From a bacterium (GTDB lineage: Bacteria > Vulcanimicrobiota > Vulcanimicrobiia > Vulcanimicrobiales > SCRA01): a stretch of DNA of 64,000 nt. Made by a program: the position numbers and the translations under genes. Shown piece by piece: positions 1 to 64,000 of the stretch. The stretch is from NCBI GenBank assembly GCA_004297985.1, contig SCRA01000046.1:37491-101490 (forward strand). The letters run 5' to 3'. The notes beneath the pieces are model-generated. The model saw only the letters and a program-made list of their open reading frames with translations. It did no database searches and was not told the origin of the DNA. The stretch's first letter is position 1. The number at the start of each line of letters is the position of its first letter.

Positions 1-9
1 AATGAGTTC

Positions 10-255
10 GTGACGAGAGCGGAGTTCGCGGAGTCTTTTGAGGCGCTGCACGGCTTCATTGAGATCGGCTTCTCTCGCCTGAGCACCGATTTGGTAGATG
101 TGCGGGCCGAGCTGGCGCAGGTCAAGGACCACGTAGCGCATATCGACCGCCGCTTGGCGCAGGTTGACCGCCGGCTAGCGCGTGTCGACGACCGCGTGTC
201 GGTCCTCGAGAACGACATGTCCCGCGTCAAGGCCCATCTCGGCATCGCCGGCTAG
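10..255 (+). CDS. small coiled-coil (heptad) protein, hypothetical
   Basis: 81-aa ORF with heptad pattern VAHIDRRLAQVDRRLARVDDRVSVLENDMSRVKAHLGI; paralog at 5200-5478. Confidence 0.6.
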   Translation: MTRAEFAESFEALHGFIEIGFSRLSTDLVDVRAELAQVKDHVAHIDRRLAQVDRRLARVDDRVSVLENDMSRVKAHLGIAG

Positions 256-256
256 G

Positions 257-862
257 ATGGTTTACCCGCGAGGGTCCGCTGCAGGCAGCATCTTCCACCT
301 GAAGATCACCTTGCTGGGCATAGAACCCGCCATCTGGAGGCTCATGGCCGTGCGCGGAGATACCGCGCTCCCGCGACTGCACCGCATCTTGCAGGCTGCG
401 ATGGGCTGGGAGGATTACCATCTGCATCTGTTCCGGGTCGGCCGCGAGCATTTCGGCGTCCCCGATCCGGACTTTGACGACAACACGGTCGACGAGCGCG
501 GCAAACGCTTGCGGGATCTTGCCTCCTACGGCGACGCGTTCATCTACGAGTACGATTTCGGCGACGGTTGGCGCCATCTCGTGGAAGTCGACGGCGTACT
601 AGATCAGAACGAGAACGAGCTCCTGCCGCGCTGCATCGAGGGTGAACGTACCTGTCCGCCCGAGGATGTCGGCGGCATTGGCGGCTACAAGGAGTTCCTG
701 CGCGTCATCCGCGATCCGAGTGAAGAGGAACACGAGCGGATGCTCGAGTGGGCCGGCGGGCGTTTCGATCCCGAGGGTTTCGACCTCGAAGAAGCGGAGG
801 CGCGCATGAGACGCTTACGCCCGCGACGAGCCCCGAAAAGAGACGCCGCGAAGGCGCCATAA
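257..862 (+). CDS. plasmid pRiA4b ORF-3 family protein
   Basis: FHLKITLLGIEPAIWRLMAVRGDTALPRLHRILQAAMGWEDYHLHLF...YEYDFGDGWRHLVEVDG...DVGGIGGYKEFL is the characteristic pRiA4b ORF-3-like pattern; ATG at 257 within ORF 182-862. Confidence 0.85.
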   Translation: MVYPRGSAAGSIFHLKITLLGIEPAIWRLMAVRGDTALPRLHRILQAAMGWEDYHLHLFRVGREHFGVPDPDFDDNTVDERGKRLRDLASYGDAFIYEYDFGDGWRHLVEVDGVLDQNENELLPRCIEGERTCPPEDVGGIGGYKEFLRVIRDPSEEEHERMLEWAGGRFDPEGFDLEEAEARMRRLRPRRAPKRDAAKAP

Positions 863-999
863 CAGCATCCTTCGGGCTCGCTAAGGGCTGCGGTGGCGGC
901 GTCGGCGTAGCCCAGGCATTCTGCCCCGAGGGCGGTGATCTTTTCTATGCGCCTGTCGAATACCAAAAAGCCGGCGCGAGCGCCGGAGCCACCCCACGT

Positions 1000-1416
1000 T
1001 CAACGGCTATCGGCAGCGTCCCCTCTCACTGCGGCTGTCGCGACGTCCGTGCGCGCGAAGTCGTTGCCCTTGTACAAGAGCGGCTCTCCGGTCTTCACGG
1101 AGAGCGCATACGCGAAGCAATCGCCGAAATTGAGGCCGGCGCGATCGCGCCCCTTGCCATAATCACGATACGCCTGTCGCGCCAGCGGTACGTCCTCCGG
1201 AAGAAATGCCACGATCTCCGCGTCGATCTTGGCCAGCAGGAGATCGAGATCGTCGACGCCGTCCTCGCCGAAGCGGGCCTGCACCACGACGCTCGCCTCG
1301 AAGAGGCTCACGGCCGACACGAGGCGTGTGGGATCGCACTCGATGGCAGCGGCGAGTTCCGCGCGCTCTGGCTCGTCGTTGAGAATGGCGACGAGCGACG
1401 AGGTGTCGATGACCAT
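1000..1416 (-). CDS. vapC: type II toxin, PIN-domain ribonuclease VapC family
   Basis: MVIDTSSLVAILNDEPE...LNFGDCFAYALSVKTGEPLLYKGNDFARTD: PIN acidic residues and layout; 1 bp from VapB-like gene. Confidence 0.9.
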   Translation of the reverse strand: MVIDTSSLVAILNDEPERAELAAAIECDPTRLVSAVSLFEASVVVQARFGEDGVDDLDLLLAKIDAEIVAFLPEDVPLARQAYRDYGKGRDRAGLNFGDCFAYALSVKTGEPLLYKGNDFARTDVATAAVRGDAADSR

Positions 1417-1417
1417 G

Positions 1418-1675
1418 CTAACGAGGCAGGCCTCGCTCGTCGTAGCCCAGGATCTCGTCCGAAGAGCGGGTGTCGAGCACGCGGCGCCGGGAGGCCCGGC
1501 GTGCGATCCGCTCGATCTCCGTTCGCAGGCTCGGCGTACGCCTGGCCCCCACGCGCGCCAGCCGCTCGCGCAGCGCCACCACGATCGCCTCGGTGAGGGT
1601 CTCTCCGGTGCGGGCGGAGAGCTCGCGCGCCAGCCGGTCCGCCTCCGGATCCTTGATGCTTAAGGCCATGTCCAT
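1418..1675 (-). CDS. vapB: type II antitoxin, VapB family (Rv0623-like)
   Basis: [40 protein letters not shown]; directly upstream of vapC. Confidence 0.85.
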
Positions 1676-1836
1676 ATTCTACCGCCTCGTCTGTACGTCC
1701 ACAAGGCGCGGTCTCGCCGGGGCTACATCGCCAGCTTCGACCGGCCCTCGCTCACGAGCCAAGGCAACCGATCTTGAGCCCGTGCCGAGGGGCTTACCCG
1801 TGCTTCCTACTGGGCACTTTCACTTGAACAGCAAGG

Positions 1837-2064
1837 GTGAAGGTCGTTCACCGGGTCGGCCGCGAGCACTTTGGCGTCCCCGATCCGGACTTTGACGACG
1901 ACACGCTCGACGAGCGCGGCAAACGCTTGCGGGGTCTTGCCTCCTACGGCGACGCGTTCATCTACGAGTACGACTTCGGCGACGGTTGGCGCTATCTCGT
2001 GGAAGTCGACGGCGTACTACCTCGAAAAGAGACGCCGCAAAGGCGCCATAACGGTATCCTTCGG
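1837..2064 (+). pseudogene. degenerate, internally deleted copy of the pRiA4b ORF-3 family gene
   Basis: RVGREHFGVPDPDFDDDTLDERGKRLRGLASYGDAFIYEYDFGDGWRYLVEVDGVL matches the 257-862 product, then jumps to cctcgaaaagagacgccgcaaaggcgccataac, which matches bases ~830-863; about 230 bp missing plus N-terminal truncation. Confidence 0.85.
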
Positions 2065-2206
2065 GCACGCCAAGGGCTGCGGTGGCGGCCCTCATCGGGG
2101 GCCCGGGCCGCCCGAGTGCCGGCAGTCAACGACGGCGTTGCGCTGCTGAGGCGTGGGGCCCTTTGGCGCAAGAGGCACAGCTGCGCTCGATAGCCAACGT
2201 GCTTAC

Positions 2207-2443
2207 GTGGACGTGCGGTATACGGTGATCCTGGAGCCCGACGCCGGGGCGTTTAACGTGATCGTCCCGGCACTTCCCGAAGTCGCGACGTTCGGAAAGA
2301 CCCCGGAGGAAGCGCTCGCCATGGCGCGCGAGGCGATTCAAGCCGTGCTCGAAGATCGAACCGCGCATGGCGAGGAGATTCCCCCGAGCGACGTCGGCAC
2401 CGCTCGCATTGAGACGGTTGCCATAAGCCTGCCAGCCGCATAG
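2207..2443 (+). CDS. hicB: HicB-family antitoxin
   Basis: VRYTVILEPDAGAFNVIVPALPEVATFGKTPEEALAMAREAIQAVLED; followed by HicA. Confidence 0.85.
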   Translation: MDVRYTVILEPDAGAFNVIVPALPEVATFGKTPEEALAMAREAIQAVLEDRTAHGEEIPPSDVGTARIETVAISLPAA

Positions 2444-2455
2444 CGCAATTTCCCT

Positions 2456-2683
2456 TTGAACGCAAGGCGCCCGACCGTCTCCGGCAAGGACGTGGTACGA
2501 GCGTTGAAGCGCGTAGGCTTCGTTGTAAGCCGCATCGTTGGCTCGCACCATGTTATGCGACACACCGACGGTCGCACGACGACCGTTCCCGTTCACAGCC
2601 AAGACGCGTTGCCAACTGGGACGCTCGCTAACATCTTGAAGAACGCTGGCCTCACCGCCGACCAGTTGCGCGCGCTGCTGTGA
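2456..2683 (+). CDS. hicA: HicA-family mRNA interferase toxin
   Basis: SGKDVVRALKRVGFVVSRIVGSHHVMRHTDGRTTTVPVHSQDALPTGTLANILKNAGLT: HicA dsRBD-like fold with catalytic GSHH; TTG start. Confidence 0.9.
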   Translation: MNARRPTVSGKDVVRALKRVGFVVSRIVGSHHVMRHTDGRTTTVPVHSQDALPTGTLANILKNAGLTADQLRALL

Positions 2684-2779
2684 GCAAGCGCACCTCGCCG
2701 GGCATTACCACATTTCCAACCGTAGAGGCTCACCCTCTTACGAAGATCGACGAACAAATCACAGATAGGCTGAAAAACC

Positions 2780-3157
2780 ATGAGCGCAACCACCACCAAG
2801 ATCGACGAACAAATTACGGCAATCAAGGCGCGTCCCTACACGAGATCGCTCGTCAGGAATGAGGACGGGACGTGGTTTGCCCAGATCGTTGAATTTCCTG
2901 GTTGCATGACCGAGGGAGACACCCCGGAAGAAGCACTGGCCAATCTCGACGACGCGATGGATGGCTGGATCGAGGTACACCTTGAAGACGGCGATCCCAT
3001 CCCTGAGTCGATGACCGTCGCGGATCTCAGTGGACGCTTCCTGGTACGCATGCCGAAGTCTCTACATCGCGCCCTCTCACAGCGTGCCGAATCCGAGGGC
3101 GTCAGCCTCAATCAATTCACCGTGACGAAGCTCGCACAAATCACCGGACTGGGATAA
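2780..3157 (+). CDS. HicB-family protein with C-terminal DNA-binding (toco/Arc-like) domain, no adjacent HicA
   Basis: YTRSLVRNEDGTWFAQIVEFPGCMTEGDTPEEALANLDDAMDGWI... RFLVRMPKSLHRALSQRAESEGVSLNQFTVTKLAQ. Confidence 0.85.
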   Translation: MSATTTKIDEQITAIKARPYTRSLVRNEDGTWFAQIVEFPGCMTEGDTPEEALANLDDAMDGWIEVHLEDGDPIPESMTVADLSGRFLVRMPKSLHRALSQRAESEGVSLNQFTVTKLAQITGLG

Positions 3158-3183
3158 GGCGGCCGTGACGACGCGACTGGCAT

Positions 3184-4155
3184 TCAGGCGGCGAAGATCG
3201 GCAGAGCTGCGGCTGGCTCGTTCACCGGACGGATGCCGTGTTTGTCCGCAACGACGAAGGCGACACCGTTCTCGGCGAGGACCTCACCGATCCATCCAGC
3301 GCCCTCAGCCGGTGGCGAGCCGAACGCCAAGACCGGTTGCGCATCGAGAACCTCCGCCCGATACCTGACGCGGTAGTCGAAGAGCTGGCCCATACCATAG
3401 CGCATCCGGTCCACGGCTTCGCGAGCGTCAGTGAGGCTCTTAGCTTCCACCAGCATACGGTCGGCGCCCAGCGTCGCATAGAGATCGATGTTGTTGTTGT
3501 AGAACCACGAGCCCCCGCGCCGCATGACCTCTGCCTCGATCATCTGCAGCACGCGCTGGTGATCCGCGCGCGCACGCTCCTGCAATGCAGCGGACTCGTA
3601 GATGTCTACCGTCTGCCCTTCGTGTGGCACGTAGCCCGCGCCCTCCGGAATATGCTGCGCCGTTCGCAACACATCTTTCGGCCAGCGGCCACGCTCTGAA
3701 GGTGCCGGCATCGCGATCAGGCGCTCCGTGTTCGGCAGCAACGATACGCCGGTAACGGCAACACCTGCCGCCGCGAGGATGCGATGGTACGCAATCTCGG
3801 AGATCGTTCGTACCGCTGATTGGGACATCGGTACGTGCTCTGTCCCGGTCTCGTAGTACAGTCCCTGAAGATCGCGCAACGGCACCGGTATCGGGAACGC
3901 CTCATACTGGACGATCCCCACATAGCGATGATCGTCGCGATAGGGGTCCGGATACGGAACCCCTAGCGTGCCGTGGCCGAAGTAACGGCGGGAATCCGCG
4001 CGTTGCCGGCTTCGCCCCAGCGGGCGATAGTAGATGAACCGGTCGTACGGTAGGATGCGGCTGAAGTATTGCCTCGGATAGTGGTAAAGCGAGCCCTCCA
4101 CGTCGAGATAGACGCGGTCTCCGGGCAGGAAGTGTTGGCTGAGAATGACCGGCAT
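3184..4155 (-). CDS. putative nuclease with C-terminal PD-(D/E)XK-like motif and uncharacterised N-terminal domain
   Basis: IDLYATLGADRMLVEAKSLTDAREAVDRMRYGMGQLFDYRVRY fits D-x(n)-ExK followed by a QxxxY helix; ATG at 4155 preferred over 4194, which overlaps the upstream gene. Confidence 0.6.
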   Translation of the reverse strand: MPVILSQHFLPGDRVYLDVEGSLYHYPRQYFSRILPYDRFIYYRPLGRSRQRADSRRYFGHGTLGVPYPDPYRDDHRYVGIVQYEAFPIPVPLRDLQGLYYETGTEHVPMSQSAVRTISEIAYHRILAAAGVAVTGVSLLPNTERLIAMPAPSERGRWPKDVLRTAQHIPEGAGYVPHEGQTVDIYESAALQERARADHQRVLQMIEAEVMRRGGSWFYNNNIDLYATLGADRMLVEAKSLTDAREAVDRMRYGMGQLFDYRVRYRAEVLDAQPVLAFGSPPAEGAGWIGEVLAENGVAFVVADKHGIRPVNEPAAALPIFAA

Positions 4156-4163
4156 CGCTCGTC

Positions 4164-5081
4164 TTAGCCTCGAAATACTTTCGACGCGTGCCACTCGAGC
4201 GCGGCGGGATCGGGGTGTGCGTCGGGTCGAGCCGGAAGGCGAATCGGCGTACCGTGCAGCGCATAGTAGTCCCGCCCATTCTCGAACTCATCGCGAATGG
4301 AGCGGCTGACTTCGAAGCGATACTCGGACGTCACGGTGACGTAACCAAGATCGAAGAGATTGTGAATGTCCGACCGCAGCAGAAGTCCGTTCTGAACTTC
4401 GTGCTCCTGCACGTCGGCGAACGGGCGGATATGTGCGGCGTCCAGGGCGGGTAGGGTCTTCTCTCCCGTGACCGCGCATCGGCGTTGGTACGCATCGGCG
4501 ACCATCAGCCGGAACGCGCCTTGCCCAAGGCGTGGGCGAACCAAGACCGGCGTACCGTAGCCCGAGACCAACGGTGGCCGAGGCGCAGCCAAAGCCACAC
4601 CGGCGAGTCGATCCTGCACGCTCCGCCAAAGATGCACGCCTACCGGATCATCGAGGCCGTAGTACCGTCCCTTGACGATATTCGGCTTCCAGTCTGCCGG
4701 CGCCGGCAGCCAGTCACGTTCCTCGAAGAAGAACGGTTGCGAGAGCACGACACAACCGATCTCCATCACAGCTCTGATATCGACCTTGCGATACTTCGCG
4801 ACGCGGCTGCGCATCTCGTAGAGCGAGCCAACGCCGTTCTTCTGCGTAAATGCCTCCCACGCGACGCCGAGCGGCATGCGCGTATAGTAGGCGAAGAACC
4901 CGCCGCCGACGATCGCGTTCCGCGGCGCGTGGAGCTTGAAGAGCCAGGGCGTCCCGGGTTCAGACGTCGTGCCGGTGGGGCTGGGCTGCCAGAAGTTGAC
5001 TTCGTCGATGCCCGGCTGCCGGCGCAGAAATGAGAACCAGTCCCAGTCCGTGACGGCGACGCTGATCCGGAACTCACCCAT
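4164..5081 (-). CDS. HNH endonuclease (COG3440/HNH_2-like predicted restriction endonuclease)
   Basis: C-terminal half RRCAVTGEKTLPALDAAHIRPFADVQEHEVQNGLLLRSDIHNLFDLGYVTV: HNH with AAHI...NGL.L.SDIHNLFD; N-terminal half reads as a PUA/EVE-like domain; ATG at 5081. Confidence 0.85.
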   Translation of the reverse strand: MGEFRISVAVTDWDWFSFLRRQPGIDEVNFWQPSPTGTTSEPGTPWLFKLHAPRNAIVGGGFFAYYTRMPLGVAWEAFTQKNGVGSLYEMRSRVAKYRKVDIRAVMEIGCVVLSQPFFFEERDWLPAPADWKPNIVKGRYYGLDDPVGVHLWRSVQDRLAGVALAAPRPPLVSGYGTPVLVRPRLGQGAFRLMVADAYQRRCAVTGEKTLPALDAAHIRPFADVQEHEVQNGLLLRSDIHNLFDLGYVTVTSEYRFEVSRSIRDEFENGRDYYALHGTPIRLPARPDAHPDPAALEWHASKVFRG

Positions 5082-5199
5082 GGCTTCGCAATTCTTCGGA
5101 GCCGTGGCTGTCTCCGCCAAGCATCCAGGAGTCGTATGGCGGCCAGCGAACGCTCTCGTCCCTCTTTCCATGCGCCGCATCGCTCGCAGTGGTGTGGTG

Positions 5200-5478
5200 A
5201 TGACGAACGAAGACGAGACGATGTCGCGAACGGAGATTCTGGACGGGTTCACTGCGGTGATGAACGCCATCGAGCGGATCGATGTGCGGATCACCCAGGA
5301 AATCGGGGGCTTGCGCATGGAGATGCGCGCGGGCTTCGCGCAGGTGGACCGCCGCTTGGCGCGGCTCGACGACCGGGTTTCGGTCCTGGAAGATCGAATG
5401 GGTGGCCTCGAGGACCGCGTGGGCGGCCTCGAGCGCGACATGTCTCGCGTGAAGACTCATCTCGGCATCGTCGACTAG
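5200..5478 (+). CDS. small coiled-coil (heptad) protein, paralog of 10-255
   Basis: MTNEDETMSRTEILDGFTAVMNAIERIDVRITQEIGGLRMEMRAGFAQVDRRLARLDDRVSVLEDRMGGLEDRVGGLERDMSRVKTHLGIVD; shares DRRLARxDDRVSVLE and DMSRVKxHLGI with the first ORF. Confidence 0.6.
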   Translation: MTNEDETMSRTEILDGFTAVMNAIERIDVRITQEIGGLRMEMRAGFAQVDRRLARLDDRVSVLEDRMGGLEDRVGGLERDMSRVKTHLGIVD

Positions 5479-5510
5479 ACCGAACCCAACAGTCCCTGGC
5501 AGCACGCGCG

Positions 5511-6524
5511 TCACTGGTCCGCGCGATAACCCCCCGCCATCGCCTCCAGCATCTGCTTCGCCCGCGCAACCGCCTCCGGCGGCGCCACTACGCGCGCCGC
5601 TCCGCCGAAGCCGAACGTCCAGCGCACCACTTCGTCAACGTCCGGCACGTGCAAGACGATGGCGCCACTTCCGTCATCGTCCATCACCGCCTCCTGATCG
5701 TGCTGCCAGCGGCGGCTCACCACGGAGCGCGCGACCCGCGGTGCCAGCTCTACGGTCACGGCCACGCGCTTCGTCTTCGCGTCTCCGATGATCATGCCGA
5801 TCGAGTCATCCAGCCGAATATACTCGGGAAGCGGACGCGGCTTGAGAATCTTGCCCCCGGCTTGCGGCTTGGAGAGCATCTGATCCAGCGCGAAGTAGCG
5901 CCAGCCCTTCACCTCGCGGCCGTACGCAATCAGATAGTAGCGCCCGGCACGCGCCACCACGGCATGCGGCTCCACCAAGCGCTCCACGCCGCGCGGCTGA
6001 TCGTGCTTGGGATACATGAAGCGCGCGTAGGCGTTCTTGCTCCAGATCTTCTCGAGCGCGTCGTAGACGTCGGCTACCCACGAATCGCCCACCAGCTCGG
6101 GGAACGCAAAGTGCAGGAAGCGCCGCGTCAGCGGGCCGGCATCGGCGCCGCCCTCACCGCGCACGCCCTTCAGGCGCCGCCCCACGGGCTCGCCCAGCAC
6201 GCGGGCTAACGTGTCCAGCAACTGCTCGACGTCGCGGCGCCCCTTGTCGATCTGCACCGCCAAACCGCCGCTCTGCATCGTCATCGTCACCACGCCGTCG
6301 CGAATCGGCGAGATCACGAAGCCGGCCTCCAGCGCGAGTTCGCGCACGTGCTTGAGATCGCGCTTGAAGCTGCGCTCCGAGACCTCGAATCGTTCGAGGA
6401 AGCGCTGCATCGGCATGCGGCCAAGACGCATCAAGCACACCAGCAGCATGAGCTTGCGTACGGTGGAGGCACTCGGGGTATCCGCGGCATCGCCGTTCCC
6501 CCGCGTTACGTGAGCAGCACCCAT
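5511..6524 (-). CDS. WYL-domain transcriptional regulator
   Basis: N-terminal wHTH (TVRKLMLLVCLMRLGRMPMQRFLERFEVSERSFKRDLKHVREL), central RYYLIAYGREVKGWRYFALDQM and WCX-like C-terminus. Confidence 0.85.
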   Translation of the reverse strand: MGAAHVTRGNGDAADTPSASTVRKLMLLVCLMRLGRMPMQRFLERFEVSERSFKRDLKHVRELALEAGFVISPIRDGVVTMTMQSGGLAVQIDKGRRDVEQLLDTLARVLGEPVGRRLKGVRGEGGADAGPLTRRFLHFAFPELVGDSWVADVYDALEKIWSKNAYARFMYPKHDQPRGVERLVEPHAVVARAGRYYLIAYGREVKGWRYFALDQMLSKPQAGGKILKPRPLPEYIRLDDSIGMIIGDAKTKRVAVTVELAPRVARSVVSRRWQHDQEAVMDDDGSGAIVLHVPDVDEVVRWTFGFGGAARVVAPPEAVARAKQMLEAMAGGYRADQ

Positions 6525-6571
6525 GCCGGCGACGTTGGCAACCGGCCGCTCCGGCACCTTGTCACGCCGGT

Positions 6572-6589
6572 GTGCCACACTGTTGGCAC
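6572..6589. promoter_or_regulatory. palindromic operator candidate GTGCCA-N6-TGGCAC
   Basis: gtgccacactgttggcac between the divergent WYL regulator and the 6622-7218 ORF; same half-sites recur at 7782-7799. Confidence 0.6.
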
Positions 6590-6621
6590 GCGCCGGTGCC
6601 ATGATAGCCGTGGGAGGCTCC

Positions 6622-7218
6622 ATGCGTTTCTCGACGGCCACTGCGTTGGCTCACTGCTGGGACGACGTAATCGACGCGCGCCCCGATGGCACGACGGTGC
6701 TCGACCCCGGGCGCCCGCCGCTGCCGATCGCCGGCTTCTGGGCGGTGACGCGCCCTGCTCTCCATCTGGTAGATGACCAAGGCAGGACGCTCGCCGCCCC
6801 ATCCATCCAAGATCTCCCACCCGCCGACGGCGCGTGCCTGGTCCGCTATCGCCGTGTCGCGGAGAGCGAGCGACGGTGCGTCCGAGGCGGGTTGCTCCTC
6901 CCCGCGCAACGCTTCGAGATTGGCGACGTGATCTTCGAACGCCCTGCCACGCTCGCCGGCCGCGATCTCGGCGCCGCCTTCCAGCCAGAGGGTCTGCGCC
7001 TGTGGCGCCTCGGCCAGCGCTGGGATGGGCTGACGCGCCTGGGAGACCGCCGTCCCCATCCCCTCGGGCTCTCTGCGCGGCGCACCCGCGCATTAGCGGA
7101 GCGGCTCACGATCGAACTGCGGCTGGCGGCCTGCGGCGTACCATTGCGCGGCCTGCCGCGCGCCGGAGAGTTGTTGGCGCTGCTGCGCCGCGAGCTTGGC
7201 CTCGGCCCGTCTACGTAA
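6622..7218 (+). CDS. hypothetical protein
   Basis: MRFSTATALAHCWDDVIDARPDGTTVLDPGRPPLPIAGFWAVTRPALHLVDDQGRTLAAPSIQDLPPADG...; divergent from WYL regulator; no family recognised. Confidence 0.6.
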   Translation: MRFSTATALAHCWDDVIDARPDGTTVLDPGRPPLPIAGFWAVTRPALHLVDDQGRTLAAPSIQDLPPADGACLVRYRRVAESERRCVRGGLLLPAQRFEIGDVIFERPATLAGRDLGAAFQPEGLRLWRLGQRWDGLTRLGDRRPHPLGLSARRTRALAERLTIELRLAACGVPLRGLPRAGELLALLRRELGLGPST

Positions 7219-7777
7219 GCTCCGCGGCCAGCTTCTCGAGCTCGCTGATCGCCAACGCCATCGTGGAAAACAGTAGCCCCCCGCCCCTGCGAAACGCGAA
7301 GAGCACGGCGCGCACGGCAAGCAAGAACGTCTCCACATGCGATGCTGCGATACGTGGCGGCGCGACGCCGCCGGGCCCGAAGGCGATCAAATCCTGCATC
7401 TTCTCGATCGCTCTGTGGAGCCCGCCCTGGCAGTCATAGGGCATCCCCGCCCAGCCAAAGCTGTCCTCGACCTCCTCGACGGCGCGCTCGTCGCCCCCCA
7501 TGGCGCGCAGCGCGCGGACGATGACCTCCTTGAGGCGTCCGCGTGAGACCTCGCCATCTGCGACGAGCTCGTGCGGCGGTACGGCGTAGACGGCGGTCTC
7601 CTTGTGATAGTACGAGCGCAAGCTCTCCTGCGCACCCGACAGCACCGAAACGGGTATGGCCTCGGCACCCCACATCGCGGCGGACCAGATATACGCCTGC
7701 TCATCGCCGATCGCGCAACGGAGCGTAAAGTCTCCAAGCGTGAACATCTCCTCGTGCATGCCCCAACGATAGAACAT
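7211..7777 (-). CDS. hypothetical protein
   Basis: MFYRWGMHEEMFTLGDFTLRCAIGDEQAYIWSAAMWGAEAIPVSVLSG...; convergent with 6622-7218, sharing stop region ctacgtaa. Confidence 0.6.
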   Translation of the reverse strand: MFYRWGMHEEMFTLGDFTLRCAIGDEQAYIWSAAMWGAEAIPVSVLSGAQESLRSYYHKETAVYAVPPHELVADGEVSRGRLKEVIVRALRAMGGDERAVEEVEDSFGWAGMPYDCQGGLHRAIEKMQDLIAFGPGGVAPPRIAASHVETFLLAVRAVLFAFRRGGGLLFSTMALAISELEKLAAELT

Positions 7778-7780
7778 GGT

Positions 7781-7800
7781 CGTGCCACCCATGTGGCACG
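7781..7800. promoter_or_regulatory. palindromic operator candidate CGTGCCAC-CCAT-GTGGCACG
   Basis: Perfect 8-bp arms immediately upstream of the 7211-7777 gene; contains GTGCCA-N6-TGGCAC identical to the 6572 site. Confidence 0.6.
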
Positions 7801-7868
7801 CTTGCTCACCTGGCACGGGCGCGGCGGCACGTGGGTAACAACGAGCCAGGAACCAGGTGGAGGATGCC

Positions 7869-8639
7869 ATGCGTCTGCGCGTCTCCTTGCTCGTGCTCAT
7901 CGCGGCCGCGCTCTGCGCGCCGGCGCTCGGTTCGTCGCGTGCCGTTGCGGCCACGCCGCAAAACGTCGTGCTGACCGCCGCCGACGGCGTTCGCATCTAC
8001 GGCGTCTACGTCAACGCCGGCCCCGCTGCGAAGGCCACGATCCTGCTCTTCCACATGGCGCGCTCGAACTACGGCGCCTATGAGCCGATCATCCCGGCGT
8101 TGGTGGCGCATGGCTACAACTGCCTGGCGATCGATCAGCGCTCGGGGGCTCCAGACTGGGGACGTGAGAACCAGACCGTGGCTCATCTCGGCAACCAGCC
8201 CACGGCGTTTCTCGCGGCGCTCCCCGATCTCGACGCGGCTCTGGCTTGGGCGCACATCCACGCGCCTGATCGACCCATCATTGCCTGGGGCAGCAGCTAC
8301 TCCGCGGCGCTGATCTTCTTGTTGGCGGCGCGCCACCCCGGCGAAATCTCGGCGCTCCTAGCGTTCTCGCCAGGGGAGTACCTGGGAGATGGCACCACGG
8401 TCCATCGCGCCGCGGCGCAAGTGCGCGTGCCGATCTTCGTCGACTCCGCCGCCGACGCGTGGGAGGAAGCCCGCGCGGCCTCCATCCTCGCGGCCTCGCC
8501 CTCGATGCACAAGGTGCAGTACCTGCCTCATTACGGCGTGCACGGCTCCTCGACGCTGCGCGTCGACGCCGATCCGCGCGGCGCGGCGGAAAACTGGAGC
8601 GCCGTGTTCGCCTTCCTCCATGCCATAGAGTCAATGTAA
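7869..8639 (+). CDS. secreted alpha/beta hydrolase (dienelactone-hydrolase-like)
   Basis: Signal peptide MRLRVSLLVLIAAALCAPALG; LLFHMARSNYGAYEPIIPALVAHGYNCLAIDQR...IIAWGSSYSAALIFLLAARHP. Confidence 0.75.
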   Translation: MRLRVSLLVLIAAALCAPALGSSRAVAATPQNVVLTAADGVRIYGVYVNAGPAAKATILLFHMARSNYGAYEPIIPALVAHGYNCLAIDQRSGAPDWGRENQTVAHLGNQPTAFLAALPDLDAALAWAHIHAPDRPIIAWGSSYSAALIFLLAARHPGEISALLAFSPGEYLGDGTTVHRAAAQVRVPIFVDSAADAWEEARAASILAASPSMHKVQYLPHYGVHGSSTLRVDADPRGAAENWSAVFAFLHAIESM

Positions 8640-8702
8640 AGCAACGGTAAAGATGGTGATGCCGGACACTCGACTCCCCGATAAAGACAACACTAGGGTG
8701 TT

Positions 8703-9002
8703 ATGACAGATTACAACGATACCGTCCACATGACGGACTTCTCCCCCGCGTCCGACGTCGGCCCGGCATGCCCAGGCTGCAAGGTGCCGTTGCGCCTGCG
8801 CGGTACGAAGATGTCAGCCGAAGGCGTCAGCTACGAGCTCTTCGTGATCTCGTGCCGGACCTGCGGGCATCCCGTGTCCACGCTTTGGCACCCGCAGATG
8901 ATGGAGCGTTTCACGGAGCGCATGGTCGACATCGTCCTCGAGGATCTGACCCAACCGCTCAACGACGGGCTCGACTTGCCGCCGGAGCTCACCGGACCAT
9001 AG
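8703..9002 (+). CDS. hypothetical zinc-ribbon-like protein
   Basis: Two CxxC pairs: CPGC and CRTC. Confidence 0.55.
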   Translation: MTDYNDTVHMTDFSPASDVGPACPGCKVPLRLRGTKMSAEGVSYELFVISCRTCGHPVSTLWHPQMMERFTERMVDIVLEDLTQPLNDGLDLPPELTGP

Positions 9003-9044
9003 CGCCGTAGAGGGGCGCTCCTTGGGGCCCGCGTAGGCTTGGGG

Positions 9045-10736
9045 ATGCAGCAGACCACGCTCGACTTCTCCGAGATCCGCGTCGAGATACCCACGCTCGA
9101 AGGCGTGCGCAGCGAGTATACCGCTATCGATGCCGCGCTCGGCGCGGCCAAGACCACCGCCGAACGCGAGGCGGCGATCCATCGCTGGGATACACTGCGA
9201 CGACGTCTCAACGCCTGGGAATCCTACGCCAACCTGAAGTTCGAGCAAGATTCGCGCAATCCCGAATACAAGGCCGCGCGCGACTACTGTGACGAGCTCT
9301 CGCCTAAGCTCACCGCGCTCGAAGTGGCCCTCAAGCGCCGGCTGCTGGCCGACGCGCAGCGCCCCGCGCTGGAGCGCGCGTTCGGCGCCACCGCCTTCGC
9401 CCTCTGGGAGGCCGACGTCACCGCCTTCGAGCCGGCCGTCGAACGGGAGCTGGTCCACGAAGCGAAGCTCTGCGCGCAGTATACCGAGCTCATCGCCTCC
9501 GCCGCGATCGACTTCGAGGGCGCGCAGCTCAACCTCGCCGGCCTGGCCCCGTTTCGCGAGGACGCGGACCGCCAGCGCCGCCATCGTGCGGAGCGCGCCT
9601 TCTGGGGATTCTACGGCGCCCGCCGCGCCGAGCTCGACCGCATCTACGACGAGCTCGTGAAGCTGCGCCACCGCATGGCGCGCATGCTGGGCTACGAGAG
9701 CTACATCGGCCTGGGCTACAAGCGGATGCACCGCATCGACTACGACCAGCGCGACGTCGAACGCTACCGCGGCCAGATCGCCGCCGACGTCGTGCCGCTT
9801 GCGCAACGCATCGTGGAGGAGCGCGCCAGGCGCTTGGGAATCGCCGCCCCGAAGTTTTGGGACGAGAAGATGAGCGACCCGCGCGGCAACGCGCGCCCCA
9901 AGGGCGACCTGGCGTGGATCCTCGCGCGCTGCCAAGAAGCCTTCGACGCCATGCACCCGGAGCTGGCCGCGTTCTTCCGCACGATGGTGAACGGCTGCTT
10001 CATCGACATGGAGAACCGCGCGGGCAAGGCCGGCGGCGGCTTCTGCACCAGCTTCCCCACCGTGGGGATGCCGTTCATCTTCGGCAACTTCAATGGCACC
10101 GCGCACGACGTCGAGGTGCTGGTCCACGAGATGGGCCATGCCTTCCAGTGCTATCGCAGCCGCAATTTGCCGCTGACGGACTATCTGTGGCCCACGTCCG
10201 AGTCCGCGGAGATCGACTCGATGGGCTTGGAGTATCTGGCGCATCCGCAGATGGAGCGTTTCTTCGGCGACGAAGCGGAGCGCTTCCGCACCGAGCACCT
10301 CTCCGATGCCTTCCTCTTTCTGCCCTACGGCGTGGCCGTCGACCACTTCCAACATTTGGTCTACGCCAACCCGGACGCAACGCCGGCGGAGCGTCACAAG
10401 ATGTGGCAGCAAATGGAGCGGCGCTACCTGCCGTGGCGCGACTACGGCGATCTCGAGTATCCGTCCGCCGGCGGACTGTGGCAGGAGAAGCGCCACATCT
10501 ACCACTCACCGTTCTACTACGTCGACTACACGCTGGCGCAGTGCTGCGCGCTGCAGTTCTGGGCGCGCTCACGTGTGGACTACCGCGGTGCGCTTGACGA
10601 CTACGTGGCGCTCTGCGGCCGCGGCGGCGAGGCGACGTTCCAGACGCTGGCGCGCGGCGCGAACTTGAAGTCGCCGTTCGACGCCGGCGTGCTCACCGGC
10701 GTGGTGGCCGAAGCGCGCAGCGTGCTCGGCCTGTGA
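9045..10736 (+). CDS. M3 family oligoendopeptidase
   Basis: HEMGHAFQCYRSR zinc motif with downstream E; overall PepF/M3 layout (562 aa). Confidence 0.9.
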   Translation: MQQTTLDFSEIRVEIPTLEGVRSEYTAIDAALGAAKTTAEREAAIHRWDTLRRRLNAWESYANLKFEQDSRNPEYKAARDYCDELSPKLTALEVALKRRLLADAQRPALERAFGATAFALWEADVTAFEPAVERELVHEAKLCAQYTELIASAAIDFEGAQLNLAGLAPFREDADRQRRHRAERAFWGFYGARRAELDRIYDELVKLRHRMARMLGYESYIGLGYKRMHRIDYDQRDVERYRGQIAADVVPLAQRIVEERARRLGIAAPKFWDEKMSDPRGNARPKGDLAWILARCQEAFDAMHPELAAFFRTMVNGCFIDMENRAGKAGGGFCTSFPTVGMPFIFGNFNGTAHDVEVLVHEMGHAFQCYRSRNLPLTDYLWPTSESAEIDSMGLEYLAHPQMERFFGDEAERFRTEHLSDAFLFLPYGVAVDHFQHLVYANPDATPAERHKMWQQMERRYLPWRDYGDLEYPSAGGLWQEKRHIYHSPFYYVDYTLAQCCALQFWARSRVDYRGALDDYVALCGRGGEATFQTLARGANLKSPFDAGVLTGVVAEARSVLGL

Positions 10737-11338
10737 GCGTGGTCTTCGATCCGCAACCGATTTCCCTCGAGGGCGCGCACGTGCGTCTCGAGCCGCTCGA
10801 CGTCGCGCACGCTCCCGCTCTGCTGGAGGCGGGTCGCGAAGAGGAGATCTGGCTCTACATGCCCATCCCCGCGTTCCGCACGCTCGATGACGCAATCGAC
10901 TTCATCGAGCAGGCACAGACGATCGCGCGTACCGGCACGCAGATTCCCTTCGCTATCGTCGACCGTGCAAACGGGCGCGCCGTCGGCTCGACGCGCTACC
11001 TGGACATTCGCCGCGCCGACCGCGCCCTGGAGATCGGCTGGACGTGGCTTGGTGCCTCGGCGCGCCGCTCCGCCATCAACACCGAGTGCAAGTACCTGCT
11101 GCTGCGCCACGCCTTCGAGGTGCAGAACGCCGTGCGCGTGCAGCTCAAGACCGATGCACGAAACCTGCGCTCCCAGCGCGCCATCGAGCGCATCGGCGGC
11201 GTGCGCGAGGGCGTGCTGCGCAAGCACATGATCCGCCCCCACGACTACTTCGTTCGCGATTCCGTGATGTACAGCATCGTCGACGAGGAGTGGCCCGCGG
11301 TGAAAGCTCGCCTGGAGGGATTGCTCGGGGCGCAGTAG
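10733..11338 (+). CDS. GNAT family N-acetyltransferase
   Basis: LRLEPLDVAHAPALLEAGREEEIW...RAVGSTRYLDIRRADRALEIGWTWLG...RNLRSQRAIERIGGVREGVLRKHMI; 4-bp overlap with upstream gene. Confidence 0.85.
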   Translation: MSVVFDPQPISLEGAHVRLEPLDVAHAPALLEAGREEEIWLYMPIPAFRTLDDAIDFIEQAQTIARTGTQIPFAIVDRANGRAVGSTRYLDIRRADRALEIGWTWLGASARRSAINTECKYLLLRHAFEVQNAVRVQLKTDARNLRSQRAIERIGGVREGVLRKHMIRPHDYFVRDSVMYSIVDEEWPAVKARLEGLLGAQ

Positions 11339-11396
11339 AGCAATCCGCCGGCCCGCCCCAGCGGGTGGAGCGCCTCGAGTCAACGTAAGACCCCGC

Positions 11397-13385
11397 ATGG
11401 AGTATCCGGTACTCTGGGATCCCCCGGCGGAGTTCCGCGCCGCCGCCAACCTCACGCGCTATCTCCACTGGCTGGAGACGCACCGCGATCTGCACCTGGG
11501 CACGTACGACGAGCTCTGGCAGTGGTCGACGGAGCGCGTGGAAGACTTCTGGACTTCGCTCTGGGAGTTCTTCGACGTCAAAGCGAACACGCCGTATCGC
11601 AGCGTGCTCTCCTCGCACGCTATGCCGGGGGCGCACTGGTTCGAAGGCACCACGCTGAACTACGCGGAGCACGTCTTCCGCAACGCCACTCCCGATCACC
11701 CCGCCCTGCTCTTCCAATCGGAACGCCGTGCGCTCACCGAGATCTCTTGGCAGGAGCTGCGTCGCGAGGTCGCGGCCTGCGCCGCCGCCTTACGCGGCCT
11801 GGGCGTCAAGACCGGAGATCGCGTGGTGGCCTACCTGCCGAACATCCCGCACGCCGTCGTCGCCTTCCTCGCCTGTGCCAGCATCGGCGCCACGTGGTCC
11901 AGCAGCTCGCCGGACTTCGGCACGCCCAGCGTGATCGACCGCTTCAAGCAGCTCGACCCCACCGTCCTGATCGCCGTCGACGGCTACCAGTACAACGGCC
12001 GGCGCTTCGACCGCGCCGACGCGGTGCGCAGCATCCGAGAGGCGCTTCCTAGCCTGCGCTTCACCATCGCCGTCCCCTACCTCAACGACAACGACGCAAC
12101 GTATGCCGGCTCCACCTCGATTCCAGGCGCTATCGTCTGGAATGATCTGCTGGCCATGAACGCCAACGCGCAACTCACATTCGAGCCGCTGTCGTTCGAT
12201 CATCCGCTCTGGGTGGTCTACTCCTCCGGCACCACCGGCCTGCCCAAGGCCATCGCGCACGGGCACGGCGGCATCCTCCTAGAAGAACTGAAGTTCCTGA
12301 CGCTCCACGCCGATCTGCATCCCGGCGATCGCTTCTTCTGGTTCACTACCACCGGCTGGATCATGTGGAACATCCTGGTGGGCGGACTGCTTACCGGGGC
12401 CTCGGTGGTGCTCTACGACGGCAACCCCGCGCACCCCGATCACGAGGTCCTCTGGCGACTGGCGGAGCAGGCAAAGATCACGCTCTTCGGCACCAGCCCC
12501 GCCTACATCGCCGCCTGCATGAAGACGGGCGTAGAACCGGCGCGCGACCACGATCTGCGCTCGCTGAAAGCGGTCAGCACCACGGGATCGCCGCTGACTG
12601 CCGAGCAGTTCACCTGGATCTACGAGCACGTCAAGCGCGATCTCTTTCTGGCCTCCGTCGCCGGCGGCACCGAGGTATCCACGGCCTTCGTAGGCGGCTG
12701 CCCGCTGCTGCCCGTGCGTGCGGGCGAAATTCAGTGCAGGCTATTGGGCGTACGCGCGGAGGCGCTCGATGAGCACGGCGCGCCGCTGATCGATCGAGTG
12801 GGAGAGCTGTCCATCCTGGAGCCGATGCCTTCGATGCCGCTCTACTTCTGGAATGACCGCGACGGGACGCGTTACCACGAGAGCTACTTCACCGTCTACT
12901 CCGGCATCTGGCGCCACGGCGACTGGATCTCCGTCACGCCAAGCGGCGGCGTCGTCATCTACGGCCGCTCGGATGCCACCATCAACCGCCGCGGCGTACG
13001 CTTGGGCACCATCGAAATCTACCGCGCCGTCGAGGCGATCGACGAGGTGCTGGAGAGTTTGGTGGTCGACCTCGAGTACCTCGGCCGCGAGTCGTTCATG
13101 CCGCTCTTCGTGCGTCTGCGCGAGGAGGCAGAGCTCAACGAGGCGCTGCGCGAGCGCATCCGCGCCGCCGTCCGCGAGCAGGTTTCACCGCGCTTTGTCC
13201 CCGACGCGATCTACCAAGTGCCCGACGTGCCGAAAAACCTCACGGGAAAGCGCCTCGAGGTTCCCGTGAAGCGCATCCTGCTGGGCATGCCGCTGGAGCG
13301 CTCGCTCTCCGTGGATGCCGTGGCCAACCTCAGCGCGCTCGACTGGTTCGTGGAGTTCGCTGCGACGCGATCGGCGGCGCGCTAA
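11397..13385 (+). CDS. acetoacetate--CoA ligase
   Basis: 662 aa; VVYSSGTTGLPKAIAHGHGGILLEELKF, TTTGWIMWNILVGGLLTGASVVLYDGNP, NRRGVRLGTIEIYRAVE. Confidence 0.9.
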   Translation: MEYPVLWDPPAEFRAAANLTRYLHWLETHRDLHLGTYDELWQWSTERVEDFWTSLWEFFDVKANTPYRSVLSSHAMPGAHWFEGTTLNYAEHVFRNATPDHPALLFQSERRALTEISWQELRREVAACAAALRGLGVKTGDRVVAYLPNIPHAVVAFLACASIGATWSSSSPDFGTPSVIDRFKQLDPTVLIAVDGYQYNGRRFDRADAVRSIREALPSLRFTIAVPYLNDNDATYAGSTSIPGAIVWNDLLAMNANAQLTFEPLSFDHPLWVVYSSGTTGLPKAIAHGHGGILLEELKFLTLHADLHPGDRFFWFTTTGWIMWNILVGGLLTGASVVLYDGNPAHPDHEVLWRLAEQAKITLFGTSPAYIAACMKTGVEPARDHDLRSLKAVSTTGSPLTAEQFTWIYEHVKRDLFLASVAGGTEVSTAFVGGCPLLPVRAGEIQCRLLGVRAEALDEHGAPLIDRVGELSILEPMPSMPLYFWNDRDGTRYHESYFTVYSGIWRHGDWISVTPSGGVVIYGRSDATINRRGVRLGTIEIYRAVEAIDEVLESLVVDLEYLGRESFMPLFVRLREEAELNEALRERIRAAVREQVSPRFVPDAIYQVPDVPKNLTGKRLEVPVKRILLGMPLERSLSVDAVANLSALDWFVEFAATRSAAR

Positions 13386-13416
13386 AAAGCGAGAGGGGCG
13401 GCCATCGCCGCCCCTC
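13384..13416 (-). terminator. intrinsic terminator
   Basis: Perfect 10-bp stem gaggggcggc-catc-gccgcccctc; on the minus strand followed by tcgcttttt; lies between convergent genes. Confidence 0.6.
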
Positions 13417-13441
13417 CGTGTCGTTGACCGACCGCTATCGC

Positions 13442-13759
13442 TTAGTAGCGGTTCGCAGGCTGGAAGCAGTCGCGACAGTAGACCGGACGGTCACCGCGCG
13501 GCTGGAACGGCACTTGGGCCTCGTTTCCGCAACGGCTGCACGTTACCGTATACATCTCGCGCTGCGGACGGCCACCGCCGAAGCCACCGCCACTGCCGCT
13601 CCCACCACCGCCGCGCTGCGCTTTACGGGCGGAGCGGCAATCGGGGCAACGTGACGGCTTGTTGGTAAAGCCCTTCTGGGCGAAGAATTCCTGTTCGCCG
13701 GCGCTGAACGTAAACGGTCGCGCGCAATCGACGCAGGTAAGGGTCTCATCTTGGTACAT
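13442..13759 (-). CDS. zinc-ribbon/CxxC domain protein with Gly-rich linker
   Basis: LTCVDCARPFTFSAGEQEFFAQKGFTNKPSRCPDCRSARK...YTVTCSRCGNEAQVPFQPRGDRPVYCRDCF. Confidence 0.85.
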   Translation of the reverse strand: MYQDETLTCVDCARPFTFSAGEQEFFAQKGFTNKPSRCPDCRSARKAQRGGGGSGSGGGFGGGRPQREMYTVTCSRCGNEAQVPFQPRGDRPVYCRDCFQPANRY

Positions 13760-13943
13760 CTGGATCTTAATCCTTGTTCTGACTTGTGATCATACATCGC
13801 CGGGGATCGTCTTCGTCAGCTAGGATCGCAACCACAGAACCGAGAGACTCAAACCCTTAGACTAAGACCAAAGTAGCAGAAAAAGAGCAAACGGGCAAGC
13901 CCTCCATCATCAAATCTTCACCTTCTGGCGAAAACTATTGAGT

Positions 13944-14228
13944 TCAGAGGTGGGGTAGGCGCCCCTCCAAGGCCAGCGAGGCAAAGAGCGGCCCGGTGAG
14001 CAGTACAGCCGCCGTAAAGCCGAAGAGGAACGCCCCCACCGCACGCAGGGGGCGCGAGGCCCAGAGGACCGGCACCGCCAGCGTTCCCACGATGCTCATC
14101 CCACGCAGCGCCGCCGGGATCGGACCCAGGCTCTCGGGGTCCCAGCCAGCCATTTGGAGCTCGGCAACCTGCGTTAGGCCACCGAAAACCAGCGCGCAAC
14201 CGACCAGCGCCAGCACGTAGGTGCCCAT
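13944..14228 (-). CDS. small integral membrane protein, hypothetical
   Basis: MGTYVLALVGCALVFGGLTQVAELQMAGWDPESLGPIPAALRGMSIVGTLAVPVLWASRPLRAVGAFLFGFTAAVLLTGPLFASLALEGRL; overlaps stop of upstream gene. Confidence 0.55.
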   Translation of the reverse strand: MGTYVLALVGCALVFGGLTQVAELQMAGWDPESLGPIPAALRGMSIVGTLAVPVLWASRPLRAVGAFLFGFTAAVLLTGPLFASLALEGRLPHL

Positions 14229-15172
14229 CACACGGCCAGCATCGTGCGCCAGCGGGCAAGGTCGTCGAGGCTGACGTTGCCCCCGCAGACGAGTATGGCC
14301 AAGGTACCCTTCCGGGCCCGAGGCACGAGCCCCGCGCTCACGGCCGCATAGCAGCACGAGGCTGCCGGCTCCGGGAGCACGCACAGCGCATCCTGGACAG
14401 CGAGGATCCCCTCCACCGCCTGAGCATCGCTGACCACCACCACGTCTTCCAGCAGACGCTGCGCCGCATCCAGCGTGGCGGGCGCGACGTAGGGCGCACC
14501 AAGCGTCTTGGCGATCGAGGTAATGGCCGGGAGCGTCACCGGCTCCCCAGCGTCGAGCGCCTTGCGCATGGCGTCGGCACCTTCGGTCTCCACACCGTAG
14601 ATGCGCACCCGCGGGCGCAGCGCCTTGACGACCGTGGCAATCCCCGCGATGAGGCCGCCGCCGCCGATGGAGACCACCAGCGTCTCGAGATCGGGGATAT
14701 CTTCCAAGAGCTCGAAGCCGATTGTCCCCTGCCCCGCCATCACGGCCGGGTCGTCGAAGGGATGAATCACCGCCTGCCCCTGCGCGCGCCGCTCCTCGGT
14801 GAGCGCGAAGGCCTGGGCGATCGTCGGCACCAGGACCACTTCGGCGCCGTCGGCGCGTGCGCGCTCCACCGTACGCGCCGGCGTGGTCTCCGGCATCACC
14901 ACCGTGGCGCGGATGCCCAATGTCTTGCCGACGTGGGCCACGGCCAAACCGTGATTGCCGCCGCTCACCGCCACCACGCCCAGCGCGCGCCGCGCGGGCG
15001 AAATCTGGAGCGCGGCATTGAAGGCGCCGCGCGCCTTGAAGGACCCGGTAACCTGCAGCAGCTCCAGCTTGTAGGCGATGCCATCGTGCGCGTAGGTGGG
15101 TGTACGGCGGATGTGCGGCGCGATGCGCTCGCGTGCCGCGCGCGCTTGGTCGAGAGTGGGAAGCGTCGTCAA
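14228..15172 (-). CDS. threonine ammonia-lyase / serine-threonine dehydratase family (PLP)
   Basis: GSFKARGAFNAAL, SGGNHGLAVAHVGKTLGI, SIGGGGLIAGIA. Confidence 0.9.
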   Translation of the reverse strand: MTTLPTLDQARAARERIAPHIRRTPTYAHDGIAYKLELLQVTGSFKARGAFNAALQISPARRALGVVAVSGGNHGLAVAHVGKTLGIRATVVMPETTPARTVERARADGAEVVLVPTIAQAFALTEERRAQGQAVIHPFDDPAVMAGQGTIGFELLEDIPDLETLVVSIGGGGLIAGIATVVKALRPRVRIYGVETEGADAMRKALDAGEPVTLPAITSIAKTLGAPYVAPATLDAAQRLLEDVVVVSDAQAVEGILAVQDALCVLPEPAASCCYAAVSAGLVPRARKGTLAILVCGGNVSLDDLARWRTMLAV

Positions 15173-16740
15173 TGTAAGAAGAACCTATGAGTCGAGAAGA
15201 CGAGTGCGATACCGGCACGGTCGGCGGCGGCGATCACCTCGGCGTCACGAATCGAGCCGCGCGGCGCGACGACAGCCGTACAGCCCGCACCGGCCGCCGC
15301 CTCCAAGCCGTCGGCGAACGGGAAGAAGCCGTCGGTTGCGCAAACGGCGCCGCGTGCGTGCTCACCGGCTCGCTCGCCGGCGATCCCTACGGCCCAGACG
15401 CGATTGGTCTGCCCGCCGCAGACGCCCCAGCTGACGCCGTTCCTGGCGATGACCGCGCCGTTGGACTTCACCCAGCGCACGATGCCCCAGGCGAAGAGCA
15501 GATCGCTCCACTCCCGCGCGCCGGGCACGCGCTGCGAGACGACTTCCCACGACTCCGGTGCGTAGCTGGGATCGGGCTCGTCGGCCAGCACGCCGCCAAG
15601 CGCGCTGCGCACGCGCAGCTCACCCAGCAATCGGCGCGGCAACGAGGGCTCCACCAGCAGCACGCGCAGGTTCTTCTTCTTGGCGAAGACGGCCAGCGCG
15701 TCCGGCGTGAACGCCGGCGCCGCCACGATCTCCAGGAAGACCGAACGCAGCACATCGGCCGCCGGGCCGTCGATCGGCGCATCAGAGGCCACGATACCGC
15801 CGAAGGCGGAGATGCGGTCGGCGTCGAGCGCGGCGCTCACCGCCTCGCCGACGCTCGCACGCTCGGCGACGCCGCAAGGCACCGTGTGCTTCACGACCGC
15901 CACGCGCGCCGTGCCGCCGACGGTCAAGCCGGGATGGCCGGCGGGCACCGTCGGGCGCGCCAGCAGGCGCAGCGCGGCGTCCAGGTCCAACAGGTTGTTG
16001 TAGGAGAGGGCCTTCCCTTGCAGCTGCTGAGGGAACGGCTGACCGGAGGGCAGATAGAAAGCGGCGCGTGCCTGCGGATTCTCGCCGTAGCGCAGCGGCG
16101 ACTCGAGCGGCATCGTCAACGCCAACGAGCCCGGCAGCGCGGCGCCGCTCTGCCCCGCCTCCATGTAACGCGCGATGGCTGCATCGTACTCGGCCACGCG
16201 CTCGAAGGCGCGCACGGCCAACGCTTTGCGCTCGTCCACGCTGGGATAACCGCCGCTCTGCAAGTACTCGATGAAGGCGGGATACTGTGCGGGGTCGACC
16301 AGCACACAGAGATCGCCGGCGAAGTTCTTCGCTGCGGCACGGATCAGCGAGACGCCGCCGATGTCGATCTGCTCGATGGCCTCGGCGATAGTGGCTCCCG
16401 GCCGCTCTACCGTCGCCTCGAACGGATAGAGGTTGCAGGCGACCACGTCGATGCGCGGGATCTGGTGGGCCTCCAGCTCCCGTAGATGCTGGGGCTTCTC
16501 GCGGTCGGCCAGGATCCCGGCGAAGACTTTGGGGTGCAGCGTCTTCACGCGCCCGTCCGCAAGTGCCGGAAATCCCGTCAGCTCGCCTACCTCCACCGCC
16601 TCGATGCCGCGCTGGGCGAGGAACGCCTGCGTTCCGCCCGTGGCGTAGATGGTGAAGCCCGCGGCGCGCAGCGCGCACCCCAAGTCGATCAGCCCCGTGC
16701 GATCGGAGACGGAGAGCAGGGCATTCCGGGGACTAGGCAA
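15169..16740 (-). CDS. purH: bifunctional AICAR formyltransferase/IMP cyclohydrolase
   Basis: MPSPRNALLSVSDRTGLIDLGCALRAAGFTIYATGGTQAFL...GRVKTLHPKVFAGILADR...RYGENPQARAAFY. Confidence 0.97.
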   Translation of the reverse strand: MPSPRNALLSVSDRTGLIDLGCALRAAGFTIYATGGTQAFLAQRGIEAVEVGELTGFPALADGRVKTLHPKVFAGILADREKPQHLRELEAHQIPRIDVVACNLYPFEATVERPGATIAEAIEQIDIGGVSLIRAAAKNFAGDLCVLVDPAQYPAFIEYLQSGGYPSVDERKALAVRAFERVAEYDAAIARYMEAGQSGAALPGSLALTMPLESPLRYGENPQARAAFYLPSGQPFPQQLQGKALSYNNLLDLDAALRLLARPTVPAGHPGLTVGGTARVAVVKHTVPCGVAERASVGEAVSAALDADRISAFGGIVASDAPIDGPAADVLRSVFLEIVAAPAFTPDALAVFAKKKNLRVLLVEPSLPRRLLGELRVRSALGGVLADEPDPSYAPESWEVVSQRVPGAREWSDLLFAWGIVRWVKSNGAVIARNGVSWGVCGGQTNRVWAVGIAGERAGEHARGAVCATDGFFPFADGLEAAAGAGCTAVVAPRGSIRDAEVIAAADRAGIALVFSTHRFFLH

Positions 16741-19700
16741 CGTCGGCGGCCTCCAAGCGTGCGCTGACGATCGTCGAGATGCCGGGCTCGCGCATCGTCA
16801 CGCCATAGATGCGATCGGCTAACTCCATCGTGCGCTTGTTATGCGTGACGATCAACAACTGCGACTCCCGTGCAAACTCCTTGACGAGGTCGCTGAAACG
16901 GCCCACGTTGGCTTCGTCCAGTGCGGCATCGATCTCGTCGAAGAGATAGAAGGGGCTGGGCTTCACTTTCAAGATCGCGAAGATCAGCGCTACGGAGACC
17001 ATTGCACGCTCTCCGCCGGAGAGCGCCTGCAGGCTCATCATCTTCTTGCCCGGCGGCGCAATGGCAATCTCGATTCCCGTCTCCGAGAGATGCTCGGGAT
17101 CCGTCTGCCACATGCGCGCCACTCCGCCTGGGAAGAGTCGCGCGAAGGTCTCGGTAAAGGACGCCTGCACCGCTTCGAACGTCTTGTTGAACGTCTCCTG
17201 CGCGCTCGCCTCGATCTCCGTGATCACCGCAAGTAACTTTTCGCGTGCCGCGTGGAGATCGGCGATCTGCTCCTTGAGAAAGCGCTCGCGCTCCGCCAAC
17301 GCCTCGAGATCCGCCTCGGCGTTGAGGTTGACGTTGGCCAGCCGTCCGAGATCCTCGCGCAGCTTGGGCACCTCGACGGCGGGATCGTCCGCATAGCTCT
17401 CGTAGCGTTGGAGCACATCGTTTTGCTCCTGCTCGGTGGCCGGGTGCTGCGCAAACGTCTGCGCCAGCAGATTGAGCTCCGCTTCGATCTCCGCGAAGCG
17501 AATGCGCGCCGACTCCAGCGACTGCGAAAGCTCGCGCTCGCGGCGCTCCGCCTCGCGCACCGAAGTCTCCAGATCCACCACGCGTGCCGTGAGCTGTTCG
17601 CGTTCGTTACGCGCACGGGTCGCCTCGTGCTCCATCCGCTCCGCACGCTCGCGCGCCGACTGTGCGCGCTGCTGGAGCTCGCCGCGCCGGCCGCGCAGCG
17701 TCTGCAGCTCGGCCAGCGCGGCATCGCGCGCGGTGCGCGCGCGCTCGGCATCGGTATCGAGCACCGCCAGACGCGAGGCCGCGGCATCGCGCGCTGCCGA
17801 GAGTGCGGCAAGGCGCTCGCGAAGTGCGGCGCCGGCGGTACCGCGCTCGGCGCGCTGCGCCTCCGCGCCGGCCACGGCGGTTCGCGCCTCCTGCAATTCG
17901 CGCTCCAGATGCGCGCGCTTGGCGACGGTGTCGTCGCTATCGTAGACGGCGGCTTCCAGCGCCGCCGTGCGCCCTTCGGCATCCCGCGAGGCACTCACCA
18001 GCGCAGAGCCCTTCTCGAGGTGGGTGGCGATCTCACGCCGCGCACGTGCCACCTCGGCCTCGATGGCTGTCAGTCCGGTGCGCGCCTGGCCGAGCGCCAC
18101 TTCTTCTTCTTGATGGAGACGGCGCGCGTGCTCGAACTCCGCGGCGGCCGTCTGCCCCTCTTGCGCCAACTCGCGCTCGACGCGCTCGCTGCGCTCCAGC
18201 TCCGCCTTGAGCGTCTGCAGGCGGCCGCGCAAGGCCTGCGCCTGGGCACGACGCTCGAGGATCGCGCGCTCACGCTTGAAGCGGCCGCCGGTGATGGCGC
18301 CGCCGCCCATGATTTGATCTCCGTCGAGCGTAACGACGGAGTCGTGGACCTCGCCGCTGCGCACGAGCGCTATGCCGGTGCGGAGTTCGTCGACCACCAG
18401 CACACTGCCGACCAAGAAGGCTACGATGCCGGCGTAAGCCGGATCGCACGTGATCAACTCGTGCGCGTAGGCGATCACACCGTGGCGCCCGCGCAGTTGC
18501 TGCGGGAGCGTGCGCCCCGTGCGCCGCCCCAGCAGATCCAGCGGCAGGAAGGTGGCACGCCCGGCCTCGTGGCGCTTGAGCCAAGCCACGGCCTGCTCCG
18601 CATCGGCGGAACTCTGTGCGACGAGGTTAGAAAGGCGCGCGCCGAATGCAACGTCCAGCGCGCGTGCGTACTGCTCGTCCACCTGGATCAAGTTGGAGAC
18701 CACGCCGATCAAGCCGCCGACGTCCCCGCGCTCGGAGGCCTGAATGACGGCGCGCGTGCCGGGAACGTGGCCTTCGTAGGAGGCCTCCAGCTCCTCGATC
18801 GTGTGCAGGCGCGACGTGGCGGCGGCCTCCTCGGATGCCAGCGACTTCAACGTTCCCTGCACGTGCGTGTAGCGTTCGCGCACCTCCGCCACGCGCTGCG
18901 CCGCGGTATGCTCGGCGGCCTTGGCGCGCTCGACGCGCCGTTCCAGCTCGCCGATGCGCTCGCGTTGCGCGCGGAGCTGTTCCTCTTTGCGCGCAAGATC
19001 GGACTCCAACGCCTCGGCGTTGCGGCGCGCCTCGGCGGCCTCCGCCAGCAGGCGCTCCAACTCTTTGCGCGCCGACTCCGCTTGCGCGCGGCGCCCCGCT
19101 TCGCGCGCCGCCTGCTCGGCGGCGTTCGCCTCCAAGTCGCGCAGTGCGCCGAAGAGCGCCTCCAAACGGCGCCGCGCCGCCGTCTCGCCCTCCTGTGCCT
19201 GGGCCTCCTCGTCACGCGCACGCTCCACGTGCGCCGCCAGCGGCGCCCGCTCCTCGTCGAGACTCTGCAGACGCGCCTGCAGCGCGCCGCGCTCCTCTTC
19301 CGCGCGCTGCCCGCCTTCGTCGGCGCGCGCCGACTGTGCTTCGAGCGCCTCAAGGCGTCCATTGGCCGCCGAGAGATCCGACTCCAAGCGCGCCTGCTCG
19401 GCGCGCGCCTGTTGCGCGGTGGAACGCTGCTCCTCGAGCGCCAACTCCTGTTGATAAGCGCGATAGCGCGCGCCGGAGAGCTCGGCGCTCTGCGTGGCGG
19501 CCTGCGCCTCGGCGGCGGCGCGCTCGGCTTCACCGCGATCGAGCTGGGCCTTGAGCCGCTCGCGTTCCTCGCGCCGTGTGGCGGAACTGCGTAAGTACGA
19601 GAGGATCTCCAAGTCGCGCAGCCGGTCGGAGAACCTGCGAAAACGCTTGGCACGCCGCACCTGCGTCTCCAGCTCGGGGACCTGCTTCTCCAGCTCGCTG

Positions 19701-20284
19701 AGCAGGTCGTTGACGCGGATGACGTTCTGCTCGGTCTGCTCCAGGCGGCGCGTCGATTCTTTCTTCTTTGAGAGGAAGCGATTGACGCCGGAGGTCTCTT
19801 CGAAGAGCTCGCGGCGCTCCTGCGGCTTGGAGGAGAGAATAGCGTCGATCTGCCCCTGCGAGACGATGGCATAGGAGCCGGGGCCCAAACCCGTGCCCAT
19901 CAACAGATCGAGCACGTCGCGCAAGCGCACTTGATTGCGGTTGATATAGTACTCGCTCTCGCCGGCGCGGTAGGCGCGCCGCGTGATGGAGACTTCCCGA
20001 AAGTCCACGGGCAGACGTCCGCTCTCGTTGTCGAAGGTAAGCACCACCTCCGACAAGCCCAGCGGCTTGCGGTGCTCGTTACCCGCGAAGATCACGTCTT
20101 CCAGCCTCGAGCCGCGCAGCGAGCGGCTGGACGTTTCGCCCAACACCCAACGGATGGCCTCGACGAAGTTCGACTTGCCCGACCCATTGGGACCGACGAC
20201 GGCCGTGATGCCGGGCTCGAACTCGAGCGTGGTGCTCTCAGCGAACGTCTTGAAGCCGAAGAGTTTAACCGACTTGAGCCGCAT
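16733..20284 (-). CDS. smc: chromosome segregation protein SMC
   Basis: MRLKSVKLFGFKTFAESTTLEFEPGITAVVGPNGSGKSNFVEAIRWVLGE, long coiled coils, hinge, ALSGGERAMVSVALIFAIL, FDEIDAALDEANV; ATG at 20284. Confidence 0.97.
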   Translation of the reverse strand: MRLKSVKLFGFKTFAESTTLEFEPGITAVVGPNGSGKSNFVEAIRWVLGETSSRSLRGSRLEDVIFAGNEHRKPLGLSEVVLTFDNESGRLPVDFREVSITRRAYRAGESEYYINRNQVRLRDVLDLLMGTGLGPGSYAIVSQGQIDAILSSKPQERRELFEETSGVNRFLSKKKESTRRLEQTEQNVIRVNDLLSELEKQVPELETQVRRAKRFRRFSDRLRDLEILSYLRSSATRREERERLKAQLDRGEAERAAAEAQAATQSAELSGARYRAYQQELALEEQRSTAQQARAEQARLESDLSAANGRLEALEAQSARADEGGQRAEEERGALQARLQSLDEERAPLAAHVERARDEEAQAQEGETAARRRLEALFGALRDLEANAAEQAAREAGRRAQAESARKELERLLAEAAEARRNAEALESDLARKEEQLRAQRERIGELERRVERAKAAEHTAAQRVAEVRERYTHVQGTLKSLASEEAAATSRLHTIEELEASYEGHVPGTRAVIQASERGDVGGLIGVVSNLIQVDEQYARALDVAFGARLSNLVAQSSADAEQAVAWLKRHEAGRATFLPLDLLGRRTGRTLPQQLRGRHGVIAYAHELITCDPAYAGIVAFLVGSVLVVDELRTGIALVRSGEVHDSVVTLDGDQIMGGGAITGGRFKRERAILERRAQAQALRGRLQTLKAELERSERVERELAQEGQTAAAEFEHARRLHQEEEVALGQARTGLTAIEAEVARARREIATHLEKGSALVSASRDAEGRTAALEAAVYDSDDTVAKRAHLERELQEARTAVAGAEAQRAERGTAGAALRERLAALSAARDAAASRLAVLDTDAERARTARDAALAELQTLRGRRGELQQRAQSARERAERMEHEATRARNEREQLTARVVDLETSVREAERRERELSQSLESARIRFAEIEAELNLLAQTFAQHPATEQEQNDVLQRYESYADDPAVEVPKLREDLGRLANVNLNAEADLEALAERERFLKEQIADLHAAREKLLAVITEIEASAQETFNKTFEAVQASFTETFARLFPGGVARMWQTDPEHLSETGIEIAIAPPGKKMMSLQALSGGERAMVSVALIFAILKVKPSPFYLFDEIDAALDEANVGRFSDLVKEFARESQLLIVTHNKRTMELADRIYGVTMREPGISTIVSARLEAADVA

Positions 20285-20291
20285 AGACGCC

Positions 20292-21011
20292 TTATACTTC
20301 CTGCTCGTGTGCCGCTTCGTGCGTGAGGATCTCCAGCGCTTGGGCCGCCGCGGCCTGCTGCGCCGCGCGTTTGCTGCGGCCCTCTCCAACACCCAGCGCG
20401 CGCCCGCCCACGCTCACCCGCGACGTGAAGCTGCGCGCGTGCGCGAGGCCCGCGATGCTGTCGTCGTAGACCGGCAGGCTCTTGAAGCGTGCCATCGTCC
20501 ACTCCTGCAACGCCGTCTTGGCATTCCCTCGCCGGAGCTGCTCCTCACTGACGTGGGCAAGGTGCTCGCGTTCGATGAAGGCCGCCGCCGTGGCCAGCCC
20601 CTGCGCGCGATAGATCGCGGCCACCAGCGCCTCGAACGCATCGGCGAGCATCGACGGGCGCTCCGCCCCACCGCTGGCGGCGGCTCCGGGGCCCATCACC
20701 AGCAGCTCCCCCAAGCCGAGACGACGCGCGCTCACGGCGAGCAGCTCGCCGGAGACCAAGCGCGCCTTTCGCTGCGAGAGCTCCCCTTCGCTGGCCAGTG
20801 GAAGCGTACGCTCCAGGTAGTCGGCGGTGACCACGCCCAGCACGCTGTCACCGAGAAACTCCAACCGTTCGTTGGAGTCGCTGGAACTGGCCGCCTCACC
20901 GAGCGCCGAGGCATGCATGAAGGCGCGCTCGAGCAGGGGCAGGTCGTCCTCCGAGAGGCGCAAGCGCCGTGCGAGGGCGCGCAGACGCCGGCGATGCCTT
21001 TCCCCGCTCAC
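20292..21011 (-). CDS. rnc: ribonuclease III
   Basis: NERLEFLGDSVLGVVTADYL signature, C-terminal dsRBD; GTG start within repeat copy. Confidence 0.95.
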   Translation of the reverse strand: MSGERHRRRLRALARRLRLSEDDLPLLERAFMHASALGEAASSSDSNERLEFLGDSVLGVVTADYLERTLPLASEGELSQRKARLVSGELLAVSARRLGLGELLVMGPGAAASGGAERPSMLADAFEALVAAIYRAQGLATAAAFIEREHLAHVSEEQLRRGNAKTALQEWTMARFKSLPVYDDSIAGLAHARSFTSRVSVGGRALGVGEGRSKRAAQQAAAAQALEILTHEAAHEQEV

Positions 21012-21152
21012 TCCGCTGCGCTTCGTTCACGGGGACCCCTGTTACTTGAAATGTTCCGGCGCACTCGCGCCGGGTTGTACTCACTCCGCTGCGCTTCGTT
21101 CACGGGGACCCCTGTTACTTGAAATGTTCCGGCGCACGCGCGCCGGATTGCC
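21007..21152 (+). repeat. two tandem copies of a 73-bp dispersed repeat
   Basis: ctcactccgctgcgcttcgttcacggggacccctgttacttgaaatgttccggcgcactcgcgccgggttgta at 21007-21079, repeated from 21080 with minor changes. Confidence 0.9.
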
Positions 21153-21169
21153 TGCCCCCGCTTCGGCAA

Positions 21170-22423
21170 CTACGCGTACTTACGGAACGCCAGAACGGCG
21201 TTGTGGCCGCCGAAGCCGAACGAGTTGGAGATGGCCACGTTCACCGGCGCTTTGCGCGCTACGTTGGGAACGTAGTCCAGGTCGCACTCAGGGTCGGGAT
21301 ACTCGAGGTTGATGGTGGGCGGCATGATGTCGGTGTGCACCGCCATCACCGTCGCCACGCCCTCGATGGCGCCCGCGGCGCCCAGGGCGTGGCCGTGGGC
21401 GCCTTTGGTCGAGCTGACGGCAACCGTATCGGCGTACGGCCCCCATATCTCGCGGATCGCCTTCGACTCCGCCACATCGCCCTGCGGTGTGGAGGTGCCG
21501 TGGGCGTTGACGTACTGGATGTCGGCGGGCGTGATGCCCGCATCCTTGAAAACGCGGTGGAGCGCCAGCTTCACGCCGGTGCCCTGCGGCTCCGGCTGCA
21601 CGATGTTGAAGGCATCGGAGCTTACGCCGTAGCCGATGATCTCGGCATAGATGCGTGCGCCGCGGCGTTTGGCGCCCTCGAGATCCTCGAGCACGAGCAC
21701 GGCGCTGCCCTCGGAGAGGACGAAGCCATCACGCTCGCGATCGAAGGGGCGGCTCGCCTTCTCGGGCTCGGCATTGCGCGTCGACATCGCCTTCATGGAA
21801 CAGAAACCGCCCAGGCACATGGGCGTGATCACGGCCTCGCTCCCGCCGGCGAACATCACGTCGGCCTCGCCGTACTGGATCTTGCGGAAGGCCTCGCCGA
21901 TGGCGTTGTTCGAGCTGGCGCAGGCGCTGGCCGTCGACATGGCGGGGCCGCGCACGCCGAACTCGATGGTGACGATACCGGCGGCGGCGTTGGCCATCAG
22001 CATGGGCACGAAGAACGGCGAGACGCGCCCGGCGGCCTTCGGCCCCTCCGAGCCCATCTTGGTTGCCGTGTCGGCCAACGTGAGGATGCCGCCGATACCG
22101 GTGGCCACGATGGAGCCGATGTCGTCCCGGTTGGCGTCGGTGATCTCGAGGGCGCTATCCGCCAGGGCCTCCTTGGCGGCCGCCAGTCCCAACTGGGCGA
22201 AGCGGTCGAGACGGCGCGCCTCGCGGCGTCCGAGGAGGGCGTCGGGGTCGAAATCCTTGACTTCGCCGGCGACCTTGGTCGTGAGATACTCCGGGTCGAA
22301 GCGGGTGATGGGGCCAATACCGGACTCACCGGCGATCAGGCGGCGCCAGAACTCCGGAGCGGTATTGCCGAGCGGCGTCACGGCACCAAGACCCGTGACG
22401 ACCACGCGACGACGATCAGCCAC
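21170..22423 (-). CDS. fabF: beta-ketoacyl-ACP synthase II
   Basis: RRRVVVTGLGAVTPLGNTAPEFWRRLIAGESGI...TASACASSNNAIGEAF...NAHGTSTPQGD...SSTKGAHGHALGAAGAIE; GTG start at 22423. Confidence 0.95.
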   Translation of the reverse strand: MADRRRVVVTGLGAVTPLGNTAPEFWRRLIAGESGIGPITRFDPEYLTTKVAGEVKDFDPDALLGRREARRLDRFAQLGLAAAKEALADSALEITDANRDDIGSIVATGIGGILTLADTATKMGSEGPKAAGRVSPFFVPMLMANAAAGIVTIEFGVRGPAMSTASACASSNNAIGEAFRKIQYGEADVMFAGGSEAVITPMCLGGFCSMKAMSTRNAEPEKASRPFDRERDGFVLSEGSAVLVLEDLEGAKRRGARIYAEIIGYGVSSDAFNIVQPEPQGTGVKLALHRVFKDAGITPADIQYVNAHGTSTPQGDVAESKAIREIWGPYADTVAVSSTKGAHGHALGAAGAIEGVATVMAVHTDIMPPTINLEYPDPECDLDYVPNVARKAPVNVAISNSFGFGGHNAVLAFRKYA

Positions 22424-22487
22424 CTTCACCTCCCGTGCAAACCGGACGAGGATTCGGGCCGCATCGGGGCGCTCCTCCCCCTTGCCC

Positions 22488-22553
22488 CACTCGCTGGCGC
22501 GAGTGGGGACCCGTAGAGTGGAAAGGTTCCGGGGCACTCGCCCCGGCTTGTAA
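22488..22553 (+). repeat. diverged copy of the dispersed repeat
   Basis: cactcgctggcgcgagtggggacccgtagagtggaaaggttccggggcactcgccccggcttgta aligns to the 21007 unit. Confidence 0.7.
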
Positions 22554-22669
22554 CTCGCTTGCGCGCGAGTGGGGGCGATCACACTCGGGCAGGCAAGCAA
22601 CGCCCGGCCATGGTTCTCTCGTTGTTCTTGGGAACGAAGAGCTGACAACAATCATATGGATGAGGAAGC

Positions 22670-23635
22670 ATGAAGGCACGATTAACGGCGCTACTCGCAG
22701 TCTTGGCGCTGGCGGCCTGCGGCGGAGGCGGCGGCGGCATCGGTGGACCGGTTCCGGCAGGGCCCGGCACGTCGGCGATGACCATCGGGATGATCGACGG
22801 CCAGCTCCAGATGAGCGGGGACACGGTCACCGCCGTCACGCTGGGCATCGACAAGGTGGAGGTGGTCGGCAGCGGCTCACAGCCCGCGGTCGTCACCACG
22901 TACGCCACGCCGAATCAACAGAACCTTCTTTCCTTCACCTCGGCGGCCAGCCCGCTGACCTTCACGGGGACGATCCCCGCCGGTACCTACAGCCAGATCC
23001 GGCTCCTGCTGGATACGGCGACCACCACCATCACCTATACCGACAGCGGTGGCGTCTCGCACACGGTGCCGCTGACCGTGCCCAGCGCCACCGGGCCGGC
23101 CAATGGCCTCGGGAGCGGCAGCAGCGCCGACAACGGCGACGGGCCGGGCACGGCGGGCGTAAAAGTCAACGTGAGCCTGAACGCGCAGGCCGGCGGAAGC
23201 TATGGCTTCCTGCTGGACTTCAACGCCGGACAGTCGATCGTGCTCACCGGCAACGGCACGTTCATGATGAAGCCCGTGATCGTGGCGACGGCGCAGTACC
23301 TCGCCGGCTCGCTCAGCGGCACGGTGAAGAGCGCAAGCGGCGCCCCCGTGCACGGGGCCGAGGTCGAGGCGCTCCAAGGGACCACCGTGGTCAACGCCGG
23401 CGTCACCGACACAAGCGGCAACTTCACGATCAACGCCCTCCCGGCCGGCAGCTACACGCTGGAGATCCTGAACTCGTACCAGACGGCGGCTCAGCTCGGA
23501 ACCAGCCAGACCACCCTCGCCATCGGGTGCACGGTCACGGCTCCCGCCACGGCCTGCACGGCAACCGTCAACGCGCCGGGGACCTTTACGGTCACGGCCG
23601 GCCAAACCACCGCCGTGGGAACGCTGACCGACTAA
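22670..23635 (+). CDS. lipoprotein, DUF4382-like plus carboxypeptidase-regulatory-like domain
   Basis: Lipobox LALAAC; GTSAMTIGMIDGQLQMSGDTVTAVTLGIDKVEV...PAGTYSQIRLLLD; later SGTVKSASGAPVHGAEVEALQGTTVVNAGVTDTSGNFTINALPAGSYTLEI. Confidence 0.75.
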   Translation: MKARLTALLAVLALAACGGGGGGIGGPVPAGPGTSAMTIGMIDGQLQMSGDTVTAVTLGIDKVEVVGSGSQPAVVTTYATPNQQNLLSFTSAASPLTFTGTIPAGTYSQIRLLLDTATTTITYTDSGGVSHTVPLTVPSATGPANGLGSGSSADNGDGPGTAGVKVNVSLNAQAGGSYGFLLDFNAGQSIVLTGNGTFMMKPVIVATAQYLAGSLSGTVKSASGAPVHGAEVEALQGTTVVNAGVTDTSGNFTINALPAGSYTLEILNSYQTAAQLGTSQTTLAIGCTVTAPATACTATVNAPGTFTVTAGQTTAVGTLTD

Positions 23636-23668
23636 GAGGTCCCTCGCTGTCGCTAGACACCAGCCCGT

Positions 23669-23699
23669 GGACCCTGGTATACTTCCAGGGTCCATTTTT
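23669..23699 (+). terminator. intrinsic terminator or attenuator upstream of rpmA
   Basis: ggaccctgg-tatactt-ccagggtcc (9-bp perfect stem) followed by attttt. Confidence 0.6.
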
Positions 23700-23717
23700 C
23701 CCGGGGAGTAGATCTAC

Positions 23718-23999
23718 GTGTTCGTATTCAACCTTCAACTCTTCGCCCACAAGAAGGGCGGCGGCAGCTCCAAGAACGGCCGCGACTCCAACGCCCAGCG
23801 CCTCGGCGTGAAGCGCTTCGGCGGGCAGGACGTTATCGCCGGCAATATTCTGGTGCGCCAGCGCGGAACGCGCTTCTACCCCGGCGAGAACGTCGGCATG
23901 GGCAAAGACCACACGCTCTTCGCCCTCGTTCCCGGCAAGGTGACCTTCCGCGAGTCGAACCAGCGCAAGTACGTGACGGTCGTCCCCGCCGGAGCCTGA
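23718..23999 (+). CDS. rpmA: 50S ribosomal protein L27 with cleavable-type N-terminal extension
   Basis: [70 protein letters not shown]. Confidence 0.97.
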
Positions 24000-24083
24000 T
24001 CTCCCCTCACTTCGCGCAAGCGCAATCGCTCATGGGGCCCGCCTCGGCGGGCCTCTCGCGTTTGGTCACGAAACGGCAGTACC

Positions 24084-25322
24084 GTGTTCATCGATGAGGC
24101 CACCATCACCGTCAAGGGCGGAGATGGAGGCGACGGCATCGTCGCCTGGCGCCGCGAAAAGTACGTCCCCAAAGGGGGTCCCGCCGGCGGCGACGGGGGC
24201 CAGGGCGGGAGCGTGATCCTGGTGGCCGACCCCAACGTCAACACGTTGGTCGAGTTCCGTTACAAGCGCCAGTTCGCAGCCCGCGACGGCGAGCACGGCG
24301 GCACCTCCAACAAGTCGGGGCGCTCGGCGCCCGATCTGCTGATCCCCGTCCCCGTCGGTACGCTGATCATTCGCGACGGCAGCCCGTATGCAGATCTCGG
24401 CGAGCCCGGCAAGCGGGTTCCCATCGCCAAAGGCGGGCGCGGGGGGTTGGGCAACCAGCATTTCGCCACCGCTCGCCGTCAGGCGCCGCACTACTCGGAG
24501 AAAGGCGAGCCGGGCGAGGAGCACGAGATCGCGCTCGAGCTGCGCTTGCTGGCCGACGTCGGCATCGTCGGCGTTCCCAACGCCGGCAAGTCGACGCTCC
24601 TCTCCGTGATCTCGGCGGCCAAGCCGAAGATCGCCGATTATCCCTTCACGACTCTGGAGCCGCAACTGGGCGTGGTACGTCTCGACGAAGAGACCAGCTT
24701 CGTTGCCGTCGATGTTCCTGGCCTGGTCGAGGGGGCCCACGAGGGCGCCGGCCTGGGCGATCGCTTCCTGCGCCACGTCCAGCGCACGCGCGTGCTCATC
24801 CACCTGATCGATGGCATGGATACGCCCGAGCAGGCGCGCACCGAGCGCGCGATGATCGAGAGCGAGCTGCGCGAGTCGGGGTTGATCGACAAACCGCGCA
24901 TCGTGGTGATCTCGAAGATGGACCTGCCGCAGGCGCGCGAGACCTTCGCCGCGCTGCGCCAGGAGATCCCCGGCTTGATGGCCATCTCCTCCGCGACCAG
25001 CGAAGGCGTGCGCGAGTTGATGTACGCCGCTTGGCGCGTGATCCAAGAGACGCCGGCACCGAGATTCGCGCTCGAGGAGTCGCCGCGCATCGATCTCACG
25101 CCCAGCGAGCCGTTCCACGTGGAGCGCGACGGCGGCGTCTTCGTGGTGAGTGGTCCGCGCGTGGAGCGCTTGGCATCCATGACCGACTTCGACAACGATG
25201 AAGCACTGGGGCGCTTCGAGCGCGCGCTCGACAAGCTGGGCGTGGAGCGCCGCCTGCGCGATCTGGGGATCGCCGCCGGCGATACCGTGCGCATCGGCGA
25301 CGCGGAGTTCGAATACTCGTGA
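24084..25322 (+). CDS. obgE: GTPase ObgE/CgtA
   Basis: MFIDEATITVKGGDGGDGIVAWRREKYVPKGGPAGGDGG; GVPNAGKSTLLSVISAAKPKIADYPFTTLEP; GTG start. Confidence 0.97.
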   Translation: MFIDEATITVKGGDGGDGIVAWRREKYVPKGGPAGGDGGQGGSVILVADPNVNTLVEFRYKRQFAARDGEHGGTSNKSGRSAPDLLIPVPVGTLIIRDGSPYADLGEPGKRVPIAKGGRGGLGNQHFATARRQAPHYSEKGEPGEEHEIALELRLLADVGIVGVPNAGKSTLLSVISAAKPKIADYPFTTLEPQLGVVRLDEETSFVAVDVPGLVEGAHEGAGLGDRFLRHVQRTRVLIHLIDGMDTPEQARTERAMIESELRESGLIDKPRIVVISKMDLPQARETFAALRQEIPGLMAISSATSEGVRELMYAAWRVIQETPAPRFALEESPRIDLTPSEPFHVERDGGVFVVSGPRVERLASMTDFDNDEALGRFERALDKLGVERRLRDLGIAAGDTVRIGDAEFEYS

Positions 25323-25915
25323 AACTCGGGATCCTCGGCGGAACGTTCGACCCCATCCACTTCGCCCATCTCTACGTGGCGGAGGCGGCGCGCACCGCCG
25401 TTCCGCTCGACTGCGTACTCTTCACGCCTACCGGCTCGTACCGCCACCGCAGCGAGGAGCCCGAAGCCCCGATGGCCGCCCGCGTGGAGATGCTCACGCT
25501 GGCCATCGCGTCCAATCCCGCCTTCCGCATCGAGGATGCCGACCTCACCGGCACCGGCTATACGGCCGATCTGATCCCGCGCCTGCGCGCGAAGTACCCG
25601 CACGACGAGCTCTACTTCATCGCCGGCGCCGACTCGCTGGCATCCTCGCCATGGCGGCGCCTGGACGAAGTCTTCGCGGCGCTCGACGGCTTCGTGGTAG
25701 CGACGCGTGCCGGTATCGACGCCCCGCTGCCCCCGGAGATCGAGTCGCATGTGAGCCGCTTGGAGATTCCGCAACTCTTCACCAGCGCCAGCCGCATCCG
25801 CGCACTGGCACGCGAGGGGCACCCGACCCGCTACCTGGTGCCGGACGAGGTAGCCGCCTACATCGTGGCCCATCGCCTGTACGGCGCGCGCAGCGGAGCG
25901 GAGCGAGTGCGATGA
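25319..25915 (+). CDS. nadD: nicotinate-nucleotide adenylyltransferase
   Basis: MKLGILGGTFDPIHFAHLYVAEAA ... ISASRIR-type motif TSASRIRALAREG. Confidence 0.95.
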   Translation: MKLGILGGTFDPIHFAHLYVAEAARTAVPLDCVLFTPTGSYRHRSEEPEAPMAARVEMLTLAIASNPAFRIEDADLTGTGYTADLIPRLRAKYPHDELYFIAGADSLASSPWRRLDEVFAALDGFVVATRAGIDAPLPPEIESHVSRLEIPQLFTSASRIRALAREGHPTRYLVPDEVAAYIVAHRLYGARSGAERVR

Positions 25916-27198
25916 GCGAGGTGCTTGCGCCGGGGCTGACGCGCCTGGCCGACGGTCCGCTGGCCTTCGGCGGGGTGGGACTCGAGGAGTTGGCCGAGGC
26001 GTACGGGACGCCGCTGGTCGCCTTCGACGGCGCGCTGTTCGACGGGCGCGTAGCCGCCTTCCGCACCGCCTTCGGACCCCAGACGGACATCTCGTATGCG
26101 GCCAAAGCGTTCCTGTGCGTGGCGATGGCGCGCCGCGTGGCGGCCCTTGGCCTGAGCCTGGACGTCTGCAGCTTGGGAGAGCTGAGGACCGCCCAAGCTG
26201 CGGATTTCCCGCCCGAGCGCTTACGCTACCACGGTTGCGGCAAAGGCGACGACGAGCTGGAGGCGGCCCTGCGCGGCGGCGTAGGGCGCATCATCATCGA
26301 CAATCTCGAGGAATTGGAGCGCCTGGAGAGCATCGCTGCGCACCTGGAGCGCACGGCCACGGTAATCCTGCGCGTGAACACGGGGATCGAGGCCCATACC
26401 CACGAGATGATCCGCACCGCTGGGGAAAACTCGAAGTTCGGAATGCTCCCCGAGGTGGCGTTCGCCGCGGCCCGCCGCGTTGCAGCCTCTCCGCACATGC
26501 GCATAGCTGGCCTCCATTCGCACATCGGCTCACAGATCTACGAGCCGCGTTTCCTGGCCGACGCGGTGGAGCCGCTCTTCGAGCTGGCCGCCTCGCTGAG
26601 CGGCGTCGAGATCGCCGTTGCGGAGATGATCGCCGGCGGCGGCTTCGCGGTCCGTTACCGTCCCGAGGACCCTCCGGCGCCGGCGCCCGAGGCGATCGCG
26701 CAGCGCCTCCTCGCCGCCATGCGCCTGGGGGCAGAGCGCGCAGGCGTCCCGCTTCCGCGGCTCGGCATCGAGCCGGGGCGGGCGCTGGCGGCTGAGGCAG
26801 GCCTCTCGCTCTACCGCGTAATGTCCGTGAAAGACCACGCCACCTGCCGCTTCGCGATCGTCGACGGGAGCATGGCCGACAATCCGCGTCCCGCGCTCTA
26901 TGGCTCCTACCACCATGTGGTGCGCGCCGACGGCCCCTCTACGGCGGTCGCACGCGCCACGACGATCTGCGGTCGCTCCTGCGAGGCCGACGAGATGATG
27001 ACGGTGCCGCTGCCCGAGGACCTGCACGGCGGCGATCTGCTGGCCGTCTGTACCACGGGGGCGTACACGTACAGCATGGCCTCCAACTACAACCGCTTCG
27101 CCAAGCCGGCGGTAGTGCTGGCAGCGGACGGCGCGCACACTTTGTGGGTACGGCGCGAGCGCGATAGTGAAACACTGCGCTTTGATGTCGATACGTAA
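25912..27198 (+). CDS. lysA: diaminopimelate decarboxylase
   Basis: YAAKAFLCVAMARRV, GLHSHIGSQIYEP, ICGRSCEADEMM, GAYTYSMASNYNRF. Confidence 0.95.
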   Translation: MSEVLAPGLTRLADGPLAFGGVGLEELAEAYGTPLVAFDGALFDGRVAAFRTAFGPQTDISYAAKAFLCVAMARRVAALGLSLDVCSLGELRTAQAADFPPERLRYHGCGKGDDELEAALRGGVGRIIIDNLEELERLESIAAHLERTATVILRVNTGIEAHTHEMIRTAGENSKFGMLPEVAFAAARRVAASPHMRIAGLHSHIGSQIYEPRFLADAVEPLFELAASLSGVEIAVAEMIAGGGFAVRYRPEDPPAPAPEAIAQRLLAAMRLGAERAGVPLPRLGIEPGRALAAEAGLSLYRVMSVKDHATCRFAIVDGSMADNPRPALYGSYHHVVRADGPSTAVARATTICGRSCEADEMMTVPLPEDLHGGDLLAVCTTGAYTYSMASNYNRFAKPAVVLAADGAHTLWVRRERDSETLRFDVDT

Positions 27199-27207
27199 TT
27201 TGTTAGG

Positions 27208-27801
27208 ATGGTACTAGAAAGACTCGCCTCGGTCGTATTGGCAAGTCGCTCCCCCCGGCGTATCGAGCTGTTGCGCTCATTGGGGCTGGAGGTGCTGGTA
27301 CGCCCGAGCGGCTACGGTGAAGAAGAGGTCGCCGGGTTGGAGCCACGAGAATTGGCGACGTACCATGCGCGGCAGAAGGCGCGCGACATCGCGGGCACGC
27401 TCGAAGAGCATGCTCCGCTGGTGGTTGCCGCCGATACGATCGTCGACGTCGACGGGCGTCTCTTCGGCAAGCCAGCCGACGAAGGCGAAGCCGCCGCGAT
27501 GCTGCGGTCGCTGTCGGGGCGCATGCACCGGGTACACACGGGTTACTGCCTCTGGAACGCGCGCGCCGGCGAGCGCTCCGGCTGCGTGACCACCGATGTG
27601 ACTTTCGTCACGCTGCACGAGGAACAGATTCAAGACTACATCGCAACGGGTGAGCCGATGGATAAAGCTGGCGCCTATGGCATCCAGGGGCGCGGGGCGC
27701 TCCTAGTCGACAGTATCGACGGCGACTTCTACGCCGTGATGGGACTCCCGTTGGCAACGCTGGCCCGCGAGTGCGAGGCCCTGGGGTACCGTTTGCTGTG
27801 A
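27208..27801 (+). CDS. maf: Maf family nucleotide pyrophosphatase
   Basis: VVLASRSPRRIELLRSLGLEV...VVAADTIVDVDGRLFGKPADEGEA...DKAGAYGIQGRGALLVDSIDGDFYAVMGLP. Confidence 0.95.
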   Translation: MVLERLASVVLASRSPRRIELLRSLGLEVLVRPSGYGEEEVAGLEPRELATYHARQKARDIAGTLEEHAPLVVAADTIVDVDGRLFGKPADEGEAAAMLRSLSGRMHRVHTGYCLWNARAGERSGCVTTDVTFVTLHEEQIQDYIATGEPMDKAGAYGIQGRGALLVDSIDGDFYAVMGLPLATLARECEALGYRLL

Positions 27802-28871
27802 TCCGTTCGCTCTTCCCCGACGTCGGCATCGACCTCGGGACCGCCAACACCGTCATCTACGAGCGGCAGAGCGGGGTGCTGCTCTCCGAACCGTCCGTGG
27901 TGGCCTACGACGCCAAGCGCGGCAACAAGATCGTCGCCGTGGGCCGCGCCGCCCGCGAGATGGACGGCAAGGCGCCCGACCGCATCAAGGTCGTCCATCC
28001 CCTCCATGCCGGGACGATCTCCGACTTCAAAGCCGCCCACACCCTGGTAACCACCCTGCTCGAGCGCGCCCTCAACCTCAAGGGCGCGATGCACCCTCGG
28101 GTGATCGTCGGCGTTCCCGGATGCGCCACGGATATCGAGTGCAAGGCCATCGAGGAGGCCGTCGGCCAAGCGGGGGCGCGCAAGGCCGTCTTCGTTCCAC
28201 AGGCCATGGCTGCGGCTGTCGGGGCGGGGCTTGAAGTCTCGCAGGCGCGCCCCTCCATGGTCGTGGACATCGGCGGCGGAACCACGGAAGTGGGCATGCT
28301 CGCTCTCTCCGGCGTGGTGGTTCTCCACTCGATCAAGGTGGGTGGTGAGAGCCTGGACCGTGCCATCGCTTCGTGCCTGCGAGCCGACCACTTCCAGATC
28401 GGCTCGCTGACCGCCGAGCGGGTGAAGATCCGGCTCGGTTACGCCGGCCGCCCGCTGGGCCGCGAGCCGTTGCGCATCAGCGGCATGGACCAGGTGGCCG
28501 GAGGCCCCGCGGGACGGTCGATTCCGGAGGAGATGATCGGCGAGGCCTTGCTCGAGTCGCTCGACGCCATCTCGCGCGCCGTCCGCTTCGTCATCGAGGC
28601 CACACCGCCCGACCTCACCGCCGACCTGCTCGAGACCGGCATCGTCCTCACCGGCGGCGGTGCGCTGTTGCCGGGGTTGGCGGGATTCCTCGGCGAACGT
28701 ACGCGGGTCCCGTGCTCCGTGGCTCCGGAGCCGCTGCTGTGCGTCGCACGCGGCGCGGGCGAGATCTTGGCGACGCCCAGCCTGTTGGAGCGTGTGGCTC
28801 CGCAGGCTGACCGACTGACGAGGTGGTACCGATCTATACGTCTCGGGGTGAAGGAAAGCTACTCGCCGTAA
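27798..28871 (+). CDS. mreB: rod shape-determining protein MreB
   Basis: VGIDLGTANTVIYERQSGVLLSEPSVVAYD...MVVDIGGGTTEVGMLALSGVV...ILTGGGALLPGL. Confidence 0.95.
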   Translation: MIRSLFPDVGIDLGTANTVIYERQSGVLLSEPSVVAYDAKRGNKIVAVGRAAREMDGKAPDRIKVVHPLHAGTISDFKAAHTLVTTLLERALNLKGAMHPRVIVGVPGCATDIECKAIEEAVGQAGARKAVFVPQAMAAAVGAGLEVSQARPSMVVDIGGGTTEVGMLALSGVVVLHSIKVGGESLDRAIASCLRADHFQIGSLTAERVKIRLGYAGRPLGREPLRISGMDQVAGGPAGRSIPEEMIGEALLESLDAISRAVRFVIEATPPDLTADLLETGIVLTGGGALLPGLAGFLGERTRVPCSVAPEPLLCVARGAGEILATPSLLERVAPQADRLTRWYRSIRLGVKESYSP

Positions 28872-29656
28872 TCGGCGTCGTCATTCTGCTCGCCCTGGTG
28901 GCGCTGCTTCAGATCGACGCCGCACGCAAGGGCCAGGAGAGCCTCCTCTCACAGATCCTCACCACTGTCGCCGTCCCCGTTGAGAGCACCTTTACCGCCG
29001 TCGGCTCCGGGCTCCGCGACGGCGCATCAAACGTCGCGAACCTCCCGCGCTTGGCGTCTGAGAACGCGCAGCTGCGCGACGAGGTGCGCACGCTGCGCGC
29101 GCAGGACGCCGTGCTGCGCGAGGCGGCCTCCGCCGCGCCCGATGCGCTACGCTTCGCGGCGCGCGCCGCGACACTCGATCAGGCCATCCCAGCCACCGTC
29201 ATCGGCTACGACCCCACCAATGCGCTCGATACCATCACCATCAACCGCGGCTCGCACTCAGGCGTGGTGCGCGACGCGGGCGTCGTCGACGCCGGCGGCG
29301 TGGTGGGACGCGTCGAGTCGGTGGGCCCCTTCGCAGCCAAGGTGCTGCTGATCACCGATTACACATCGAGCATCCCTGCCGTGGTACAGCAGGGGCGTTG
29401 GTGGGGCATCGTGCGCGGCTCGCAGACGCGGGCGCAGATGACGTACATCTCGCAGGACGCCGTGCTGAAGCCAGGGATGCGCGTGGTGACGGGGCAGGGG
29501 CGCGTCTTCCCACCCGGCCTGCTGATCGGCCACATTACCTCGGTGGTACGCGGCGACGCCAGCCTCTATCAGGTGGCGAAGATCGAGCCCGCGGCCAACT
29601 TCGGACGCCTCTCGCACGTCCTGGTCCTTCCCAAGCCCGGCTCGTCGACGAAGTGA
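28823..29656 (+). CDS. mreC: rod shape-determining protein MreC
   Basis: N-terminal TM, coiled coil, VIGYDPTNALDTITINRGSHSGVVRDAGVVDAGGVVGRVESVGPFAAKVLLITDYTSSIPA. Confidence 0.93.
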   Translation: MVPIYTSRGEGKLLAVIGVVILLALVALLQIDAARKGQESLLSQILTTVAVPVESTFTAVGSGLRDGASNVANLPRLASENAQLRDEVRTLRAQDAVLREAASAAPDALRFAARAATLDQAIPATVIGYDPTNALDTITINRGSHSGVVRDAGVVDAGGVVGRVESVGPFAAKVLLITDYTSSIPAVVQQGRWWGIVRGSQTRAQMTYISQDAVLKPGMRVVTGQGRVFPPGLLIGHITSVVRGDASLYQVAKIEPAANFGRLSHVLVLPKPGSSTK

Positions 29657-29697
29657 GCAATCGCGCCTTAAGCAATTGCGTCTTGCGCAATTGCGCC

Positions 29698-29755
29698 TCC
29701 GGAGGACCTTTACAGCAACAGGGCTCCCACGAACGGAGCAAAGCGAAGTGAGTGG
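29698..29755 (-). repeat. copy of the dispersed repeat, between mreC and mreD
   Basis: ccggaggacctttacagcaacagggctcccacgaacggagcaaagcgaagtgagtggg aligns to the reverse complement of the 21007 unit. Confidence 0.75.
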
Positions 29756-30266
29756 GATAAACGAGGTGGATCGCCCCGCGCACTGGCCCAGCCTGGCACT
29801 GGCGGCTGCCCTCGCCATCGTGCTGGAGAGTACGTGGCTCAGCCGCCTGCATCTGCGTGGCGGCTCGCTCGACCTGGTGGTAGTCTTCGTTGCATGGTAC
29901 GCCGCTACGGCCGGCGCCTCGAAGGGCCTTCTCTACGGGGCGCTCTGCGGGATGGCTGAAGACGCACTGGCGGTCCGAACGGGCGCCGCACACATGCTGG
30001 CGCTGGGGCTGACCGGCGCCGTCTGCGGATTGGGCTCGCGCTTCGTTCTACCCGACTCCGTGTTCGCCATCGCCGGTATCGTGGCCGTGGGGACGGTACT
30101 CAGCGACGCGATCTTCTGGAGCACGATGTCCATGGGCGGCTTTCCGGACGGGCTAGGATCGCTGCACTTCCATCGCTCCCTTTGGAGCGCGCTGCTGGGC
30201 GTCATGACCTTCGTCATTCTCTGGAGCACCTCGACATGGCTGCGGAATCGCAACGGCAGCCGCTGA
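29748..30266 (+). CDS. mreD: rod shape-determining protein MreD
   Basis: ~172-aa multi-TM protein between mreC and mrdA; GTG start inside repeat. Confidence 0.85.
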   Translation: MSGINEVDRPAHWPSLALAAALAIVLESTWLSRLHLRGGSLDLVVVFVAWYAATAGASKGLLYGALCGMAEDALAVRTGAAHMLALGLTGAVCGLGSRFVLPDSVFAIAGIVAVGTVLSDAIFWSTMSMGGFPDGLGSLHFHRSLWSALLGVMTFVILWSTSTWLRNRNGSR

Positions 30267-32107
30267 ACCCGCGGCGCTTCTGGTCCTTCGTCGCCGCGCT
30301 CGCGCTGATGGTTGCGGCGCTGGCAGCCCGCCTCGTCCAGATTCAGTTGGTGCACGGCGCGCAATTCGAAGCCGCTGCCCGCGCCAACCAGATCCGTCAA
30401 ATCGAGATCGCCGCGCCGCGCGGGCTCATCTTCGATCGCCGCGGCGTAGTGATCGCCCGCAGCCGCCCCTCGTTCGTGCTAGCCGTCATCCCTTCGGAGG
30501 TGACGACGCCGGAGCAGACGATTACGAAAGTTGCGGCGTTGATCGGGCGCCCGCCAAGCGAGCTCTGGGCACGCCTGCTTCACCACCGCGGCGTCAACTA
30601 CAAGAGCTTCGATGAGCTGCAAGTCTACGAGCCGTATGGTCCCGTCATTCTGGCGCGCGCGCTCCATCCCGCACAAGTGGCGCGTTTGGTCGAGGCAAGC
30701 GAGGATCTCTCCGGCATCGACGTGGAGGTGCAAGCCGTTCGCGACTACCCGTACCGTACGGCGGGCTCGCATCTGCTGGGCCACGTGGGACAGATTACCG
30801 AAGGCGAGTACCGGCGCCTCGAGCACCTGGGGTACACGCCCAACGATGTCGTCGGCAAAGACGGTCTCGAAACGGTCTACGACACGTGGCTGCGCGGCAC
30901 CCCGGGCGGCAAGCGCGTGGTGGTCGATGCGCAGGGCAAGGTCGTACGCAACATCGGGTATGCCGACCCCAAGCCGGGCGACAGTCTCGTCACCTCACTG
31001 GACTGGCGGCTCCAGATGTACTTGGAAGTAGGGATGCGCCGCGAGCTGGAGCGCCAGAGCCGCCTGACGGGACGGCGCTTGGCGGGGGCGGCGGTGGCGA
31101 TCGATCCCAACACGGGCGGAATCCTCGCGCTGGTCTCGATGCCCAACTACAACCCCAACGACTTCTCGGACGGCATCAGCGAGCGCAACTACGCGCGCTA
31201 CGTTACCGATCGGCTGCGCCCGCTCTACGACCGCGCTACGGGCGCCGCGACGGCTACAGGCTCAACGTTCAAGCCGATGGTAGCGGCCGCTGCGCTCGCC
31301 GAGCACGTCATCTCCGCCGATGCGCGCTTTTACGACGGCGGGCGATACTACTGCCACGGCGCCACCTTCCACGGCTTCGAGAACGAGGCGCTCGGCTCGA
31401 TCGACATGTACCAGGCGATCGCGGCATCGGACGACGTCTACTTCTATCACCTGGGCGATCTGCTGGGCCACGATCGGCTGCGCAACTTCGCGCTGCAGTT
31501 CGGCTTAGATGCGAAGACCGGCATCGATCTCCCCGGTGAGTACGAGGGCAACTGGCCAACCAACGCGTGGATGATGAAAGTCTACGGGCTGCCGATGGAG
31601 CCCTCCGACGTCTGCATCCTGGCTATCGGCCAGGGTGCCATGGAGGCGACGCCGATCCAGATGGCCAACGCCGTGGCCGCCATCGCCAACGGGGGCACGC
31701 TGTGGCGACCGCACATCGTCACCGCCGTCCGTAACTGGCGGGGCAAGACGGTCAAGGTGACGGAGCCGACGCCGATCCGTCACATCTCTATCCCCTCGCA
31801 AGACTTCGCCGTGGTACGCAAGGGGATGTCGATGGTCACGGGAGCGGGCGGCACCGCCTTCGGTTTGACCATTCCCGGGCTTGCCTACGGCGGCAAGACG
31901 GGGACGGTGGAGACCGACGGCGGCAACGGCCCCAACACCACGTGGTTCGAGGCATTCGCACCCGTCGATCACCCCACGGTGGCCATCGCCGTCTACATGG
32001 AGCGCACGGGAGGCTACGGCTCTACCGTTGCTGCGCCGGTCGCCGCCTATGCGTTGGCGAAGTACTTCGGGAAAAAGCCGCCAGCGTTGGCGGCGCCCGG
32101 GGAGTAA
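30236..32107 (+). CDS. mrdA: penicillin-binding protein 2
   Basis: Dimerisation domain; GSTFKPMVAAAAL (SxxK), ASDDVYFY (SxD), YGGKTGTVE (KTG). Confidence 0.95.
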   Translation: MAAESQRQPLNPRRFWSFVAALALMVAALAARLVQIQLVHGAQFEAAARANQIRQIEIAAPRGLIFDRRGVVIARSRPSFVLAVIPSEVTTPEQTITKVAALIGRPPSELWARLLHHRGVNYKSFDELQVYEPYGPVILARALHPAQVARLVEASEDLSGIDVEVQAVRDYPYRTAGSHLLGHVGQITEGEYRRLEHLGYTPNDVVGKDGLETVYDTWLRGTPGGKRVVVDAQGKVVRNIGYADPKPGDSLVTSLDWRLQMYLEVGMRRELERQSRLTGRRLAGAAVAIDPNTGGILALVSMPNYNPNDFSDGISERNYARYVTDRLRPLYDRATGAATATGSTFKPMVAAAALAEHVISADARFYDGGRYYCHGATFHGFENEALGSIDMYQAIAASDDVYFYHLGDLLGHDRLRNFALQFGLDAKTGIDLPGEYEGNWPTNAWMMKVYGLPMEPSDVCILAIGQGAMEATPIQMANAVAAIANGGTLWRPHIVTAVRNWRGKTVKVTEPTPIRHISIPSQDFAVVRKGMSMVTGAGGTAFGLTIPGLAYGGKTGTVETDGGNGPNTTWFEAFAPVDHPTVAIAVYMERTGGYGSTVAAPVAAYALAKYFGKKPPALAAPGE

Positions 32108-32131
32108 GGTAACTCGCACGCGTCTACGCGC

Positions 32132-32824
32132 CTAATAGTAGAATTCGAGTGAATAGGTCAACGAGGCCGAGTAGGTCCCCGCTGAAATCGTGCTCGGAAC
32201 CGTGAGCTGAAGATCGACGCAGACGCTCTGGGCAACGTTCGCCGCACCTTTCCACGCCATCTCCCCGGGGCCGCCGGCGTTGGCAAACGGTGCGAAGCTC
32301 GTCGTGATGCCCTCCGCCAACCATCCGAGGTCACCCTGCGTCGGATAGGCGTACGTCGGGAAGGGAATGCTCGCGCCGTTGGCGCTGCCATAGACCCAGT
32401 CCTCGACGCGCCACAGGTACGGAGAATCGGCGTAGACGGTATAGGCGCAGGGGTAGATGTTGCTTCCGTAGCCTGCGTTGAGGACCGTCGTGTTCCCAAC
32501 GATGTGCAGGTACTGCGCCGTGGGATCGAGTTGCACGTTGATGGTCACGGGGACGTTGCCCTGTGTCGGCCCGGCTTGGGCTACCATGTGGTAGGCGGAG
32601 AGCGCGGCGGGATTCAGATGCGCGAGCAGCCCCGGCTGCGGAGCCGGATTGCGGACCGCCTGCGCGACCGTGCGCGGAACGTAGGCCACGGGGGACGGAG
32701 TCACCGTGATCGTCACCGAGATATTCTTCTGCGTCAGGGGATGCCAGACACCCGCCCACGCGGGGCCCGAGGCGACTGTCGCCGCCGCGGCGATGAAGCT
32801 GAGGACGATGCCGATGCGTTTCAC
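32132..32824 (-). CDS. secreted hypothetical protein, putative appendage subunit
   Basis: Signal peptide MKRIGIVLSFIAAAATVASGPAWA; C-terminal beta-strand-like TYSASLTYSLEFYY; last gene of the cluster; GTG start. Confidence 0.6.
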   Translation of the reverse strand: MKRIGIVLSFIAAAATVASGPAWAGVWHPLTQKNISVTITVTPSPVAYVPRTVAQAVRNPAPQPGLLAHLNPAALSAYHMVAQAGPTQGNVPVTINVQLDPTAQYLHIVGNTTVLNAGYGSNIYPCAYTVYADSPYLWRVEDWVYGSANGASIPFPTYAYPTQGDLGWLAEGITTSFAPFANAGGPGEMAWKGAANVAQSVCVDLQLTVPSTISAGTYSASLTYSLEFYY

Positions 32825-33489
32825 TTCGCCACCACCGTATAGACCACGTAGACCGAGAACTGCGTCACGGGCGCGCCGCCGGAGAGGCGCAACTGGTAGT
32901 CGTAGCCTTGCGTGGCCGAATTGCTCGGAAGCCCGATCGTCGAGTGCGCGTACGACCACACCAGCGCCGACGAAGGCGGCAAACCGGCGCCATAGGAGAT
33001 GCCTGTCGTCGCGCCGCTGCCCGTCACCATGGCGCTCGTCTTCGAGAACGGCACCGCCGCAGCGTACGGCGTATTCGTGCCGTTGCTTGGCAGCCAGAAG
33101 AGCGTCGTGTCGATGGGCCACGTTCCGCTGCTCGCCGACGTGAAGTCACTGCTTCCCTCGGCGAAGACTTGGAAGCCGCTGGAGTCGTTGGTGAGCACGG
33201 CAACCTGTGCCGCGTACTTGTAGAGGTAGTTATACCCCTGCACGACCTTGCCGAAGTCGACGTAGCCGCCGCCGGGGATGGCGCTCGGCCCGGCTGCGGG
33301 CGCAGGGCTGCTCGGGCCGCCTTGCGGTCCGAAGCCGCTCTGGAAGTTGGGCGCCACGGTCATCGAGATGATGACCGCCGTCTTCCAGGTCGCCTCCACG
33401 GAGCCGGTCGCCGCGCGCACGCGCGCCGTCGCCGCTGCGACCATTGTCACGGCGATGAGCAGTGCCGTGAACCCCCGTCTTGCGTTCAT
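32821..33489 (-). CDS. secreted pilin-like protein, putative appendage subunit
   Basis: Signal peptide; mature N-terminus ATGSVEATWKTAVIISMTVAPNFQSGFGPQG parallels that of the 38415-39215 product; C-terminus QFSVYVVYTVVAK. Confidence 0.6.
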   Translation of the reverse strand: MNARRGFTALLIAVTMVAAATARVRAATGSVEATWKTAVIISMTVAPNFQSGFGPQGGPSSPAPAAGPSAIPGGGYVDFGKVVQGYNYLYKYAAQVAVLTNDSSGFQVFAEGSSDFTSASSGTWPIDTTLFWLPSNGTNTPYAAAVPFSKTSAMVTGSGATTGISYGAGLPPSSALVWSYAHSTIGLPSNSATQGYDYQLRLSGGAPVTQFSVYVVYTVVAK

Positions 33490-33491
33490 CG

Positions 33492-36400
33492 CTAGTTCAA
33501 CACCAAGGTGAAGGTGACGATCGTGCTCCCTGGCGAGGTGCTCCCCGTCGAGTCGACGAGGAAGCTCATGATCGTATCCACCGGCTTGTGATAGGCTTGT
33601 CCGTTGTATGTCGAGATCGCAAGCCCGGGGTTCGATCCGCTCGGCGAGGCAATGACGGGCAGCGCGGCAAACGCCGCCTGGGCGATCGAGAAACCGCTGG
33701 CCGACGACGACGTAGCCGCGTCTCCTGCAACTTGCAGCTCCGGCTTGCTGCTACCGTTGAGCGGATTGTTGTTCGCCGAGGCGTACAGCGTCCAACTATC
33801 GGGCGAGACGGCATCGGAGGAGATGCTGGCATTGACGAGGTCGGTGGCGGTAAAGGTGCCGGTGAAACTCCCCAGCGTGATCAGCGTGGGGGACTGCGTC
33901 GTGTCGACCACGCAGCCCAGGCAGTTCGTGGCCGGCATCGAACCGCCGGGCCCCGGCTTGGGCAGCACCGTGCCTGTGCCGGACGGGGGCGTGATGATGT
34001 TCATCTGCGCATCGAAGACGACTTGCAGCGACCCAGCGCCGGCGTAGGGTGGTGTGGCATTCACGGTCCCGCCGCCTGCGCCGGTTGACGTTACCCTCGT
34101 GGGCCAATCGAAATAGCTTCCCAGATCATAGGGCGTCTCCGCGTTGAAGTAGAGATTGATCGACTGCCCGCTGGCGATATTGCAGCCCGTGAGGTTGATG
34201 ACGCCGTTGCCACCGCCGGCGGTGGCGCTGCCATAGTTGGAGGCGTTGAGCGAACCCGAGCACGTCCCGGGCGAGGCGGCGCCGGGTCCGTTCACGTACG
34301 GTGCCACGGCGAACTTCCAGAAGACGCCGGCTCCGTCCGTCGCGTTGATGAAGGCGCGCGTCTGCCCCGGAACGGTGATGTTCACGCTGGTGATCGTCTT
34401 CTGGCCGTTGTTGGCGATCTGGTAGAGGAACGAGCTCCCGTTGGGGTTATTGGCGTCGGTGCCGATCTGCGGCTGCGTGCTGCCCGGCACCGGCGTGGGG
34501 TTACCCGACGGCGGGAAGGCGCCCACGTAGCCGCCCACATCGGTGAACGCCACCGAGGCCGAGGTCGGACTGACCGTCAGCGTGGCGTTCTGGCTCGGCG
34601 CCGACGTTGCGCCGCCGTTCGCGCCGACCACCGTCCACGCGACGTTGTACGTTCCCGTCGTGGGGAACGGCGACGCCGCGTAGTTGAAGGTAATCGGCAG
34701 CGTCTGCCCAGGCGCGAGCGCGTTGGCCTCGTACGCCGATGAGCACGGCTTGGGCTGTCCGATCGGGCAGACCTGGATGACGTAGGTCGCCGGCGGCCCA
34801 CTTGCCGTCTGGTTGACGTACCAGCCGGCCGGCACCGCGATGCTGGTGGGAATTACGCCGCTCGGAACGCTGAGATCGATCTCATCGACGTAGTCGGGGA
34901 ACGGGCTCGAGGCGTTGCTGGTATTCGTGAAGTTCAGCACGGTCGTCGATGCCAGTCCCGTCGGCACGGTGTTGGGCGAGAAGACCGAGGTCATGGTCGT
35001 TGGATTAAGCGAGTAGACGGCAAGCTCCGTGGAGTCGATGTTGGTTGCCCCGACGATCGCGTTCTGCGTGCTTTGCGTCGAGCTCAGCGTATAGGGCGCC
35101 CCACCTCCGCTGGGGTTGTCGAAGTTCGCCACCATGGGGATCGACTGATAGCCGAACGGGATCTGAAACATCGGGAAGTTCAGCACGAAGACGGCGGTCT
35201 TATTGAAGCCCACACCGGCACATCCGCCGCGGCATTGAAGCTCGATCTGGTTGGTGGTCAGAGCGCCGTTGCTCTGCTGCGGCAGGACGCGCCAGCCCGT
35301 CTGATTGGCCCCGTTGACGGTGACGGACTGCAGGATGGGTGTGTTGGTGTTGCCGTCGTACGTGCTGGGGAAGGTCATCTCGAGGTCTTTGAGCGTCTCG
35401 TTCGGACCCTTGTTGACGACGGTCAGCGTCAACGAGTACGCCGCATTGGAGGGCGTCCCGCCGGTGTTGACGTCGTACATCGCCTGATTGAAGCGCGGCA
35501 GGTTGATCGGTGCGGGGCCATTGGTGACGCGCCATGCCTCCGTCGCCACGCCCGAGAATGCCCCGCCTTGCTGGAGCACCAGCAACGGGTTGGTGACGCT
35601 GTCGGAAGCGCTGTACGCGATGCCGTGCTGCGGCAAGATACCGCTCTGGATGTTACAGGGGCCGGTTTTGCAGACATTTCCGCTGGTCAGGCTCACTTGG
35701 ATGTTGAAGGCAAGCGTCGTGGCGCCGCTGAGCGTTGCGGTAGGGTTGGCGGGATCAGGCGTGGCGGAGATGGCGGTCGAGGCACCACCGACGTAGACGA
35801 TGTCCCAGAGGCTGCCGGCGCTGTCGGTGGCCGTCGTGTTGCCGCCGGGAAGGGATAGCTGCTCGCCCTGGCCGTCGTTACTGAGCCGTACACCGGAGAT
35901 GCCGTCGGCATTCCATGGGCCGAAGGCGCCGCCGGCAGCATTCGAGACGGTGACTTGCGCGGTCGTCCCGGGGACGGCCGTCGCCAGCACGTTGGTGAGC
36001 GGATTGGTCCAGGCGAACGCTCCCTGATAGCCAAGGATCGTGAACGACTTGGTTCCCAAGACGGTACCGGAGTTCCGGTCGTAGAGCTGAGCCGTGAGGA
36101 CGTTCGGCGCCAGGGGCGTGACCGTGGGACCCAGTGCCTCGAGCGTCGAGGCGTTGGCGGGGAACGGATTCTGCGTGAAGGTCGCACTGCCCGCGCCCTG
36201 CGTAGCCGTCGGCAACGTGCCGCTGGGTACGCCGGCGGAAGCGCCGTTGTTCAACACCATCCCGTTGGGGTCGCTGACGGTCAGCCCGATCGTGTGCCCG
36301 TTCGAGCCAGCAGGGAGCCCGGTAACACGGTAGGTGAGTCCCGTGACCGAGGCGTCGATAAAGCCGTCGTTTGCGAAGATATCGCCCAGGTTCGTCCCCG

Positions 36401-37478
36401 TGCCGAGCGTCGCGTTGTAGGGCGTGAGCGTCCACGCGATCGTCGACGGCTCGATCGAAACCTGCTGCGTACCCACCAAGTCGCTCGTCGTGGCGTCGTA
36501 GAGCTGGACGGTGTAGGTCCCGGTGCGCGGCGTCGCGCCCACGGGCCAACCCACCGTCATCTGCCCCGTGGGCACCGGCGACCCGACCGTCGACCCGGCC
36601 ACGAAGCAGGTTCCGGGCTGCGAGTTGGACGAGGCGGGAACGCTGTAGACGCATGGGAGGTTGGCGGCACCGGTGTAGACCCAGCCGAAGGCGTAGCTGT
36701 GCGCGGGATTCAGGCCGCTCGCGCTAGCGTAGACCGTGCTGCCCGCCGTGAAGTCCGTAGCGGGATGGAGCAGTGCGCCGTCGGCGTACGTATCGAAGTG
36801 CTGGCTGGCCAGCACCACCACGTAGACGACGGAGTCATAGTTGCCCGTGTTGTTGTTCTGGGCGACGAACGTCCAGACGCCGGAGTACGGCGCCGCCGTT
36901 CCGGGATTCGGCGTGGAATCATATGGCGTGCCGAAGTAGAGGGGGAAGTAGCCCCAGCAGTTCCCGTTGTTGTCGGTGGGACCGGCGCTGCCCGTGAACG
37001 ACGTGCCGTCCGGCGGGAAGATCAGGTAGGTGTAGTTCGTCGATGGCTGGAGCCCGGCGCACTGAATGTAGTTGAAGTTGTTGTACGAGAGCGTCGCGTC
37101 GTAGATCTGGTAGATCGTGCTGTCGCCGGTGAGAACGATCGTTCCGCCTGAGGCGCTGGCGATGCGGCGGTGGCCGGCCATCGAGGCCAGGGCACGCCCC
37201 ACGGTCATCGGCGCGGGGCGCCGCAACCCGGCTCTCGAGGTGATACGGACGATGTGTCGCCCGGCCGCGGCGGTCGCGGCAGCCGGCGTGGCTGTCGGCG
37301 CGACGCGCAACGGCAGCGGTGGAGGTGTCGGCGGCTCGGGAAGGCGACGTGTGCCGCCGGTGCCGGGAGCCTGCGGGCCGGCCAGGACGAGCTGCGAAAC
37401 CATCGCAAGCGCTGCGATGATCCCCGAGACCGTCAGCCAGAACCGGCCAATGCGTGACATCCCAACAAGCCCCTTCAC
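33492..37478 (-). CDS. 1328-aa secreted protein with DUF11/Ig-like segments, putative adhesin or appendage tip
   Basis: N-terminal signal/TM segment (RIGRFWLTVSGIIAALAMVSQLVLA), long Thr/Ser/Asn/Gly-rich beta-type sequence, C-terminal ...STIVTFTLVLN. Confidence 0.6.
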   Translation of the reverse strand: MKGLVGMSRIGRFWLTVSGIIAALAMVSQLVLAGPQAPGTGGTRRLPEPPTPPPLPLRVAPTATPAAATAAAGRHIVRITSRAGLRRPAPMTVGRALASMAGHRRIASASGGTIVLTGDSTIYQIYDATLSYNNFNYIQCAGLQPSTNYTYLIFPPDGTSFTGSAGPTDNNGNCWGYFPLYFGTPYDSTPNPGTAAPYSGVWTFVAQNNNTGNYDSVVYVVVLASQHFDTYADGALLHPATDFTAGSTVYASASGLNPAHSYAFGWVYTGAANLPCVYSVPASSNSQPGTCFVAGSTVGSPVPTGQMTVGWPVGATPRTGTYTVQLYDATTSDLVGTQQVSIEPSTIAWTLTPYNATLGTGTNLGDIFANDGFIDASVTGLTYRVTGLPAGSNGHTIGLTVSDPNGMVLNNGASAGVPSGTLPTATQGAGSATFTQNPFPANASTLEALGPTVTPLAPNVLTAQLYDRNSGTVLGTKSFTILGYQGAFAWTNPLTNVLATAVPGTTAQVTVSNAAGGAFGPWNADGISGVRLSNDGQGEQLSLPGGNTTATDSAGSLWDIVYVGGASTAISATPDPANPTATLSGATTLAFNIQVSLTSGNVCKTGPCNIQSGILPQHGIAYSASDSVTNPLLVLQQGGAFSGVATEAWRVTNGPAPINLPRFNQAMYDVNTGGTPSNAAYSLTLTVVNKGPNETLKDLEMTFPSTYDGNTNTPILQSVTVNGANQTGWRVLPQQSNGALTTNQIELQCRGGCAGVGFNKTAVFVLNFPMFQIPFGYQSIPMVANFDNPSGGGAPYTLSSTQSTQNAIVGATNIDSTELAVYSLNPTTMTSVFSPNTVPTGLASTTVLNFTNTSNASSPFPDYVDEIDLSVPSGVIPTSIAVPAGWYVNQTASGPPATYVIQVCPIGQPKPCSSAYEANALAPGQTLPITFNYAASPFPTTGTYNVAWTVVGANGGATSAPSQNATLTVSPTSASVAFTDVGGYVGAFPPSGNPTPVPGSTQPQIGTDANNPNGSSFLYQIANNGQKTITSVNITVPGQTRAFINATDGAGVFWKFAVAPYVNGPGAASPGTCSGSLNASNYGSATAGGGNGVINLTGCNIASGQSINLYFNAETPYDLGSYFDWPTRVTSTGAGGGTVNATPPYAGAGSLQVVFDAQMNIITPPSGTGTVLPKPGPGGSMPATNCLGCVVDTTQSPTLITLGSFTGTFTATDLVNASISSDAVSPDSWTLYASANNNPLNGSSKPELQVAGDAATSSSASGFSIAQAAFAALPVIASPSGSNPGLAISTYNGQAYHKPVDTIMSFLVDSTGSTSPGSTIVTFTLVLN

Positions 37479-37526
37479 GTCGTCCGTGACGCTGCTGCGC
37501 TCGACGCAGCCCCATCGGCTACGGCC

Positions 37527-38309
37527 TCAGCGCACGGTAAAAGTCTTCTCTCCTCCGGAGAGGTTCGGCCCGCCGTAGTCGATCAACGCGATCGCCGTGT
37601 ACGATCCGGGCTGAAGCTTCTTGCCGACCACGTCGACGATGCGCTGACCTCCGCGCTCGACGAGCATCTGCTTTGGAATCTCGATCCGCTCCACGACCGT
37701 GGAGCCTTGCTTGACTTCGATCCGCCCGTTGAGGTACACGTGCGCGTTGCCGGTGTTCTTGAAGCCGACGAGATAGCGCTCGCCCTCGGGCGAGGTGCGC
37801 GCAGAGACGTCGTCGACTTCTCCGGAGAGTTGAAGGGTGTTGGGAACCAGCTCGTAGATCTTGGCCGCGATGCGCTCCGAGAACGATACCCCTCCAGGCT
37901 TGCGCGTGGGGCGCGTCTGGAAGAAGGCGATCACGGAGTGCTCTCCGCTGGCCGCCGCCGGCACCGCCACCGAGACGCGAACCTGCGTCAGCGTATTCGG
38001 GGCGACGTCGAACTCACGGGGATTGAGCGAGACCCACGGGGCCATCGAGTACTTGTTCTTCCCGGGGGGAAGGAAGACGTACTGCCCGTTCGCACCGACC
38101 GTGAAGTCGACCAGTGAGACTTGGATGTGTACCGTGTCCGCCCCGGTATTCCGTACCGTGATCGGGATCGTCTGTCTCTGCCCGGCGGAGGCTTCCATCT
38201 CGTACTTCGCCGGGGAGACGTCCAGCCCCAAGTCGGCCGGAGCCGAGCGCGGAACGAGGAGAACGAATCCACACAGAGCCAGAGCCGCCGACCATCGTGC
38301 CACAGTCAT
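37527..38309 (-). CDS. periplasmic chaperone-like Ig-fold protein (PapD-like or DUF916-like)
   Basis: LGLDVSPAKYEMEASAGQRQTIPITVRNTGADTVHIQVSLVDFTVGANGQYVFLPPGKNKYSMAPWVSLNPREFDVAPNTLTQVRVSVAVPAAASGEHSVIAFF. Confidence 0.7.
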   Translation of the reverse strand: MTVARWSAALALCGFVLLVPRSAPADLGLDVSPAKYEMEASAGQRQTIPITVRNTGADTVHIQVSLVDFTVGANGQYVFLPPGKNKYSMAPWVSLNPREFDVAPNTLTQVRVSVAVPAAASGEHSVIAFFQTRPTRKPGGVSFSERIAAKIYELVPNTLQLSGEVDDVSARTSPEGERYLVGFKNTGNAHVYLNGRIEVKQGSTVVERIEIPKQMLVERGGQRIVDVVGKKLQPGSYTAIALIDYGGPNLSGGEKTFTVR

Positions 38310-38414
38310 ACTCTTCGTTATCGGCGGCTGAGCGCGCCTGGCGGAGCCGAAGTTCCGCCAGGAGTATCACTCTCCCGTTGATTCCTGCTGTTCCCGCGTC
38401 CCTTCTCGTGATCT

Positions 38415-39215
38415 CTAGTTCGGGACCAAGACCACTGTCATGATCGCATTGGACGAAGCGGTCGACGGCGCGCCCTTGTCGAGGTTGATCTGAACGTCCT
38501 GTGCCGCGTAGACCGTGCCCGCCGGAGCCGTGGCCCCGCCGGCGATCTTCAAGCCGTTGGTACCGGTCTCGGTGTAGTACTCGAAACCGGCGGTGACGAT
38601 GCCGGCACCGGGGCCGCCGTCCTGGCTACCAGGGCCGCCGCCGCCGTTGGTGATGGCGCCGCCCGTCCCGTTGGGAATCGGTGCGCCGCCAGCCGCGCAG
38701 CCGGTGACTGCGCCCGCGGTGAAAGTCGCCGCGGCCACCGTCGTGGTGCGAGTCGAGGCGGCCGCGGCAGCGGCAGCCGGAGCCAGCGGAAACGCGGCGC
38801 CGCCGTCCGGGAAGGCGCAGAAGCCCGTGCCGCTGGCCGGAGCGGCGTCCATGTACTCATAGACGTTGTAGCCGCCCGCGTCGTTGGTTTGAATCGCCGT
38901 CTCGATCGCGTTCTGATAGAGGCAGCCCACCGGGGCCGCGAGACTGGGATTCAAGGTTCCGTACGTGAGGTTCAGCGTGGTCTCAGCAGCCGGCGCACCG
39001 CAGACGCCTGCGGCGCTTGGCGTGAGCGCCGGCGCGACGGTGCCCTGCGTGAACGCGCCGGCACCGAACTGCGTGGCCAACTGCATCGAGGCGGAGACAG
39101 CGACGTTCCAGTTCAGCTTGACGGAGCCGTAGTGCGGCGCGGGGGCGGCGAACGCGGCAGTCGACGTGGCCGCCATGCCCACTGCGAGCATGGAGGCTGC
39201 GAAAGCTCGATTCAT
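38415..39215 (-). CDS. secreted pilin-like protein, putative major appendage subunit
   Basis: Signal peptide MNRAFAASMLAVGMAATSTAAFA; mature APAPHYGSVKLNWNVAVSASMQLATQFGAGAFTQG; C-terminus SSNAIMTVVLVPN. Confidence 0.6.
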   Translation of the reverse strand: MNRAFAASMLAVGMAATSTAAFAAPAPHYGSVKLNWNVAVSASMQLATQFGAGAFTQGTVAPALTPSAAGVCGAPAAETTLNLTYGTLNPSLAAPVGCLYQNAIETAIQTNDAGGYNVYEYMDAAPASGTGFCAFPDGGAAFPLAPAAAAAAASTRTTTVAAATFTAGAVTGCAAGGAPIPNGTGGAITNGGGGPGSQDGGPGAGIVTAGFEYYTETGTNGLKIAGGATAPAGTVYAAQDVQINLDKGAPSTASSNAIMTVVLVPN

Positions 39216-39405
39216 GACGTATGTTCCCTTTCGGCTAGAGCTACGGGAGAGTCCGAGATTGCCATCCTTGGCAGACGACGCTCTCACATCACGTATGATA
39301 CGCGAGGTCAAGAGATGCTGCTAGGTGATTCGGCCGCGCGAAGGCGTTTCTTTACGGCGAGTTTACGGCGCCGGCTCGCCATGTAAACGGCGCTTAACAA
39401 AAATG

Positions 39406-42400
39406 CTAGCGTTGCGCAGCATTCAGCGCGAACGGATAGGCCTTCCCCGCCTTGTTCACGATCGTACCGTGATACGGCAGACCGTGCGACCACAACCGGA
39501 CGTCGAAAGTATACATCTCACCCCGCGCCTCCGGCAGCTTGAACGCGTAGCCGTCTTCGAAGCGCACGACGTCACCGGGCTGGACGGGCGCGAGGATCTT
39601 CGCCGTCACCGCAATCGTATGCCCCGGCTGCGGCCGATGCGTGAGCACGTGCGCGGCGATCAGCGGTACCTTCGGATCCACAGTCACCGATCCGTCGCCG
39701 ACACCGTGTGTGGCCCCCTCGACGGAGACGCGTAGCGCGTAGTCGCCGGCTTGGAGGATCGGCACGAGGAAACTGCCGGTCCAGGCACGCAGCGCAACGT
39801 CGAAGCGCAGCGGGAAGGAGCCGAAGGCATCGCTCTGCTGGGTGACGGCACTGGGATGCTGAGCGGTCGTGCGAACGATGAGCTTGACGATGCCGCCCGG
39901 CGGCGCGTGCTCAGGCCGCACCGTTACCGAGACACCTGCCTTCTGCCCGTTGTCGAAGGAGAAGACCACGGACTTCGCCGCGGTGCCGAGCTTGAAGACG
40001 ACGCCGCCACTCTCGGATCCGCCGAAGACTTGCACCGGTTCGTCCGGTCCCTGCACCACGCTCTCGTCTTCGGGCAGCGTCTCGGGATCGACGCTGACCT
40101 GGTAGCTCCCCGGTGGAACGTCGTCGAGCAGGAAGCTCCCGTCGTCGTTGGTGATCGCTGCGTAGTCACCGGGCTCGGCCACGACGTAGACGTTGCGCGC
40201 TCCCTGCAGCGAGCCGAAGCCTGCGTCTGGCGCATAGAGCACGTGACCGCTGATCGATCCCAGCGGGAGCGCCGTGTAGTCCACCGTGGTCAACTGTCCC
40301 TGCACCACCTGCACGGTACGTTGCGGATCGCCCCGTAATTGGAACGATGCCGGCACACTGGCTACGGCCAACGCCACGTGGTGCGTCCCCGGGAGGAGAC
40401 CGCCAACCTGATAGGCGCCGTCGGGACCAGTCGTAGCGTGATGACCTCCGTCGACCACGATGTCGACTCCGGCAATGGGCTGCGATCCCTTGGACGTGGC
40501 GGCATACAGGTGCCCGGCGATGCCCGCGAAGGCACCGACGCCGAAGTCCATCGTCGCGGTCTGCCCGCCCCCCACCTCGACGCTCGCCTGTCCGCGTTCG
40601 GCCACCAACCCATTGGCAATCGTGCCCTGCACGATGGAGACCGTGTGGAAGCCCTGGCGGACGAAGCGGAACTGATAGCCGCCGTCGATATCCGTGCGCA
40701 CGGGCGTCGTACCGTCGAGCAAGATCAAGACGTTGCCCAGGCCCCGCTGTCCGAAGCTTGCGGCTGAGTTCGCGGAGACCACGTACACGTGGCCCGCGAT
40801 GGTGGCGGGCAAGTTCGGATTGGCGCGCCCGCTGTAGCGCGTGGTGCCCAGCGAGAGCGGCCCCACGAGATCGACGTTCAAGCTCGACGCGCTCGAGGCA
40901 CCCAGACCCGACTGGTGCGAGCGCGTCGCTGTGATGTTCAAGGCGACAAGAGATGAGAGCCGGCGGATCACCCCGATGCTGTACGAGCGCTGTGAGGTGC
41001 CCACACCGCCGCTGTCATCGGAGGCGAACTGCTCGCCCAGCGTGAGATCGGTACGCGGCCCCAGACGGCGGACGTAGGAGAGCAGCGTCTGGCGCTGGTT
41101 CGTCGCCGCACCGACGCTGCGCTGCTGGCCGAAGGAACTCTGCGCCTGGAGGAAGCCCTCACCGATCGTATGCGCGATCGCGAACGTCTCTTGCGACTGC
41201 ACGGCTGTGCCGCCAGAATTGGCGGCCGTTGCGCGCTGCAACGTCTGCGAGAGGGAGAATCCCTTGAGCGTCTCGGTGGTCGTCACGCCATCGGCGCGGT
41301 TGACGGAGGTCTCTCCGCCGGCAGTCGAACGCGCGTCGCTCTCCAAGAGCGTCACGGAGCTGGTCCCGACGGGCTGACTGTACGTCACGTTGCGCCGGGT
41401 CGTGCGATTCCATTGGCCGCTCGAGAATGCGTCATCGCGACCGAGGTCGACGAGCAGACTTCCCGCTTTGCCGACGCCGCGCTGGAGCGTCAGCTCCCAT
41501 CCGCTGTCGGCGTTCGCGGTCGAGGTCAAGGAAGTGAAGCCGCCGGGAATGGAGCGGATCGAGAGCGACGCGTAGCCGCGGTTCCAGGGGGCGTTGAACT
41601 GTGCCGCAGTAGCGATGCGCGCGCCGTCAGCGGCGCCCGCAACGCCCTTTGTTCGATCCAGGGCGGCCTCGAGATTGGTGCTGAGATGTGAGGAGTAGCG
41701 CTGGTAGGTGGCATCGGCGATGACATTGCCGGCCTTGGACTGTTCACCGCGCGAGGCGATCAGCGTTCCGGTGAGCAGCGAGCTCTTCGGCAGGAAGTAT
41801 TGGCGACGGACGCCCAGCGATCGGAAGCCCTCGCCGCCGGCTTGCGTGGCCGACGCCCCGATGAGATCTAACTCGCCGTTGCGACGGGGGACCCGAAGCT
41901 CCAAGCCGCGGGCAAAGCCGCCGATGCCGACCTGAGAGTCGCTCGGGCCGGTGAGGGCACCGTACGCCAGCGCGTACGTGGCGGCCCGGTAGGCGGCCTG
42001 GATCTGACCGACGGACGAGGTGCCCGAGGTGTAGCCCACCGGGTCCTGGATCGAGAGCGAGGTCTGCTCCGTACGACGCTCGAGCGTCAAGATGAACGAA
42101 ACGCCTAACACGTCGCTCGCCGCGAGGCTGGAGGCCGTTGACGTGCGGTGGGAGCCGATGTCAAATCCACCGGCGGCGGCAAACTGAAGTGAACCCCGTC
42201 CGAAGAGCGGAGCGCGCCGCGGCCGCGGATCGCTCCGCTCCCCCGCCCCTGGGACGGACGAGGCCTCGGGACTCGGCACTTCCACGGGTATGGGAACGTC
42301 GTTGGGGATCAAGAGTGGGGCCTCGGTGGCGACGGGAGCCGGGGGCAGCCTCGGAGGAGCCGCGCCTTGGGCGAGCACGCGTCCCCCGCCGGGGGGTCCT

Positions 42401-42630
42401 TCCGGCGGAGTCAGCGCCACAGCGCGAGCGAGACTCCGGTCTATCGCGACGAGCGCAACTTGCTCATGTGCCGGGGCATGGGCGGGCGCGGGGAGAGCCC
42501 ACGCTCCAGAGGCCGCCATCGAGCGAGGCGTCAGGGGCACTCCCAAGGGCATGGCGATGCCTACGCCTGCCGCGAGCATGGCAAGGCCAAGGGAGATCAG
42601 GAGCGTTGGAAGCCGTCTCGACCGTATCAC
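39406..42630 (-). CDS. outer-membrane beta-barrel protein with repeated CNA_B/carboxypeptidase-regulatory-like domains, putative usher-like protein
   Basis: Signal peptide; Pro-rich N-terminus; ~450 aa of alternating beta-barrel-type sequence; repeated DGGYQFRFVRQGFHTVSI, TGPDGAYQVGGLLPGTHHVALA, TNDDGSFLLDDVPPGSYQVSV. Confidence 0.6.
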   Translation of the reverse strand: MIRSRRLPTLLISLGLAMLAAGVGIAMPLGVPLTPRSMAASGAWALPAPAHAPAHEQVALVAIDRSLARAVALTPPEGPPGGGRVLAQGAAPPRLPPAPVATEAPLLIPNDVPIPVEVPSPEASSVPGAGERSDPRPRRAPLFGRGSLQFAAAGGFDIGSHRTSTASSLAASDVLGVSFILTLERRTEQTSLSIQDPVGYTSGTSSVGQIQAAYRAATYALAYGALTGPSDSQVGIGGFARGLELRVPRRNGELDLIGASATQAGGEGFRSLGVRRQYFLPKSSLLTGTLIASRGEQSKAGNVIADATYQRYSSHLSTNLEAALDRTKGVAGAADGARIATAAQFNAPWNRGYASLSIRSIPGGFTSLTSTANADSGWELTLQRGVGKAGSLLVDLGRDDAFSSGQWNRTTRRNVTYSQPVGTSSVTLLESDARSTAGGETSVNRADGVTTTETLKGFSLSQTLQRATAANSGGTAVQSQETFAIAHTIGEGFLQAQSSFGQQRSVGAATNQRQTLLSYVRRLGPRTDLTLGEQFASDDSGGVGTSQRSYSIGVIRRLSSLVALNITATRSHQSGLGASSASSLNVDLVGPLSLGTTRYSGRANPNLPATIAGHVYVVSANSAASFGQRGLGNVLILLDGTTPVRTDIDGGYQFRFVRQGFHTVSIVQGTIANGLVAERGQASVEVGGGQTATMDFGVGAFAGIAGHLYAATSKGSQPIAGVDIVVDGGHHATTGPDGAYQVGGLLPGTHHVALAVASVPASFQLRGDPQRTVQVVQGQLTTVDYTALPLGSISGHVLYAPDAGFGSLQGARNVYVVAEPGDYAAITNDDGSFLLDDVPPGSYQVSVDPETLPEDESVVQGPDEPVQVFGGSESGGVVFKLGTAAKSVVFSFDNGQKAGVSVTVRPEHAPPGGIVKLIVRTTAQHPSAVTQQSDAFGSFPLRFDVALRAWTGSFLVPILQAGDYALRVSVEGATHGVGDGSVTVDPKVPLIAAHVLTHRPQPGHTIAVTAKILAPVQPGDVVRFEDGYAFKLPEARGEMYTFDVRLWSHGLPYHGTIVNKAGKAYPFALNAAQR

Positions 42631-42831
42631 AGCGTGCAGAACCGTACGTTAGGGATTGTCGGTCGAACGGCCGGCCTGCCATAGGGCCCCGGCGGACCTT
42701 ACCTCAGCTTTACGCACGACGGGACCAAATGATGAGGTTTTGCGCCGAGCCGGCCGAAGTAGAGAGAGGGACCGCCTAGACGTGTCGAGGCGGCCTCTTC
42801 GCCATCAGACCATGGAGGGTCCGCGCAGGAC

Positions 42832-44187
42832 ATGGACGTGCTGCGCTTCGGCGACAAGGTTGCGCTGGGGCAGTCGTTAACGGCCGATGACCTCTCGCGA
42901 GAGACTCAACGTCTCGCGAGCGGTCTTCGTATTTCCAGCGCGGCCGATGATCCAAGCGGACTGGCCATCTCCCAGCGCCTCCTCGCCCAAGCAAACGGAT
43001 TACAGACCGGACAGCAGAGCATCCAGAGCGCCGTCGATCTCTTGCAGACGGCCGAGGGTGCGTTGCAAACCACCGCCGACATCTTGCAGCGCATGCGCGC
43101 GTTAGTCGTTCAGGCGAGCTCCAATCTCGACTCACCCCCGCAGATCGGCTATCTGCAGAGCGAGCTTGACCAACTCACGCAAGAGATCAATACCATCTCC
43201 GGCAACACGCAGTTCAACGGCCGCCACTTGCTCGACGGCAGCCTCTCCATGGAGCCCGCGCTGCCTGCGCAGTACTTCATTCCCAAGAACGACACGCTCT
43301 CGAGCGGCCTGCAACTCATCGATCCTACGTCGATGAGCGTCCTTCCCGCAGCGGTACAAGCGGAGATCTCGGTCAAAGTAACGGGAGACCTCGGTGCACC
43401 GCCGCCAGGCCCGATGAATCCTAGTAACGATCTGCTCAACGTTCAGATCACCGTCTCGAGCGCCGATCCCACCTTCGGCGCGCCGCAGATCTCCAATATC
43501 GCCGTCTTCGCCGGAACGAACATCGAGTACATCCCGGGCATCTCGCCCTCGATCATTCCACTCCCCGCGACCTTCACGGCCTCGAACCAGAGCGGTACCG
43601 ACAACATCGGTACGTTCAACCTCGACGCGGTCTCACAGAGCGACGTCGGTAAGCAGTTTTTCCTATATACCGTGCCCGCACAAGATGTGCAAGGCGGCTA
43701 CGGTCTCCAAGTCAACGACGGCGGCGGCGAGGGACACATCGTCTCGGTCGACATCCCCGGCGTAAACGCCGTCGATTTAGGAATCTCGCAGACTCAGCTC
43801 GCACGATATACGGCCGCCGACATCCTGGCCGGTAATGCAGGTTTCACCTTACAACAGGCGCAAGGCGCCGCCGGCGACGTCAACCTTGCCGCAGGTCAAG
43901 CGGCGGAGTATCGCATCGACCATGCGATAGAGCAACTCGGGTCGATTCGCGCGAAGATCGGCGCACAAACCGTGGCGCTCCAGCACGATGCCACGAATGA
44001 TCAGACCGTACAGACCGCCGTCAGTGCCTCCGCGAGCTCGATCCGCGATGCCAACATCGGCAGTGACGTCACTCGGTTCACGCGCGACCAAGTGCTCACG
44101 CAGATCCAAACGGGCGTCCTGCACTCGCTCTTCATCGACTCACAGCAGGTGGTTTCGCTCGTCCAGCGATCACTTACCGGCGCGTAG
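42832..44187 (+). CDS. flagellin-domain protein
   Basis: N-terminal LSRETQRLASGLRISSAADDPSGLAISQRLLAQANGLQTGQQSIQSAVDLLQTAEGALQTTADILQRMRALVVQAS; C-terminal ALQHDATNDQTVQTAVSASASSIRDANIGSDVTRFTRDQVLTQIQTGVL. Confidence 0.9.
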   Translation: MDVLRFGDKVALGQSLTADDLSRETQRLASGLRISSAADDPSGLAISQRLLAQANGLQTGQQSIQSAVDLLQTAEGALQTTADILQRMRALVVQASSNLDSPPQIGYLQSELDQLTQEINTISGNTQFNGRHLLDGSLSMEPALPAQYFIPKNDTLSSGLQLIDPTSMSVLPAAVQAEISVKVTGDLGAPPPGPMNPSNDLLNVQITVSSADPTFGAPQISNIAVFAGTNIEYIPGISPSIIPLPATFTASNQSGTDNIGTFNLDAVSQSDVGKQFFLYTVPAQDVQGGYGLQVNDGGGEGHIVSVDIPGVNAVDLGISQTQLARYTAADILAGNAGFTLQQAQGAAGDVNLAAGQAAEYRIDHAIEQLGSIRAKIGAQTVALQHDATNDQTVQTAVSASASSIRDANIGSDVTRFTRDQVLTQIQTGVLHSLFIDSQQVVSLVQRSLTGA

Positions 44188-44811
44188 CTAAATCTCCAGC
44201 AACTCCAACATCGCGACGAATGCCTCGCCGCGGCGTGCGCGCGCGCCGGCAAGCAGATCGTCACGGCCGCCGCGATGCAGCGCATGCGCTGCCGCCAGCG
44301 CGACGACGTCGGATGCGTCGTCGAGCGCGTCGACGATGCGCTCGTAGCGCCCGCGCCGCTCGAATCCCTCGATAGCGAGGATGCGCTCTGCATCGCTCCC
44401 CGACGCCAGCGCCTGGTCAAAGATCTCCAGCGACGTCTCACCGTCGCACCATCCCAGCGCCGAGAGCACTGCGGCGCGCACGTCGGGCTCGCGCTCTTCG
44501 TGCCACGCGCGCCCCAGCACCGTCGCCGCGTCGCGATTACCGCGCGCGCCGAGCTCGTCGACCAGCGCGATGCGCGCTGCGAGATCACCGGGGACGCCGG
44601 AGCCGGCGGCGCGCCACCACGGGATGACCGGCGGCACCGCAGGTGCGGCCTCGCTCTCCCGTCGCGTTGCGGGCGGCTGCGGCTCCGTGCGCTCGATGCG
44701 CGTGAGCCAGAGCCCCCCGATGGCGAGCGCCACTGCGGCGAGGATCGCCAGCGCGATCGCTGCCTCGGCGCGTGCCGGCGAGATGTCGAGGAGTACGCTA
44801 GGCGGTAGCAC
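44188..44811 (-). CDS. membrane-anchored HEAT-repeat-like protein
   Basis: N-terminal TM (AAIALAILAAVALAIGGLWL) then helical repeats DLAARIALVDELGARGNRDAATVLGRAWHEEREPDVRAAVLSALGWCD. Confidence 0.65.
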   Translation of the reverse strand: MLPPSVLLDISPARAEAAIALAILAAVALAIGGLWLTRIERTEPQPPATRRESEAAPAVPPVIPWWRAAGSGVPGDLAARIALVDELGARGNRDAATVLGRAWHEEREPDVRAAVLSALGWCDGETSLEIFDQALASGSDAERILAIEGFERRGRYERIVDALDDASDVVALAAAHALHRGGRDDLLAGARARRGEAFVAMLELLEI

Positions 44812-47800
44812 GCTCCCCCAATCGCGCGGCGATCAGGCGAACCTGCTCGAGCGCGGAATCGAGCGGCTCCGGCGAGCGGGCTGCAAGGACGCGGTGGAAC
44901 TCGCCGGGCGGGAGGCGTTCCAAATCGCCGAACGCTTCGAGGAGGCGCGAACGATACGCTGCGAGTGCCTGGCCGAGGGCCGTTCCAACCTCACCCGCTC
45001 CGGCGGTCGGGAGCAGGGCCGCCAGCGCACGCCATGGCCGTGCACCGCCGAGCGGGGCCTGCTCGAGATCGTCGGCACTCGCCGCCGCCTCAGCCGCGCT
45101 CATCGCTCCCGTGAGCACGAGATAAGCCGGGGGGATTGGCTCGCTGGCCGCGATCCGCTGCTCCGCGATGCCGCGCATGAGCGCGACCAGCGTACCGCGC
45201 GCCGCACGGTCCTCGAGATCTTTCTGCGAGACCAGGTAACGCGGTAGGCGCAACTTGATGAAGAGGTGATCGAGCAGCTCGTGGAGCCGCTCGCGCTCGC
45301 CCTCGAGCAGCTCCTCCAACGTGGAGGCGCCGATGAGTCGATCCGGCAGGAAGGCCCGTATCGCGAAGAGATGCGGGAAGAACGCGCCGCCCTCGACTCC
45401 GGAGATCAGACGCATCGCTCGCGACAGGCGTTCCGGCGTGTGCGTCGATATCGTGGCCACGCTCCCCTCGACGCTCTCCACCTGCTGAGGCGGAGGCGGC
45501 AGGGTGCTCGCGATCTGGATGCGTTCAACAACCGGCTCCGGCTCGATTACCGCTGCCTGGGGCGGGGCGGGTGCCTCGACGACGGGCGCGGGCTCCGGCT
45601 GGGCAACGAGACGAGGAACGCGGGGTTGGAGTACCACGCCGAGCACGGAGAACGGAAGCGGCGCCCCCACGCCGAACGCGGGAAGCGACCGAACGACCGA
45701 TGGCGTGCTCTCCAGCTCGAGACCGCCTTCATCCCACGCCATGCGCGCGCGTGAAACGAGCTGGCTCCCGGGCTCGGCCGGCGAGTTGACCGCGGCACGC
45801 CACGTGATGACGAGCGCCGTCTCCGGGGCCACACCGGCGAGCGTGAGACCACCCACCAGCGGCGAGGCGCCGGCGATGTCGACCACGCCCACGCCGTTGA
45901 TCTCGGTGGAACCGGGAAGATAGGTGGTCTGTGCCGGTGGTTCGACGGTGATCGTGAGGCGGCCGGCGCTGCCGTCGCCGTCGTTGCTCGCCTCGAGCGC
46001 GCACGTGAGGATCTCGCCCGGCGAGGCTTCGTCGGAGGGATCTACGCGCAACGTCGCGGAGGCAAACGATGGCATCGCCGTGACGCCAATCTCCACCGGC
46101 TCGAAGAGCATGCTCGGTCCGTTGGCGCAGGAGAGGCGCGCGCCAACCGGGAGCAGCGTCCCCGCGCGCACGCCTGCCGCGAGCGCGAGCGTAAGCATGC
46201 CCGCCGCGGCGCCGCCCGGCTCGACCGTACCCAGCGCGATGGTGCGTTCGCCGCGCCGCGAGGCGCCCTCGACGCTTTCGAGCAAGAGCTCCGAAGGGAG
46301 ATCCAGCACCAACACAACGTCTCTCGCGGCGTCGGTACCCTCGTTGCGCGCCACATAGGAGATCTGAACCGTCTTCCCGGGGCGCACCGGTTGCTCGGAG
46401 ACGACGCGCAGGCGTTGAGCGTTCTGCGGGAAACGCGGGCGCGAGACGGCGATCACGGCGATCGTGCCGATATCGCTCTCCGCGACATCCTGCGCGGCGA
46501 CTTTCGCCCACAGGCGCAACTCGCTCTTGTCGGCCAGAGGCGTGGCCACGCGGGCGATCACGTCCAGGCGCACGGGCTCGAGCGGAGCCATGTCGCCGAC
46601 GCGCACGCTCCCCTCCTCGATCTCCAGCGTCGCGCCCTCGCGGCGGACGCGCAACGACTCCAAGCCTTCTCCGGCGGCCACGCTCACGCGCACGTCGCGT
46701 GCGAGATCCGTGCCGCCGTTGCTGACGACCAGCCGCCCTACCACCTCCTCGCCGGGCACCGCGTGGTTGGCGCTGCGCAGTTCGAAGCGATTGATCGCCT
46801 CCGGGAACTCCGGAGCGGAACGCACGCGCAACGCCTTGTCGAAGGCACGCTCACCGCCGCGCCACTGCATGGCGGCGTGCACGGCAAGGCGACGGCCGGT
46901 CGGCGCCGGCGAGGCCACGATCGCCTCCACCGCCGCGCGGCCGCTGCCACCAGGCGGGATCTCCGCGATACGCACGGCAGGGTCGTCTCCAACGGCGCGC
47001 CCGTTCTCCGTGGTTGAGCCGGGGGAGTAGACGAGCCCCTCGGGCAGGGTGAGGGCGATCCGCACGTCCTCGGCGGTGCCGCTGCCGACGTTATGGTAGG
47101 AGACGCCGATGCGAAGGCGTTGGCCAGGGGTGACCTCATCGCCGGCGTCGACCTCGATGCCGGTGCCGACGCCGAACTCGGCGGGCGAGCGCACTTCTAG
47201 GGCGGCGGCGCCGAGCTCGAATTCTCCCTCCTCGCGTGCGCCGACCCAGCCGTGCGCCGAGATCAGCACGCCGTCTGGCAACGGCTGGTCGATCTTGGCA
47301 CCGTAGGTGACAATCAGCGTTCGCGAGGGCGCGAGGGCCGCGCACACTACGCGCTGCTCCTGCACCGGGAACGGTTCGCCGGCTCCCTCGCCGACTTGGC
47401 GCCCGTCGATGCGCGCGGAGCGCGCGACGAAGGTCGTGCGGTCGGGAACGGGGAGTGCGAGGGTGACATCACGCGCCGTCGACTGACCGTGATTATGAAT
47501 CGCCACGCGCAGGGTGATCTCGGAGCCCGGCCGGTTGCCGTGAGGGGCCTCGATGGCCAGGCCGGTCAATTCGCCGCGCATCTGCGGGCGACTGCGCACG
47601 GCGACGATCGCCAAGTTCGATCCCACCGGCGTCGTACCGTCGGCGGCAAGCGCAGCTTGCACGGCCAATTGCGTGCCGTCTTCGATGGGACCTTCGACGC
47701 GAAACTCGAGCGAAACCGTGCGCGCCTCGCCGGGGGAGAGGTCGGCGACGGCGCCGCCGGCAGCGGACAAGAAGGGGGCCGTGCCTCCTTCGTCCGGGCA

Positions 47801-48028
47801 GCGTTCCTCGTCGATCTGGGCGGAGCCCGCGACGTACCGGCCGTGTTCCGGCAGGCGCAGCTTGACGCGCACGCCGGTGGCAATCGCGCTTCCGACATTG
47901 GAGAACGCAAAGCGAACGCGAACGGTCTCTCCAGGTTTGACCGAACGGTCCGGAGAAAGCGAGAGGGTTTTCAGCCCTTCGGCCAAAGGCTGCGCACCCG
48001 GCGCGAAGATTTCCGTAAGCGTCGACAT
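44798..48028 (-). CDS. DUF11-type multi-Ig repeat protein with C-terminal helical domain, no obvious signal peptide
   Basis: Six repeats of the PG(x)V(x)..N.G...A..V.......L..P type, Pro-rich linker, then a helical domain (FAIRAFLPDRLIGASTLEELLEGERERLHELLDHLFIKLRLPRYLVSQKDLEDRAARG). Confidence 0.7.
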   Translation of the reverse strand: MSTLTEIFAPGAQPLAEGLKTLSLSPDRSVKPGETVRVRFAFSNVGSAIATGVRVKLRLPEHGRYVAGSAQIDEERCPDEGGTAPFLSAAGGAVADLSPGEARTVSLEFRVEGPIEDGTQLAVQAALAADGTTPVGSNLAIVAVRSRPQMRGELTGLAIEAPHGNRPGSEITLRVAIHNHGQSTARDVTLALPVPDRTTFVARSARIDGRQVGEGAGEPFPVQEQRVVCAALAPSRTLIVTYGAKIDQPLPDGVLISAHGWVGAREEGEFELGAAALEVRSPAEFGVGTGIEVDAGDEVTPGQRLRIGVSYHNVGSGTAEDVRIALTLPEGLVYSPGSTTENGRAVGDDPAVRIAEIPPGGSGRAAVEAIVASPAPTGRRLAVHAAMQWRGGERAFDKALRVRSAPEFPEAINRFELRSANHAVPGEEVVGRLVVSNGGTDLARDVRVSVAAGEGLESLRVRREGATLEIEEGSVRVGDMAPLEPVRLDVIARVATPLADKSELRLWAKVAAQDVAESDIGTIAVIAVSRPRFPQNAQRLRVVSEQPVRPGKTVQISYVARNEGTDAARDVVLVLDLPSELLLESVEGASRRGERTIALGTVEPGGAAAGMLTLALAAGVRAGTLLPVGARLSCANGPSMLFEPVEIGVTAMPSFASATLRVDPSDEASPGEILTCALEASNDGDGSAGRLTITVEPPAQTTYLPGSTEINGVGVVDIAGASPLVGGLTLAGVAPETALVITWRAAVNSPAEPGSQLVSRARMAWDEGGLELESTPSVVRSLPAFGVGAPLPFSVLGVVLQPRVPRLVAQPEPAPVVEAPAPPQAAVIEPEPVVERIQIASTLPPPPQQVESVEGSVATISTHTPERLSRAMRLISGVEGGAFFPHLFAIRAFLPDRLIGASTLEELLEGERERLHELLDHLFIKLRLPRYLVSQKDLEDRAARGTLVALMRGIAEQRIAASEPIPPAYLVLTGAMSAAEAAASADDLEQAPLGGARPWRALAALLPTAGAGEVGTALGQALAAYRSRLLEAFGDLERLPPGEFHRVLAARSPEPLDSALEQVRLIAARLGERATA

Positions 48029-48168
48029 TAGCGCTCCGAGGCGACGTCATGACAGGGCATCCGCCAATCCGTGGCAGGTGCGCTAGTGCGTTCGCCGCGC
48101 GGCTACCCGCAACCTACGCGGCTTGCCTTGCTCGACGGGCATCGACCACAGTGAGGGATACGAAAGAG

Positions 48169-49359
48169 ATGTTGGCACCTTCCGTTGAGCGTCGCCTGGC
48201 CGGCACTGTCGGCCGCCTTGGCGGCGAATCCGCTTTCGAAGTCATGGCGCGCGCCAAGGAACTCGAGCGCAAAGGGCGCTCCGTCGTCCACCTGGAGATC
48301 GGCGAGCCCGACTTCGATACCCCGGAGCACATCAAGCGCGCCGCGACGGAGGCCATGGAGCGCGGCTGGACCCATTACGTCCCCTCCGCGGGTATCCACG
48401 AGCTGCGCGAGACGGTGGCGCGGCACCTCTCTCGCACGCGCAACGTCTCGCTGAGCGCGGAGAACGTGATCGTCGGGCCCGGCGGCAAGCCGGTCATCTG
48501 GTGCATCCTCTCGGCTCTGCTCAACCCCGGCGACGAGATGATCTATGCCGACCCCGCCTACCCCGCTTACGCCTCGGCCGCCGGTTACTTAGGGGCGAGC
48601 GCCGTCCCGGTGCCGCTCCTGGAGTCGCGCGACTTCCGCCTCGATCTCGACGCGCTGACCGCCAAGATCGGCCCGCGCACAAAAGTGATCGTCATCAATT
48701 CTCCACACAACCCTACCGGAGGCGTGCTGACTCGCAGCGATCTCGAGCGCATCGCCGAGCTCGCGCAGCGTCACGATCTGCTGGTCATCTCCGACGAGAT
48801 CTACTCGCGCAATCTCTACGACTCGGAGTTCCTCTCCATCGCCTCGCTGCCGGGGATGCTGGAGCGCACGATCATCGTCGACGGCTTCTCGAAGGCTTAC
48901 GCGATGACCGGCTGGCGGCTGGGCTACGCGGCCATGCCCAAGGAGATCGCGCGCGCGGTCACGCTCTTCCTCAACAATACCGTCTCGTGTACGACGGCGT
49001 TCGTACAGATGGCCGGCATCGCGGCGCTCACCGGCCCGGATGACGCCGTGATCCACATGAACGAGGAGTTCCGCAAGCGCCGCGAGGTACTCATCGGGGG
49101 GCTCAACGCGATTCCGGGAATCAGTTGCGTGATGCCGCAAGGTGCGTTCTACGCCTTCCCCAACATCACGCAGATAACGCCCGACGAAAAGAGATTGGCG
49201 CACTTCCTGCTGGAGGAAGCGGGCGTGGCGACGCTGGCCGGAACGGCTTTCGGCGCTGCGGGCGCGGGTTACATCCGCCTGTCGTACGCCAACTCCATTG
49301 AGAACCTCAAGCTCGCGCTCACGCGCATCGGCGAGGCGTTGCCGAAGTTCAAAGGTTGA
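48169..49359 (+). CDS. class I/II aminotransferase (aspartate aminotransferase family)
   Basis: VVHLEIGEPDFDTPEHIKRAATEAM...INSPHNPTGGVL...DGFSKAYAMTGWRLGY. Confidence 0.95.
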   Translation: MLAPSVERRLAGTVGRLGGESAFEVMARAKELERKGRSVVHLEIGEPDFDTPEHIKRAATEAMERGWTHYVPSAGIHELRETVARHLSRTRNVSLSAENVIVGPGGKPVIWCILSALLNPGDEMIYADPAYPAYASAAGYLGASAVPVPLLESRDFRLDLDALTAKIGPRTKVIVINSPHNPTGGVLTRSDLERIAELAQRHDLLVISDEIYSRNLYDSEFLSIASLPGMLERTIIVDGFSKAYAMTGWRLGYAAMPKEIARAVTLFLNNTVSCTTAFVQMAGIAALTGPDDAVIHMNEEFRKRREVLIGGLNAIPGISCVMPQGAFYAFPNITQITPDEKRLAHFLLEEAGVATLAGTAFGAAGAGYIRLSYANSIENLKLALTRIGEALPKFKG

Positions 49360-49397
49360 GCGAAGGACGTTCGACCGCACGCATACGGAGGAACGAC

Positions 49398-49889
49398 ATG
49401 GCCATCAAACTGGGCGCGGTCGGGCACTTCGGATTGGCGGTACGCGATCCCAAAGTCAGCGCGCGCTGGTGGATCGAGAAGCTCAATCTACGCCACGAGT
49501 TCGACTTCACCGGCGGCGTGGCGGTAGGCAACGATGCGCTGACGATCGCGCTCTTCCACGGAGAGCCGCATCCTGAGGCGCTCGATCATCTCTCGTTCCA
49601 TCTCGCCTCGCTGCGCGAGCTGCAGGCGGCGGTGCGCGAGCTGCGGCGTAAAGGCGTGGAGATGGAGGATCCCGGCGACGAGATCGGCCCCGAGGCTCCG
49701 GGGTCGCCGCACGTAGGGCTCTGGCTACGCGATCCCGACGGCTATCGTTGGGAGCTCTCCGTGCAGAACGCGTTGCGGCGTGCGACGCAACGGCCGTCCG
49801 CCAAGCGCGCGACCACCGCCAAGCGCCCGGCAGCGAGCAAGGCCTCTACCGCCAAACGCACGTCCAACTCGGGGCGCAAGCGGCGTTAG
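49398..49889 (+). CDS. VOC/glyoxalase family protein with Lys/Arg-rich tail
   Basis: GAVGHFGLAVRDPKVSARWWIEKLNLRHEFDF...DHLSFHLASLRELQAAVRELRRKGVEMEDP...WLRDPDGYRWEL. Confidence 0.85.
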   Translation: MAIKLGAVGHFGLAVRDPKVSARWWIEKLNLRHEFDFTGGVAVGNDALTIALFHGEPHPEALDHLSFHLASLRELQAAVRELRRKGVEMEDPGDEIGPEAPGSPHVGLWLRDPDGYRWELSVQNALRRATQRPSAKRATTAKRPAASKASTAKRTSNSGRKRR

Positions 49890-49902
49890 GAAGCGATCGG
49901 GC

Positions 49903-50682
49903 TCAGCGCGCGACACGCATGCCTCCGAGCTCGATTGCAGTCAACATGCGCGAGCGTACTTCGTGACGCGCGCGCATCACCGCCTCGACGACATCGTGCC
50001 CCTGCGCGAGCGCAGCCGCCGCGCAGACCGCAAGGATGCAACCCGTGCCGCGCATCTCGACGGTCAGGCGGCGATCGCGCAAGAGTGTGATGCCATCGCC
50101 GTCGGCGAGTACGTCGACGATCTCGTCACCGTCCACGTGGCCGCCTTTGACTAAGACGGCGCGCGCGCCGAGGCGAAGCAGATCGCGTGCCGCACGCTCG
50201 GCGTCGGCGGGCGTTTCGACGGCATACTTCACCAGACGCGCCGCCTCGTACGCGTTGGGCGTGAAGAGCGTCGCACGCGCGATCAGCGACAAGCGATAGG
50301 CATCGACCACGGCGTCATCGGCGAACGCGCCGCCGCGCGATGCGGAGAAGACGGGATCGACGACGACGGGTGCATCGCGCTCCGCAAGCGCGCGAGCAAC
50401 GGTGCGTACGCTGTCCGCATCGAGCAGCAGCCCCACACGATAGGCACCGATGCGCAACGCCGCGAGCGCGTTCAACTGCGCGACGATCGCTTCATGCGGC
50501 GCGGGCCAACGCGCGCGAACGCCCTCGGGGCCCTGCGCCGTGATGCCGGCCACCACCGTCGCACCGCGCAGGCCCAGATCGCGCAAGACGAGCAGATCGA
50601 GACCGATGCCCGCGGCGTTCCACGGGTCGTTGGCGCCGATCGAGACGACCACCGGCGCCGCGCTCACGCGCGCCCATTCCAC
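49903..50682 (-). CDS. thiD: hydroxymethylpyrimidine/phosphomethylpyrimidine kinase
   Basis: SIGANDPWNAAGIGLDLLVLRDLGLRGATVVAGITAQG...PVVVDPVFSASRGG...VLVKGGHVDGDEIVDVLADG...RGTGCILA. Confidence 0.92.
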   Translation of the reverse strand: MEWARVSAAPVVVSIGANDPWNAAGIGLDLLVLRDLGLRGATVVAGITAQGPEGVRARWPAPHEAIVAQLNALAALRIGAYRVGLLLDADSVRTVARALAERDAPVVVDPVFSASRGGAFADDAVVDAYRLSLIARATLFTPNAYEAARLVKYAVETPADAERAARDLLRLGARAVLVKGGHVDGDEIVDVLADGDGITLLRDRRLTVEMRGTGCILAVCAAAALAQGHDVVEAVMRARHEVRSRMLTAIELGGMRVAR

Positions 50683-51284
50683 GCGTCTACGAGACGCAAC
50701 GCGGCGGCGCGCGTATCGCCGGCATGTCCGACGGCACCGATCACGGCGGCCATCGCCGCGCCCGCCCTGCGTACGGCCGCGACGTTCTCGACATTGATGC
50801 CGCCGATGGCGGCGACAGGCACGGGGCTAGCTTCGACGATGCGCCGCAGACCCTCCAAGCCGATCTCCACGACGTACTTCTTCGATTGCGTGGGAAAGGT
50901 GCAGCCCGCGCCGACGTAGCTGGCACCCAACGCCGCGGCGCGTCGCGCCTGATCGCCGTCGTGGGTGGAGAGGCCCAGGACGGCCGATCCCAGGCGCCGG
51001 CGAACTTCGGCCATATCGAGGCGTTCGGCGTCCTCTTGACCGAGGTGGAGGCCATGGGCTCCGGCGGCCAGAGCCAGCCCGAGGTCGTCATTCACGATCA
51101 GCAGCGCCCCCGCCGCGCGGCAGCGCTCAACGAGGGCGCGCGCCGTCTCAAGCGTGGCCTCCGCCTTCCCGCGATATTGGAAAAGGCGCACCCCGGCGTC
51201 GAGACATGCCTCCAAGCGGCCGAGGGCACCGGCGTGGCCGAGGATCACGTAGAGGCCCGCGAGCCGGGGGCCTAAAGCGTTCAT
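50664..51284 (-). CDS. thiE: thiamine-phosphate synthase
   Basis: FQYRGKAEATLETARALVERCRAAGALLIVNDDLGLALAAGAHGLHLGQEDAE...GLSTHDGDQARRAAALGASYVGAGCTFPTQSKK...AIGGINVENV. Confidence 0.93.
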   Translation of the reverse strand: MNALGPRLAGLYVILGHAGALGRLEACLDAGVRLFQYRGKAEATLETARALVERCRAAGALLIVNDDLGLALAAGAHGLHLGQEDAERLDMAEVRRRLGSAVLGLSTHDGDQARRAAALGASYVGAGCTFPTQSKKYVVEIGLEGLRRIVEASPVPVAAIGGINVENVAAVRRAGAAMAAVIGAVGHAGDTRAAALRLVDAWNGRA

Positions 51285-51410
51285 CCACACTCTCCACAGA
51301 TGCTTGTGGAGAACATTCGTTCGCATACAAGGGCTTGGAGGCGAAGCGGCTTGTGTAGCTTCATCCACACTATCCACAGAGCTTGTGGAGAACGCTCGTT
51401 CGCATACAAC
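51281..51410. repeat. two direct copies of a ~51-bp repeat rich in DnaA-box-like sequence
   Basis: ttcatccacactctccacagatgcttgtggagaacattcgttcgcatacaa (~51281) and ttcatccacactatccacagagcttgtggagaacgctcgttcgcatacaa (~51360). Confidence 0.85.
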
Positions 51411-51429
51411 ATAGGGTGGGCTCTGCGGC

Positions 51430-52290
51430 TCAGCTCGGCAACCCGAGCAGGAGGTCGCCGATGCGCATGAGGTCGTCGGCATCCGCGTAACGGATCTCGA
51501 GGCGCCCCCCCATGCCCTGCGGAACGATCGCTATTGGGGCGCCGAGGCGCTCGCGCAACTGCTGCTCGAAGGCGGCGACCTCGGCATCGTGCTCGAGGTG
51601 CCGCCGGCGACGCTCGCGGCGCCGCACCGCGCCATCGAGAGTCACGAGCCGTTCAGTTTGCCGAACTGTCAGTCCCTGCGCAACGATGCGCTTGGCCAAC
51701 TCCCTGATCGCCCCCGGCTTGGCCCCCAGCAAGGCGCGTGCGTGACCGGCAGTGAGCGCGCCGGAGCGCAACTCCGCTTGGATCTCGTCGGGCAGACTCA
51801 ACAGGCGCAAGCTATTGGCAATCGCCGGCCGGCTGCGCCCCAAGCGCTCGGCTACCTGCTCTTGCGTGAAGCCGTACTCGTCGATCAGGTGGCGGAAGCC
51901 CATGGCTTCCTCCAACGGATCGAGATCCTCACGCTGGAGATTCTCCAGGATCGCTACTTCAAGGCTTTGGCGGTCGTCGGCCGATCGGACCACCGCCGGC
52001 ACCGTCGAGAGGCCGGCGATCTGGGCGGCGCGCCAGCGCCGCTCGCCGGCGATCAGCTCATAGCGCCCACCGGCCAGCGGGCGCACCAGGAGGGGCACCA
52101 GCACACCGTGCAGGGCGAGCGAGGCAGCCAGCTCTTCGAGGGGCCCGGCGCCGAAAGCGCGCCGAGGCTGCTGAGGGTTGGGATGAATCGCGGAGACGGG
52201 GACCTGCTGGAGCGGCGAGCTCGGCCGGTCGCCCTGCCCGTCGGGAAAGAAGGCGCCGAGGCCGCGCCCTAGCCCGCGCTTGGCACTCAC
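51430..52290 (-). CDS. parB: chromosome partitioning protein ParB
   Basis: KRGLGRGLGAFF...QQVPVSAIHPNPQQPRRAF...YELIAGERRWRAAQIAGLSTVPAVVR...GYTQEQVAERLGRSR-type HTH...GALTAGHARALL. Confidence 0.97.
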   Translation of the reverse strand: MSAKRGLGRGLGAFFPDGQGDRPSSPLQQVPVSAIHPNPQQPRRAFGAGPLEELAASLALHGVLVPLLVRPLAGGRYELIAGERRWRAAQIAGLSTVPAVVRSADDRQSLEVAILENLQREDLDPLEEAMGFRHLIDEYGFTQEQVAERLGRSRPAIANSLRLLSLPDEIQAELRSGALTAGHARALLGAKPGAIRELAKRIVAQGLTVRQTERLVTLDGAVRRRERRRRHLEHDAEVAAFEQQLRERLGAPIAIVPQGMGGRLEIRYADADDLMRIGDLLLGLPS

Positions 52291-53096
52291 AAACGCATCT
52301 CCTGGAGCTCGGCTTCTCCGGCGACTTCCTTGGCCAATGCCAGATAGGCCTGCGCGCCACGACTCTTGGCGTCGAAGAGGATCGCGGGCTTGCCGAAGGA
52401 CGGAGCCTCGGAGAGGCGGACGTTGCGCGGGATGCGCGTTCGGAACACCTGCGAGGGGAAGAAGCGCGAGACTTCCTCAATCACGTCGACGGCGAGGTTC
52501 GTGCGAGCATCGACCATCGTCACCAACACCCCCATGATCTGGAGCCCCGGGTTCAGCGCCTCGCGCACGCGGCCAAGCACCGTCGTGAGCTGGGCCAGCC
52601 CCTCGAGGGCGTAGTACTCGGCCTGCACGGGAATGATCACCCAATCGGCGGCCGTCATCGCGTTGATGGTCAGCAACCCGAGGCTCGGCGGACAGTCGAT
52701 GAAGACGTAGTCGTACTCGGGAGCCAAGGCAACGAGCGCCGATTTCAAGCGCGCCTCCCGCGAGAGGGCGCTGACCAGCTCGATCTCGGCACCGGCGAGA
52801 TTGAGCGTCGCCGGGATGACCTTGAGGCTGGGGATCTCCGTGGGATAGACGACTTCGTTGGCGGCCGCGCGGTGGAGGAGCACGTCGTAGATATCCTTCG
52901 CCACCTTCCGCTTGTCGATGCCTAGTCCGGTGGAGGTATTCCCCTGGGGGTCGAGATCGATCACCAGCACTCGCTTGCCGAGCACTGCCAGACAGGCGCC
53001 GAGGTTGACCGTCGTCGTGCTTTTGCCGACACCGCCCTTCTGGTTGACTACCGCGATGACGCGGCTTGTTTCACGTGAAACATGCTTGACACTCAT
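52287..53096 (-). CDS. parA: chromosome partitioning ATPase ParA/Soj
   Basis: RVIAVVNQKGGVGKSTTTVNLGACLA...VLVIDLDPQGNTSTGLG...YVFIDCPPSLGLLT. Confidence 0.97.
   Translation of the reverse strand: MSVKHVSRETSRVIAVVNQKGGVGKSTTTVNLGACLAVLGKRVLVIDLDPQGNTSTGLGIDKRKVAKDIYDVLLHRAAANEVVYPTEIPSLKVIPATLNLAGAEIELVSALSREARLKSALVALAPEYDYVFIDCPPSLGLLTINAMTAADWVIIPVQAEYYALEGLAQLTTVLGRVREALNPGLQIMGVLVTMVDARTNLAVDVIEEVSRFFPSQVFRTRIPRNVRLSEAPSFGKPAILFDAKSRGAQAYLALAKEVAGEAELQEMRL
53067..53082. promoter_or_regulatory. parS site TGTTTCACGTGAAACA
   Basis: Perfect 16-bp palindrome matching the canonical ParB site, inside the 5' end of parA. Confidence 0.97.
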
Positions 53097-53183
53097 TGGG
53101 AGCCCGCGCCAAGGACGGGGGCGGATTGGAGAGTCGCACCACCCGTTGGCGGAGCGCCGATCGGCAGGGTCACGCGGGCTTCC

Positions 53184-54611
53184 TCATGACATAGATTGAT
53201 GCGCAGACGCTCCGTGCAAGGACGAATGCCCGAACGGTGCAGCGCTTTCAAGGGCGCGCTCGGCGAGTCCGAGCAGCACTGCGGGCGTGTTCCGAGCGGG
53301 TTCCTCCAGCACCTGCTCCAGCAGATAGCGCAGCAACGCCCCGACCTCGGGGCCGCCGCGGTAGCCCTCTGCCGCGCGCCCGCAGCGGATCAGCAAGGCG
53401 ATCATCTCGTGTCCCCCGATAGCGAGATCCTCAACTCCCAGCGGTGGGCGCTCGGCCAACACGGCGCGGACCCGCTGCGCGAAGCGCTCGTTGTGATCGC
53501 CACGCTTGGGTAGGCCGCTCCCTACGATGTCGGCCACGCGCAACGCGAACAGGCGGTCGAGACGCTCCGGGCCGACCCGGCGGACGAAACGGCGAATCGC
53601 CGCCGGCGTCAGCTCGGGGCCGGTCTGGTACATGTGGTGGCGCACCAGCGCCGCGACGTCATCGACCACGTGGCCGGGGAAACGCAGGCGCACAAGCATC
53701 TCGCGCGCTAACCCTTCGCCCACCACCTCGTGGCGATAGAACGTCGGGCCGGTCTTCGTGCGCGGCTTCCCCACGTCGTGGAGTAGCGCTGCAAGCCGAT
53801 CGGTGAGGTCGTTGTGGGCGGCATCGAGCGTGGCGAGATTGTGGCGCCAAACGTCGTAGGCGTGCCACTCGTTCTGCTCCACGCCATACCCTTCCGCCAG
53901 CTCCGGCCAGATGTGCGCCAGGACCTCCGTCTCGCGCAGCAATTCGAAACCCACGGAGGGCATTGCGGCACGCGTCAGCAGTTTGGTCAGCTCGTCGGCC
54001 ACGCGCTCCGGCGAGACCTCGCGCACGAGCGGCGCGGCTGCGTGCATCGCCGCCAGAGTCCGTGGCGTTAGCGAGAAACCGAACCGTGCGGCGAACTGCG
54101 CACCACGCAGCATGCGCAGGGGATCTTCCACGAAGCAGCGTTCGGCGACGATGTCGATTCGGCGGGAACGAATGTCGGCCTCACCTCCGTACGGATCGAT
54201 GAGGCTGCCATCGTCGAGGGCGCGGGCCAGCATGTTCATACGGAAGTCGCGGCGCCCCAGGTCCTCCTCCAGGGTCACGTCGGGGCCTGACTCCACGACG
54301 AAGTCCCTGTGGCCGGTCCCGGTGGAGCGCTCCCGGCGCGCCAGCGCCACGTCCACCATCTGCCCTTGGGCACGCACCTTGAAGACGGCGAAGCTGGCTC
54401 CCACCAAATCCACCTCTCCGATGGCCTCAAGGCGGCGGCGCACCTCCTCGAGCGGCAGACCCACCACCACGTAGTCGGAGTCCTTGTACTCTAGCTCGCG
54501 CCCCAGGACGGCCTCCATCTCCTCGTCGCGCACCCGCCCGCCCACGGCGTACACGCCGCCAGGGAAGGCCGCTGCCAATGGTGCATCCAGAGGCTGTTTC
54601 ACGTGAAACAT
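53184..54611 (-). CDS. cca: CCA tRNA nucleotidyltransferase / poly(A) polymerase family with HD domain
   Basis: VYAVGGRVRDEEM...RRDFRMNMLARALDDGSLIDPYGGEADIRSRRIDIV...FVEDPLRMLRGAQFAARFGF...LAALLHDVGKP. Confidence 0.93.
   Translation of the reverse strand: MFHVKQPLDAPLAAAFPGGVYAVGGRVRDEEMEAVLGRELEYKDSDYVVVGLPLEEVRRRLEAIGEVDLVGASFAVFKVRAQGQMVDVALARRERSTGTGHRDFVVESGPDVTLEEDLGRRDFRMNMLARALDDGSLIDPYGGEADIRSRRIDIVAERCFVEDPLRMLRGAQFAARFGFSLTPRTLAAMHAAAPLVREVSPERVADELTKLLTRAAMPSVGFELLRETEVLAHIWPELAEGYGVEQNEWHAYDVWRHNLATLDAAHNDLTDRLAALLHDVGKPRTKTGPTFYRHEVVGEGLAREMLVRLRFPGHVVDDVAALVRHHMYQTGPELTPAAIRRFVRRVGPERLDRLFALRVADIVGSGLPKRGDHNERFAQRVRAVLAERPPLGVEDLAIGGHEMIALLIRCGRAAEGYRGGPEVGALLRYLLEQVLEEPARNTPAVLLGLAERALESAAPFGHSSLHGASAHQSMS
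54595..54610. promoter_or_regulatory. parS site TGTTTCACGTGAAACA
   Basis: Second perfect 16-bp parS; spans the cca start (MFHVKQ) and the rsmG 3' end. Confidence 0.97.
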
Positions 54612-55246
54612 AGCGGCTTGCGCTGGGGCACGCCAACTCGCCGCGGGAAGCGAACAGGCGTCATCGCGAGCTTCTCGATGACCAGAAGCCGGTGCTCGCC
54701 CTCCAAGGCCGTCTCCACCGGCGGGCCGCCGCCGAGCATCGGCGAAGCCGCCTCCACCGCACGGAGCTCCACCTCGCCCATCCGTCCGCGCTGGAGCACC
54801 GCCCTGCCGCCCACCCGCAACAGCGGAAGCGTGAACTCGAGTACGGCGGGAGCCGAGGCGACGGCGCGCGCCGTCGCGGTGGCGAAGCGCTCGCGATAGG
54901 CGGCCTCGTGGGCGATGGTCTCGGCTCGCCCCACCAGAATCTCGCCCTCCAACCCCAGCTCGGTGAGCGCCGATCGCAGGAACGCCGCCTTCTTAGCTAC
55001 CGCTTCGATCAGCGTGACACGCACTTCGCAGACGATCGCCAGCGGGATGGCGGGGAAGCCGCCTCCCGAGCCTACGTCCACGAGCTCGCCCTTAGCAATG
55101 TATGGTGCCACGGTCAGGCTGTCCTCGATATGCTCCCAGACCGCCTCGGGGGTGCGCGCTGCGGTGAGGTTGACGCTCCGATTCGCGCTCAACAGCAGCT
55201 CGACGTAGGCGGCTAGGCGATCGCGCCGATCCTGCGGGAGGCTCAC
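54599..55246 (-). CDS. rsmG: 16S rRNA (guanine527-N7)-methyltransferase
   Basis: [35 protein letters not shown]...[17 protein letters not shown]...[23 protein letters not shown]. Confidence 0.95.
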
Positions 55247-57063
55247 GATGCAGCGGCCTTCACGTAGACGGAGAGGACGGCGACGTCCGCCGGCGTCACG
55301 CCCGGGATGCGCCCCGCCTGGCCCAGGGTGCGCGGGCGATGACGCGCCAACTTCTCGCGTGCCTCGCGCGAGAGCGCACGCAGGCCCTCGAAGCGCAGTT
55401 TCGGTGGAATCTCCGTCGACTCGCCGGCGGCCGCGCGCGCGATCTGCTCCCGCTGCCGACGAATGTAGCCCTCGTAGGCGACCTCGATTGCCACGCGCTC
55501 GCCCAGCTCCCCCGGCAGAGGCTCGGGAAGCGCGGGCAGATCGGCGTAGGCCGCCCCAGGGCGGCGCAGCAAGGTGGTATAGCTGATGCCGTCTGCGTCC
55601 CGCAGTCCCTCTAGGCGTCGACGCTCGCGATCGAGGCGCGCACGGCGCGAGCGATAGGCCTCGTAGGCGCTGTCGGGCAGCAGTCCGATGGCGTGGCCCA
55701 GCGGCGAGAGGCGTTCGTCGGCGTTGTCGTGACGAAGGACCAGCCGGTGCTCGGCACGCGAAGTCAGCATGCGGTAGGGTTCGTCGACGCCCTTAGTCAC
55801 CAGATCGTCGATCATCGTTCCCAGGTAGGAGTCACTGCGCGCCAAGCGGACCGCCTCCCGGCCTTGGGCGCGGCGCGCGGCGTTGACCCCGGCGAGCAGC
55901 CCCTGCGCCGCGGCCTCCTCGTACCCTGAGGTGCCGTTGAGCTGTCCACAGTGGAAGAGCCCGGCCAGACGCCGGGTCTCGAGACTGGCGTCCAGCTCGA
56001 TGGGTTGAACGAAGTCGTACTCTACCGCGTACCCCGGACGCAGCATCTCGCAATCCTCGAGTCCCGGGAGGGTACGCAGCATCGCCAACTGTACGTCGGC
56101 GGGCAGCGAGGTCGAGAAGCCGCCGATGTAGAGCGAACGACTCTCCCAGCCCTCGGGCTCGAGAAAGATCTGGTGAGTGGGGTTATGGGCGAACTTGACG
56201 ACCTTGTCTTCGATCGAGGGACAGTAGCGGGGGCCGATGCCCTTGATCAAGTCGAGGCCATAGAGGGGCGAGCGGTGTAGGTTCTCGCGCACGAGCGCGT
56301 GCGTGCGCTCACTGGTGTTGACGATCCAGCACGCAAGCTGCGGGCCCGGAAACGCCGGCGTCGACCGATAGGAGAAGGCCAGCGGCACGGGGCTGGGCTC
56401 CTGGCGCTGGGCGCGCGAGAAATCCACGCTGGTGATGTCGACGCGCGGCGGCGTTCCCGTCTTCAGCCGCCCCATCGTGAAGCCAAGGCGCACCAGCGCC
56501 GTCGAGAGACCGATCGCTGGCGCCTCACCGTGGCGGCCCGCCGCCTCGACGTGGTCGCCGCGGTAGATCTTCCCGCCCAGGAAGGTGCCGCTGGCGATGA
56601 CCACGCTTGGCGCATGGAAGCGGCGCCCATCTTCGGTGACGACCCCGCGCACCGCGCCCCCCGCCTCATCCAGGTCCACCACCATGCCCTGCACCACGGT
56701 CAAGCCCGGCTGGGCGTGCACCGCCGCGCTTACTCGACGAGCGTACGCCTGCTTATCGGCCTGGGCCCGCAACGCTCGCACGGCGGGGCCTCGGCTCTCG
56801 TTGAGGAAGCGGATGTGCAGGTAGGTGTCGTCGATGGCGCGCCCCATCTCGCCGCCCAGCGCGTCGAGCTCGCGCACGAGCTGCCCCTTCGCGGGGCCGC
56901 CGATCGAGGGGTTGCACGGCATCGTGCAAATCGTCTCGGGATTCCCCGTCACCAGGAGCGTCTCCACCCCCATCCGCGCGGCCGCCAGTGCCGCCTCCGC
57001 GCCCGCGTGGCCGCCTCCCACCACGATCACGCCCGCATCATCACTCCGCATACCGCGAACCAT
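55243..57063 (-). CDS. mnmG: tRNA uridine-5-carboxymethylaminomethyl modification enzyme MnmG
   Basis: [67 protein letters not shown]. Confidence 0.97.
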
Positions 57064-57105
57064 TGTACCATCGACCCGCGCTGTGCGTGCGATGCGGGAC
57101 TAAGC

Positions 57106-58027
57106 GATGCGGTGCCGCTAGCCATGCGGTGCCGCTAGCCATGCGGTGCGGCGATGGCACGCCCACTCCGGCGTCGCTGCGCCCACATCCTGTGGGCTTG
57201 CTCAAAGCCTCGCGCGCTCCATCATCCTGATTGCGCGCTGCGTAAACGCCTTCGTGGGCGTGCCCATCGCCGCACCGCATACCAGAACCATCGCACGATC
57301 GCAGAGTAGCACACGCCACCATCGTCGCGCAGCGCGCTGCGGACCTTTCCACTGCGGAGTTATGGGTTTGCGAGGCGTGACGGAGTTACGAGTTTGCGAG
57401 GCGTGACCGAATCTCGGAGCAGGCGAACTCGTGACAGCGTGGCAGGCCAAGCTTCATACGTAAACGCCTTCCGCGGGCGTGCCCATCGTCGCACCGCATA
57501 CCAGAACAATCGCACGATCGCGGAGCAGCATACGCCACCATCGTTGCACAGCGCGCCGCGGACCTTTCCACCGCGGAGTTACGGGTTTGCGAGGCGCGAC
57601 GGGATTCTTAGAGCAAGCGAGCTCGTGACAGCGTGGCGAGCCAGCCTTCAGGCGTCCCGACACACCATCTCTCGCGAATGCGCGAACACAGTACGACAGT
57701 CCGCGTTACATGCTGAGCGGCCGCTAGGGGCCTCATTACATCGCGGAAGCCGGCACGCCGCGTGACCCGGACGCGACATTCGCACTCTACGGCGCCGCGG
57801 GGCGGTGGCGAGGGTGCTGCTGCGGATACGCCCACGAAGGGGTTTACGTAGCGCGCGCAATCAGGATGATGGAGCGCGCGAGGCTTTGAGCAAGCCCACA
57901 GGATGTGGGCGCAGCGACCCCGGAGTGGGCGTATCCGCTGCGGCACCCGGAGTGGAGTGGGCGTGTCCGCATACGGCACCCGGAGTGGAGTGGGCGTGTC
58001 CGCTGCGGCACCCGGAGCGGAGCAGGG
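57106..58027. repeat. noncoding repeat island with ~103-bp inverted repeat arms, internal direct repeats and short tandem repeats
   Basis: Arms 57161-57262 and 57828-57931 are near-perfect reverse complements; direct repeat 57242-57383 vs 57459-57602; tandem 17-mer at 57106-57155; three ~30-bp units at 57942-58027. Confidence 0.85.
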
Positions 58028-58035
58028 CCACGAGG

Positions 58036-59454
58036 CTACTTGCCGATGCAGAAGCGGGAGAAGATCGCTTCGAGGAGCTGCTCTGTTACCGCCTCGCCGC
58101 TGAGCTGGCCGAGCGCGGCGCTGGCCTCCACCAAGTCGCCGACGCAGACATCGGCCGGATGGCCGGCATGCAGCGTCTCCAGCACGCGGTCGAAGGCGGC
58201 GATCGCCTCCTCCACGGCTTGTGCCTGCCAAGCACTGGCCAGATGCGGGCGAGCAGGATCCGGCGCCACGTCATCCCAGCCAAGCGAAGCCAGGGCCGAT
58301 TTCGTGCGCTCGATGTCGCTGGAGCGCAGCACGCTGCCGAAGATGGTCGTCTCGCTCTCTCGCGAGCCTGGGGAAGCCAGCCACTGCTGCCACCCCGTCT
58401 CTCCGAGATCGGCTTTGTTGAAGAGCAGCAGACGACGTCGCCCGCGCGTCTGTTCGAGCACCGTGAGCGCGTCCTGCGCCAGCGGAGCAGAGCCGTCGAG
58501 GACGACGATCAGCAGGCTCGCCTGTGCGGCGGCGCGTCGCGCGCGTTCGACGCCCGCGGCCTCGATCGCTTCATCGGTTTGACGGATCCCCGCCGTGTCG
58601 ACCAGTCGCAGGAGCACGCCGTCGATCACCGTCTGTCCGTCGAGCGTGTCGCGCGTCGTCCCCGCCGTCTCAGAGACCAACGCGCGCTCCTCGCCCAGCA
58701 ACGCGTTGAGCAACGAAGACTTCCCGGCGTTGGGCGGCCCCACGATGGCTGCGGAGAGCCCCTCGCGCAGCAGACGACCCATCTCCCACGAAGCACGCAG
58801 CTCGGCGGCACCGTCGCGCAACGCCGACACCAGCGCGGCGAGCGACGCGGAATTGGGCGCGGGCACTTCATCGGGGAAGTCGACGGCGGCTGCCAACTCC
58901 TCCAGCGCGGCGTCGAGCGGATCACGCAGCGCGCGTACCGCGTCGCGCAGCGTACCATCCAGACGCGACTCGGCGGCGCGCGCGGCCCCGCGGTGCTCTG
59001 CCTCGATCAAGTCGGCGACGGCGTCCGCCTGCGAGAGGTCGATCTTGCCGTTCAAAAAAGCGCGCCGCGTGAACTCGCCCGGCAGAGCCATCCGCGCCCC
59101 TGCAGACTGCGCCGCGGCGAGCGTCTCGCGCACCACGACGGGGCTCCCGTGCACGTGGAGCTCGAGAACATCCTCGCCTGTCGGGGTAGACGGTGCCGCG
59201 AGATAGAGCGCCATTGCCTGGTCGATGACGCATCCTTCGGCATCGACCACGTGACCGAAGCGCACGAAACGGCTCTCCAGCGGCCCGGGGGTTGCCGGTC
59301 GAAAGGTGCGCGCCGCCACCACGCGGGCGTCCGCACCGGAGCAGCGGACCACCGCGATCGCTCCGCGCCCCGGAGGCGTGGCCAGTGCCACAATCGTCTC
59401 CCCGAGGACGCGCGCCGCCGAGGCATCGCGTATTGCCGAACTCGTTACGACCAT
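58036..59454 (-). CDS. mnmE: tRNA modification GTPase MnmE
   Basis: TIVALATPPGRGAIAVVRCSGADA...PGEFTRRAFLNGKIDLSQADAVADLIEAE...GPPNAGKSSLLNALLGEERALVSETAGTTRDTL...C-terminal FCIGK. Confidence 0.97.
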   Translation of the reverse strand: MVVTSSAIRDASAARVLGETIVALATPPGRGAIAVVRCSGADARVVAARTFRPATPGPLESRFVRFGHVVDAEGCVIDQAMALYLAAPSTPTGEDVLELHVHGSPVVVRETLAAAQSAGARMALPGEFTRRAFLNGKIDLSQADAVADLIEAEHRGAARAAESRLDGTLRDAVRALRDPLDAALEELAAAVDFPDEVPAPNSASLAALVSALRDGAAELRASWEMGRLLREGLSAAIVGPPNAGKSSLLNALLGEERALVSETAGTTRDTLDGQTVIDGVLLRLVDTAGIRQTDEAIEAAGVERARRAAAQASLLIVVLDGSAPLAQDALTVLEQTRGRRRLLLFNKADLGETGWQQWLASPGSRESETTIFGSVLRSSDIERTKSALASLGWDDVAPDPARPHLASAWQAQAVEEAIAAFDRVLETLHAGHPADVCVGDLVEASAALGQLSGEAVTEQLLEAIFSRFCIGK

Positions 59455-59497
59455 GCTCTGCGGACCCCCCTGCGGAGGCCCCTACCATATGCCCCGG

Positions 59498-60226
59498 CTA
59501 GAGCGTCGCCACCGGCGTGATCACCACGCGGCGCTCCGGCTCTTCGCCGATCGACCCGGTGGTCACGAACGTGTTGTTCGCAAGTGCCTGATGAATGACT
59601 TTGCGTTCCGACGGCATCATCGGATCGAGCTCTTGAGGTTTGCGTTCGCGTACGGCTCGCTCGAGCATGCGCAGGGCAAGCGCCTTGAGCTGCTCGGCGC
59701 GCCGCGAACGGTAGCTCTCCGCATCGACGGTGTAATAGCGGCGATCGTTCTTCACGCCCAGGTTCAAGATATTGTTGAAGACCAGGTTGACGGCTTCGAG
59801 CGTGCTGCCGTGGCGGCCGATCAAGTTGGCCAGCTCGGGCCCGCGCACTTCGAAGTACTCCGCCTCGGGGCGCGCCACGTACACGATCTCGCCGCGCACG
59901 CCCATCTTCTCCAACAGCTTCTCGAGCAGCTCGTGCGCCGGCTTCGCCTCGGCGGGCTCCACGCTGGGAGCTGCCGCCGCGCGCGGCTCGGCTTCCTGAA
60001 ACCGAGGGCCGGTACGACGGCGTTCGCCGCCGCCGAAGCCCCTGCCGCGTCCTCCGCGCTCGTGCTGGGGGAGCGCTACGTGGTGCACGTCGGCGGGCTG
60101 GAGATCGTCATCCTCCGGCGCCGCGCCTTTCGGCACGGCACGGCCGCTCTGGCGGCCCGGGATCTGGCGGTCGCGGATATTCGCGGGCTGGGGTTCGTCG
60201 AAAAACTCTTCGTCCATCATCTTCAC
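59498..60226 (-). CDS. jag: Jag/KhpB family R3H RNA-binding protein
   Basis: KH-like (GPELANLIGRHGSTLEAVNLVFNNILN) and R3H (RRAEQLKALALRMLERAVRERKPQELDPMMPSERKVIHQALANN) domains. Confidence 0.93.
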   Translation of the reverse strand: MKMMDEEFFDEPQPANIRDRQIPGRQSGRAVPKGAAPEDDDLQPADVHHVALPQHERGGRGRGFGGGERRRTGPRFQEAEPRAAAAPSVEPAEAKPAHELLEKLLEKMGVRGEIVYVARPEAEYFEVRGPELANLIGRHGSTLEAVNLVFNNILNLGVKNDRRYYTVDAESYRSRRAEQLKALALRMLERAVRERKPQELDPMMPSERKVIHQALANNTFVTTGSIGEEPERRVVITPVATL

Positions 60227-61002
60227 TTGTTGGCGGCGCGCTTCTGCTGACGCTTCGAGGGTTCCGCCTTCGACTCGGAGGCCGGCTCCTCCGCCGGCGG
60301 CGGGATCGAGTGCTTCAGCGTGCGCATCAGGTAGATCTGCTGGGCAGTCGAGAAGACGTTATAGGCCAGCCAGTACAGGATCAGGGCCGACGGCCAGCCG
60401 CGGCCGACGAAGGCGATCATCAGCGGCGAGATCAACGCCATGATCTTCTGTTGCTGGGCTTGCTGCGGGTCGGTCACCGGCGAGCTGTAGCGCACGGTGA
60501 AGTACATCGAGATGACGTAGAGTGCCAGCAGCACCACGTCGGGGGCGGCTAGGCTTGCGGCGACGATCTTTGGGAATGCCGTGGCGAGCGGTGAGCCTAT
60601 CCACAGGAAGTGCGCCGTCCCGAAGGCGTCCTTATCGGCAAAGATCGCGCGATAGAGGCTGAACAGGATCGGCATCTGGATGAGCAGCGGCAGGCAGCCC
60701 GCCATCGGATTGACGCCGTGCTCCTTGTAGAGCGCCATCTGCTCTGCCTGGAGCTTCTGGGCGTCGCCCTTGTACTTCTGTTGAAGACGCTTGAGGTGTG
60801 GCGCCAGCGCCTGCATCTCCGCCATCGACTTGTACTGCTGATGACGTAGCGGCCAGAGCACAACCGTGATGAGCAATGCGAAGATGAGCAGCGAAAGCGC
60901 GTAGCTGTGCGTGACCGCATCGATCTGCTTCAGCACCACCGTCATGACATCGACGATGGGCTTCAGGAGATCCGGGAACGCGATGGCGAGATATGGGTAC
61001 AC
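60223..61002 (-). CDS. yidC: membrane protein insertase YidC/Oxa1
   Basis: SYALSLLIFALLITVVLWPLRHQQYKSMAEMQALAPHLKRLQQKYKGDAQKLQAEQMALYKEHGVNPMAGCLPLLIQMPILFSLYRAI. Confidence 0.97.
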   Translation of the reverse strand: MYPYLAIAFPDLLKPIVDVMTVVLKQIDAVTHSYALSLLIFALLITVVLWPLRHQQYKSMAEMQALAPHLKRLQQKYKGDAQKLQAEQMALYKEHGVNPMAGCLPLLIQMPILFSLYRAIFADKDAFGTAHFLWIGSPLATAFPKIVAASLAAPDVVLLALYVISMYFTVRYSSPVTDPQQAQQQKIMALISPLMIAFVGRGWPSALILYWLAYNVFSTAQQIYLMRTLKHSIPPPAEEPASESKAEPSKRQQKRAANK

Positions 61003-61053
61003 GCAGGTGCCTTTCGGGGGGTCGAGGGTGAGGCTCTCGGACGAGTCCGGCGA

Positions 61054-61263
61054 TCAGGGAACGGGGTCCGGCCCCCCGGGATGCCAGGGACCGCAACGCA
61101 ACAGTCGCAGTGCGGCCAGCCACGAACCGCGCACGGGCCCATGCTTCTCGATGGCCTGGCGCGCATACTCCGAGCACGAGGGATAAAAACGGCAGCTCGC
61201 GGGCAGGCCCGGGGAGATCACCCGTTGGTACAGCCGGATCGCCCCCACGAGCACAGTCTTCAT
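61054..61263 (-). CDS. yidD: membrane protein insertion efficiency factor YidD
   Basis: [65 protein letters not shown]. Confidence 0.97.
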
Positions 61264-61601
61264 GCCAGCCCCAGGCGACGCAACCCCGCGCCCAGCTCCG
61301 CCTGCAACGCAGGATAGGGCAGCTCCGCGGCCCCCGGGCGCGCCACGATCACGACTCGGCGCCCTCTGCGCATGCCGAGTCCCAGGGTATCGAGAATCGT
61401 CCGGCAGCGCCGCCGCAGGAGATTGCGAGCCACAGCGGAGCCAACGCTTTTGGCTATGCTGAAACCCACCTCGGGACGCGACTCGCCCCCGCGGGATAAC
61501 GCGAGGGCGTAGACCGCCAGGTATTCGGAGCCCGCCCGCTCCCCGCGGCGATACACCCGCTGGAAGTCCGCCGTGCGGCGCAGGCTGCCGTACGCCCGCA
61601 T
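61260..61601 (-). CDS. rnpA: ribonuclease P protein component
   Basis: [27 protein letters not shown]...[23 protein letters not shown]. Confidence 0.95.
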
Positions 61602-61735
61602 CAGACGGCGAGGCGCTTGCGCCCCTTGCGACGACGTGCGGAGAGCACGCGGCGGCCATTCTTCGTTGCCATGCGTGAGAGGAAGCCATGGACCCGCTTG
61701 CGGCGACGGTTGTGCGGCTGATACGTCCGCTTCAT
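61601..61735 (-). CDS. rpmH: 50S ribosomal protein L34 (absent from the supplied ORF track because of its size)
   Basis: Manual translation of the minus strand: [44 protein letters not shown]. Confidence 0.97.
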
Positions 61736-61904
61736 GATGCCTTCGAACTCCTCCGACGCCCGCCCACACGTGGGCTACGGCGGTAACGTGTGTGACTCAG
61801 GTCCGGTTAATCCGGCTTGGGGCTGTAAACAGCACCCTAGTATAGCGGGCGCCCCGTCCGGGCGTCAAGGAATCTCCCCGAAGAGCGGATTCTTGGGAAT
61901 CGTT

Positions 61905-62090
61905 CGCAGTTTCTCCACACCTGTGGAAAAGGTTGTGGAAAACGTACCTTGCGAGGGGCTTCCCGCCTTCTTGCGTCGGCCTTTCTGCGCCCCGGTCTCT
62001 GCGGGAACGATGGTTGGCCGAGCCTTGTCAGGACGGCCCTTTGAGATTCGCGGGCGGCTGCGAAATAGTTGTGGATAAGTGGATAACTCC
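61905..62090. promoter_or_regulatory. DnaA-box-bearing region upstream of dnaA (candidate oriC portion)
   Basis: ttgtggataa at 62069-62078 (exact TTATCCACA on the complement), agtggataac next to it, and ctgtggaaaa/ttgtggaaaa at 61921-61942. Confidence 0.65.
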
Positions 62091-62286
62091 GATGCGCAAT
62101 CGCAGCAGGAATAAGGGTTTGCGACCATAACCCTAGGCCTACGCCGTCGCCGGGCAAGAACGGCCTCCACCCCCCGGGGGACCTCGACTGCTCATCAACC
62201 GAGGCGGTCATGACTTCTCGACATAGGCGCGCTCCGGCACTTCTCTCGAATGCCGGCGGAGTCTCGTCGAGCGAAGGTGGATAACC

Positions 62287-63741
62287 ATGATGGAAATCGC
62301 CCCGACCCCGGCAGGGGAGTCGATCTGGGACGCGTGCCTTGGCGTCTTGGAGCGCAAGTTCTCGACCCCCGTGTTCGAGACGTGGCTCAAGCCGATGCGC
62401 GTGGAGGCGATGACCACCGAAGAGTTCTCGCTCCGGGTTCCCAATAGATTCGCCAAGGAGTGGATCGAGGGGCGTCTCAAGTCGGCCATCCAGGGAGTGA
62501 TCTCGGAGATCCTTGGTTACCCCATCGGCATCCGCTTCATCATCGATCCCACCCTCCTGGCCATCGAACCGAGCGAGCAGGCGCATCTGCAGGCCTCCTC
62601 GGCGGAGGAGGCCACGCCGGCCGCCGCGGGGGGGTGGCCCGCCGGCGGCGCCCGCGAGCCGAGCCCCATGGTCGGTCGCAGCGCACCCGCGCGCTCGTTC
62701 GGCGACGACCTTCGTCTGGGGCCGCTCAACCAACGCTACACCTTCGAAGAGTTCGTAGTCGGGGTAAACAACCGCTTTGCTCACGCGGCGTCCCTCGCCG
62801 TCGCCGAGGCGCCGGCCCGTGCCTACAACCCGCTCTTCCTCTACGGGGGCGTGGGACTTGGCAAGACGCACCTCATGCACGCTATCGGCCACCGGGTACT
62901 CCAGCGCAACCCATCGGCCAACGTCGTCTACGTCAGCTCCGAGAAGTTTACCAACGAGTTCATCATCGCGATCAAAAACAACCAGACGCTCGAGTTTCGC
63001 AACCGCTACCGGTATGCGGACGTGCTCTTGATCGACGATATCCAGTTTCTGGAAGGCAAGGAGCAGACGCAAGAGGAGTTCTTCCACACCTTCAACTCGC
63101 TGCACGAGGCGGAGAAGCAACTTGTGATCTCCTCGGATCGTCCGCCCAAGGAGATCCAGACACTGGAGAACCGCTTGCGCTCGCGCTTCGAGTGGGGACT
63201 GCTGACGGACATTCAGGCTCCCGATGTCGAGACGCGCGAGGCCATTCTGCGCAAGAAGGCGGAGAGCGAGCGCGTCCCCGTGCCCGACGCCGTCACGTCG
63301 TTCATCGCCAAGATCATTCCGTCCAACATTCGCGAGTTGGAAGGCGCGCTGATCCGCGTGGTAGCCTTCGCTTCGCTTACCAAATCGCAGATCACCGTGG
63401 ATTTGGCAGGCGAAGTCCTCAAGAACGTCGTGGCGGAGATGCCCATGCGCCGCGTCACTATCGCCTCCATAAAAGAGCGCGTAGCCAAGGCACACGGGCT
63501 CACCGTCAAGGAGTTGGAAAACCAGCGACGTGATCAACGGCTGGCCTTCCCCCGCCAACTTGCGATGTTCATCGCCTGCGAGCTTACCGACGCATCGTTG
63601 CCGCAAATCGCCCGGGAGTTCGGCAAGAAGGACCACACCACGGTTATGTACGCCCGGGACAAAATCAAAGACATGATGGAGCGCGACGAAGCCTACCGTT
63701 CCAAAGTCCGTTCGCTGATTGCGACCATCCAGCAGGAGTGA
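62287..63741 (+). CDS. dnaA: chromosomal replication initiator protein DnaA
   Basis: YNPLFLYGGVGLGKTHLMHAIGHRVL...DVLLIDDIQFLEGKEQTQEEFFHTFN...FPRQLAMFIACELTDASLPQIAREFGKKDHTTVMYARDKI. Confidence 0.99.
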   Translation: MMEIAPTPAGESIWDACLGVLERKFSTPVFETWLKPMRVEAMTTEEFSLRVPNRFAKEWIEGRLKSAIQGVISEILGYPIGIRFIIDPTLLAIEPSEQAHLQASSAEEATPAAAGGWPAGGAREPSPMVGRSAPARSFGDDLRLGPLNQRYTFEEFVVGVNNRFAHAASLAVAEAPARAYNPLFLYGGVGLGKTHLMHAIGHRVLQRNPSANVVYVSSEKFTNEFIIAIKNNQTLEFRNRYRYADVLLIDDIQFLEGKEQTQEEFFHTFNSLHEAEKQLVISSDRPPKEIQTLENRLRSRFEWGLLTDIQAPDVETREAILRKKAESERVPVPDAVTSFIAKIIPSNIRELEGALIRVVAFASLTKSQITVDLAGEVLKNVVAEMPMRRVTIASIKERVAKAHGLTVKELENQRRDQRLAFPRQLAMFIACELTDASLPQIAREFGKKDHTTVMYARDKIKDMMERDEAYRSKVRSLIATIQQE

Positions 63742-63784
63742 GGTTCCCCGCTTTCCCCACTTTCAGCCCACAGGGGGCGTGCAT

Positions 63785-63915
63785 GGGCGTGGATAACTAG
63801 CGAGCCACGCCTCCCCGGTGGAGATGTGGACAGCAGTGCCCACCCCCATCCACAACTTCACCCGGCGGCAATCGACGGAGCCATCGGAGTTCTCACGGGT
63901 TATCCGCAGAACCCA
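63785..63915. promoter_or_regulatory. DnaA-box-like cluster between dnaA and the probable dnaN (candidate oriC portion)
   Basis: gtggataac (~63789), atccacaac (~63848), gttatccgcaga (~63898). Confidence 0.6.
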
Positions 63916-63989
63916 CGCCCTTACTGCTCATACTACGGTAACCATTTAGAAAACAAGACGAGAGAGAACGGAGACGGTACCGACCGGCC

Positions 63990-64000
63990 ATGAAGTTTAC
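63990..64000 (+). CDS. probable start of dnaN (truncated by window end)
   Basis: atgaagtttac (MKF...) at the usual position downstream of dnaA; only 11 bases visible. Confidence 0.45.

Follow-up and report, generated by a model that had tools for sequence, protein, structure and literature searches.

A conserved six-gene locus of Eremiobacterota encoding a predicted usher-like barrel protein and a PapD-type chaperone: a candidate diverged chaperone-usher system

The window, that is, the whole 64,000-nucleotide stretch of DNA analyzed here, contains six collinear open reading frames (ORFs) on the minus strand between positions 32132 and 42630, which are referred to as P1 to P6 (Table 1). The initial annotation had listed all six at these coordinates, and only two starts were revised by homology. 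The P2 ORF, listed as 38415-39311, was given a start at about 39215 (266 aa), and that of P6, listed as 32132-33121, probably begins not at 33121 but at the GTG at 32824, which gives a product of 230 aa and an overlap with the P5 stop. From P1 to P6 the intergenic gaps measure about 190, 105, 48, and 2 bp, followed by an overlap, which agrees with the narrowing toward the 3' end described earlier. The homologues with 27 to 76% identity, the open frames, and the same gene order in many genomes indicate that these are not chance ORFs. On one side the operon borders on mreB/mreC/PBP2-type genes, and on the opposite side on a divergently oriented flagellin gene. Beyond the flagellin gene lies a 1,076-aa DUF11-repeat protein (44798-48028), as in three loci of the same genus (L013, L014, and L015), some of which also harbor a HEAT-repeat protein there. 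Searches of Pfam and NCBIfam provided no confident functional family for the six genes except carboxypeptidase-regulatory-like domains in P1. Neither a canonical usher nor PapD nor a spore-coat-U family was matched in the locus, consistent with the absence of FimD, PapD, and spore-coat-U signatures noted in the initial annotation.

Table 1. Genes and features of the locus (positions in the window)
Feature	Position	Strand	Basis
P1, usher-like outer-membrane barrel protein, 1074 aa	39406..42630	-	ORF, CarboxypepD_reg, AlphaFold, Foldseek, hhalign
P1 layout: signal, Pro-rich linker, predicted barrel, about five Ig/prealbumin-like domains	39406..42630	-
P1 residues 25-147, disordered, Pro-rich, in place of usher N-terminal domain	42190..42558	-	pLDDT, relatives' consensus
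P1 residues 148-594, predicted plug-less barrel, ~24-26 long strands	40849..42189	-	DSSP on model
P1 residues 609-1069, about five Ig/prealbumin-like C-terminal domains	39424..40806	-	Pfam, model, hhalign
P2, small secreted pilin-like subunit, likely 266 aa	38415..39215	-	homology to P5; start by homology
P3, predicted two-Ig-domain periplasmic chaperone (PapD-type/WxLIP-like), 260 aa	37527..38309	-	profile, fold
P4, large secreted protein, 1328 aa, pilin-like C-terminal domain	33492..37478	-	hhalign, C-terminal strand
P5, small secreted pilin-like subunit, C-terminal ...YTVVAK strand	32821..33489	-	hhalign, model
P6, small secreted protein, about 230 aa, C-terminal strand common to P5	32132..32824	-	hhalign; start by homology
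Flagellin paralogue, divergent from P1	42832..44187	+	Flagellin_N/C; linkage to P1 across family
Hairpin GACC-ATGGAG-GGTC in flagellin leader, candidate CsrA-type site	42808..42821	+	AnGGA-loop hairpin conservation

As judged by sequence comparison, the six genes form a conserved unit in Eremiobacterota (WPS-2), the phylum to which the window is assigned by kinship. Scanning of GTDB genomes yielded thirty named loci, and the operon occurs in two gene orders, namely, P1-P2-P3-P4-P5-P6 and P1-P2-P3-P5-P6-P4. When P1 and P3 were both sought in the same 41 genomes, strong matches to the two were found together in 15 and to neither in 25; no genome contained P3 without P1, and the single one with P1 but without P3 (G002) is explained by a contig that ends at this place (Fisher's test, P of about 2.5e-10). 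P3 was present in 46 of the 149 genomes of the phylum, nearly all of them within one order. One genome (G030) has a second, rearranged P1 locus (L021) with duplicated subunit-chaperone pairs. The genome from which the window derives encodes Omp85, and the cell is therefore diderm.

The AlphaFold model of P1, built with an alignment of 27 relatives (mean pLDDT of 74, pTM of 0.47), starts with a signal helix, followed by a Pro-rich, disordered region up to residue 147, then a series of strands, and finally Ig domains. The Pro-rich N terminus, the barrel-type segment of ~450 aa, and the carboxypeptidase-regulatory-like domains reported earlier are thus all present. The exact number of long strands assigned to the barrel (about 24 to 26) is uncertain. 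The model therefore predicts the arrangement of an usher, an outer-membrane barrel of ~24 strands followed by Ig-like C-terminal domains. In a Foldseek search against the Protein Data Bank (PDB), ranks 1 to 10 were all FimD/PapC (E values of 4.4e-17 to 1.8e-12), and the best unrelated barrel followed with 5.1e-8; the whole-protein TM-scores were low (0.2 to 0.47). Over most of residues 25 to 147 the pLDDT was only 27 to 37, and the consensus of the relatives is also Pro-rich here, which leaves the model without the usher N-terminal domain (NTD) that serves chaperone recruitment. The plug-like Ig domain that the initial annotation had suggested looking for within the barrel was not found either, as the model has no domain inserted between the barrel strands.

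The search of the P1 sequence against the PDB gave nothing useful, and the usher family PF00577 matched neither P1 nor any other protein of its genome. With hhalign, in turn, a profile of 33 P1 proteins matched that of 24 canonical ushers from the same order (97.6%; E value of 2.7e-12) in a collinear alignment of 414 columns. On their own, the C-terminal domains gave 96.1%, the first two or three of them matching the usher C-terminal domains, whereas no homology to canonical ushers was detected for the barrel alone (10.8%), so that the homology between P1 and ushers rests on the C-terminal domains together with the fold. CarboxypepD_reg-type domains like those of P1 are common elsewhere; control proteins with such domains from the same genome mostly scored below 40% against the ushers (one reached 55%) and P1 as a single sequence 47%, but these controls, being single sequences, are not equivalent to the 33-sequence P1 profile.

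A second subfamily of usher-like proteins, of ~700 to 780 aa, exists in Eremiobacterota next to P3-type chaperones (L030, L171 to L175, and L179). It shares with P1 the Pro-rich linker and similar C-terminal domains (hhalign of 97.0% to P1 over 127 columns) but is shorter and retains an N-terminal region weakly similar to Cu_amine_oxidN1, which P1 lacks. One of these loci, in a genome of the same class (L171; 7328-10498 and 13425-16019), encodes two large Big_2-repeat proteins, 55% identical, beside P3-type chaperones.

P3 is predicted to be a two-Ig-domain chaperone of the PapD type, in agreement with the Ig-fold chaperone initially proposed. Across both domains, its profile matched that of the canonical PapD-type chaperones found in the same order (hhalign of 97.3%; E value of 1.7e-11). 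The structural model was derived from a natural in-frame read-through of the chaperone and P5 in another locus (L049); the separate domains were modeled confidently, the interface between them was not (pTM of 0.47). Foldseek ranked WxLIP first, followed by CfaA, YadV, CsuC, and Caf1M. No Pfam match to PapD_N (PF00345) was obtained for P3, and the nearest Pfam family, WxLIP_PGBD, scored 21.9 bits and hence below the cut-off of 27.3; at an E value of <0.01 this family matched 17 of the 21 P3 relatives. The P3 sequence search against the PDB retrieved WxLIP only (E value of 0.02). One proline is invariant across all chaperone-usher chaperones (PMC4654587). In P3 it corresponds to P97, which aligns with the invariant proline of the canonical chaperones and is itself invariant in alignment A1 and conserved to at least 90% in A8. 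The subsequent arginine, typical of archaic and alternative chaperones (Arg89 of CsuC, a carboxylate anchor; PMC4654587), does not occupy the aligned position of P3. Basic residues are conserved at two further positions (K35 and K150; 19 of the 21 sequences) and may be comparable to the classical anchor pair; K150 lies within an alternating hydrophobic, G1-like stretch (residues 141 to 151).

The remaining four products are related to each other to different degrees. P2 and P5 are homologous secreted subunits (hhalign of 99.1%), and the C-terminal 220 aa of P4, with a conserved ...YTLxxN strand, resemble P2 (83.6%) and P5 (70.7%), so that P4 is a large protein with a subunit-like domain at its C-terminal end and hence a candidate adhesin or large subunit, possibly tip-adhesin-like. 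P6 aligned with the last 31 columns of P5 at 91.5%. Unrelated controls in these comparisons stayed below 13%. Against 27 SCPU proteins of the order, P2, the P4 C terminus, P5, and P6 reached at best 30.9%, over 16 columns near the N terminus. None of P2, P4, P5, and P6 had a Pfam hit, WxL domains included.

Among the 34 distinct loci for which upstream DNA is available, 32 have a flagellin gene that abuts P1 divergently; the second P1 locus mentioned above (L021) and a divergent locus (L031) have no flagellin beside them. Elsewhere, the same genome encodes another flagellin and an FlgL-like gene with csrA next to them, as well as a FliA-type sigma factor. Upstream of flagellin, 23 of 31 loci contain the motif GCCGAT[AG], against 0.5 expected, and 9 of 32 contain it upstream of P1, against 0.8 expected; two-box sigma-28-like sites were detected in 11 of 31 loci on the flagellin side (0.26 expected) and 11 of 32 on the P1 side (0.34 expected). 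Sigma-28-like promoter motifs hence occur on both sides of the divergent region, in different clades; no strict two-box site was detected in that of the window itself (42632-42831). Of 31 flagellin leaders, 26 contain an AnGGA-loop hairpin ahead of the gene start, against a shuffle average of 0.5. Because these loci are related by descent, the shuffles overstate the significance of the promoter motifs and of the hairpin alike. The stems differ between loci yet stay paired, and essentially no CsrA-type leader hairpins were found on the P1 side. Promoters and hairpin are suggestive of a control shared with motility.

The likeness to classical chaperone-usher systems (FimD/PapC and FimC/PapD) comprises a large outer-membrane barrel with C-terminal Ig-like domains, for which FimD/PapC are the nearest folds in the PDB, a chaperone with two Ig domains, a number of small secreted subunits whose C-terminal strand is hydrophobic, and one large subunit. 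The differences are the missing NTD and plug of P1, its about five instead of two C-terminal domains, an operon with no match to PF00577 or PF00345, and subunits unrelated to known pilins by profile. By anatomy, the system is thus most likely chaperone-usher-like: it lacks the PF00577 match, NTD, and plug, whereas fold, chaperone, and synteny agree. The initial annotation had made its proposal depend on a barrel in P1, an Ig/PapD fold in P3, and co-occurrence of the genes in relatives, and all three were supported, the barrel and the chaperone fold as predictions, with the usher-like character of P1 supported by fold and C-terminal domains. It had left open whether the locus is a highly diverged branch or was assembled independently; the profile-level links from P1 to canonical ushers and from P3 to canonical chaperones favor the former over the latter.

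These links would also be expected if the locus were an ordinary archaic (sigma-type) chaperone-usher system that had drifted past the Pfam thresholds and worked exactly like Csu, and the collinear usher alignment fits such a view. Archaic systems with SCPU pilins do occur elsewhere in the order: among its 83 genomes, canonical PF00577 ushers were present in 15 and SCPU proteins in 14 (loci L063 to L066, L067 to L080, and L084 to L109; the phylum is not named in PMC4654587). However, canonical loci exist separately in other genomes (e.g., G018, G042, G049, and G050), P1 has no NTD or plug and carries extra C-terminal domains, the subunits show no SCPU similarity, and the signature arginine is absent from the aligned position of P3 (PMC4654587), which makes this explanation quite improbable. 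The near-constant flagellin neighbor, along with the sigma-28-like sites on both sides, could alternatively mean that the operon makes a flagellum-associated structure (a sheath, filament cap, or decoration) built together with the adjacent flagellin. We consider this very unlikely, since a set of chaperone, barrel, and subunits needs no flagellar role, two loci lack the adjoining flagellin, and shared control accounts for the linkage equally well.

Gram-positive WxL/WxLIP (DUF916-DUF3324) clusters offer a further comparison, WxLIP being the nearest single family of P3 by both Pfam and Foldseek. According to PMC10599100, their gene content is parallel, with a small protein, a large one with the same C-terminal domain, and an interacting protein, and WxLIP is predicted there to complete the WxL beta-sandwich with a strand. 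The operon might then encode a non-polymerizing surface complex in which P3, as a WxLIP-type partner, caps or anchors the pilin-like domains of P2, P5, and P4, and P1 acts as an anchoring porin or receptor rather than a conduit. This is unlikely in view of the absence of WxL domains, the score of P3 below the WxLIP cut-off, its sequence without a C-terminal membrane helix and thus without a membrane anchor, and the presence of an outer-membrane barrel in a diderm cell; in addition, P1 resembles ushers and not anchors, and P3 also matches real chaperone-usher chaperones. A bolder possibility, which we regard as doubtful though worth stating, is that a WxLIP-like chaperone serves an usher-like barrel, with WxL and chaperone-usher systems forming one superfamily and P1 a minimal usher.

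We therefore favor, with a probability of roughly 70%, the reading that the six genes specify a secretion and assembly system of the chaperone-usher type, most likely so far diverged that no family model recognizes it and with an usher built differently. In known ushers, the NTD and the plug recruit complexes and gate the channel. Building on the conservation of the genes, the predicted barrel and chaperone folds, the subunit homology, and the flagellin linkage, we propose that P2, P5, P6, and P4 would be exported by Sec and bound in the periplasm by P3, probably by lending its G1 strand to their incomplete beta-sandwich. P1 in the outer membrane would take up the chaperone-subunit complexes on its C-terminal Ig-like array instead of an NTD, and the subunits would pass outward through the plug-less barrel. 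Outside, they may polymerize by strand exchange into a surface fiber or chain in which P4 would be the large adhesive subunit, and expression is probably tied to the flagellar program via the shared divergent region.

Chaperone-usher systems have been listed in Proteobacteria, Cyanobacteria, and Deinococcus-Thermus only (PMC4654587), and in the literature searched we found no paper on such systems in Eremiobacterota. The locus would thus represent a separate chaperone-usher-type branch in these little-studied soil bacteria. A P1 pore without the textbook parts for cargo recruitment and channel closure provides a test of what an usher really needs, and with P3 lying between PapD and WxLIP, it becomes possible to test whether Gram-negative pili and Gram-positive WxL complexes share an origin. 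If the bolder possibility were true, a single strand-complementation superfamily would include both the Gram-positive WxL clusters and the chaperone-usher pili of Gram-negative bacteria as its branches, and P1 would be a minimal usher working without NTD or plug. Finally, the near-constant pairing with flagellin suggests a built-in link of swimming to surface attachment.
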